This document shows, piece after piece, positions 1 through 58,079 of a stretch of 58,079 nt of DNA. The notes below the pieces were generated by a model. It searched no databases and was not told where the DNA came from. It saw nothing but the letters and a program-made list of their open reading frames with translations. The translations under genes and the position numbers were made by a program. The stretch spans positions 1-58,079 of the forward strand of contig DROS01000060.1 in NCBI GenBank assembly GCA_011321815.1, read 5' to 3'. Numbering within the stretch: the first letter of the stretch is position 1; every line of letters starts with the position of its first letter. Source of the stretch: Gammaproteobacteria bacterium. GTDB taxonomy: Bacteria; Pseudomonadota; Gammaproteobacteria; SZUA-152.

Positions 1-55
1 CCAGGTGGTGGCTTACACGCCAGAACACATTTCAGAATAAATTTTGGAGAAAAAC

Positions 56-1051
56 ATGAAGACTAAAATAATCCGATTTAATGAAACAGGAAATGCGGAT
101 GTGCTCAAAATCGATACCGTGCCAATAGCCGAACCCGGCGAAGGTAAGGTACGCCTTAAAGTATCTGCTATTGGTTTAAACCGCGCCGAAGTTATGTTCC
201 GCGAGGGTCAGTATCTTGAAACACCGGAATTTCCTTCGCGGCTGGGTTATGAAGCCAGCGGTATTGTCGAGGCAGTGGGATCAGGTGTTCATAACGTAAA
301 AACCGGCGACAAGGTAAGCACGATTCCGGTTTTTTCCATGGGACAATATGGTGTTTACGGCGAACACCCAATCGTGCCCAGTCATGCGGTTACCCACTAT
401 CCCGATAACCTGACACCGCTTGAAGGCGCATCAATCTGGATGCAATACATAACAGCCTTTGGCGCACTTATTGAGTTTGGGCAATTGAAAAAAGGAGATT
501 CTGTACTGATTACCGCAGCAAGCAGCAGCGTCGGGTTGGCCGCCATTCAGATTGCTAAGTCCGTTTCAGCCATTGTCATCGCCACCACGCGCGGTGCCGA
601 CAAAAAAGACTTCCTGCTTAACGCCGGTGCGGATCACGTTATTGTGACTGATGAGGAAGACCTGGTGGATAGGGTGATGACAATTACTTCCGGTAAAGGT
701 GTGAATATTGTTTTTGATCCCATTGGCGGCCCCATACTGGATGCACTCGCAAATGCGGCTGCGCCCGGTGGTTGTATTTTTGAGTACGGTGCCTTGTCTC
801 CAGAACCTACACCTTTTCCGTTATTCTCAGCCCTTGGAAAGGGGCTGACAATTCGTGGTTATACATTGTTTGAAGTTACTAAAAACAATGAAAGGCTGAC
901 TCGCGCCAAAACCTATATCTACGAGCGCCTGCAAACAGGTGCGCTAAAGCCGGTGATTGACCGCATCTTTCATTTTAATGATATCGCGGATGCACATCGG
1001 TACATGGAGTCTGGAAAACAGAAAGGGAAAATTGTTGTAACGGTTGGGTAA
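56..1051 (+). CDS. MDR-family NAD(P)H:quinone/alcohol oxidoreductase
   Basis: A 331-residue medium-chain dehydrogenase/reductase. The N-terminal GroES-like fold carries GYEASGIVEAVGSGV (about residues 68-82), and the Rossmann domain carries SVLITAASSSVGLAAIQIAK, the usual nucleotide-binding stretch of quinone oxidoreductase-like members. The zinc-ligand GHE motif is replaced by GYE, so this is probably a zinc-independent quinone/enone reductase; the substrate cannot be told. I start at the ATG at 56 because GGAG at 46-49 lies six bases upstream; the in-frame TTG at 44 overlaps that Shine-Dalgarno sequence. It lies 51 bp upstream of an Old Yellow Enzyme gene, suggesting a shared role in reducing electrophilic compounds. 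Confidence 0.85.
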   Translation: MKTKIIRFNETGNADVLKIDTVPIAEPGEGKVRLKVSAIGLNRAEVMFREGQYLETPEFPSRLGYEASGIVEAVGSGVHNVKTGDKVSTIPVFSMGQYGVYGEHPIVPSHAVTHYPDNLTPLEGASIWMQYITAFGALIEFGQLKKGDSVLITAASSSVGLAAIQIAKSVSAIVIATTRGADKKDFLLNAGADHVIVTDEEDLVDRVMTITSGKGVNIVFDPIGGPILDALANAAAPGGCIFEYGALSPEPTPFPLFSALGKGLTIRGYTLFEVTKNNERLTRAKTYIYERLQTGALKPVIDRIFHFNDIADAHRYMESGKQKGKIVVTVG

Positions 1052-1102
1052 ACTCACATCGGATAACAAAACCTGACCAGGGTAAATTATTGGAACATCA
1101 CA

Positions 1103-2167
1103 ATGACTGGATTATTTACTTCAATCAAACTAGGCCCCTATGAGCTACCCAACCGTATTGTTATGGCCCCGATGACTCGATGTCGTATTGATGCTGACGG
1201 GGTGCCTGCCGATATGAATGCAACCTACTACGCCCAGCGCGCCTCTGCGGGACTGATTATCAGTGAAGCCTGCGCCATCTCGGCTCAGGGTGTTGGTTAC
1301 GCCAATACACCCGGCATCTACAACGAGGCGCAGGTCGAGGGCTGGCGCAAAGTAACCCAGCGGGTTCACAACAAAGGGAGCCGCATTTTTTTGCAACTCT
1401 GGCACGTGGGTCGTATTTCTCATCCCTCGTTGCAACCTGATGGAAACTTGCCAGTGGCCCCGTCCGCCATTCGACCGGCAGGAAAGGCATTTACCTATGA
1501 TGGGCCACTACCCTTCGTTATACCGCGTGCGCTGAGGACTGAAGAAATTGCTGGTATCGTTGCTGATTATCGAGATGCCGCCAAAAAAGCCCTCGACGCT
1601 GGTTTTGACGGTGTCGAGATACATGCCGCGAACGGCTATCTGATCGACCAGTTCCTGCGTAGCAGCACCAATCAACGGGAAGACGCATATGGAGGTTCCG
1701 TGAAAAACCGGATACGTTTTTTGTCTGAAGTTGTCAGTGCCATTTCTGAGGCCTGCGGAACAGCACGAGTGGGTGTGCGGTTATCACCAGAAAACCATTT
1801 CAATGACATTTTTGATGATGCCCCACAAACACTATTCGAAAATGTAATCGACCATTTAAATTCACTTGGACTTGCCTATGTACACATTGTTGAAGGCGTC
1901 ATTCACTCATCAGGTAAAATCAAAAAAACATTCAATTACGGTAAGCTCCGGGCACGTTACCAGGGACAATATATGGCCAATAATGGTTACGGCAAAAAAC
2001 GCGCAGAAGCAGCCCTGTCCACCGGATCAGCCGATTTAATCTCCTTCGGCACCCCCTTCATTGCCAATCCCGATCTACCCAACCGGCTTGCCCAGAACCT
2101 ACCACTGAATAAGATGGATGAATCAACCTTTTACGTTGGTGGCGTAAATGGATATATTACATATTAA
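1103..2167 (+). CDS. Old Yellow Enzyme family NADH:flavin oxidoreductase (NemA-like)
   Basis: A 354-residue FMN-dependent ene-reductase. It begins with the family pattern LFTSIKLGPYELPNRIVMAP, has QLWHVGRISHPS near residue 100, the substrate-binding EIHAANGYLIDQF with the His/Asn pair, and NQREDAYGGS. The C terminus TFYVGGVNGYITY matches the NemA/xenobiotic reductase subgroup, and its length is typical (about 360). Members reduce activated C=C bonds, nitro-esters or N-ethylmaleimide with NAD(P)H in the cytoplasm. It probably forms a two-gene unit with the upstream dehydrogenase. The exact substrate is not readable from sequence. Confidence 0.9.
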   Translation: MTGLFTSIKLGPYELPNRIVMAPMTRCRIDADGVPADMNATYYAQRASAGLIISEACAISAQGVGYANTPGIYNEAQVEGWRKVTQRVHNKGSRIFLQLWHVGRISHPSLQPDGNLPVAPSAIRPAGKAFTYDGPLPFVIPRALRTEEIAGIVADYRDAAKKALDAGFDGVEIHAANGYLIDQFLRSSTNQREDAYGGSVKNRIRFLSEVVSAISEACGTARVGVRLSPENHFNDIFDDAPQTLFENVIDHLNSLGLAYVHIVEGVIHSSGKIKKTFNYGKLRARYQGQYMANNGYGKKRAEAALSTGSADLISFGTPFIANPDLPNRLAQNLPLNKMDESTFYVGGVNGYITY

Positions 2168-2479
2168 AATAACGACTAACGCCAAACAAAACCGTATTAC
2201 ACTTTTCCTCAATTATTTGCAATCAGCTGCCGTGGTTGCCGGGAATAAAACCGTCGTAGGCGAATAGTGTTCCAATGCCATAATAGCGACCACGTTACGT
2301 GCAATAAAAACTGCAAAAAACGTCAACGCCATTCACGCAAACTCGTTGCCGTCAAAAATCTGTTTGAGCGCCTGTACCTGTTTAATTGCGTTACCTGTAG
2401 AATGCGTCATTACTATGTCATGTTACCCGTGGACTACTCACACGTTGACGACACTGGACAGATGCAAGGATAGACGATC
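2168..2479. other. Intergenic region upstream of the complex I-like operon
   Basis: A 312-bp gap between the ene-reductase and nuoA-like genes. It contains a 68-codon GTG-initiated open frame (2267-2473) without family resemblance or Shine-Dalgarno, which I do not call. The promoter of the downstream eight-gene operon should be here, but I cannot point to a confident -35/-10 pair. Confidence 0.5.
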
Positions 2480-2842
2480 ATGAGCACACTGGCACAATAT
2501 GGACTGTTACTGGGCCTGACTGTCGGCACGATTGGGCTTGTGCTCAGTTTGTATGCACTTGCCCGCGCCATTGGCAAGGCGCGCACGGAATCGGGTAAGG
2601 ATGTACCTGCAACGGCCGGGCAGTTGTCACGGGACCCTGTCTGGGTGCGTTATCACGCGCGTTATTACGGCTACGCATTATTGTTTCTGGCCTTCGATAT
2701 GGAAATGGCCTACATGTACCCCTGGGCCGTGGTGTACAAGCAGGTAGGGCTGGTTGCCCTGCTTGATATGGGGGTGTTTCTGGCGATCCTCTTTCTGGGG
2801 CTGCTGTATGGCTGGAGTCAGGGTGCGCTGCGTAGACAATGA
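2480..2842 (+). CDS. nuoA: NADH-quinone oxidoreductase subunit A-like protein
   Basis: A 120-residue protein with three membrane segments, recognisable as NuoA by FDMEMAYMYPWAVVYK, which aligns with the conserved FDVE..FLYPWA of the second helix. In canonical NuoA the loop after helix 1 carries a YECG motif with an invariant Cys; here that loop reads KDVPATAGQLSRDP and the whole protein has no Cys. In complex I this subunit lies next to NuoH and NuoJ near the quinone cavity. It is the first gene of the operon; the next ORF starts 13 bp downstream. Its presence argues for complex I ancestry rather than a formate hydrogenlyase, which lacks NuoA. Confidence 0.88.
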   Translation: MSTLAQYGLLLGLTVGTIGLVLSLYALARAIGKARTESGKDVPATAGQLSRDPVWVRYHARYYGYALLFLAFDMEMAYMYPWAVVYKQVGLVALLDMGVFLAILFLGLLYGWSQGALRRQ

Positions 2843-2855
2843 ACGGAGACGCTAA

Positions 2856-4859
2856 ATGATAACCGGTGCCCGACACGGAAAACTGTCCGGATTGCGACGG
2901 CTGCTCGCGACTGCGATGGCCCGTGATCTTAAGGTGTTCGTCATCCCTGGCCCCGATATTGCGCGCGCCCACGGCCTGGACATCAATGCAGCAGGGCTGC
3001 AGATGGTTGCCAGTCCACGCCACGCCAGCGTGCTGCTGGTGATTGGCGCGATACCCCCTGCATTGCGCGAGGCCGCAACCGTTATTTATGCCCAGATGGC
3101 GCGGCCGCGGGCATTGTTTGTGCTCGGCACAAACGCATTATTGTCACCCCTGCCAGACGCTGACATGACGGCAGAACTTTCTCAACGGGATCTCATCGAA
3201 GGCGTACAACAGCTGCGTCAGTTATTTTCTGCGCATGCCTTCCGCCCGGACATATCCGACTTCGACGCGCCGGTGCTGCAAATCCGCCTCGAATATACCT
3301 GTCCCATGCATCCGGAAGTCATACAGGATGAACCCGGCTCCTGTCCCAAATGCGGCATGACCCTGGTACCACGCGAAACACAAGCCAACATGGAGCACGC
3401 ACATATGGAACAGCAACAAACTGACTCGGGTACAGACGTGCAAATGGCATCCACTCATGAGCACCAACATATGGCCGACGACACACCGGCATCCGTGGTA
3501 TACACCTGCCCCATGCACCCGGAAGTCGTGCAGGATGAACCCGGCTCCTGCCCCAAGTGCGGCATGTTTCTGGAGCCGCGTGAGGTGAAATCTGAATCAA
3601 CGCATGAACATCAGCACCAACACCAGCACATGGCCGATGATACACCGGCACCTGTGGTGTACACCTGCCCCATGCACCCAGAGGTCGTGCAGAACGAACC
3701 CGGCTCCTGCCCCAAGTGCGGCATGACCCTGGTGCCACGCGAGACACAAGATACCCACGAACACGGCGACACGGATTCCCACGCTAACCACACCGGCATG
3801 GACCACAGCGCCATGAATCATGATGAAATGGATTTCATGTCCATGGTCGATGTCACCAAGGACCTGCCGCGCAGCACGGACGGTCTGCCAATGGAATGGA
3901 TTGATGCTCCCTTCGGACCTTTTTTCCCCGGCCTGCCCGGCGGGCTGTTGTTGTCACTGACCCTTGATGGTGACACGGTGGCCAGCTCCGGTGCCCTCTC
4001 GCTAACGGAAAGTATGAACCTGCTGGCACATTCGCCCATGGACAGCACAGATTTTATGGAACAACTGGCGAATATGGACCCATTGACCCCAGTCGCTTAC
4101 CGGCTGCTGGCCTGCCGGGCGCTGGAAAATGCGGCGGGCATAAATGTGCCTGCTGATACCGCACGCGCACGTGCCGGTGCGCTGGAGCGGGAGCGGATCA
4201 CCAGCCATCTGGGTTGGCTGACGTTGTTTGCACAGCAAACCGGCTTTGACTGGCTGATGCGCCGCGCCGGATCACTGCAACTAAAATTCCAGCACGCCAG
4301 CCTGGAACAGATCGTGGCGCTAAAACCTGCGATACAAACGCTGATCAAGCGCCTGCAACGCACACTGCTGCTGAAATCACGCACCGTCGGCATCGGCCGG
4401 CTGATGCCCGAGGCCACAATGCGCGGTCCGGTGGCGCGTGCGGCTGGCCTGCATGACGATGCGCGCAGTGCGGACCAGACATTCACCACGCTGGGATTCA
4501 CGCCGGCCGGACGGAAAGAAAGTGACGCATTTGCCCGCCTGCACGTTCGCCTTGATGAGATCACACACAGTCTGATGCTCATTGAAGCGGCGGGCGCGAT
4601 GGAGTCGCCAACACTGCTGCCGGTGGGCACAGCATCCGGAACAGGTGATGCGACGGTGGAAACACCGCGTGGCCCGGCTCGCCTGCAATTGACCCTGACG
4701 CACGGTCAGGTCAGCGCGGCACAACTGGAAACACCGTCAACCCCCCATCTCGACCTCGTTGACCCGCTAATGGAACAACAGGAGCTGGGGGATGCACTGG
4801 TGGCTGTGGGTTCCCTGGATCTGTCACCCTGGTCTTCGCAACAAACGTTTCCGCAATGA
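2856..4859 (+). CDS. Fusion: NuoB-like domain, three heavy-metal-binding domains, degenerate NuoD-like domain
   Basis: A 667-residue protein of unusual make-up. Residues about 20-125 resemble the NuoB/hydrogenase small-subunit fold ([20 protein letters not shown], then [15 protein letters not shown] where NuoB has P+.VIA.G.CA), but there is no Cys before residue 149, so the N2 cluster ligands are absent. Three CPMHPEV...GSCPKCGM modules (about 147-172, 216-242, 269-293) match the heavy-metal-binding domain of P-type ATPases and Cus proteins; His/Met-rich linkers separate and follow them. Residues about 340-667 resemble NuoD/group 4 hydrogenase large subunits: [65 protein letters not shown]. 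The RICGIC motif is missing, and the terminal DPCxxC is replaced by DLSPWSS. It overlaps the NuoH-like gene by 4 bp. It cannot hold the usual FeS or NiFe centres; a metal-responsive role is inference. Confidence 0.85.
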
Positions 4860-5752
4860 CGACAGCCGTACTATTGTTGCTGCTGGCGTTTGGCGCCTAT
4901 CTGGTTGCGGTGCTCGAAAACTGGGCCACCAGCGGACGCTTCCAACTGGCCACCCCCGCGTTTTCCGCCCTGGCCCTGCTGGGACGCGAATCCGTGCTGC
5001 CGCGCAAACCCGACCGGATCTTTTTCGAGGTGGCCCCCACTCTGCTGTTGATTTCGGCGGTACTGGCGGCGGCGGTTATCCCCCTGACCCCCAACCTGAT
5101 CATCACCGATCTGGCCACTGGCGCGCTGTTCATCAACGCCGCGCTGGTGTACGTGCTGGTGGCCCTGATCATGGCAGGCTGGGGACCCAACGGGGCCTAC
5201 GCCATGATCGGTGGCTGGCGTTTTCTCGGTCAGCTGATCGCCTACGCCATGCTCATTGTCATGCCCATTACCGCCGTGGTGATGCGCGCCGAATCGCTGC
5301 TGACCACACAGATCGTGGTTTCACAGGCGGGCCTGTGGAATATCGTTTATCAACCTGTGGGCTTTGTGCTGTTTTTCATCGCCGCCATGGCCCTGGCCTT
5401 TCTGCCGCCGTTTGATTTAACTACCGCAAAAGGTGAACTGGCTGGCGGTGTGGAGGCCGAATATTCCGGCGTTCGGCTGGCGGTCTTCCGTTTGGGACGT
5501 CTGGTACTGATTATCACCCTGGCCGCGGCCACCGTGGTTTTTTATCTCGGCGGATGGCAGGGGCCCTGGCTGCCACCCTGGGCCTGGAGCGCCATTAAAA
5601 TACTGGCCGTGACCGCCATCATGTTGCTGGCCGGGCGTTATATGCCACGCATCCGCGAGGCCAACCTGCTGAGTTGGTGCTGGATGTTTGGCATCCCGCT
5701 GGCGCTGCTGAACATCTTCCTCGTGGGTGTGCTGGTGCTGGTATTTTCGTAA
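4856..5752 (+). CDS. nuoH: NuoH-like membrane subunit
   Basis: A 298-residue protein with about eight membrane helices, similar to NuoH/HyfC, the subunit that joins the membrane arm to the peripheral arm at the quinone site. The signature loop reads [22 protein letters not shown], matching canonical PFDLPEAEGELVAG..TEYSG, but the P-E-A-E acidic part is replaced by T-T-A-K. The ATGA overlap with the upstream fusion gene suggests coupled translation and 1:1 assembly. It is shorter than NuoH of E. coli (325). Canonical proton- or quinone-related glutamates are only partly kept, so normal quinone chemistry is uncertain. Confidence 0.87.
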
Positions 5753-6291
5753 TGACCGCGCAAATGTTCTTCATCGGTTTCTTCGGACTGGCCTCGGTGT
5801 GGTTCGGCATCGTTGTGTTCCGCACCTTTTCCATGGTGCGCTCTGCCCTGGCATTGTTGTTTTCACAAACCGCCCTCGGCGCCATGTTCCTCAGCATGCA
5901 GGCGGAATTCCTCGGCGTATTGCAGATCATGATGATGGCCACCGAAATGAGCATCATGGCCATCTTCATGGTGATGTTCATGATGGACCCGGGTGGGCTT
6001 GGCGAGATGGACATGACCCATCAGAAGCGCCTGTCGCTGGGCGCCGGGATTGTGGCCTTTGTGGCTGCCGTGGCGGTGGCCGTGTTTGTTGACTGGGGCC
6101 CTATCGCCGACGTTGCGCCGGATGCCGCGCAACAAACCGTTGATCTTGGCCTTGAACTGCTGGGACGTTCCATGCTGATTTTTGAAACCGCGGGCATCAC
6201 CATTCTCACCGCCATGATTGCCGCCACCGCCGTGGCCATACCGCCGGTCAAACGCAAGCCGTCAAAGGGAGCCACGCATCATGAGCATTGA
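5752..6291 (+). CDS. nuoJ: NuoJ-like membrane subunit
   Basis: A 179-residue membrane protein with about five helices. I place the start at the ATG at 5752, which shares its A with the TAA of the nuoH-like gene (TAATG); an upstream in-frame ATG at 5674 would lie inside nuoH. The third helix, FLGVLQIMMMATEMSIMAIF, corresponds to the pi-bulge helix of NuoJ (normally FLAVVQVLVYAGAIMVLFLF); the conserved Tyr/Gly of that helix are replaced by Met/Ala. The C terminus is His-rich (GATHHEH). Divergence is high, but position and topology fit NuoJ. Confidence 0.82.
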   Translation: MTAQMFFIGFFGLASVWFGIVVFRTFSMVRSALALLFSQTALGAMFLSMQAEFLGVLQIMMMATEMSIMAIFMVMFMMDPGGLGEMDMTHQKRLSLGAGIVAFVAAVAVAVFVDWGPIADVAPDAAQQTVDLGLELLGRSMLIFETAGITILTAMIAATAVAIPPVKRKPSKGATHHEH

Positions 6292-6592
6292 GTTACTGCT
6301 CGCACTCATTACCGGCGCGGCATTGTTCGGTGTCGGCATCTACGGCGCGCTGTCGCAGACCAATCTGGTGATGATCATGATGGGCGTAGAACTGATTCTT
6401 GCCGGGGCCATGGTCAACCTGCTGGCGTTCTGGCGTTATCTGCACCCGGACAACCCGGCCGGACAGATGTTTGTGCTGATCATCATGACCGTGATGGCCA
6501 TCGAGATGGCCGTGGGTTTTGGCGTGGCCATTGCCCGCTTCCGCGCCAAAGGCTCGGTGGAGATGGAAGAAGCCACGGAGTTGAAGGGGTGA
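6281..6592 (+). CDS. nuoK: NuoK-like membrane subunit
   Basis: A 103-residue protein with three membrane helices, the standard NuoK size. The two conserved membrane glutamates are present in MMGVELILAGAMVNLL (helix 2) and MTVMAIEMAVGFGVAIA (helix 3), so the proton path of this subunit looks intact. The start is the ATG at 6281, preceded by AAAGGGAG; it overlaps the nuoJ-like gene by 11 bp. It ends in GTGA, whose GTG starts the NuoL-like gene. Confidence 0.9.
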   Translation: MSIELLLALITGAALFGVGIYGALSQTNLVMIMMGVELILAGAMVNLLAFWRYLHPDNPAGQMFVLIIMTVMAIEMAVGFGVAIARFRAKGSVEMEEATELKG

Positions 6593-8412
6593 ACCTCATC
6601 GCCATTGCCATACTTGCGCCTCTTGTGGCGGCAGTGCTTATCCTGTTGCTGCGGCGCGCGCCTGCCGCGCTGTCACTGCTGGGCACAGTAATCGGCCTGA
6701 TCGCCAGCATCGGCCTGCTAACCAATGCCTTTGCCGGCGTGGCGGGCGCATTGACCCTGCCCGGCCTGCCGGACATGCCGCTGCTGCTGGTGGCCACACC
6801 ACTGACCGCCCTGCTTTCAACCCTGGTGGCGGTGATCTGCATCTTTGTAATGATTTACGCCGTTGGCTACATGAAAAAGGACGACGAAAAAGTTCGCTTT
6901 TCTGCCACCCTGTTGTTATTCGCTGCGGCCATGCAGACCTTGGTGCTCGCCGGTGACTGGATTTTGCTGCTCGCCGCATGGGAACTCATTGGCCTGAGCA
7001 GCTACCTGTTGATCGGCTTCTGGTATCGACGACCGGGTGTCACCTCCGCAGCCACCCGCGCCTTCATGGTGACCCGCAGCGCGGACCTGGGACTGTATAT
7101 TGCGGTGTTCATTCTCATCGCCACTACCGGCAGCAGCGACATCGCCACCACGCTGAACACGGGCGGCAGTGCAGCGATTGTCGCCGGACTTTTGCTACTG
7201 GTGGCCGCCATGGGGAAATCGGCACAAACCCCCTTGCACGACTGGTTGCAACGCGCCATGGCCGGGCCCACGCCGGTATCAGCACTGCTGCATTCCGCCA
7301 CCCTGGTGGCCGCCGGCGCCATTCTGCTGATCCGCACAGCCCCCATGTTGCCTGCGGAAACCCTGCTGGTGATCGGCATCGTCGGCGGCATCACCACCGT
7401 GGTCACCGGCCTCATCGCGCTGGGTGAAAATGATCTCAAACGCCTGCTGGCGGCATCCACCTCCAGCCAGTACGGGCTGATGTTGTTGGCGGTGGGTGCG
7501 GGTGTGCCACTGGCGGCGCTGCTGCATTTGATTGCCCATGCCGCCATTAAAAGCGCCCTGTTCCTCGGTGCGGGCGTGTTCCAGCACAGCCGCGACGGCA
7601 CGACATTCGGCAAACTGGAGGGTGCCGGACGAGACCAGCCACGCATATTTTTTGGTTTTGCGCTGGCGGCATTGGCGCTGGCGGGTATCCCGCCGCTGAG
7701 CGGTTTCTTTTCCAAGGATGCCATCATTGCCGCCTCGCTGGCCTCGTCCGATGCATGGCTGCTGGCGAGCTTCGCCCTGGCAGGCACCCTGCTAACCGGT
7801 GCCTACATGGCCCGGGCATTGAGCATCCTGTGGCACGGTGACCGCCAGAAACGCAGCATACCGGGGCTGGGCTGGATGGGTGCCGGACTGGCTGGGCTGG
7901 TCACCCTGGCCGTCATTCTGGGCGCTTTTTTTCCATCCATCGAAACATTGCTGCGTGCATCACTGGCTGAAGATGAAAACACCCTCGCGCAAATCCTTGG
8001 ACTGAGTGCGGCACTGAGTGGTCTGGCACTGGGCTGGTTTATTTCAGGGGAACGCCTGCTGGGACCACTGTTGCCCTGGTCACAACGGGGTTTTGCCGTG
8101 GCCGGTGGTATGGACAATCTGCTGGTGCGCCCCGCCTTCGCCATTGCCCGCCGCTGTGAAAAACTGGAGCGCAGCCTGTACACCGGCGTGCTGGCCGTGG
8201 GGCGGCTTGGGCTCAATATTGGGCGAGGTGCGCGCTTCGGTGACGAACGCGGCATCGACGGACTGATCTTTGCCCTGGTGCGGGGCACGATCAATCTTGG
8301 CAATCGCGCCCGTACTTTGCAGAGTGGTCTGATCCATCGTGAGATGGCCATCACCGTGGTGGGTGCAGCGCTGATTTTTGCCATCCTGTTTATTCCCTTA
8401 CTGTTTTTTTAA
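6589..8412 (+). CDS. nuoL: NuoL-like proton-translocating antiporter subunit
   Basis: A 607-residue membrane protein of the Mrp-antiporter/NuoL class. It keeps the helix-5 Glu in LLLAAWELIGLSSYLLIGFW and the Lys/His motifs in MGKSAQTPLHDWLQRAMAGP followed by TPVSALLHSATLV. The C-terminal extension (about 530-607) with a last hydrophobic segment is consistent with the lateral helix that clamps the membrane arm. It starts with GTG in a 4-bp overlap with the nuoK-like gene. The proton-channel residues of this subunit appear intact, in contrast to the missing redox modules. Confidence 0.92.
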   Translation: MNLIAIAILAPLVAAVLILLLRRAPAALSLLGTVIGLIASIGLLTNAFAGVAGALTLPGLPDMPLLLVATPLTALLSTLVAVICIFVMIYAVGYMKKDDEKVRFSATLLLFAAAMQTLVLAGDWILLLAAWELIGLSSYLLIGFWYRRPGVTSAATRAFMVTRSADLGLYIAVFILIATTGSSDIATTLNTGGSAAIVAGLLLLVAAMGKSAQTPLHDWLQRAMAGPTPVSALLHSATLVAAGAILLIRTAPMLPAETLLVIGIVGGITTVVTGLIALGENDLKRLLAASTSSQYGLMLLAVGAGVPLAALLHLIAHAAIKSALFLGAGVFQHSRDGTTFGKLEGAGRDQPRIFFGFALAALALAGIPPLSGFFSKDAIIAASLASSDAWLLASFALAGTLLTGAYMARALSILWHGDRQKRSIPGLGWMGAGLAGLVTLAVILGAFFPSIETLLRASLAEDENTLAQILGLSAALSGLALGWFISGERLLGPLLPWSQRGFAVAGGMDNLLVRPAFAIARRCEKLERSLYTGVLAVGRLGLNIGRGARFGDERGIDGLIFALVRGTINLGNRARTLQSGLIHREMAITVVGAALIFAILFIPLLFF

Positions 8413-8427
8413 CCAGGAGAAAGCCGA

Positions 8428-9897
8428 GTGCTTCCCATTGTATCCATCACCCTGTTTCTGCCGCTGCTCGGCGCGTTGCTCATCATGGCCCTGCGCAAGA
8501 CATCGACGCAGGCCATACATGCTATCGGTATCATTACCAGCGGACTGACCCTGCTGGGATCGCTGTGGATGTGGTCGCGCGGTGTCAACGAAACAGGTTT
8601 CGCCCAGCTCGAAGAGCTTGACTGGATGCCTTCCATTGGTGCCGCCTATCGCGTGGGCGTGGACGGCATCAGTCTGCCCCTGGTGCTGTTGACCACCCTG
8701 CTGTTTTTCCTGACCTTAATTTATTCGGCCAAGGTAAAGGAACGGCCACAGGCCTTCGTGGTGTTGATGCTGTTACTGGAAACCGCCGCCATCGGCACCT
8801 TCACGGCGCTGGATGCGATCCTGTTTTATGTGTTCTTTGAAGTGTCGCTGGTCTCCATGTACTTCATGATTGCAGGCTGGGGACACGAAGACCGTCAGCG
8901 CGCCGCGCTGATGTTTTTCATCTATACCCTGTTAGGTAGCCTGCCATTATTGCTGGCGATACTCGGGCTGTATCTGGGCAGCGAGCCGCATACCTTCGAC
9001 ATGCGCGTGTGGATCAACAACCCACCTCTGGACGGCCTGGCCGCCATGCTGGCATTGATTGCCATGCTGTTCACCTTTGCGGTCAAAACACCGGTGTTTC
9101 CGTTTCACACCTGGCTGCCCGCCGCGCATGTGCAGGCACCTGCGGCGGGCAGCGTGATCCTCGCCGGGGTGATGCTGAAATTCGGCACCTACGGACTGGT
9201 GCGGTTTGCACTGCAAATGACACCGGATGCATTTCGCGATGCGGGTATTGTCATCCTGATATTCGGTGTGGTCGCTGCCCTTTACGGTGCCTTTGCCGCG
9301 CTGGCGCAGAGTGATATCAAACGCCTCATCGCCTATACCTCGGTTAATCATATGGGCTATGTCATCGTCGGTGTGGCCATCGCCGCACTGGCGCTGGATC
9401 CGGCAATTCGGGCCACGGCACTGGACGGTTCCGTATTGCAAATGGTCAGCCACGGACTGGTCACCGGCGCCCTGTTTTTTCTGGTCGGCATGTTGCAGGA
9501 TCGCGCCCATACGCGCGAAATGGACCAGTTCGGCGGCCTGTTGAAAATAACGCCCATACTCGGCTGGTCCTTTGTGCTGGCCGCCTTCGCCTCACTGGGC
9601 CTGCCGGGACTGGCGCACTTTCCGGCCGAGTTCCAGATATTTCTGGTGACACTGCAAGTCGAACCGGCAGCCGTGATCGTGATTCTTGGCATCGTCATCA
9701 CCGCTGGCCTGTATCTGCGGGCCATTGGCAAAGTCTTCCTCGGTGAGCCAAACGAAAAATGGCTGGCGATGAGTGATCTGAATACGCGCGAGGTACTCAC
9801 CCTGGCGCCGCTGTTGATACTGATCATCGTCGTGGGCATTGCACCGGCCCTGGTGCTGGATATGATTCACAAAACCACCGCAGCGTTACAGTTCTGA
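8428..9897 (+). CDS. nuoM: NuoM-like proton-translocating antiporter subunit
   Basis: A 489-residue subunit of normal NuoM length with about 14 helices. The key Glu is in FYVFFEVSLVSMYFMIAGW, and the Lys-containing helix is in FAVKTPVFPFHTWLPAAHVQ, followed by APAAGSVILAGVMLKFG, which is diagnostic of NuoM. The GTG start at 8428 has AGGAG at about 8415-8419. The stop overlaps the next start (TGATG). It is inferred to form one of three antiporter modules in the membrane arm. Confidence 0.93.
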   Translation: MLPIVSITLFLPLLGALLIMALRKTSTQAIHAIGIITSGLTLLGSLWMWSRGVNETGFAQLEELDWMPSIGAAYRVGVDGISLPLVLLTTLLFFLTLIYSAKVKERPQAFVVLMLLLETAAIGTFTALDAILFYVFFEVSLVSMYFMIAGWGHEDRQRAALMFFIYTLLGSLPLLLAILGLYLGSEPHTFDMRVWINNPPLDGLAAMLALIAMLFTFAVKTPVFPFHTWLPAAHVQAPAAGSVILAGVMLKFGTYGLVRFALQMTPDAFRDAGIVILIFGVVAALYGAFAALAQSDIKRLIAYTSVNHMGYVIVGVAIAALALDPAIRATALDGSVLQMVSHGLVTGALFFLVGMLQDRAHTREMDQFGGLLKITPILGWSFVLAAFASLGLPGLAHFPAEFQIFLVTLQVEPAAVIVILGIVITAGLYLRAIGKVFLGEPNEKWLAMSDLNTREVLTLAPLLILIIVVGIAPALVLDMIHKTTAALQF

Positions 9898-11279
9898 TGG
9901 CGGATGATCTTGCCCTGCTGATCCCCGAGATCATTGTACTGCTCACCATCGTCTTCGCACTGGTGGCGGAAATGCTGCGCCTGCCGCGCATTGCACTGGC
10001 CGTTAGCGTAACCGGTCTGCTGCTCGCCACCGGTATGACCCTGCCCCTGCTTGGTGCCGACACCAGTGTATTTGGCGGCACATACCGCATTGACACCCTG
10101 AGCGTCTGGGCCAAGCTCATCCTGTTACCCGCAACCGCATTGTCGATACTGCTGGCGCGCGCAGAACTCGGTGGCAGTGACCGGGAAGGCACGGTCTACG
10201 TGCTCATTTGTCTGGTGACGCTGGGCTCGCTGGTACTGGCCAGCGCCGGCGATACCATGCTGCTGGTGCTGGGTGTTTTGCTCTCCGGACTGGGTTCCTT
10301 TGCGCTGGTGGCCTACCCGCGTGACGATGCCGCCACCGAAGCCGCCATGAAGTTTTTTGTCTTCGGCTCGGTCACCGGCGCCATCATGATCTTCGGCCTC
10401 AGTTACTGGTTTGGTGGTAGCGGTTCGACGCTGCTCAGCGAGTTATCCCTTCTCGATACAAAACCGGTCATTGCCGCCGTTGGCCTGATCGCCGTCATTG
10501 TCGGCCTGGGTTACAAAGCCGCACTGGTGCCGTTTCACTTTTGGGCGCCCGACGCCTACGAAGGCGCGCCCGTATCCATCGCTGCCTACATGTCGGTGGT
10601 TCCCAAGATTGGTGCCATCTTTGCCTTCGCACAAGTAGTTCGTGACCTGCCCATGGACACCCACTGGCCACTGGTCATCGCCGTAGTCTCCGTGCTGACC
10701 ATGACTTATGGTTATCTCGCCGCGCTGGCGCAAAACAATGTGGTGCGACTGCTGGCTTATTCGTCAATAGCCCAAGCCGGTTATTTTCTGCTTGGCATTG
10801 TCGCCGTGGGCGCCAACCCGTTGGCATTTGTATCCATCATTGTCTTTGCCGCCGCCTACGCCGCCATGAATCTGGGTGCCTTTGCCGTACTCATGCGTGT
10901 GGGACGAACGCTCGATGCCTTCTCCGGCATCGGGCGCAGGAAAGTGGTCATGGGTATCGCCATGGTGGTATTCCTGCTGTCCCTCGCCGGTATCCCGCCA
11001 CTGGCCGGTTTTGTGGGCAAATTCCTGTTATTCGGCGCAGCAATGGATGCCGGGTTTACCTGGCTGACGGTAATAGCAATCCTCAACAGCGTACTGTCAC
11101 TGGCAGTGTATCTGCGCATTGTGGTACCGATGTATCAACAGCCCGATGATGCAACAGCGCCTGCGCAGACAGCAGCGCCAAAACCTGAGCCATTGATTAC
11201 GCTGGTATGGATTGTCGCCTTTGTTTTTACCCTGGGTATCGGTCTGGCGGCGCAACCCATACTTGGGCAGATCAGCTAA
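9897..11279 (+). CDS. nuoN: NuoN-like antiporter subunit lacking the helix-5 glutamate
   Basis: A 460-residue NuoN-like protein, the last gene of the operon. The Lys-containing helix is well conserved (VGLGYKAALVPFHFWAPDAY, then EGAPVSIAAYMSVVPKIGA). In canonical NuoN, helix 5 reads LGIELISLPLFGLVGY with an essential Glu; here the equivalent LGVLLSGLGSFALVAY has Leu at that place. Neighbouring acidic residues (PRDDAATEAAMKFF) are kept. The TGATG overlap with nuoM suggests coupling. Loss of the Glu may mean this half-channel works differently. Confidence 0.9.
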   Translation: MADDLALLIPEIIVLLTIVFALVAEMLRLPRIALAVSVTGLLLATGMTLPLLGADTSVFGGTYRIDTLSVWAKLILLPATALSILLARAELGGSDREGTVYVLICLVTLGSLVLASAGDTMLLVLGVLLSGLGSFALVAYPRDDAATEAAMKFFVFGSVTGAIMIFGLSYWFGGSGSTLLSELSLLDTKPVIAAVGLIAVIVGLGYKAALVPFHFWAPDAYEGAPVSIAAYMSVVPKIGAIFAFAQVVRDLPMDTHWPLVIAVVSVLTMTYGYLAALAQNNVVRLLAYSSIAQAGYFLLGIVAVGANPLAFVSIIVFAAAYAAMNLGAFAVLMRVGRTLDAFSGIGRRKVVMGIAMVVFLLSLAGIPPLAGFVGKFLLFGAAMDAGFTWLTVIAILNSVLSLAVYLRIVVPMYQQPDDATAPAQTAAPKPEPLITLVWIVAFVFTLGIGLAAQPILGQIS

Positions 11280-11520
11280 CCTTGCGCATATTATGGTAAA
11301 CAGTATTTTGAAGGTTAAAGGTGATAGGGGATGAAATTCAAGTTCATTACGGATGGTATGTAGTGCACGGAGTTACAACACATGCAAAGGTAATGTAATT
11401 GAAGTCGATGTCTCTTCAAGGGACAGGCAATTATCGGACCATACGACCTCGAAACACGGACATAAACGACAACAATATAAATACTTTAAGTTAAATCACC
11501 CCCGGCTTTGCCGGGGGTGA
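11280..11520. other. Gap between nuoN and the AT-rich islet
   Basis: After the nuoN stop there is about 200 bp with no convincing gene. Short open stretches (for example 11429-11494, ending inside the hairpin below) are too short to assign. The composition turns AT-rich here, marking the left edge of a probable acquired segment. Confidence 0.4.
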
Positions 11521-11531
11521 TTTAACTTTTT
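11488..11531 (+). terminator. 19-bp perfect hairpin with T-run, probable transcription terminator
   Basis: Arms at 11488-11506 and 11510-11528 pair over 19 bp (core CACCCCCGGC / GCCGGGGGTG) around a TTT loop, ending in CTTTTT. The perfect stem plus T-tract fits a Rho-independent terminator, about 210 bp after nuoN. The long AT-rich lower stem is unusually extended. The downstream gene remnant begins directly at its right arm, so the hairpin may also mark a recombination point. Confidence 0.75.
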
Positions 11532-11751
11532 AGAAATATTTTCTCCCGGTATAAAAATTGAGGGAACAAAGGCAACACTTATTCCCCGAACCGAATATGG
11601 CCGCTTTAAAACTGAATTTTCTGGATCAGAAGCATTATGGAATAACTTGAAAGCTTACATATTCACAAAAGGTGAATATGATATAGAACATATTACGGTG
11701 ATAGGTATTAATCCAGAAACTTATAAAGTGCAAGCGCTATACGCCAATTAA
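11521..11751 (+). pseudogene. 5'-truncated gene remnant (76 codons)
   Basis: An open frame from 11521 to the TAA at 11749-11751 has no start codon near its beginning: the frame is closed by a TGA inside the hairpin at 11518. The translation looks truly coding (…GTKATLIPRTEYGRFKTEF… SGSEALWNNLKAYIFTKGEYD …). I do not recognise the family. It ends 18 bp before the M15-like peptidase, so it is probably the 3' end of a larger gene cut off when the nuo region and this islet were joined. Confidence 0.5.
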
Positions 11752-11769
11752 CAAAAAGGGAAATAAAAA

Positions 11770-12243
11770 ATGGCGGAGAACTACGAATTCAAACCTGGAG
11801 TAATTTTATCTCACAGGGTTAAAACCAAGCTAAAAAAAATTGCAGATAAATATTACTCACTTACCAAAAAGAAAATTGTCGTTACCAGTGGTGCCCGTAC
11901 TATAAAAAGTCAGGCAAGTGCGATGTATGGAAAATTATCCGGCGGCGATAAATTAACTGTTTATAAGAATCAGGTTGCGGCATTGCAAATAAAGAAAGCT
12001 TATGATGACGCCGTAGAATATAAAAAAACAAAGGATAAAATTATTTCTGATATTGAAAAAGTCATTGAAAAACAGATCAAGAAGCAGATTTTCATATCAA
12101 AACACCTTAAAGAAGGTGCTATTGACATAAGAAGCAGAGACATGTCTTCTGATGAAAAAGATAAATTTAAGATGGCAACAAAAGGATTCGCCACTCGTGT
12201 TATTCTCGAAACCATACCTCCTCATTTTCACATTCAATTTTAA
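11770..12243 (+). CDS. Small M15/VanY-like metallopeptidase domain protein
   Basis: A 157-residue, Lys-rich protein in AT-rich DNA. It carries SKHLKEGAID (residues 110-119), matching the SxHxxGxAxD zinc motif of M15/VanY D-Ala-D-Ala peptidases (His112, Asp119), and PPHFHIQF near the C terminus with the third ligand region (HxH). VTSGARTIKSQA (38-49) fits the core preceding them. No signal peptide is visible. It could be a peptidoglycan endopeptidase such as a phage lysin or a secreted antibacterial effector; the lipoprotein gene that follows favours an effector/immunity reading, which is inference. An AAAGGGAAA purine run precedes the start. Confidence 0.7.
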   Translation: MAENYEFKPGVILSHRVKTKLKKIADKYYSLTKKKIVVTSGARTIKSQASAMYGKLSGGDKLTVYKNQVAALQIKKAYDDAVEYKKTKDKIISDIEKVIEKQIKKQIFISKHLKEGAIDIRSRDMSSDEKDKFKMATKGFATRVILETIPPHFHIQF

Positions 12244-12247
12244 AAAC

Positions 12248-12706
12248 ATGAATAGAGATTTGATTTTCACCAAGAATATTTTAATACTATTATGTCTTGG
12301 ATTGTTCTTGATATCTTGCGTAAATACGCCTGAAAAAACCCCTTTCAGAAAGAAAGAGAATAATTTTACTATTTTTCCCCAAGAAATAGGGATTGATGAA
12401 CCTTTTAAAATTGGCCTTCCAGACTTCAGGCCATCAAAACTTGCAATTAAAACACCTTCAAACGAGTGGTATATCATTCATGATGTTGACGAGAACATAT
12501 TTATATTGCCGCTTATCGAATTTGAAAAATCAAACACGCTTGTCATTATTCCATCACAATTAAAAGGGGTTGTTTGGAAAAATGGGCAAAGGTTAATTCG
12601 CAAGGTCTTTAATACTCCAGGTGAATATTTTATATACCTGGCGGACAATCTGGAAACAGAGCCTGAGAATACATTCTCCTTTGAGGGAACGGTAACGCTT
12701 AAATAA
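12248..12706 (+). CDS. Hypothetical lipoprotein
   Basis: A 152-residue protein starting at the ATG at 12248, 4 bp after the peptidase stop. It has a lipoprotein signal: a charged start, then LILLCLGLFLISC with Cys as the lipobox residue. The mature part is beta-rich and unassigned. The frame runs upstream to 12152, but that part overlaps the peptidase gene and would bury the signal peptide. As an envelope lipoprotein next to a putative peptidoglycan peptidase, it may be its immunity partner. It shares the same low GC and probably the same transfer event. Confidence 0.65.
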   Translation: MNRDLIFTKNILILLCLGLFLISCVNTPEKTPFRKKENNFTIFPQEIGIDEPFKIGLPDFRPSKLAIKTPSNEWYIIHDVDENIFILPLIEFEKSNTLVIIPSQLKGVVWKNGQRLIRKVFNTPGEYFIYLADNLETEPENTFSFEGTVTLK

Positions 12707-12719
12707 AAGAGGCCCTTCG

Positions 12720-12847
12720 ACTAAAGAGGTATTACTTAACATTGGTACTAATGCAAACAGCCGGTACTGCTCATCGCCAAGAAAAACCTGGTTTCGTATA
12801 CCTTCCCAGGCACAGGGTTCATAATCTACTGCATCACGATACCCCAT
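12720..12847 (-). pseudogene. Possible fragment of a REP-associated tyrosine transposase
   Basis: On the minus strand, just 3' of merB, the translation GYRDAVDYEPCAWEGIRNQV followed by FLGDEQYRLFALVP resembles the C-terminal part of Y1/REP-associated transposases (…W..LR.QIFLGDE.F…). There is no start, no catalytic Tyr or HUH region, and the frame then runs into unrelated sequence. I treat it as a relic, recognised only by motif similarity. Confidence 0.35.
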
Positions 12848-13559
12848 TTCGATATTGTGTCATCAGCCCGGGAAATTTTCGGTGATTGATCATTTGCGCC
12901 AATTCAAATGCATTCTCAACGGATATCAGGAAATTTTCCGGATGTTCCGCTACCCATTGCTCGCCTAACTCTGATGTTGCAAAGAACAATACCGAATGGC
13001 AGAAGCTATTGATTACATCTTCGCGGATACCGTTTTCATCCGGCATCACAAACGATAATACTGTGGTTTCGGGGTAAACCGATGCAATGTGTTCTGGGTC
13101 GATAATGAGTTGTATTTCTTTGCCACTCTGGGTACATTGTGAAATGACTTGTACGGTATTGCCAATCAAGGCTGGGAGAAACAAAGTGTCCCAGGCGCAC
13201 CACGCGTAAAGTTCACGTCCATCAATCAGTAACTTGTGAGGCATTTCGCCGAGCGCCAGCCCCCAGAAACCGGTCACGTTTTCTGCATCATCGTGATAAA
13301 CGCCCAGCCACTGGCCCAACAGACGATGCACCTCGGCTACTGGCGTAGAACTAACTTCTGCCAAATGCTGATGTGAGACGGACTCACCCAAGGCCAACAG
13401 GCGGTAAAGGGCAATAGCCATAGCCTGTTCTTTCGGGCTTATTTTGACAAACTCCTCAGGGAAGGCATTGAGTAACGCATCAAGATCCGGTGAGTCGAGA
13501 GCTGTTGTGTGTGTAAACATATTTTGAACTTTCTGACAGTAAATAAAACCTGTCGTCAT
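12834..13559 (-). CDS. merB: Alkylmercury lyase MerB
   Basis: A 241-residue organomercurial lyase that breaks the C-Hg bond of methyl- or phenylmercury, giving Hg(II) for MerA. The catalytic set is visible: LYAWCAWDTLFLPALIG holds Cys121 and Asp124, and INSFCHSVLFF holds Cys187, equivalent to C96, D99 and C159 of the plasmid R831b enzyme. An N-terminal helical winged-helix-like domain precedes. I start at the ATG at 13559, which shares its A with the merD stop (TGATG) after a GGGGG stretch; a later ATG at 13520 would also give a normal-length protein. It is the last gene of the mer operon. Confidence 0.93.
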   Translation of the reverse strand: MTTGFIYCQKVQNMFTHTTALDSPDLDALLNAFPEEFVKISPKEQAMAIALYRLLALGESVSHQHLAEVSSTPVAEVHRLLGQWLGVYHDDAENVTGFWGLALGEMPHKLLIDGRELYAWCAWDTLFLPALIGNTVQVISQCTQSGKEIQLIIDPEHIASVYPETTVLSFVMPDENGIREDVINSFCHSVLFFATSELGEQWVAEHPENFLISVENAFELAQMINHRKFPGLMTQYRNGVS

Positions 13560-13915
13560 CAACCCCCATCTGTAGAACGTTTTATCCCATCAAGTTGTGA
13601 CATGAAGGAGCCTAGCATTTTGTACTTTTTATTTAGCACTGCTTCAATCGCTTCTAATTTTTGGAGTATGCGTTCCTCTTTCTGCTCATCAAGTGCTTCA
13701 CACAAGCCAGCAAGGTCGCTAAGACCAACCCCTGCTACGATACCAGCCCGAATAAAACATAGGCGGGATAATGCAGATTCATCGTAAATACTGTAACCAC
13801 ATTCAGCGCAGTCACAAGGCCGTAACATACCGCGCATTTGATAATTGCGCACGATGTCTGTACTGACACCGGCATCTTTAGCAAGTTTTGATATGGTATA
13901 AGCTTTAGGTGGCAT
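13559..13915 (-). CDS. merD: MerD, secondary regulator of the mer operon
   Basis: A 118-residue MerR-superfamily protein. It opens with AYTISKLAKDAGVSTDIVRN and RGMLRPCDCAECGYSIYDES, then LSRLCFIRAGIVAGVGLSDL, matching MerD rather than MerR: the Hg-binding Cys triad of MerR is absent and the length is that of MerD (about 120). MerD binds the same mer operator and helps shut the operon down. Its promoter-distal position just before merB is typical. It is the only mer regulator gene in the window. Confidence 0.88.
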   Translation of the reverse strand: MPPKAYTISKLAKDAGVSTDIVRNYQMRGMLRPCDCAECGYSIYDESALSRLCFIRAGIVAGVGLSDLAGLCEALDEQKEERILQKLEAIEAVLNKKYKMLGSFMSQLDGIKRSTDGG

Positions 13916-13951
13916 GTAAAGTCACGCTTGATTTATTTCTGAGTGTGGATT

Positions 13952-14740
13952 TCATTTTTGAACGCCTCTATTTATCCCTACGATACAGCCCATACTACAG
14001 GCCAGAGCAAGCGTTTGAGCCGCGATTCGGGGGACCTGTTCCTCAGTGGTGACCTGTGACAATTCCAGGCAACATTTACCAAATGAACTACCCGATATTA
14101 AAAAAGTGAATACGCGATGAATGGCTGCTTCAATAACTTGCATCGAGGGACCTTTAGCTGCCCGCCACACTACAAGATGTTCATCGGTATCCGGTTCCAA
14201 TGCAGGGATTTTATCCTCTCCATTGCGCACTGCCGACCAACATTCGCGGGCATTACAGGAAACTGTAACGAGTGATACAGATGGATGAAAATCAAAGATT
14301 AAGTGTTCCCAGTCATTCGGCGGAATTTGTGCCAGTATGTCTGCGTCCAGGGATTCCTTGTCGGCGGCATCAAAGGCCTCCACCACTGCCCATTCCAATT
14401 CAGCGACATCCGCCAACACAGATTCATCCTCCTCGCGCAACCATTGTGGCAAGACGCGGCCAAAATCACGCAAACTAGGATGAGTGGATGGATTGGCTTT
14501 TATAAATCGTGACGTCAATTCACCAAAGTGTGCATCACCTGCCACGGCAAGCAACGTTGGAAAATCGTGGGCGATAGCTTCCTGCAAACGGATGTAGTAT
14601 GCATTGCGATACACTTCCAGCCGTAGTTGTGCTGGAATGTTGTTGCTTGCAGCAATCTGCGGCAGAAGTTGTCGTTCATTTCTGCCGGAAAACAGAAAGT
14701 CCTGGAACTCCCCCTGTAAATGTCGAATAGCCTTTGTCAT
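13952..14740 (-). CDS. bufC: BufC/HvfC-family protein (DUF2063), MNIO partner
   Basis: A 262-residue cytoplasmic protein of the DUF2063 family (QGEFQDFLFSGRNERQLLP near the start, then QLRLEVYRNAYYIRLQEAIAHDFP). These proteins accompany DUF692 multinuclear non-heme iron oxidases and are thought to recruit the precursor peptide. The start overlaps the bufB stop by 4 bp (ATGA), so the two are surely co-translated. Placement inside a mercury operon, ahead of merD, is the unusual point. Confidence 0.87.
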   Translation of the reverse strand: MTKAIRHLQGEFQDFLFSGRNERQLLPQIAASNNIPAQLRLEVYRNAYYIRLQEAIAHDFPTLLAVAGDAHFGELTSRFIKANPSTHPSLRDFGRVLPQWLREEDESVLADVAELEWAVVEAFDAADKESLDADILAQIPPNDWEHLIFDFHPSVSLVTVSCNARECWSAVRNGEDKIPALEPDTDEHLVVWRAAKGPSMQVIEAAIHRVFTFLISGSSFGKCCLELSQVTTEEQVPRIAAQTLALACSMGCIVGINRGVQK

Positions 14741-15564
14741 GCAACCAGGGCCCGCTGGCTGATCTGACGCGCCTCGTTCAGTTCCAGCAGCAATTCCGTT
14801 AACGGTGGAATATTATCATCCCGTTCGATCATGGTGGGCACCTCGCCTAGTCGGTGAATGGTCTGCCGGTACAATTCCCAGACCGGATCGGCAATGGGAT
14901 GATCATGCGTATCGATTAATAAGGGCTCTTGCACCGTGTGTCCGGCCAGGTGAATTTGTTGCACCCGTTCAATTGGAATATTTTGCAAATAGCTCTCGGC
15001 ATCAAATCCATGGTTATGGGCACTGACAACGATGTTATTGACATCTAACAATATATAGCAGTCTGCGGTCTTGGCCACCGTGCTCAGAAAGGCGGATTCA
15101 TTGATACTGTTTTCAGTAAACTCGGCATAACTGGAAACGTTTTCAATGAGGATACGACGTTGTAAATAATCCTGAACGATGCCGATGCGTTCCGCGACAT
15201 GTTTTACTGATTCCTCAGTGTATGGCAGAGGTAGTAGATCGTGAAGGTGATGACCCCCGTGTCGTGTCCAGCATAAATGATCAGAGACTCGCACTGGATT
15301 AACACGCTCAACTAAACCTTTTAGACGGTTGAGATAATCTCTATCCAAAGGATCGGTGCCGCCCAAATTCATGGAGACACCGTGCAGGGCGAGCGGATAA
15401 CGATCAGCCACAGCATCGAGGATGCGTAATGGATTACCGCCATCAACCATAAAGTTTTCGCTGATTACCTCGAACCAGTCCACCGCGACTTCACCCACAG
15501 CCGCAGCCTGATAAAAAGGCGGTCGTAATCCTAGGCCGAATCCTCCTCTGGTTGCATGAGGCAT
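14737..15564 (-). CDS. bufB: MNIO (DUF692) peptide-modifying oxidase, BufB-like
   Basis: A 275-residue TIM-barrel enzyme of the DUF692/UPF0276 family, now known as multinuclear non-heme iron-dependent oxidases. Metal-ligand-bearing motifs are visible: HGVSMNLGG, SDHLCWTRHGGHHLHD, ENVSSYAEF, DVNNIVVSAHNHG, QIHLAGH, DTHDHP and ERDDNIP. Family members such as MbnB and BufB modify Cys residues of precursor peptides to oxazolone/thioamide or thiooxazole groups that bind copper. The substrates here are presumably the CWGIN…CKG peptide encoded just upstream and the peptide domain of the MerC fusion. Confidence 0.92.
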   Translation of the reverse strand: MPHATRGGFGLGLRPPFYQAAAVGEVAVDWFEVISENFMVDGGNPLRILDAVADRYPLALHGVSMNLGGTDPLDRDYLNRLKGLVERVNPVRVSDHLCWTRHGGHHLHDLLPLPYTEESVKHVAERIGIVQDYLQRRILIENVSSYAEFTENSINESAFLSTVAKTADCYILLDVNNIVVSAHNHGFDAESYLQNIPIERVQQIHLAGHTVQEPLLIDTHDHPIADPVWELYRQTIHRLGEVPTMIERDDNIPPLTELLLELNEARQISQRALVA

Positions 15565-15571
15565 CAGATTT

Positions 15572-15931
15572 TTAACTCTTGCTCTTTTTCGGGTCGGCCG
15601 GTGAGCCTTTCAGAGGGACGCCACCTTTTTCCTTACACTCTTCTTTCGAGCTGACATTTAAGAAACCTTTACCCTTGCAATCATTTTTCCCGTTGCAGGC
15701 ATTAAAGGCTGTAGTGCAATCCGTAGTGCCTTTGCAGGAGTTGATTCCCCAGCAGGCGAATTTTTTTCCTCCGGCTTCGGCATCTTTAATAAAACCAACA
15801 CCTGTTTTATCGATGCTGCCGAAAACCCCGGCTGCTGTAACGGCCAGCGCAGCGGCGGCAAATTTTCGCTTAGATTGATCTACGGTCTCTGTTGTTTCAA
15901 CTTGAGCATCCGTTGTTTTCCGTCTTGTCAT
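15572..15931 (-). CDS. bufA: Bufferin-like precursor peptide
   Basis: A 119-residue precursor. A charged N terminus is followed by a hydrophobic stretch, FAAAALAVTAAGVFGSI, that looks like a signal or membrane segment. The core follows: ACWGINSCKGTTDCTTAFNA and CNGKNDCKGKGF, with six Cys (60, 66, 72, 79, 85, 99) in the spacing of the second bufferin type. In the described systems MNIO modifies core Cys and the exported peptide sequesters copper. I start at the ATG at 15931, with AGGAA just upstream; an in-frame upstream start at 15994 would overlap the previous gene. The linkage to mer genes suggests Hg(II) binding as an alternative; this is inference. Confidence 0.88.
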   Translation of the reverse strand: MTRRKTTDAQVETTETVDQSKRKFAAAALAVTAAGVFGSIDKTGVGFIKDAEAGGKKFACWGINSCKGTTDCTTAFNACNGKNDCKGKGFLNVSSKEECKEKGGVPLKGSPADPKKSKS

Positions 15932-15959
15932 TTTTTGGTTCCTCGTGATGTAAAAATAA

Positions 15960-16661
15960 TTACCCATTGGCAGGGTCTGCTGCCGACCCTTCAAGGGGTA
16001 CTCCGCCTTTTAAAGTGCATTCTTTTTCCGGTACATTAAGGAAACCTTTACCCTTGCAATCGTTTTGCCCATTGCATGAATTAAAAGCTGTGGTGCAATC
16101 CGTAGTACCTTTGCAATCATTAATTCCCCAACAGGCGATTTCTCCTGCTTCGGCGGCCGGCGCGAGCACATCAACAGATTTATACAATCCGTAAAAAGCG
16201 ACGGCGGCACCGGCGCTTAATGCCGCACCGGTCGTAATACGTTTGCTCATATCAACGGGTTCGTTGCTTGTTGTTTTCACCGTTTCACAAGATGGTGTTT
16301 TTCGACCATTGATGAAGTCCCAGACACTGGCCGCTACAAGAGCAACAAAACTGGTATACACTAGCCAATGAATCGGATAGATGCCGGTTAACATAAACCA
16401 CAATGCAATAATACTGATCAGTCCTGCTGTAAGCCCCATCCAGAAAGGTGCAGTCTTCCCTCGTCCTTTGGTGGCATTATAAAGTGTCCAAAGGTTCAGT
16501 CCGATAAAACCAACAAAGATTGGAAAAAGATAAGCATCTTGTATCAAAAAACCTAGCCCAATGGCACCGACCGCTGACAGCACTGCAACAATACCAAGGC
16601 AACATGCTGCGGCGACACCTGCCCCAATCAGCGCACTAAATTGTTTAAAAACAGCTTTCAC
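15960..16661 (-). CDS. MerC-like transporter fused to a bufferin-like core
   Basis: A 233-residue chimera. Residues 1-118 are MerC-like: GAGVAAACCLGIVAVLSAVG with a Cys20-Cys21 pair in helix 1, then three more helices. After a linker (119-137), residues 138-170 form another hydrophobic segment beginning with Met138 that looks like a bufferin leader. Residues 175-233 repeat the bufferin core (ACWGINDCKGTTDCTTAFNS, CNGQNDCKGKGF; Cys 177, 183, 189, 196, 202, 215), near identical in pattern to the adjacent bufA. The start is GTG after AGAGGA. A membrane Hg(II) importer physically tied to a modified metal-binding peptide would be a new arrangement as far as I know. No Shine-Dalgarno precedes Met138. 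Confidence 0.87.
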   Translation of the reverse strand: MKAVFKQFSALIGAGVAAACCLGIVAVLSAVGAIGLGFLIQDAYLFPIFVGFIGLNLWTLYNATKGRGKTAPFWMGLTAGLISIIALWFMLTGIYPIHWLVYTSFVALVAASVWDFINGRKTPSCETVKTTSNEPVDMSKRITTGAALSAGAAVAFYGLYKSVDVLAPAAEAGEIACWGINDCKGTTDCTTAFNSCNGQNDCKGKGFLNVPEKECTLKGGVPLEGSAADPANG

Positions 16662-16753
16662 AATATATCCTCTTAATAAAATCTATGTTTAAAAATTTTT
16701 TAAAATAAGCGGCGTAAATCCAATGTTAAACTAGGTGTCTATTTGAAATTTAA

Positions 16754-17263
16754 CTACACGTTACAGCAAACGCCGTTTACAACCTTTTTTGCATTCTGAT
16801 AGAGGGCAAAGAACAGCAATAACGTTGCGGCGGTAAACAACTCAACCTGGTGTGTAGCAATAAAACCCTGAACCTGCACGCCAAAACTGCCAAACATCGT
16901 CGGTATTAGCGTCGCGATGAAACCCATCATCATTGGTAGTAACGGAGAGCAACATAAGATGGGAGCCAGAACACCAATCAGTACGCCCCCTGTTGCCGAA
17001 CTTTTGCTGGCCTTCTGCCCTTGTCTAATTAAATAAACAATCAAGGGAATGAGCAGTGCAACCAATGCCGCCATAAGGATAGAAAAACTCACTAGCGTTC
17101 CGTTAAGATATTCGAGCGCCTCGAAACTGCTGTAGCCTCCGGTGTATGAAGCTGGCAAGGTCGTCAGATATAAACCCAGAAAGAAAACAAAACTGATGGC
17201 TACAATCAGCTGATAGCTTCGGATCGTCAGTACGGTTTTTAAGGCATCAACAATAGTTTTCAT
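16754..17263 (-). CDS. Membrane protein of the mer operon, unknown function
   Basis: A 169-residue protein with about four hydrophobic segments. It has a Cys pair in GVLAPILCCSPLLPMMMGFI and a second pair at the extreme C terminus (VCCNV). Paired membrane Cys followed by Pro are the hallmark of mercury carriers such as MerT, MerC and MerF, but overall I do not recognise one of those families. It overlaps the thioredoxin-like gene by 4 bp (ATGA), so it is co-translated. A role in moving Hg(II) or thiol reductant across the inner membrane is possible. Confidence 0.75.
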   Translation of the reverse strand: MKTIVDALKTVLTIRSYQLIVAISFVFFLGLYLTTLPASYTGGYSSFEALEYLNGTLVSFSILMAALVALLIPLIVYLIRQGQKASKSSATGGVLIGVLAPILCCSPLLPMMMGFIATLIPTMFGSFGVQVQGFIATHQVELFTAATLLLFFALYQNAKKVVNGVCCNV

Positions 17264-34430: not shown

Positions 34431-34874
34431 ATGTTGAGACACCATTCTTTCCGCCGGTTCGTGATTGCCACCACCCTGTTCCTGGGGTTGTTCACACAGT
34501 TTCAGACGGTGTTTGCCTGCGAATTTAACGATGGCAAGCTGCAAATCGTCTGTTGCTGTGACACCGCCGGTGATATGTCCATGGGTTGTGATATGGGTGG
34601 TGGCTGCAATGGGTCAGCCGGACCGGCATCCTCCAGCACCATGAACTGCTGTGAAACGGCTTATCAACCGGCGCCAACTGCGACGGCCATTGCTCCGGAT
34701 CAGCATGTGCAACAAGTGTTGCTGCTTGATGCGCCTCAACCACCGCCCATACCCGCTTCGTTCGATCTCAAAACACACCCGGCTTCAAGCCAAACCGCCA
34801 ACTTTCTTTCTCATGCCCCACCCCGAGTCACGGGTACCCAGACGTACCTGCTGACCAACCGCTTCCGCATCTGA
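34431..34874 (+). CDS. Cys/Met-rich small secreted protein
   Basis: A 147-residue exported protein (signal FVIATTLFLGLFTQFQTVFA). The mature N terminus is rich in soft-metal ligands: QIVCCCDTAGDMSMGCDMGG, then CNGSAG…NCCETAY. The rest is Pro-rich and featureless. It precedes cusCBA in the same direction by 180 bp. I infer a periplasmic copper/silver-binding or sensing role; I do not know a named family. Confidence 0.7.
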   Translation: MLRHHSFRRFVIATTLFLGLFTQFQTVFACEFNDGKLQIVCCCDTAGDMSMGCDMGGGCNGSAGPASSSTMNCCETAYQPAPTATAIAPDQHVQQVLLLDAPQPPPIPASFDLKTHPASSQTANFLSHAPPRVTGTQTYLLTNRFRI

Positions 34875-34893
34875 TTTCACCTTCGTTTGCTCC

Positions 34894-34949
34894 CTGCATT
34901 TGAGCGCCTGTTTTTAACTTAAATTAAAAACAGCAGGACTCAAAGGCAG
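34894..34949. repeat. Extended imperfect palindrome before cusC
   Basis: CTGTTTTTAA (34908-34917) pairs with TTAAAAACAG (34924-34933), and the similarity continues outward (CTGCATTTGAG… with …CTCAAAGGCAG). It could be a bidirectional terminator after the small secreted gene or a regulator site for cusCBA. The AT core gives T-runs on both strands. Confidence 0.5.
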
Positions 34950-35054
34950 GCGCGTGTTCACGTTCGGATTTTTCCGCCGCGCACTGTTGTGCGTGCGCAT
35001 CCCTGACGTGAAGACCAATCCGACTGAAAAGTTATTCATGACGAAGGTGTTTTT

Positions 35055-36404
35055 ATGATGAAGAGAATGATCAAGGGAACGTATCGGCAATTTTCTGTTT
35101 TATGGCCCCGGCGGGTTGCCCTCACACTGGTACTGTCCAGTGGTTTTGTAGTGTCGGCAAACGGCGCGACAAGTAACGCAACCGATACCGATGGGTTGTT
35201 TGCAAACATGCAACAACTCTCCCCGACACAACTGGTTGAGGCCGTGCTGAAGCGCAATGCCGATATTCCCGCCATGCAGGCCACCTGGCAGGCGGCACAG
35301 GCGCGCATAGAACAGGCGGGCGCTTTTGATGATCCGAAGCTGTCCTATCAGGTGGCGCCGCAGACCCTTGGCCAAAACACTATGGACGCCGGGCAAAAGC
35401 TCTCGATTTCCCAGCGGTTGCCGTGGCCGGGCAAACGCGGCCTGCGTGCTGACGTGGCGCGCTTTGAGGCCGATGCCTCACGCGAAGGTATTGCCCGTGC
35501 CCGTTTACGGCTGACTGAAGCGACTGAGCGAAGTTATGCCGATTGGTATTTTGTGCATGCTGCACTGCGCATCAACCGCATTAACCAATCTCTCTTACGA
35601 GAGTTCCAGAACATTGCGGAAATCAAATATGCAGCGGGACGGACGTCCAAACAGGATGTACTGCGTGCCGAAGTGGAAGCCACTTTGCTGGAACACCGCA
35701 ACATTGTATTGCAACGGCAACGGCGTGAGGTGCTGTCAAGAATCAATACTTTGTTGCAACGCCTGCCCGATGCGCCGCTACCGCAACCCGGTAACCTGGT
35801 CGGGTTAAACCCCCTGCCCTCCATTGTCGTGTTACGCCAGCAAGCGCTGAAGAATCATCCCGAGCTGCGCGCATTACAGGCACGCATTATGGCGAGCCGT
35901 CGCAGACTGACGTTGTCCGAGCGTGATTTTTATCCAGATGTCACCTTTAGCGCAGGTTACAACAGTCTGTGGAATCAGGATGAAAAACGCCTCACGGCAG
36001 GCGCATCCATCAATATTCCGTTACGCGGCAAACGCAATGCCGCCAGTGACGAAACACGCGCACGGACCTTGCGGCTGGATGCCGATCAAAAAACAAACGT
36101 GGCAAAAATACTGGATGCAGTGCAACGCGCCTATGAGCAAGTGCGCGAAAGCGAACATGTGTTAACGCTTTACGGTGATCGATTATTACCGCTGGCAGAA
36201 GAAAATCTGGCCGCCGCGCAATCCGATTATGAATCCGGTAGCGGCGGCTTTTTAGAGCTTATCAGCGCGGAAAAAAATCGTATGCAAACCCAGTTACAAC
36301 TGGAACAGGCAAAAGCGGATTACCACCGCCGACTGGCTACTTTAAAACACACGATAGGCGGCCCCTTGATGCTGCAAGAACGTAATACCGGGAGCAACCC
36401 ATAA
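35055..36404 (+). CDS. cusC: Outer-membrane factor CusC-like (TolC family)
   Basis: A 449-residue TolC-type channel: signal peptide about 1-45, then two repeats of long helices (AVLKRNADIPAMQATWQAAQ and QQALKNHPELRALQARIMAS). It forms the outer-membrane tunnel of the tripartite copper/silver efflux pump. The stop overlaps the next start (TAATG). It may also serve the neighbouring RND pump at 26952-31169, whose own channel gene is broken. Confidence 0.88.
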   Translation: MMKRMIKGTYRQFSVLWPRRVALTLVLSSGFVVSANGATSNATDTDGLFANMQQLSPTQLVEAVLKRNADIPAMQATWQAAQARIEQAGAFDDPKLSYQVAPQTLGQNTMDAGQKLSISQRLPWPGKRGLRADVARFEADASREGIARARLRLTEATERSYADWYFVHAALRINRINQSLLREFQNIAEIKYAAGRTSKQDVLRAEVEATLLEHRNIVLQRQRREVLSRINTLLQRLPDAPLPQPGNLVGLNPLPSIVVLRQQALKNHPELRALQARIMASRRRLTLSERDFYPDVTFSAGYNSLWNQDEKRLTAGASINIPLRGKRNAASDETRARTLRLDADQKTNVAKILDAVQRAYEQVRESEHVLTLYGDRLLPLAEENLAAAQSDYESGSGGFLELISAEKNRMQTQLQLEQAKADYHRRLATLKHTIGGPLMLQERNTGSNP

Positions 36405-37822
36405 TGAAACACACAATTATAAGTTCACTTCTTTACGTTATGCTTTTCACCATAACAGCAGCACTAACAGCAACCAATGCAGCCGCTGAAGGCGAAGAAT
36501 ATTTTGATGCTGGTCCTTACAAGATACGAGTAAAAGTCAATCCGGAAACCATTAAAGTTGGCCGAAACCAGTTGACCCTGTGGCTGCTCGATGAATCGGG
36601 TAAGCCACTCACAAATGCAACATTAAATGCCGTTGCGGTCATGCCTGCCATGGGCAGCATGCCCGCCATGTATGCCCCGGCGGAAATGGTGGAGACCGAA
36701 CCCGGCCGCTACGAGGGTGAGTTTGAGCCTTCCATGGGCGGTGAATGGCCGTTGAGCATCGAGATCACTACCGCCACCGGCAGCGGTGAGATCAGTTTTG
36801 ACCTCGCCACCGGGCGCAAAGGATTGCGCTGTTCTACCTGCGGTGGCCAGACCTCATTGCCGGGCACCATTCACGTTGACCCCGCCCGTCGGCAACTCAT
36901 TGGTATTACCACCGGTCGGGTCAAACAGAAAAAACTGCGCATCACAATCCGCGCTGCCGGTAGCGTGACCTATGACGAAACACAATTGAGCGATGTGACG
37001 CTGAAGTTCAACGGCTGGATCGGCAAGCTGTATGCCAATGCCGTTGGCAAACCCGTGAAAAAAGGCCAGCCGCTGTTTACCGTTTATAGCCCGGACTTGT
37101 TAGCGGCACAGGAAGAATATCTGGAAATACTGAAACGCAGCACAGGGGGAAAGTTTCGCAAGGCTGCATACCGCCGACTGCGTCTGTGGGATCTTAGCCA
37201 GCAACAAATATCGGCGTTGGAAAAACGCGGCGCTGCTCAGGAATATGTGCCGATTCTATCCCCGGCCGACGGAGTGATTATCCACAAGAACATTGTTGCG
37301 GGTTCCGCCTTTCGCGCCGGGCAACGTCTGTTGCGTCTCGCCGGTCTTTCTCGCGTATGGGTGGAAGCCCAGGTCTACGACTACGAACTCCCACTCATCA
37401 AGACCGGCATGAAGGCCAAGGTGGTGTTGCCTGAATTGCAGGATCGCGAGTATCCGTCACAGGTCGATTTCATTTATCCCTTTATGGAAGACGATACCCA
37501 CACCGCCCGCGTGCGCGTGGTGCTGGAGAATGCCGATGGCTTCCTGCGCCCGGAGATGTACGCTCATATTCACCTCAAAGCCAAACTGGGCAAACGTCTG
37601 GTGGTGCCGGAATCGGCGGTGCTTTACGCCGGGCAGAGTCGCGTGGTGTTTCTCGACCTGGGTGACGGCAAGCTGGCGCCGCGCAAAATCAAGACCGGAC
37701 AACGTAACCGCAAATGGATCGAGGTACTGGAAGGGCTGGAGGAAGGTGACGAAGTGGTTACCTCAGGTAACTTCCTTATTGCCGCCGAAAGCAAACTGAA
37801 ATCGGGGGTTGAGCAATGGTGA
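36404..37822 (+). CDS. cusB: RND adaptor CusB-like with N-terminal FixH/YtkA-like domain
   Basis: A 472-residue membrane-fusion protein. After the signal peptide, residues about 25-130 form an immunoglobulin-like FixH/YtkA domain with Met-rich VAVMPAMGSMPAMYAPAEMV, a likely Cu/Ag site, followed by GLRCSTCGGQ, a CxxC. The HlyD part follows (FNGWIGKLYANAVGKPVKKG, LSPADGVIIHKNIVAGSAFR). It shares one base with cusC and overlaps cusA by 7 bp. Confidence 0.88.
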   Translation: MKHTIISSLLYVMLFTITAALTATNAAAEGEEYFDAGPYKIRVKVNPETIKVGRNQLTLWLLDESGKPLTNATLNAVAVMPAMGSMPAMYAPAEMVETEPGRYEGEFEPSMGGEWPLSIEITTATGSGEISFDLATGRKGLRCSTCGGQTSLPGTIHVDPARRQLIGITTGRVKQKKLRITIRAAGSVTYDETQLSDVTLKFNGWIGKLYANAVGKPVKKGQPLFTVYSPDLLAAQEEYLEILKRSTGGKFRKAAYRRLRLWDLSQQQISALEKRGAAQEYVPILSPADGVIIHKNIVAGSAFRAGQRLLRLAGLSRVWVEAQVYDYELPLIKTGMKAKVVLPELQDREYPSQVDFIYPFMEDDTHTARVRVVLENADGFLRPEMYAHIHLKAKLGKRLVVPESAVLYAGQSRVVFLDLGDGKLAPRKIKTGQRNRKWIEVLEGLEEGDEVVTSGNFLIAAESKLKSGVEQW

Positions 37823-40800
37823 ATCAACCACAGCAACAATCCTCGGGCGCCAACAAGGGCCCCATTGAATGGCTCATCGGCTATTGCGCCCGCAATCAAC
37901 TGATGACACTACTTATTGTTATGGCTGCGACCTTCTGGGGTTACCGGGCGCTGCAAGCAACACCGCTGGACGCCATTCCCGATTTGTCCGATGTGCAGGT
38001 GATCATCTACACCGAATGGCCAGGGCGAAGTCCCGACCTGGTGGAAGACCAGATCACTTACCCGCTCTCCACGACGTTGCTGGCCGCCCCCGGGGTGGCT
38101 TCGGTACGCGGTCAAAGTTACATGGGGCTGTCTTTCGTTTATGTCATTTTCGACGAAGACACGGATATGTACTGGGCCCGCTCGCGCGTACTGGAATATC
38201 TCAACTCGGCGCAAGGCAAGTTGCCGGACAAGGTACGCCCCACGCTTGGCCCGGATGCCACCGGCGTCGGTTGGGTGTTCCAATACGCGCTGTCGGATAA
38301 ATCCGGTAATCACGATTTGGCCGAGTTGCGCAGCTTGCAGGACTTTACCCTGCGCTACTGGCTGGAGTCCGTGGAAGGTGTGGCTGAAGTAGCCTCGGTG
38401 GGCGGCTTCGTCAAGGAATACCATATTCAGTTAGACCCCAACAAACTGGCCGGTTATGGCATCCCGCTGAAAAAGGTGGCCGAGGCCGTACGCCGTTCCA
38501 ACAATGATGTGGGTGGCCGGGTGCTGGAAATTGCCGGCCACGAGCAGTTTATTCGTGGGCGGGGTTATATCGAAAACACAGGCGACATCGAAGAAATCGC
38601 TATTGGAATCGGCAAGCATGGTGTTCCCATCCTGCTGCGCGATGTTGCCGTTGTCAGCATGGGCCCAGCCATGCGTCGTGGTGTGGCCGACCTGGATGGT
38701 GAAGGCGAAGCAGTGGGCGGCACCGTAGTGATGCGCTACGGCGAAGATGCGCTGGGGGTCATCGAACGTGTCAAACAACGGCTGGCTGAAGCACAAGCGG
38801 CACTGCCGGAAGGTGTGGAGATCATCACCGTCTACGACCGCTCCAAACTGATCAATCGCGCCATTGATACCCTTAAAAACACACTCATGGAAGAGATGAT
38901 CGTGGTGTCGCTGGTTATTATGATATTCCTGCTGCATTTCCGTTCTTCACTCATCGCCATCCTCACGATTCCAGTGGCGATCCTGTTGTCTTTTATTCCC
39001 ATGCATGGCCAGAATCTCACGGCTAACATCATGTCACTGGGCGGTATCGCGGTGGCCATCGGCGCCATGGTGGATGCTTCCATCGTGATGATCGAAAACA
39101 TTCACAAACGTTTGGAGGCATGGGAAGAAAGCGGCAAACAGCTCAGTCGCACGTCGGTCATCATCGAAGCCATGCAGGAAGTCGGGCCGAGTATCTTTTT
39201 CTCGTTACTCATCATCACGGTGTCCTTTCTACCCGTATTTGCGCTGGAAGGCACCGAGGGCCGGTTGTTCAAGCCGCTGGCCTATACCAAAACCTATTCC
39301 ATGGGTTTTGCGGCCCTGCTCGCCATCACCTTCACGCCGGCGCTGGCCGTGTTGCTGATTCGCGGCAAGATTCGTGGCGACAAAAGCCTTCTCAACCGTG
39401 CTTTGGTGGTCATGTACACACCCATAGTACGTCTAGCCGTCAAACTGCGTTGGCTGGTAGTGGGTGGCGCCATTGCTGCATTGGCAGCCACAGTACCGGT
39501 GTTTCTGAATTTAGGTAACGAGTTCATGCCACCGCTCAACGAGGGCAGCATTCTTTACATGCCCACCGCCACGCCGGGCATGTCCGTGACAGAAGCAGGC
39601 AAGGTGATGCACGCCATGAACAAGGAGCTGAAAGCCTTTCCCGAAGTGGAACGGGTGTTCGGCAAGATGGGGCGCTCGACGAGTCCCACCGATCCCGCGC
39701 CCTTGTCCATGGCCGAGATTGTGGTGACCTTCAAACCCAAGGAGCAATGGCGTGAAGGCATGACCTGGGACAAACTCCTCGCGGAGATGGATCAGCAACT
39801 GCGTTATCCCGGCATGCCCAACGTGTGGTGGATGCCCATTCAAACGCGCACCGAAATGCTGGCGACCGGCATACGTTCAACCCTGGGCATCAAGGTCTTC
39901 GGGGATGATCTGGATACAGTGGAAGCCACCGGCATTCGTATCGAACAGGCCTTGCAGGCCGATGAGCGCACCGCACCCTACACCCGCAGCGCCTTTGCCG
40001 AACGCATCAGCGGTGGTTACTTTCTCGATTTTGATATCGACCGCAAAAAGATTGCCCGTTATGGGCTGACCATTGCTGATGTGGAAGACGTGCTCATGGC
40101 CGCAGTGGGCGGCATGACCGTAGCGGAAACCGTGGAAGGCCGCGAGCGTTACGCCATCAACCTGCGTTATGCCCGAGACTTCCGTGATGACCCACAGGCA
40201 TTGCAGCGCGTATTGGTACCGACGCCCGGTGGCGCGCAAGTGCCACTGGCGCAACTGGCGGAGCTGAACTTCCGTACAGGCCCTCCCATGTTACGCAATG
40301 AAAACGGTCAGCTGGTGGGTTATGTGTTCGTCGATGTTAACGACAAGACCGGCATCGCTGACTACGTGAATGCCGCCAAACAAGTGGTGCAGGAACAGGC
40401 CAATGTGCCACCGGGTTATCGACTGGATTGGGCAGGTCAGTTCAAGTATTTTGAGCGCGCCGAAGAAAAACTGAAAGTCGTTGTTCCGCTGACGCTGTTC
40501 ATTGTGTTTTTCATGTTGTTCATCAATCGCAAGTCCGTGGTCGAATCCATAATCATCCTGCTGGCCGTGCCCTTCTCACTCATCGGCGCAGTGTGGTTAC
40601 TGTATTTCCTCGATTACAATCTCAGCGTCGCGGTATGGGTCGGCATGATCGCCCTGGCCGGAGTGGATGCCGCAATGGGCATATTGATGATGCTCTACCT
40701 GGGCATAGCCTATCAAAAGCGCCGGGCTGAGGAATGTCTCGACTCCTGGCAAGACCTGACTGAAGTTATTACTGAAGGTGCAGGACGGCGCATTCGCCCC

Positions 40801-41007
40801 ATGTTGATGACCGGTATGGCTCTGCTGTTGGGGTTGATTCCCATTCTCTGGAGTGACGGTTCCGGGGCAGATGTGATGAAACGCATTGCCGCGCCCATGA
40901 TCGGTGGTATCGCTTCGGCACTGGTCACCGTGTTGGTGCTGTTCCCCGCTATTTTTGCTATCTGGCGAGGCCGGGGATTGCGCCCTGCAAGAACCAGGGA
41001 GGATTAA
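37816..41007 (+). CDS. cusA: Copper/silver efflux RND pump CusA
   Basis: A 1063-residue RND proton antiporter. The helix-4 signature AIGAMVDASIVMIEN fits the monovalent-cation (HME4) group AIGxxxDAAxxxIEN with Ala to Ser. Met residues of the periplasmic cleft fit CusA (NEGSILYMPTATPGM). It exports Cu(I)/Ag(I) with CusB and CusC. A short CusF-like relic follows its stop. Confidence 0.93.
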   Translation: MVNQPQQQSSGANKGPIEWLIGYCARNQLMTLLIVMAATFWGYRALQATPLDAIPDLSDVQVIIYTEWPGRSPDLVEDQITYPLSTTLLAAPGVASVRGQSYMGLSFVYVIFDEDTDMYWARSRVLEYLNSAQGKLPDKVRPTLGPDATGVGWVFQYALSDKSGNHDLAELRSLQDFTLRYWLESVEGVAEVASVGGFVKEYHIQLDPNKLAGYGIPLKKVAEAVRRSNNDVGGRVLEIAGHEQFIRGRGYIENTGDIEEIAIGIGKHGVPILLRDVAVVSMGPAMRRGVADLDGEGEAVGGTVVMRYGEDALGVIERVKQRLAEAQAALPEGVEIITVYDRSKLINRAIDTLKNTLMEEMIVVSLVIMIFLLHFRSSLIAILTIPVAILLSFIPMHGQNLTANIMSLGGIAVAIGAMVDASIVMIENIHKRLEAWEESGKQLSRTSVIIEAMQEVGPSIFFSLLIITVSFLPVFALEGTEGRLFKPLAYTKTYSMGFAALLAITFTPALAVLLIRGKIRGDKSLLNRALVVMYTPIVRLAVKLRWLVVGGAIAALAATVPVFLNLGNEFMPPLNEGSILYMPTATPGMSVTEAGKVMHAMNKELKAFPEVERVFGKMGRSTSPTDPAPLSMAEIVVTFKPKEQWREGMTWDKLLAEMDQQLRYPGMPNVWWMPIQTRTEMLATGIRSTLGIKVFGDDLDTVEATGIRIEQALQADERTAPYTRSAFAERISGGYFLDFDIDRKKIARYGLTIADVEDVLMAAVGGMTVAETVEGRERYAINLRYARDFRDDPQALQRVLVPTPGGAQVPLAQLAELNFRTGPPMLRNENGQLVGYVFVDVNDKTGIADYVNAAKQVVQEQANVPPGYRLDWAGQFKYFERAEEKLKVVVPLTLFIVFFMLFINRKSVVESIIILLAVPFSLIGAVWLLYFLDYNLSVAVWVGMIALAGVDAAMGILMMLYLGIAYQKRRAEECLDSWQDLTEVITEGAGRRIRPMLMTGMALLLGLIPILWSDGSGADVMKRIAAPMIGGIASALVTVLVLFPAIFAIWRGRGLRPARTRED

Positions 41008-41017
41008 GCAACGTATC

Positions 41018-41191
41018 GGCTGGATGCGCATGAAAATGTTCTTTGGCGTGGATGACCGGGAGCTGCTGGATGAAATCAAGATTGATGAAAAGGTAAAGGT
41101 GAAGCTGAAGTCCAAAGAACGCTGTCGTGTTCATTCAGTTCAATTACAAACCACAAAAACCACCAGGACACACTCCAGGACACACTACTGA
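41018..41191 (+). pseudogene. C-terminal remnant of CusF-like copper chaperone
   Basis: Translation GWMRMKMFFGVDDRELLDEI followed by KIDEKVKVKLKSKE aligns with the second half of CusF (GWPAMTMDFTVKDKALLDGL.VGDKVKFTF). The first half, including the metal-binding His, is missing, because the frame begins within the 3' end of cusA. An ATG at 41024 is available but lacks a good Shine-Dalgarno. It is probably a decayed cusF of the same operon. Confidence 0.6.
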
Positions 41192-41286
41192 TAGCTATGA
41201 GAAACCTGGACTATCGACCACCTCAACGACAAATTATAATGAGTGGACACGCACCTTTTAAACGTATTACTCTCTCTGGCGGCGCC

Positions 41287-41751
41287 ATGCCAATACGACT
41301 GCAAAAATTCACTGACAGACAAAAATGGCTTCCGGGCATCTGCCTGGCAGGCATCCTGTGTGCCGCACCCGTCACAGCCAGCGTGCAAACCATTACCCAC
41401 GGTACAAGCCTGATGGTCAGCTGCCAACAGGCATTAATCGCGCTAACCCAGAAACCGGGTACGCCAGACGGTACTGGTCAAAACAGCGCCTTTGTGTGCA
41501 TGGCCTACCTGAGTGGCGTAATGGCGACGGCACAACATGCTAACGATCGGGCCAAACTGCGCTATTCTCTGATAACCGACGGGCGCGGTAACCGGCACGA
41601 TCTCAGCCTTTATTGTTTTGACTGGCAGCTGTCGTACCAGAAAATTGCGCGCATTGTGCTGGAATTTGGCCGCAATAATCCTGTCTATTTGCAGCAGCCC
41701 GTGCACAAATTGGCAATTCGCGCTTTACAAAGCGCATTTCCCTGCCGCTAG
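41287..41751 (+). CDS. Rap1a/Tai-like secreted protein
   Basis: A 154-residue protein with a signal peptide (KWLPGICLAGILCAAPVTAS) and the Rap1a/Tai pattern: FVCMAYLSGVMATAQ, a middle Cys (SLYCFDW), then VLEFGRNNPVYLQQPVHKLA and a final AFPCR. Proteins of this family include periplasmic immunity proteins for type VI amidase effectors, but many are orphans, as here. The start is uncertain: ATG codons at 41197 and 41239 are in frame, and I prefer 41287 because it gives a normal signal peptide. Its stop lies in the following palindrome. Confidence 0.65.
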   Translation: MPIRLQKFTDRQKWLPGICLAGILCAAPVTASVQTITHGTSLMVSCQQALIALTQKPGTPDGTGQNSAFVCMAYLSGVMATAQHANDRAKLRYSLITDGRGNRHDLSLYCFDWQLSYQKIARIVLEFGRNNPVYLQQPVHKLAIRALQSAFPCR

Positions 41752-41798
41752 GAGTCTGTCGGATTTAGGGAGTCACCCTAAGTCCGACAGACTCCTAG
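41748..41798. repeat. Palindrome made of the MITE terminal repeats
   Basis: CTAGGAGTCTGTCGGATTTA+GGG and its complement (41776-41798) flank a 5-base loop, 23 bp with one G-T pair. The sequence is the terminal repeat of the 25955-26120 element joined head to head without its interior. It contains the TAG stop of the preceding gene and may now work as its terminator. Confidence 0.8.
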
Positions 41799-41839
41799 TA
41801 TGCGGAACAGGATATAAACCTAAATAAAGGACCACTCAC

Positions 41840-43153
41840 ATGACCATTTCCCGCCTTTCCATTGACAACTCAGGCTTCCAAAAAGACGCCATCGGCGATA
41901 GTGGCGTCACGGATGAGGACATCAAAGCACTCTCACCACGACTCGACGGACTGCGTAAAAAAATCCGGCAATGGCAGAGCAGCAGTGATGTCAATTTTCT
42001 GAACCTGCCAGACAAAACCGACCTCGATACCATTGAGCAGATTGGGCGGAAATGTTCCCGCATGTTCAAACACACCATTGTGTTTGGCATTGGCGGCTCG
42101 TCACTGGGTGCGGAAATGCTCTCCAGCACCCTGGGGCACCGCTCGCCACGTAACCGGGTGAAATTTTACGACAACATCGACCCACGCACCCTCAGTGAAA
42201 TTGATGATGTACAGTGGGCCGAAACACTGTGCATGGTGGTTTCAAAATCAGGCAATACCGCCGAGACCCTCAGCCAGTTTCTCACTATATTGCCACGTAT
42301 GGAGCGCTACCTGGGTGAAGTCGGCCTGCGTGAACACACCATTATCATCACCGAAAACCCTGACGGCGCACTGCACAAAATCGCCCAGCAACTGGGCATT
42401 GAACCCATTGCCCACCCGGCAGTCGGCGGACGTTTTTCCGTACTCTCAGTAGTGGGTTTGCTGCCCGCCTACATTTCCGGCGTCGATGTCAGCGGCGTAC
42501 TGGAAGGCGCGCGTGCCATGGCCAAACGCTGTACAAATGACGACATTCTCGAAAATCCGGCCTTCCACAATGCCGCTGCTCAATATTTACACACTGAAAA
42601 AGGCCGCACCATCAGCGTATTCATGCCCTACGCTGATAACCTGCGTCTGGTGGTCAACTGGTATCGCCAACTCTGGGCGGAAAGCCTGGGCAAGGTGGAT
42701 GCCGAAGGGCGTCACCGCGGCATGACCCCCCTGGAAAACCATGGCGTTACCGACCAGCATTCCCAGTTGCAACTGATGCTGGACGGGCCCGATGATAAAA
42801 TCGTCACCTTCATCGCCAACCCCGGTGTGCGGCACGAAGGCCGCCGTATTCCCATGCGTTTTCAGGGATTACCGGCTGTTGCCCCTCTTGCGGGCCACAC
42901 CCTTGGCGAACTGTTCATCTCCGAACTGAAAGCCACCCGCGAGACCCTGTCCCGCCGTGGTCGCCCCAACCGCACCTTTGGCCTTCATGACCGTGATGCC
43001 TATGCCATCGGTGAACTCATCATGTTACTGGAAATGGAAACGGTGGTCGTGGCAGAACTCATGGGTATTGATCCCTTTGATCAGCCCGCAGTGGAAGAAA
43101 GCAAGGTACTCACCCGTGAATATCTGGCCGACCTGATTCATGTGGACTTTTGA
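41840..43153 (+). CDS. pgi: Glucose-6-phosphate isomerase
   Basis: A 437-residue isomerase of fructose-6-P and glucose-6-P, of the shorter bacterial type. VFGIGGSSLGAEML, VVSKSGNTAETLSQF (sugar-phosphate SIS motif), AVGGRFSVLSVVGLLPAY and the conserved late Lys/His region are present. AAAGGA lies upstream of the ATG. It is central metabolism, not part of the metal region. Confidence 0.93.
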   Translation: MTISRLSIDNSGFQKDAIGDSGVTDEDIKALSPRLDGLRKKIRQWQSSSDVNFLNLPDKTDLDTIEQIGRKCSRMFKHTIVFGIGGSSLGAEMLSSTLGHRSPRNRVKFYDNIDPRTLSEIDDVQWAETLCMVVSKSGNTAETLSQFLTILPRMERYLGEVGLREHTIIITENPDGALHKIAQQLGIEPIAHPAVGGRFSVLSVVGLLPAYISGVDVSGVLEGARAMAKRCTNDDILENPAFHNAAAQYLHTEKGRTISVFMPYADNLRLVVNWYRQLWAESLGKVDAEGRHRGMTPLENHGVTDQHSQLQLMLDGPDDKIVTFIANPGVRHEGRRIPMRFQGLPAVAPLAGHTLGELFISELKATRETLSRRGRPNRTFGLHDRDAYAIGELIMLLEMETVVVAELMGIDPFDQPAVEESKVLTREYLADLIHVDF

Positions 43154-43199
43154 GCGTGTAAAACATCTTTTGCTTGTGCTGTAAACACAAAGGCACAGG

Positions 43200-43228
43200 G
43201 GACACAAAACAACAAAAGCTTTGTGTCC
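43200..43228. terminator. Hairpin downstream of pgi
   Basis: GGACACAAA (43200-43208) pairs with TTTGTGTCC (43220-43228), about 45 bp after the pgi stop. It sits in the ACACAAAGG…TTTGTGTCCTTTG type of sequence often seen between genes. A terminator role is likely but there is no strong T-run. Confidence 0.4.
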
Positions 43229-43359
43229 TTTGCAGCCTTTGCGTTAAACCTGACACATCAAATATTCCCCACCTTCGTACGCCTGCAATCTGACTTTCCC
43301 ACATTCCCTTCAGCGTCTACAATACGCGGCCCTGAAACAACCTTCCGTGTATCATCGCA

Positions 43360-46300
43360 ATGCCACAAACTCATACTCACTTCACCGCAACACTGCTTGC
43401 ACCCACCACTGAAAAACAAGCTGGACGGCGCATTCACTGGGGGCAACTCTACGGTTGCAGTGACGCATTGGCCATCGCTGAAGCGGCACAATCCGCCAAT
43501 GGTCCGGTGGTGGTTATCACTTCGGACACCCCATCTGCGACGCGGCTGGAGCATGCCGTTCGTTTTTTTTGTGGCAGCCAACATACAGAAGATAACAACG
43601 GCCAGGCGCACAATGGTCTGCCCGTACTGACCTTCGCAGATTGGGAAACCCTGCCCTACGATGTGTTTTCACCACATCAGGATATTATTTCCGAACGACT
43701 GGCCACACTCTCACGTTTGCCGAACCTGAAGCGTGGCGTACTGATAGTCCCCGTCACCACCCTGCTATACCGACTGGCCCCCAAAAGCTTTCTCGAAGGT
43801 CATTGTTTTTTGATCAAAACCGGCCAACAGCTGGATCTTGAAGCAACCCGCAACCAGCTGAATACCGCCGGATACCGCTGCGTTTCGCAAGTCATTGAAC
43901 ACGGTGAATTCGCCATACGCGGCGCCATCATTGATTTGTTTCCCATGGGACATCATCAACCATTCCGTATTGAATTGTTTGATGATGAAGTGGAAAGCAT
44001 TCGTACCTTTGACCCGGAAACACAGCGCTCCACTGACAAAGTGCCTAACATAAATTTGATGCCTGCCCGGGAGTTCCCCTTTACCCCGGAGGCCATCACC
44101 CAATTTCGCCAGGCCTGGCGCGCACAGTTTGAAGGTGACCCACAAGCCAGTACCATTTACCACGAAGTCAGCAGTGGCAACACACCACCCGGCATCGAAT
44201 ACTATCTGCCGTTATTTTTTGACGACACACAAAGCCTGTTTGATTACCTGCCACAAAACAGCCTCATCATCAGCAATGATGGCACACAGGAAGCCATCAG
44301 TACTTTTTGGTCAGACGTAGAAGAACGTTACGAGCAGGGTCGATACGACACCAGTCGCCCGTTGTTGCCGCCGAACCGGCTCTTTTTGCGTGAAAATGAA
44401 TTCTTCGAACACATTGGAAAACAGCCGCGCATCGAATTACAGCATTTTGCATTGCCGGATTTTTCGTCACAGTCCGGCCAACACAACTTCAACACCCGCA
44501 AACCGCCACAATTAACACTGGATGCCCGTGCGGAACAACCCAGCGCACGCCTCATGGCTTTCCTCGCTGACTTTACCGGCCGAGTACTGTTCTGTGCCGA
44601 ATCCACGGGTCGGCGCGAAACCCTGCTGGGCATACTCAAAGACGGTGGCTTACGCCCTGCGCTGGTGACCAGCTGGCATGATTTTCTCGCCAGCGATGCA
44701 CAATACAACATCGCCGTTTCCGCACTGGAAAGTGGCCTGTTACTTACAGACAGTAACATTGCACTGATCGCAGAGCCCCAACTGTTTGGCGAACAAGTGC
44801 TGCAACAACGCCGCCGCCAACGCAAAGCACGTGATGCCGACCAGGTCATCAAAAACCTGGTCGAACTGGAAGTAGGAGCCCCGGTCGTACACGAAGACAA
44901 CGGCGTAGGACGCTACCTCGGACTGGAAATCATTCAGCTTGGCGAAATGACACAGGAATTTCTGACCCTCGAATACGCCAATGGCGACAAACTGTTTGTA
45001 CCGGTTAGCCATTTGCACCTCATCAGCCGCTACACTGGCGCTTCGCCGGAATCAGCACCACTGCATCGGCTGGGTAGCGGGCAATGGGAAAAAGCCAAAC
45101 GCAAAGCACGCGAAAAAATACACGACGTAGCCGCGGAATTATTGTCGATTTATGCACAGCGCGAAGCCCGCAAGGGACACATTTATCATGTGAACGAAAA
45201 CGAATATGCCGCATTTTGCGCCGAATTCCCCTTTGAAGAAACCCCGGACCAACAGGATGCCATCAACGGCGTGTTCAACGACTTGCGTTCTGACAAGCCC
45301 ATGGACAGGCTGATCTGTGGTGACGTGGGTTTCGGTAAAACCGAAGTCGCCATGCGCGCCGCATTTATCGCCGTACAGGATGGCAAACAGGTCGCCATGC
45401 TGGTGCCCACCACCCTGCTCGCCCAACAACACTTTGAAAATTTTCAAGATCGTTTTTCCGAATGGCCTGTGCGCATCGCCTCAGTATCGCGTTTCCGCTC
45501 CAAAAAAGAACAAACAGAAATACTCAAAGAACTGGCAAACGGCAACATCGACATCATCATCGGCACGCACAAACTTATCCATGGTGAGATTAAATACAAA
45601 CGTCTGGGCCTGGTAATCATCGACGAAGAACACCGGTTTGGTGTACGCCAAAAAGAAAGATTCAAAGCCCTGCGCTCAGAAGTGGACCTGCTGACACTCA
45701 CCGCCACCCCCATTCCCCGCACATTGAACATGTCCATGTCAGGACTGCGTGACCTGTCCATCATCGCCACTGCACCGGCACGACGGCTGGCAGTAAAAAC
45801 CTTTGTCAACCAATGGAATGATACCCTGTTAAAAGAAGCCTGCCTGCGTGAAATCCGCCGCGGTGGCCAAGTGTTCATTCTGCACAACAGTGTCGAAACC
45901 ATCGAAAAAATGCGCCGCGACATCGAAGAACTTATTCCCGAAGCCGCCGTGGAAACCGCCCATGGCCAGATGCGTGAACGTGAACTGGAACAGGTAATGA
46001 CCGATTTTTATCACCACCGTTTTAATATTCTGGTCTGTACCACCATCATCGAAACCGGCATCGACATTCCCAATGCCAACACCATCATCATCAATCGCGC
46101 CGACCGCTTTGGGCTGGCACAGCTATATCAATTGCGCGGTCGTGTCGGCCGTTCACACCATCAGGCTTATGCCTATCTGATTGTGCCACCCAAAAAAGTA
46201 ATGACTGCTGACGCCATAAAACGCCTCGAAGCCATTGAAGCCATTCAGGAGCTGGGGGCAGGGTTCACCCTTGCCTCTCACGACATGGAAATTCGTGGAG

Positions 46301-46869
46301 CTGGCGAATTATTGGGTGAAGGCCAAAGCGGGCAAATGCAGGAAGTCGGTTTCACCCTCTATTTAGAGTTACTCGAACGCGCCGTGGCAGCCCTCAAAGC
46401 AGGCCGCGAACCCGAATTAGACCGGCCACTGGATCATGGCACTGAAATCGACCTCGGCATTCCCGCCCTGTTGCCTGATGACTATTTACCCGACGTACAC
46501 ACCCGCCTGATTCAATACAAGCGCATTGCCAGCGCTACCGACAAGGCAGAATTACGCGAACTGCAAGTGGAAATGATTGACCGTTTTGGCCTATTGCCCG
46601 AACCGGCAAAAAACCTGTTCCACGTTACCGAGCTTAAACTCAGCGCGACGCCACTGGGCATCAAAAAAATCGAAATGAGCGACAGTGGCGGACGCCTGCA
46701 GTTCGTACAGGAACCCAATATCGACCCCATGAAAATCATCGGCCTGATCCAGACACAGGCAAAAACCTACAAGATGGATGGCCAGAACAAGCTCCGCATC
46801 ATCAGTGACCTGCCTGATGCAGAGGCGCGATTCACGGCAGTAGAACTATTGTTGGCTGAACTGGCTTAG
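43360..46869 (+). CDS. mfd: Transcription-repair coupling factor Mfd
   Basis: A 1169-residue SF2 translocase that removes stalled RNA polymerase and recruits UvrA. The N-terminal UvrB-like region has DWETLPYDVFSPHQDIISER; the CarD-like RNAP-interacting domain has VVHEDNGVGRYLGLEII; Walker A is GDVGFGKTEVAMRAAF (about 650); the DExH motif is IIDEEHRFGV; and LTATPIPRTLNMSMSGLRD is typical. Length and domain order are normal. Confidence 0.96.
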   Translation: MPQTHTHFTATLLAPTTEKQAGRRIHWGQLYGCSDALAIAEAAQSANGPVVVITSDTPSATRLEHAVRFFCGSQHTEDNNGQAHNGLPVLTFADWETLPYDVFSPHQDIISERLATLSRLPNLKRGVLIVPVTTLLYRLAPKSFLEGHCFLIKTGQQLDLEATRNQLNTAGYRCVSQVIEHGEFAIRGAIIDLFPMGHHQPFRIELFDDEVESIRTFDPETQRSTDKVPNINLMPAREFPFTPEAITQFRQAWRAQFEGDPQASTIYHEVSSGNTPPGIEYYLPLFFDDTQSLFDYLPQNSLIISNDGTQEAISTFWSDVEERYEQGRYDTSRPLLPPNRLFLRENEFFEHIGKQPRIELQHFALPDFSSQSGQHNFNTRKPPQLTLDARAEQPSARLMAFLADFTGRVLFCAESTGRRETLLGILKDGGLRPALVTSWHDFLASDAQYNIAVSALESGLLLTDSNIALIAEPQLFGEQVLQQRRRQRKARDADQVIKNLVELEVGAPVVHEDNGVGRYLGLEIIQLGEMTQEFLTLEYANGDKLFVPVSHLHLISRYTGASPESAPLHRLGSGQWEKAKRKAREKIHDVAAELLSIYAQREARKGHIYHVNENEYAAFCAEFPFEETPDQQDAINGVFNDLRSDKPMDRLICGDVGFGKTEVAMRAAFIAVQDGKQVAMLVPTTLLAQQHFENFQDRFSEWPVRIASVSRFRSKKEQTEILKELANGNIDIIIGTHKLIHGEIKYKRLGLVIIDEEHRFGVRQKERFKALRSEVDLLTLTATPIPRTLNMSMSGLRDLSIIATAPARRLAVKTFVNQWNDTLLKEACLREIRRGGQVFILHNSVETIEKMRRDIEELIPEAAVETAHGQMRERELEQVMTDFYHHRFNILVCTTIIETGIDIPNANTIIINRADRFGLAQLYQLRGRVGRSHHQAYAYLIVPPKKVMTADAIKRLEAIEAIQELGAGFTLASHDMEIRGAGELLGEGQSGQMQEVGFTLYLELLERAVAALKAGREPELDRPLDHGTEIDLGIPALLPDDYLPDVHTRLIQYKRIASATDKAELRELQVEMIDRFGLLPEPAKNLFHVTELKLSATPLGIKKIEMSDSGGRLQFVQEPNIDPMKIIGLIQTQAKTYKMDGQNKLRIISDLPDAEARFTAVELLLAELA

Positions 46870-46935
46870 AGCCTGTTGGATTTCGATGATCGTCGCGAGG
46901 CGAATGGGAATAGTGGTGAGTATTTAATGAAGTGG
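46866..46935. repeat. Degenerate relative of the MITE-like element
   Basis: Just after mfd, GAGCCTGTTGGATTTCGATG and then CGAGGCGAATGGGAATAGTG resemble the end (GAGTCTGTCGGACTTAGG) and centre (GAGGCGAATAGTGAACC) of the element at 25955-26120. Only one end is recognisable. It is a decayed copy or a related family. Confidence 0.5.
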
Positions 46936-46995
46936 AAAATTTATGACCAGGCCCTTTGCATTCACAATACTTGGCTTGGCGGCTGATGGCGTTAC

Positions 46996-48615
46996 TCACA
47001 CCTTAAACCGGTTAGCCAGATGCTGAACCTTATCAGCCAGCCCCGCCACTTTCTCACTGCTGGTGCTCGCCTGTTCAGCACCCTGAGCAGTTTCCACACT
47101 GATATCCCGAATGGTCGCAATGCTTGCATCAATTCCCAAGGCCACATTACTTTGCTCTTCTGTTGCACTGGCAATCTGCAAATTCATCTCGGTAATATTA
47201 TCCACCGCCTGGGTAATGGTTTGCAGAGACTCGCCCGCCTGCGCGGCCTGATCCACCAGATCCTGCGCCTGTTCCCGGCTGGCATTCATGACTTTCACCG
47301 CATCCCGGGAACCACCTTGCAAACGTTCAATCATCTGATCAATTTCCTGCGTTGATTCCTGGGTTCTGCTCGCCAGGGTACGCACCTCATCGGCCACCAC
47401 AGCAAACCCACGCCCCTGATCACCCGCACGTGCCGCCTCAATGGCGGCGTTTAATGCCAGCAAATTGGTTTGCTCCGCAATACCGCGAATCACATCCAAT
47501 ACCGTACCGATTTCCTGGCTGTCTGATTCCAGCTTTTGAATCACCTCGGCAGCATTGTTGATACCACCAGACAGCGCATCAATGGCATTCACCGTATTGG
47601 AGACAATCTGTTGACCCTGCCTGGCTTCCTGGTCTGCTTCCTGGGTCGCAATGGCTGCATTATTGGCATGATTGGCAACCTCCTGCACAGTGGCCGCCAT
47701 TTCATTGATTGCCGTCGCCACCAACTCTGTTTCAGACTCCTGCCGGGTCACCTGCTGACTGCTTTCGCCAATAACAACACTGACTTCACTGGCCGATGAA
47801 GACAGTTGTACACTGGTGTTTTTCAACTCCGCAATAACACTTTGCAATTGTTCAACAAAACGATTAAACCACTGCGCCAGTTCACCCAGTTCATCGTTGG
47901 AGCGGCTTTCCAGGCGTCGTGTTAAATCACCTTCACCTGTGGCCATTTCCTTTAACGAGCCAATCACCTGATTCAGATTGCCCGTGATCATGGAAATAAT
48001 CAGTGGTGTAGCGATCAACAACGAGATGAGCACAACCACGCCAATTACCAAACCAAACATCAACGCCTGCTGGGCCGCCTCATCGGTTTCTGTTATTTTT
48101 CCGGTAAAATCGGCATAGTTTTTTTCACGAAACGCCTGTAAATCATCCTGCAATTTTTTCATCGCCATATTCATGGCTTCGGCCTTTTTCTGTATTTGAT
48201 CCAACGCCAATGAGCCACTGATAATACCCGCAGTCATCTCCCGAGCCAGAGTGAAATACTGAGAAAATTCCCGTTGTATTGTCTTGATTGTTTTTGCATC
48301 GTGGCGATTAATCTCAGCCATCTGCACAAAAGTTTTTTGCATCTCTTCAGCCAGCACATCAGCTTCTGTGACAAGTTCAGCCTCACCTTCTGAAGCAGCA
48401 GCAATCAGCATTCCTTTAACTTTATCAAGGCGCACCAGATTGATATCAGTATTTTCCAACATGGGATAGGCAATATCACGGATCTCTGTCAGGCGTTCAG
48501 CATTGGCAGAAGCCACTGAATAATTGTACGCAAAATAGATGAGAATCCCACTGATACCCATGACAGAAAGGAAGAGAATTTTGTAACGAATCCTGATATC
48601 GAGAACCCAGCTCAT
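46996..48615 (-). CDS. Methyl-accepting chemotaxis protein
   Basis: A 539-residue receptor: a membrane helix at the start ([20 protein letters not shown]), a helical four-helix-bundle type periplasmic domain, a second membrane helix ([20 protein letters not shown]), HAMP, and a signalling domain with the hairpin tip [20 protein letters not shown]. The start at 48615 has GAGG eight bases upstream. Its neighbours on the same strand are a PstS-like protein and a porin; they may share a signal but this is not shown. Confidence 0.93.
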
Positions 48616-48682
48616 TGCGAATACCTCGAATCGTTCAGCGCCATGGAGGGTATTGCTATAAAACGTATGTTGGGGGAGCCTG

Positions 48683-48712
48683 ACGTTACCCGGCAATGAT
48701 GCCGGGTAACGT
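48683..48712. terminator. 13-bp perfect hairpin between PstS-like and chemoreceptor genes
   Basis: ACGTTACCCGGCA (48683-48695) pairs with TGCCGGGTAACGT (48700-48712) around ATGA. It lies 3' of the PstS-like gene and 5' of the chemoreceptor, so it likely separates the two transcripts. A T-run is absent. Confidence 0.55.
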
Positions 48713-48751
48713 TGAACGCCTTATTATGGCCTGGAATTGCCATAACACGGC

Positions 48752-49183
48752 TTATTTAAGATCCAGTATCTTGACCGTATCATCTGCTGCACTGCGCATG
48801 ATATACCCCATGGCCTGAGGCTGACTGGCAACCCATTCCTTGACAATACGATCAAAGCCAATGATCTTGGGTGGAGTACCCTTACCGGTAAAAATCAGAC
48901 GTGACCAGTATGATTTGAGTTTGGCTTCGCTCTTGCCAATGATGCCACCGTAAAAAAACTTGCGGCTTTGTGTCCCTTTTGGCTGATCACCGGGGATGAC
49001 TTTTGCACCACCGGGAAAGAACTTTTTCTTGCCAAGATAGATTTTTTTCACGTCATCCACCGAAATTTCAGTCAACGCATTGGATGGATGAACAATAACA
49101 ACCACATCATCAGCATAGGCAGCCATTGAGACCATCCACAATACGGTAAGAATGGCGAGACGACGGTATACGATAGTTTTCAT
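48752..49183 (-). CDS. PstS-like short substrate-binding protein
   Basis: A 143-residue exported protein. After the signal peptide (LAILTVLWMVSMAAYADD) comes VVVIVHPSNALTEISVDDVK and KIYLGKKKFFPGG, the first lobe of phosphate-binding-like proteins, then YWSRLIFTGKGTPPKI and QPQAMGYIMRSA. It corresponds to one lobe only. The ATG at 49183 has AGGAG nine bases upstream; the ATG three codons earlier abuts that site. It follows the porin gene directly. Confidence 0.82.
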   Translation of the reverse strand: MKTIVYRRLAILTVLWMVSMAAYADDVVVIVHPSNALTEISVDDVKKIYLGKKKFFPGGAKVIPGDQPKGTQSRKFFYGGIIGKSEAKLKSYWSRLIFTGKGTPPKIIGFDRIVKEWVASQPQAMGYIMRSAADDTVKILDLK

Positions 49184-49195
49184 TGTTATCATCTC

Positions 49196-50278
49196 CTAGA
49201 ACACCATTTCAATGGCTACGCCAACGATGGTGACGTCTTTTTCGGTTGGTACGTCGGTGAAAAGGCCCAGGCCGCCAGCTGGTTTTGGTGTTGTTTCCGG
49301 AGTAACCTGACGCACTTCAAACTTGAGGGCAGAATTGGTAGTCAACTCTTTACGCACACCAACACCAATAACCTCCTGACCCCAACCACCATCAACATCC
49401 CATTGCTCCCAGGTAATGTGTGGCATATATTCGCCCATGCGGTAACCCATCATCACGTAACCGGAAGTCATATCCATCGGCCTGTTACCCATAACTTTGC
49501 GGCCCATGATGGCCTGGCCAAATTCCGAGGAAAGAATAAAGTTAGTAAAATCAACAATAACGCCAGCGGTATAGGTGGTATGCCTTTCGCCATTCATCAT
49601 CATTTGTCGGCCAAAACTGTCATCAACTTCCATAACACCCGTGTTTGCAGATAATTCAAAACGAATTTCATCTTCCAAGTTGGCGCTGAACTTGGCACCA
49701 ATCAATTGATTCACATGACCATCAGGAACATCCACTACACCGCCGAACAGATTAAAACCCAATTCAGCATCACCACTATAGGTTTTAAAATCCGCACCAA
49801 AACCCTGATAGGAAACACGGGTCAGGTTAGGGCCCACGGCATCCTGATTGTAAAAGCCTTCCGGCGGCCGAATCCAGGGATAGGTGTAACCCACATCAAT
49901 ATACTCATTATACATGCCAACAGGATATTTGATTTTACCAAAACGCAATGACACGTTTTCACTGACATCATAACTGGCAAAGGCCCAATCCAATTCCATT
50001 TTAAAATCTTCCGTACCTTTGGCCTTAAGCTGTGCAGCAAAGCTCAGGCTTTCGTCCACTTGGGTGGAAATATTCAGCCCCATGCGAGTGTCTTTGGCGC
50101 CGCCGGCATCGGACACATCACCAGAGTAATTGCCGTCAGAACTGATCATAAACGCAGACGTCAAATAACCATGCCACTGGATATCACCAATTTCTCCCGC
50201 CACCGTGGTTAGCGGCAAGGCCATGCTCGCCGCGACCAGACAAATTGGCCCTATGTTGTATTTCCCAAACCTGCTCAT
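49196..50278 (-). CDS. Outer-membrane beta-barrel (porin-like) protein
   Basis: A 360-residue protein with a signal peptide (LVAASMALPLTTVAG) and alternating amphipathic strands ending in VTIVGVAIEMVF, with the C-terminal Phe of outer-membrane barrels. LRFGKIKYPVGMYNEYIDVG resembles phosphate-selective/OprP-like or DcaP-type porins. It is paired with the PstS-like gene 12 bp downstream. Confidence 0.8.
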   Translation of the reverse strand: MSRFGKYNIGPICLVAASMALPLTTVAGEIGDIQWHGYLTSAFMISSDGNYSGDVSDAGGAKDTRMGLNISTQVDESLSFAAQLKAKGTEDFKMELDWAFASYDVSENVSLRFGKIKYPVGMYNEYIDVGYTYPWIRPPEGFYNQDAVGPNLTRVSYQGFGADFKTYSGDAELGFNLFGGVVDVPDGHVNQLIGAKFSANLEDEIRFELSANTGVMEVDDSFGRQMMMNGERHTTYTAGVIVDFTNFILSSEFGQAIMGRKVMGNRPMDMTSGYVMMGYRMGEYMPHITWEQWDVDGGWGQEVIGVGVRKELTTNSALKFEVRQVTPETTPKPAGGLGLFTDVPTEKDVTIVGVAIEMVF

Positions 50279-50622
50279 AAAGGACTCCTTATATTATCTG
50301 CGTAGTGAAACGCGGTAGTTATATCTGCGTAGCTAAACGCGGTAGCTGGATACTACGTCGATAAAACGATGTAATCAATTTTGTTCTACCTTCGACAAAA
50401 TACTTCTGAACCGAATTAGCGACTCCCCATGGGAAAATCTTTAGGCAAAAGCCTGATTATTTTAACGCACTGCTTTCAATATGCTTTATCGACAAAAACC
50501 GTATCGTATTAAAGAGTTATAAACTATAAAAATACTAAAGAGATATCACTGTGTGCCGTTAATTCCACTTAGAATGTACTCCCTCTTATTGTTAAGGAGC
50601 AGGAAGAACAGGCTTTGCCGTC
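50279..50622. other. Divergent intergenic region with tandem 27-bp repeat
   Basis: A 344-bp AT-rich region between divergent porin and Sel1 genes. It contains two copies of ATCTGCGTAG..AAACGCGGTAG (50296-50318, 50323-50345), spaced 27 bp apart. That spacing places them on nearly the same helix face and near the porin start, so a regulator site is plausible. The rest shows nothing I can name; promoters for both genes must be here. Confidence 0.55.
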
Positions 50623-51432
50623 ATGAAAACCACATTTATCCTTCTATTTGTTATCGCTCTGATATCTTTTTCATCGCATGCCGGGAATGTGCAGGTGACC
50701 CGGAAAGCAGCAAATGAAGGGGAAGCACGCGCTCAATACGAGCTGGCCATTCGTTACCTGAAAGGTGACAGTGTAGAAAAAGATAGCGCAAGTGCAATCA
50801 AATGGCTGAAAAAATCGGCGGACCAGAATTTTTCACCGGCCCAATATAAATTGGGCATATTGTATCGCGAGGGTCGTAAGGTTACTGCTGATATGGATCA
50901 GGCAATTGAATACCTTATGATGGCGGCAGACCAAGGCAATGCCACAGCCCAATATATGCTGGGGGATATTTATCAACAAGGTGATGGTGTTGCAAAAGAT
51001 CTGATTGAGGCCAGAGAATGGTTTGAGCTGGCGGCAGGCCACAACCTTCAAAAGGCCGTGGACGCATTAGCCAAAATTGAAGAAAAGGATGACACTACCC
51101 CGGAAATGACAACGCCTGCTGTAAAGGAAAAGGCCGAAAACAAAAAAACAGTCACAGAATCTGGCCATAAAACAGCACAATACGCATATGAACAAGGAAT
51201 GAAGTATCTCCGTGGCGCAGGTGTTTCGAGAAACTACAAAACTGCCTCAAAATGGTTTTTACAGGCAGCAGAACAAGGGCATGCAGAATCACAATACCAA
51301 CTTGGTGAGTTATTAAAAAAAGGTAAAGGTGCAAAAAGAAATAAAAAACTTGCCAATAAATGGTACCGTGCCGCCGCTGAACAGGGACATATCAAAGCAA
51401 AAAACCGCCTGGACGGCTGTGGCTTTTGTTAG
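50623..51432 (+). CDS. Sel1-repeat protein
   Basis: A 269-residue exported protein (signal FILLFVIALISFSSHAG). It has at least five Sel1/TPR-like units of about 36 residues: EARAQYELAIRYLKGD, SPAQYKLGILYREGRK, ATAQYMLGDIYQQGDG, then after a charged linker KTAQYAYEQGMKYLRGAG and AESQYQLGELLKKGKG. Such proteins scaffold protein contacts in the periplasm. It ends CGFC. The Shine-Dalgarno sequence is not obvious. Confidence 0.87.
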   Translation: MKTTFILLFVIALISFSSHAGNVQVTRKAANEGEARAQYELAIRYLKGDSVEKDSASAIKWLKKSADQNFSPAQYKLGILYREGRKVTADMDQAIEYLMMAADQGNATAQYMLGDIYQQGDGVAKDLIEAREWFELAAGHNLQKAVDALAKIEEKDDTTPEMTTPAVKEKAENKKTVTESGHKTAQYAYEQGMKYLRGAGVSRNYKTASKWFLQAAEQGHAESQYQLGELLKKGKGAKRNKKLANKWYRAAAEQGHIKAKNRLDGCGFC

Positions 51433-51467
51433 TATTTTATAACTACAAATATCGTCAGGACATAAAC

Positions 51468-52127
51468 ATGAAGGCTACACTTTTTAGCGTATTTTTAACG
51501 ACAATAATATTGTTTACCCTGCAAGCCAGTCATGCAGAAGTATTTCGCTGGGTTGATGAATCCGGAAAAATCCGGATTGGCATCAAACCCCCAGCCAAGT
51601 CAGAGAATGCGGAAAAAAATAAAGACAGCAGTGAAAAAACAAGTAAAGCCCTCCCGGTTATTACCGAACCCGCCAAGCCCACAACACCCAAAATTGTTGA
51701 GAAGAAAGCAAAGCCCCCTGCCAACACTGTTGACGTTCCACCAGCCACGGCGCCGGTAACAACACCTGCACCAGTCGTTGCGCCACCTGAAGCTTCTTCT
51801 CCTGTAGTATCTCAGCCTGCAAAGCCTGTACAAAAAATCAATGTAAAAAAACCAGCGCCGGTGAGGAAAAAGGCTCCCGCTAAAAAACCGGACATCAAAA
51901 AAGCTGTCGTCAAGAAAAAGTCCAAGCCAAAAGAAGCGGCTCCTGCCAAAAAGAAAACCACAGCGAAAAAATCCGCTGGTGAACGTAATGAAGAAATGTG
52001 CGGCGTGTTTACCGGCTATGTGCACGATTACGAAGAGAAAGTCCGGGATTGTTCGAAAAATCTTTGTGATATTTACAAACGCTCATTGGCGCGTTACAAG
52101 AAAAAACAAAAAACCTACTGCAAGTAA
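51468..52127 (+). CDS. DUF4124 protein with Lys/Ala/Pro-rich tail
   Basis: A 219-residue exported protein. The signal peptide is followed by AEVFRWVDESGKIRIGIKPP, the DUF4124 motif. Most of the rest (about 50-170) is a low-complexity Pro/Ala/Lys stretch, like a cell-wall or nucleic-acid-binding spacer, ending with a Cys-containing tail. The start is the ATG at 51468 with AGGA upstream, 35 bp after the Sel1 gene. Confidence 0.8.
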   Translation: MKATLFSVFLTTIILFTLQASHAEVFRWVDESGKIRIGIKPPAKSENAEKNKDSSEKTSKALPVITEPAKPTTPKIVEKKAKPPANTVDVPPATAPVTTPAPVVAPPEASSPVVSQPAKPVQKINVKKPAPVRKKAPAKKPDIKKAVVKKKSKPKEAAPAKKKTTAKKSAGERNEEMCGVFTGYVHDYEEKVRDCSKNLCDIYKRSLARYKKKQKTYCK

Positions 52128-52139
52128 CCTGCTACTTGC
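52120..52139. terminator. Hairpin between convergent DUF4124 and zipA genes
   Basis: GCAAGTA (52120-52126) and TACTTGC (52133-52139) form a 7-bp stem that overlaps the DUF4124 stop codon. A/T runs lie on both sides (GCAAAAAAA and, toward the minus strand, GGTTTTTTG). It probably ends one or both convergent transcripts. Confidence 0.45.
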
Positions 52140-52157
52140 GGCAAAAAAATCTGGCAA

Positions 52158-53120
52158 TCAGTTTGCCGATGTTTTTTTGCGTGCCAGCACCAGCTTCCGG
52201 TTGAATGCTGCAATACGATCCAGATAGTGATTTTTAGCCTGGGCGGTAAAACGGTTACGTTTATCGTCACACATATAGCCGTGCAGGCGCACTGCCAGGC
52301 CACGTCCTTTGTCCAGCATCACTTCCAGTGCCTCTGTACCTGCCAGTGGCCCAGGCAGCTGGCAAAATAACATCAGGCCGGGGGTTTTCATCCCATCCAG
52401 CTTTTCCAGGTCAAAAAAACCGGGTTCCAGCACAGAGGCGACGCTGAAAACTGCATCATCATTATTTTCAGAAACATCATGCGCACCGGAGTCATGAAAA
52501 TGGAAAATACGCATCGCGCCATACAACAAGCCTTCCGCTTCCAGTGCCTCTTTTATTTCCAGGCCGCTAAAACCCGCTTCTTCATCCGCAAATATACTCA
52601 CCGACAATACCAGCGGTTCAATCCCCGGTGGCATTGTGGCTTGCTCCAGCGCCGCATCCTGCTCAGCACCGGCAATGTGTATCTCCGCTTCCGCCACGGC
52701 GAGATCCTCCGGGATCTCTATCCCGGTGATTTCATCCTCAATGCCAGAATATTCAGCATCAACTGACACTTTCTGGTTTGTTTTTGCTGCGGGCTCAACG
52801 ACAGGTTTATCTTCAGGCACGTCCACGCCTGCCGATGGTGATGCGTCACCGGATTCATGTCGCAGGTCTGGTTTTTCGGTTATTGGTTTTGGATCAGGCT
52901 CAGTCAGTCCCATGCGCGGTTCTTTTTTGACTGCCGAACGCACTGGCCGCCCGAGTAATTTGCTTTTCTTTCCCGCTTTTTCACCGGTTTTGCCGCGCCC
53001 CCCAGTGCGGGACAGTTTGCGCTCCCGCGCCCAATCCTCACCTTCAAAGCGACTGGAAAAATAGATGGCCACCAGCACAGCGATACCTGCCAGCAACAGT
53101 ATCCAACGCAGATCATCCAT
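52158..53120 (-). CDS. zipA: Cell division protein ZipA
   Basis: A 320-residue protein: an N-terminal membrane anchor (LRWILLLAGIAVLVAIYFSS), a basic then Pro/Glu-rich linker, and a C-terminal FtsZ-binding domain (residues about 165-310: PLVLSVSIFADEEAGFSGLE, AMRIFHFHDSG, GLMLFCQLPGP). It tethers FtsZ to the membrane. It normally follows smc; here a porin gene is inserted between them. Confidence 0.9.
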   Translation of the reverse strand: MDDLRWILLLAGIAVLVAIYFSSRFEGEDWARERKLSRTGGRGKTGEKAGKKSKLLGRPVRSAVKKEPRMGLTEPDPKPITEKPDLRHESGDASPSAGVDVPEDKPVVEPAAKTNQKVSVDAEYSGIEDEITGIEIPEDLAVAEAEIHIAGAEQDAALEQATMPPGIEPLVLSVSIFADEEAGFSGLEIKEALEAEGLLYGAMRIFHFHDSGAHDVSENNDDAVFSVASVLEPGFFDLEKLDGMKTPGLMLFCQLPGPLAGTEALEVMLDKGRGLAVRLHGYMCDDKRNRFTAQAKNHYLDRIAAFNRKLVLARKKTSAN

Positions 53121-53220
53121 GCGTCAGTCCTTTTTGTACGGCTTGCTGAAAAAAGAAAAACTGGTCATGCCTGTACCCATGTGAATTTCGTACAGGGCAC
53201 ATAATAAAGGAATCGCGGAC

Positions 53221-53261
53221 AAAAAAAACCGGCGCCCGCCCAAAGAAGCAGACACCGGTTT
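53221..53261 (-). terminator. Terminator of the porin gene
   Basis: On the minus strand AAACCGGTGTCTGC… pairs with …GGCGGGCGCCGGTTT, a stem of about 15 bp with G-U pairs, followed by an eight-T run (A-run at 53221-53228 on the plus strand). A typical Rho-independent terminator 50 bp after the porin stop. Confidence 0.82.
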
Positions 53262-53313
53262 ATTGTGACGATTGCCTGGCTACAACAATCGTCGAACACT
53301 GAAGGTCGGCGGT

Positions 53314-54306
53314 TTAGAACCTGCCGATGAATTCCAGTGTGGTGACGTCGTCATCGACGATGCCAGTAACAGTGCTGACCACACCGCTTGTGTCATCGTT
53401 GCTGCCTGTGGAATATTCCAAAGCGGCAGACAGGTTGCTGTTGATGGCATAGGTGGCATACACGGTGGTCTTGGTGGGATCATCTATACCACCACCTTCG
53501 AGAGCCACTGTTTCATAGCGAGCCTTGAGATTCAGCTTGTCATTGACAGCAAAACCTGCCCACAGATTGGCAGCACTGTCGATGAGGTTGTCCGCAGCAA
53601 GGTAATCAAGTCCGACAGTTACCGGACCGGTTTTGAAGGCGGCATTGAAATCAAGCACATTGCCTGCGGTAGTCGGTGTATTTGCAACTTCCTGATCATC
53701 CTGCGATACATAACCCAGTTCCAGATCCAGTCCCGCCATAGGCGTCGCATTCACCACCAGGGCAGCAGAAGTCTTGCCTTTGTCACCCGCATTGTTGGTT
53801 GCCAGACCCAGGTCATCGACCACTGCCAGAGTTACCGTGGCAGGTCCGGCTGCGACAGCAGCTGCAATACCCGCGAGGTTGTTGCCGTACAAGGCGGTTT
53901 GATTGTCAAGGATCTTCCAGACCGTACTATGGCTGCTGAATTCCATGTCCGGTGCATCTTCCAGCTCCTGGCCGATGGGGTTGTTGAACAAACCACCCAA
54001 GACAGTTACCTGTTCGGTAGCCGCCCAGGCGAAGAAAGCCTGCTCAAGACGGCCGGAGTCTTCACCACCATAGCTTCCGCCACCATTGGCAGCCAGATTC
54101 GCATCCATATCCACACGTACGGTCACTGCTCCCACTTTCTTGGAAACGTCAACTTCCGCGTCAGCCGTGAAGACAGGGTTGCTGTCGCTATTGGCGAAAA
54201 CGTCAATAAAACCACTCACCTCGGCATCATCGGCCATGGCCGTCAGGGGTGAAACCAGCGCGCCGGCAACGGCCAATGCAACCATGTTTTTCTTGATCAT
54301 CTGCAT
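53314..54306 (-). CDS. Gram-negative porin
   Basis: A 330-residue porin: signal peptide NMVALAVAGALVSPLTAMAD, then Gly/Asp-rich amphipathic strands and a C-terminal VTTLEFIGRF ending in Phe. AGLDLELGYVSQDDQEVANT and TTVYATYAINSNLSAALEYS are strand-turn-strand units. GAGGAG precedes the ATG. It probably has its own promoter in 54307-54553. Confidence 0.87.
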   Translation of the reverse strand: MQMIKKNMVALAVAGALVSPLTAMADDAEVSGFIDVFANSDSNPVFTADAEVDVSKKVGAVTVRVDMDANLAANGGGSYGGEDSGRLEQAFFAWAATEQVTVLGGLFNNPIGQELEDAPDMEFSSHSTVWKILDNQTALYGNNLAGIAAAVAAGPATVTLAVVDDLGLATNNAGDKGKTSAALVVNATPMAGLDLELGYVSQDDQEVANTPTTAGNVLDFNAAFKTGPVTVGLDYLAADNLIDSAANLWAGFAVNDKLNLKARYETVALEGGGIDDPTKTTVYATYAINSNLSAALEYSTGSNDDTSGVVSTVTGIVDDDVTTLEFIGRF

Positions 54307-54553
54307 ATTACTCTCCTCGGTTATTGATGTGTTGTTTTTATGCTCGCATTTACGCAGTTTTCGTGAGGAGATACAAGCCTTTTATGAAAAAAAATTTAAT
54401 TATTTTTTCCGCGGAAACATTGGGCTCCGCGGCAAATTTGGCCAAAGAGGCTGTGGTGATAGAACAGAACAGGGATAATTCTGCCATATGGGGGCTGTTG
54501 CAAAAATGATACTTTTAACGGCAATGGAATCTGCCAGCTTTAATTTGCCCGTG

Positions 54554-57500
54554 TTAACTGGCTACCAGCATCGCGGCTTCGTCCACGTCCACAGACACTA
54601 GGCGCGATACACCGGGTTCGTGCATGGTGACACCATTGAGTTGGCTGGCCATCTCCATAGTGATTTTGTTGTGGGTAATCACCACAAACTGCACTTTTTC
54701 GGACATTTCCTTGACCATCTCGCAAAACCGGCCAACGTTGGCGTCATCCAGCGGTGCATCCACTTCGTCGAGCATGCAGAATGGCGCCGGGTTCAACTGG
54801 AAGATGGCAAACACCATGGCCACGGCGGTCAGCGCCTTTTCGCCACCGGACAACAGATGAATGGTGCTGTTACGTTTGCCCGGTGGACGCGCCATCACCG
54901 TCACACCGGTATCCAGCAGATCATCACCAGTCAGTTCCAGATAGGCATGGCCGCCACCGAACAGACGCGGAAACAGTTCCTTGAAGCCGGAGTTGACCTT
55001 TTCGTAAGTCTCCTTGAAGCGCGTACGGGTTTCGCGGTCAATCTTACGAATGGCATTTTCCAGGGTTTCCAGCGCTTCTTCGAGGTCATTGTGTTGCGCG
55101 TCCAGATATTCCTTGCGTTCGGATTCGGTCTGGAATTCTTCAATGGCCGCGAGGTTGATGGGGCCCAAACGCTGAATGCGCGTGGCCATGCTTTCTACCT
55201 GTCCTGCCCAGCTTTCTTCAGTGGCCTCTTCAGGCAGAGATTCAAACAGGGTGTCCAGCGTGTAATCGGTTTCGCTGAGCTGCTCTACCAGGGTCTGACG
55301 CCGCACCTTGAGTTCCTGCCAGGCCATGCGGGTTTGCTCCAGCGCACTGCGCAGCTCCTGCGCCGACTGTTCAACCTGATGGCGCTGCTGCTCCTGATTG
55401 CGCATGCCGTGTTCCAGTTCTTCCACTTTACGCCGTGCGGCGGCCAGCTCTTCTTCAACTTGCATGCGTGCTTCCAGCAGCAGTTCCAATTCTTCTTTCA
55501 TACCGGCGATGGGCGCTTCACTTTCCGCCAGTGCTGCTTTGAGTGCTTCGCGACGTTCGCCCACCTGGGTGAGCTGGCGCTCCATACGCTCCAGGCTTTG
55601 TTTTGTGGCATTCAGCTCTGTGCTCATGGTGCGGTTTTTCAACGTGTTTTCATGGGCGATATCACGGTCATTGCGAGCTAGTCCGCGAGTTTCATCCAGC
55701 CGGGCACGCAGGATGTCACGTTGCTCCGACAAGGCATTACGTTGCTCTTCGATGGTATCCATTTGCGCCAGTGACGTTGACAGGCGATCACGGGCAGACT
55801 GGATATCTGCCTGATTCTGTTGCATATACCCTTCCAGTTCGGTAATTTCCTGTTCGATATTTTTACTGCGGTTGCGCATTTGCTCCAGTCGCGCCTGACG
55901 ACCGCTGAGCTGTGCCTGCGCCTCCGCATGCGCCCGGCTGGCCTGATGCAGTTCGCGCTGTATGGTTTCGCGCTCGGCTTCCAGGCTTTTGAGTCGTGCC
56001 CGCCCCTCACCCAATCGCGCCTCGGCGGTTTTCACGTCAATGCTGAGTGATTCAATGGCATGCGCCAGTTCTTTCAATTCCTGCTCACGTTGCAACACAC
56101 CGGCCTTTTCATCGGCACCCCGCGCCACCCGCAACCAGTTGGGGCCAATCCACAGGCCGTCTTTGCTCATCACCGATTCGTGCGCGGCCAAACGCGGGCG
56201 CAGCGCCAGCGCATCCGCCAACGTATCCACGGCATAAACTCCCGCTAATACCGCATCCAACGACCAGGGCGCTTCGACGTGGCTGCTCAATGCCGAGCCC
56301 AGATCGCCCGTAGCGGCAAACAGGTGTTCACTGGCAGTGTCCGCGACATCAAACAACGCCATGCTACCCTGCTCAAGTGCGGAGAGTTGCTCTGCGGCAG
56401 TATCCATTCCATTGACGCATACCGCTTCCAGATGGAAACCCAGTACACATTCCACGGCACGCTCCCAGCCAGCGGCCACTTTCAGTCCCTGTGCCAACCG
56501 CTGCGCCTGATCGAGATTGTTATCCGACAGCCACTGCGCCACTTCACCTTCGCTCTTGCCCAACGCGGCCTGTTGCAGCGCTTCCAGCGAGGCATGGCGT
56601 CCCTTCATGGACTGTAACTGGCTGCGCTGTTCGTCGAGCGTGCTATTCAGTTGATGCGTTGTTTCACGCACTTCCTGAATGGCCTGCTGGTGATTCTGCA
56701 AACGCGCCTGCAATTCACTGGTCTGTTGGCCGCTTTCTTCGACTTTGGCCAGACGTTCGGCAATGTCCTGTTCCAGATCACCATGGGACTGCCGCTGCTG
56801 CTCTTCCCGCAAGCGGTTGACACGTTGTTCATGCTGAATGAACTGCTGTTCCAGGCTCTGAATACGGGTACGCTCCACTTCGGCATTGCGTGCCGGTTCC
56901 GCAGAACCCTGAGTGAATTCATCCCACGATACCTGCCAATTCTGCATGACCTGTTCGGCTTCGGCCAAAGCAGCCTGTGAGGCCTCCTGGCGGGCAGCGG
57001 TTTCTTCCAATTGTGGCTGAAGTATTTCCAGCGCCTCTGTCAGTTCGTCAATTTTGCGACGATCCGATGCTAGATGGGTTTCGGATTCAATCCAGCCGCG
57101 TTCGGCTTTTTCCAGCTCCTGCTGCTGCTCGGCGCGGCGTTCGTTAGCGTGTTGGATGGATTGTTCAATGCGGGCGATATCCCCTCCTACGCTGTAAAAG
57201 CGGCCCTGCACTTCATTAAAAACCTCGGTGGATTCCACCTGCTGATCACGCAGTTTTTCAATCTCGGCTTCAATGGCGCGCTGCCGGGCGACGGCTGCTT
57301 CATAGCTGACTTCCTGTTCACGGATCTGTGCTTCCCGCTCACCGGCCTGGGCATCCATTCCACGCCAGCGCAGCGCAATCAATTGTCCTTTAAGAAGTCG
57401 CTCTTTCTCTTTGAATTCTTTGTATTTTTCTGCCGTTTTTGACTGGCGCTGCAAGCGATCAAGCTGCTTGCCCAATTCTTCACGCAGATCGGTCAGGCGC

Positions 57501-58075
57501 TCCATATTTTCCCGTGTGTGACGAATGCGTGTCTCGGTTTCCCTGCGTCGTTCCTTGTATTTGGAAATACCAGCGGCCTCTTCCAGAAACACCCGCAAAT
57601 CTTCAGGTTTCGCCTCAATAAGGCGTGAAATCATGCCCTGCTCGATAATGGAATAACCGCGCGGCCCCAGGCCGGTGCCAAGAAAAATATTGGTGATATC
57701 ACGACGGCGGCAACGGGTACCATTGAGAAAATACTGGGATTGCCCGTCACGGGATACAGTGCGTCGAATGGAAATCTCGTTGTACTGGGCGTATTCGCCC
57801 TTAATGGCGCCGTCGCTGTTATCAAACAACAACTCCACCATCGCCTGCCCCACCGGCTTGCGTGCCGTGGAACCATTAAAAATCACGTCTGCCATGGAAT
57901 CGCCACGCAGGTGCTTGGCAGACGATTCACCCATTACCCACCGTACTGCGTCAATCACGTTGGATTTGCCGCAACCGTTGGGGCCCACCACACCAATCAG
58001 ATTGGACGGCATAGGAATGGTGGTAGGGTCTACAAAGGATTTAAAACCGGCGATTTTGATCTTGCTCAGGCGCAT
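54554..58075 (-). CDS. smc: Chromosome segregation protein SMC
   Basis: An 1173-residue SMC ATPase: Walker A in VGPNGCGKSNVIDAVRW (about 30-46), two long coiled coils, a hinge (around 520-660), the signature HLLSGGEKALTAVAMVFAIF and Walker B PFCMLDEVDAPLDDANV. It condenses and aligns the chromosome. The gene is complete; its ATG is at 58073-58075. Confidence 0.96.
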   Translation of the reverse strand: MRLSKIKIAGFKSFVDPTTIPMPSNLIGVVGPNGCGKSNVIDAVRWVMGESSAKHLRGDSMADVIFNGSTARKPVGQAMVELLFDNSDGAIKGEYAQYNEISIRRTVSRDGQSQYFLNGTRCRRRDITNIFLGTGLGPRGYSIIEQGMISRLIEAKPEDLRVFLEEAAGISKYKERRRETETRIRHTRENMERLTDLREELGKQLDRLQRQSKTAEKYKEFKEKERLLKGQLIALRWRGMDAQAGEREAQIREQEVSYEAAVARQRAIEAEIEKLRDQQVESTEVFNEVQGRFYSVGGDIARIEQSIQHANERRAEQQQELEKAERGWIESETHLASDRRKIDELTEALEILQPQLEETAARQEASQAALAEAEQVMQNWQVSWDEFTQGSAEPARNAEVERTRIQSLEQQFIQHEQRVNRLREEQQRQSHGDLEQDIAERLAKVEESGQQTSELQARLQNHQQAIQEVRETTHQLNSTLDEQRSQLQSMKGRHASLEALQQAALGKSEGEVAQWLSDNNLDQAQRLAQGLKVAAGWERAVECVLGFHLEAVCVNGMDTAAEQLSALEQGSMALFDVADTASEHLFAATGDLGSALSSHVEAPWSLDAVLAGVYAVDTLADALALRPRLAAHESVMSKDGLWIGPNWLRVARGADEKAGVLQREQELKELAHAIESLSIDVKTAEARLGEGRARLKSLEAERETIQRELHQASRAHAEAQAQLSGRQARLEQMRNRSKNIEQEITELEGYMQQNQADIQSARDRLSTSLAQMDTIEEQRNALSEQRDILRARLDETRGLARNDRDIAHENTLKNRTMSTELNATKQSLERMERQLTQVGERREALKAALAESEAPIAGMKEELELLLEARMQVEEELAAARRKVEELEHGMRNQEQQRHQVEQSAQELRSALEQTRMAWQELKVRRQTLVEQLSETDYTLDTLFESLPEEATEESWAGQVESMATRIQRLGPINLAAIEEFQTESERKEYLDAQHNDLEEALETLENAIRKIDRETRTRFKETYEKVNSGFKELFPRLFGGGHAYLELTGDDLLDTGVTVMARPPGKRNSTIHLLSGGEKALTAVAMVFAIFQLNPAPFCMLDEVDAPLDDANVGRFCEMVKEMSEKVQFVVITHNKITMEMASQLNGVTMHEPGVSRLVSVDVDEAAMLVAS

Positions 58076-58079
58076 TTTA

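Follow-up and report, generated by a model that had tools for sequence, protein, structure and literature searches.

Within a mercury-resistance (mer) operon on the 58,079-nucleotide stretch of gammaproteobacterial DNA analysed here (the window), one reading frame appears to join a MerC-like membrane protein to a bufferin, raising the questions of whether the two are truly a single gene, how such a chain arose and what a bufferin attached to a putative Hg permease might do. The MerC–bufferin fusion is genuine and is conserved in at least six other bacteria, and sequence comparison indicates that it is the end-to-end joining of a mer-operon merC and a complete Buf2 bufferin precursor. Its parts, and the free bufferin gene beside it, are these:

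15960–16661, minus strand: merC::bufA2 fusion gene, 233 aa, GTG start with an AGAGGA Shine–Dalgarno sequence
16296–16661, minus strand: MerC-like part, residues 1–122, four predicted helices (PF03203 and alignment; helices from a low-confidence model)
16236–16310, minus strand: positively charged linker, residues 118–142, predicted cytoplasmic, aligning partly with the bufA N terminus
16134–16235, minus strand: fifth segment and juxtamembrane stretch, residues 143–176, homologous to the bufferin signal peptide
15963–16133, minus strand: six-Cys bufferin (Buf2) core, residues 177–233 (NF050166)
15572–15931, minus strand: bufA, free Buf2 precursor, 119 aa (NF050166, 71.5 bits; ATG with a GAGGA Shine–Dalgarno sequence)

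An earlier note on this DNA had placed the fusion at 15960–16661, correctly, and the gene lies on the minus strand. The frame is uninterrupted over 233 codons (the other two frames of that strand hold 13 stops each), and AGAGGA is well placed ahead of the GTG start. The stop or frameshift near the junction that the note had named as grounds for splitting the gene is absent: there is a single open frame, and six other genomes carry an unbroken copy of the fusion. A sequencing or assembly error that merged two genes is thus practically inconceivable, as the identical fusion recurs in those six genomes, with the junction frame preserved and the differences mostly at third codon positions. A separate bufferin starting from an internal ATG at 16250 is not favoured; this codon lacks a Shine–Dalgarno sequence and the Met is missing in loci L002, L010, L087 and L088.

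The union of a MerC-like part with a bufferin is borne out by profile matches and by conservation in seven genomes. PF03203 matches residues 10–116 with E = 2.8e-5 and 25.1 bits by hmmscan (gathering score 27.6), and a genome search that included neighbours in frame gave 27.7 bits for the window fusion and 30–42 bits, above the gathering score, for the six relatives. The NCBI MerC equivalog cut-offs are missed by a wide distance (24.2 bits versus 140 and 21.8 bits versus 170), and on this sequence evidence the window protein is best termed MerC-like rather than a Tn21 MerC orthologue. Like MerC (PF03203; NF033784), it has a four-helix part, a Cys pair in helix 1 (the vicinal Cys20–Cys21) and a Cys near the end of that part; unlike MerC, it carries an extra fifth segment and a bufferin core. 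The closing cysteine, C125, is invariant in all seven fusions and is matched by free MerCs from the same operon slot, which mostly end in Cys too. A single origin for the MerC parts would be compatible with the tree, with weak support (54/28).

The bufferin half is recognized by the BufA2 profile NF050166 over residues 146–220 (E = 3e-21, 75.4 bits versus a cut-off of 60), and all six complete fusions exceed that cut-off (69.5–75.4 bits). Its core cysteines are C177, C183, C189, C196, C202 and C215. The earlier note held that the last 59 residues repeat the core of the neighbouring bufA with the same six-Cys spacing. The cores are indeed homologous and share the spacing 6-6-7-6, but the final gap is 13 in the fusion and 14 in bufA, and the similarity extends further than the core, with 61% identity over residues 120–230 (114 residues), signal-peptide-like segment included (122 bits, compared with 30 for the best of 100 shuffles). 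The fused piece is therefore a whole bufferin precursor, and the additional hydrophobic segment that had been noticed between the two parts exists but belongs to the bufferin as its own signal-peptide region. We also weighed whether bufA derives from the fusion, for which the trees give no single direction: bufA nests among the fusions in a tree with 40 other Buf2 proteins (80/83) and is their sister in a tree with 14 others (92/95), and an AU test left the genus-level grouping unrejected (p 0.289).

The six further gammaproteobacterial genomes carry the fusion in frame at 72–44% identity to the window protein (L001, 72%; L002, 61%; L010/L090, 60–63%; L087, 59%; L088, 54%; L089, 44%, the last cut off by a contig end). 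They are the fusion carriers among 369 sampled genomes of the class, and each belongs to another family. Between the window and L001, differences per codon position 1/2/3 are 0.16/0.16/0.72 in the linker and 0.07/0.04/0.61 in the core, a pattern that indicates purifying selection across the fusion junction. In the core 4 of 57 residues differ, in the MerC part 47 of 117; no other part of the protein is as constrained as the core, which is thus in use. Searches of a plasmid collection returned only separate MerC or bufferin matches, and the orders of G178, G078 and G346 (1–4 genomes each) yielded no additional fusions; neither did 337 sampled genomes of a different class of the same phylum, that of G571, at E 1e-20, where chimaeras of the published MerC|Buf1 type may still occur.

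The earlier note had implied that this architecture is new. It is not: Antoine et al. described MerC|Buf1 and MerC|Buf2 chimaeras in mercury-detoxification clusters in 2025, with five predicted membrane segments and a periplasmic bufferin (PMC12452194). The window protein matches the published description of the MerC|Buf2 type (example OOO01496.1) in domain order, with MerC followed in frame by Buf2, and in mer context, so the window copy and its relatives extend a known architecture with new members, and to the description we add an adjacent free bufA and loci with the fusion as sole precursor. With the Buf2 bufferins (NF050166), which belong to the Cys-Lys group of captophorins (PMC13097082), it shares six Cys, BufB and BufC genes and a signal-peptide-like segment; it departs from them in its N-terminal MerC part, the lack of Lys after Cys3 and Cys4, the greater length of the charged stretch that follows the hydrophobic core and the internal position of the segment homologous to their N-terminal Sec signal peptide. 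A functional parallel may be the MerT–MerP fusions (MerTP, NF033556), which likewise place a mer permease and a C-terminal metal-binding domain in a single chain, with MerT in place of MerC and an HMA domain in place of the putatively MNIO-modified bufferin.

The surrounding operon comprises:

12834–13562, minus strand: merB, organomercurial lyase (NF009710, E = 8e-56, 188.6 bits, slightly below the cut-off of 193)
13559–13915, minus strand: merD (TIGR02054, 110.9 bits, cut-off 103.65)
13952–14740, minus strand: bufC, DUF2063 partner protein (PF09836, E = 2.3e-18)
14737–15564, minus strand: bufB, MNIO bufferin maturase (NF050167, 378.9 bits, cut-off 310)
16754–17263, minus strand: 169-aa membrane protein with CC pairs (no Pfam match; slot conserved in L001 and L087)
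17260–17802, minus strand: TlpA/redoxin-like protein with a WCxxC motif (PF08534)
17787–19229, minus strand: merA without an N-terminal HMA domain (TIGR02053, 544.9 bits)
19226–19579, minus strand: merP (TIGR02052, 82.1 bits, cut-off 92.55)
19604–20014, minus strand: merT (PF02411, E = 6.7e-31)

These genes lie on one strand with short gaps, in the order merT-merP-merA, tlpA-like gene, membrane-protein gene, fusion, bufA, bufB, bufC, merD, merB. The TlpA-like and 169-aa Cys-pair proteins between merA and the fusion (16754–17802) are kept in L001 and L087, and may be a redox/transport pair of this mer type. Between 13559 and 20014 we saw no merR beside merT, and in the operon as a whole no MerR-type protein other than MerD; upstream of merT (20206–20557), an arsJ-like MFS transporter is present as fragments in two frames (NF033734, E = 7e-16 and 3e-9).

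Related loci vary around the same theme. L001 reads tlpA–membrane protein–fusion–bufA–bufB–bufC, with a contig end cutting off its upstream side; L087 reads merT-P-A–tlpA–membrane protein–fusion–FAD reductase–bufB–bufC, with a second pyridine-nucleotide-disulphide oxidoreductase at 7008–8486 between fusion and bufB; L002 reads merA–cytochrome–fusion–bufB–bufC; L090 reads merT-P-A–small ORF–fusion; and L088 reads merT-P-A–fusion, with no bufB near the fusion. In all, merA adjoins the fusion in at least five of the seven loci, and BufB scores above its cut-off at least once in each of the eight genomes tested (the seven with fusions and G331). A free merC occupies the slot after merT-P-A in L094, likely the pre-fusion state and consistent with origin by fusion. 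At L002 and L087 the fusion is the sole bufferin beside bufB–bufC, with no separate bufA; being the only candidate there, it is probably itself a substrate of the BufB maturase. Together with the mer operon around the gene, these loci uphold the proposed link between the mer and bufferin systems.

With moderate confidence, we favour as the best overall explanation an anchored, MNIO-modified periplasmic core that acts as a metal trap tethered to the putative Hg permease, its topology, anchoring, modification, metal and hand-over all being inferred. The product would sit in the inner membrane with its N terminus in the cytoplasm. After the four MerC helices would come the linker, positively charged and likewise cytoplasmic, and then what was once the bufferin signal peptide, which would cross the membrane as a fifth segment and so deliver the six-Cys core into the periplasm. 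BufB and BufC would oxidise core cysteines before or during export, most likely in the Cys-Lys motifs of Cys2 and Cys5. The tethered core could then trap Hg(II), perhaps Cu, and either hold it or hand it on to the two cysteines of the MerC part, so that it enters the cell and is reduced by MerA, a transfer from core to permease modelled on that from MerP to MerT. The earlier suggestion that the fusion gives MNIO a membrane-bound substrate is plausible on this evidence, and the protein would be a naturally occurring example of an MNIO that works on the C-terminal end of a polytopic membrane protein.

In all seven fusions, positive charge is found in the N terminus, the loop between helices 2 and 3 and the linker (4–8 positive residues), with none in loops 1–2 and 3–4, and the stretch after segment 5 is net negative in five of the seven. 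This pattern points to an N-in protein with four MerC helices and a cytoplasmic linker, the core lying outside if segment 5 crosses, and it favours a periplasmic core. It agrees with the five segments and periplasmic core described for the MerC|Buf2 chimaeras, but segment 5 is weakly hydrophobic and the helix model has low confidence: mean Kyte–Doolittle values for segment 5 are 0.83–1.35 (window, 1.08), on average below the MerC helices, its 19-residue maxima average 1.23 compared with 1.76 for free Buf2 signal peptides, and the AlphaFold model has five helices at a pLDDT of 49, too low to settle topology. Should segment 5 not cross, the core would be cytoplasmic, open to BufBC, and could stand in for the absent NmerA domain as a thiol acceptor for Hg(II) between MerC and MerA. 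The weak hydrophobicity and the absence of an HMA domain from the window MerA fit this arrangement, which we nevertheless regard as quite improbable: in L087, L090 and L002, MerA starts with an HMA domain despite the fusion, and segment 5 is homologous to export signals, with a charge pattern that fits crossing.

Anchoring itself is favoured by the charge pattern and by the loss of an AxA motif in three of the seven fusions (L001, L002 and L031), and is made doubtful by the weak hydrophobicity of segment 5 and by the AEA|G that the window copy retains. If signal peptidase I cut the pre-protein after that AEA (residues 170–172), the products would be a five-segment MerC and a free periplasmic bufferin with a BufA-like role. 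Export of bufferins normally runs through Sec and relies on a signal peptide (PMC12452194), and AxA|G stands at the matching position in the window copy, L010, L032 and L033. In these four fusions, 16–19 residues, charged ones among them, separate the site from the end of the hydrophobic core, compared with a median of 9 residues in free Buf2 proteins, 43 of 55 of which have no intervening charge. Sites so far past the hydrophobic core, with charges between, are in general poorly cut by signal peptidase. The same doubt applies to the free mer-linked bufA, which has the long stretch too. A FYxxY(K/R)S motif in all seven fusions, a variant of which persists even in L116, where the core is truncated, also speaks against cleavage, and on balance we consider such release somewhat unlikely and retain the anchored core.

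Characterised bufferins bind Cu (PMC12452194, PMC13097082), whereas Hg binding by any bufferin is not reported in the bufferin literature examined. The bufferin part might accordingly serve copper and sit in a mer operon merely as a co-selected metal resistance. This is unlikely in our view, given that merA stands beside at least five of the seven fusions, that mer-linked bufferin cores form one clade (99–100%) and mer-linked BufBs another (SH-aLRT 98), and that the genome has two other bufferin–BufB loci outside the mer operon (C58:7703–7930 and C69:23299–23505 of G000). The C58 bufferin and both BufBs of these loci fall outside the mer-linked clades. Separate clades of maturases and cores speak for a module evolving together.

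Buf2 bufferins are marked by a thiooxazole modification of Cys made by MNIO. BufA2 has been assigned to the Cys-Lys group, with an Asp of BufB2 modelled against the substrate Lys (PMC13097082). Mer-linked BufBs retain Asp or Glu at the position following the putative catalytic Asp, and mer-linked cores have Lys after Cys2 in every case and, with a single exception that carries Arg, after Cys5 as well. Lys after Cys3 or Cys4 never occurs in mer-linked cores (0 of 6 fusions at both positions); the corresponding counts in other Buf2 proteins are 43/62 and 54/62. This Cys-Lys loss at Cys3 and Cys4, and the separate clades of mer-linked bufferins and BufBs, are what our sequence comparisons indicate to be new. 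If Lys marks a modified Cys, mer bufferins would have fewer modifications and more free thiols. An extension that we hold tentatively, and as rather doubtful, is that mer-linked bufferins are a mercury-specialised branch of MNIO peptides, with Cys3 and Cys4 as free thiols for Hg(II), Cys2 and Cys5 converted and the core anchored to its own permease. Bufferins are tied experimentally to copper; a conserved MerC–bufferin chain with its own maturase branch makes mercury handling by MNIO peptides testable.

Longer chains occur as well. L089 (3565–4995 of G346:C98) encodes a three-part chain of an ArsM-like methyltransferase (NF041537, E = 2e-64, below cut-off), MerC and Buf2 that runs off the contig end, a combination that the main text of PMC12452194 does not name among its fusions. 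Further methyltransferase–MerC matches are L118, L119 and L120, L119 having a C-terminal membrane part without a bufferin core. The L116/L034 chain (G331:C1:2611398–2612795) keeps segment 5 and a YAMYKSV motif and terminates in a truncated bufferin remnant (IACADPQTCKEEDHRRT).
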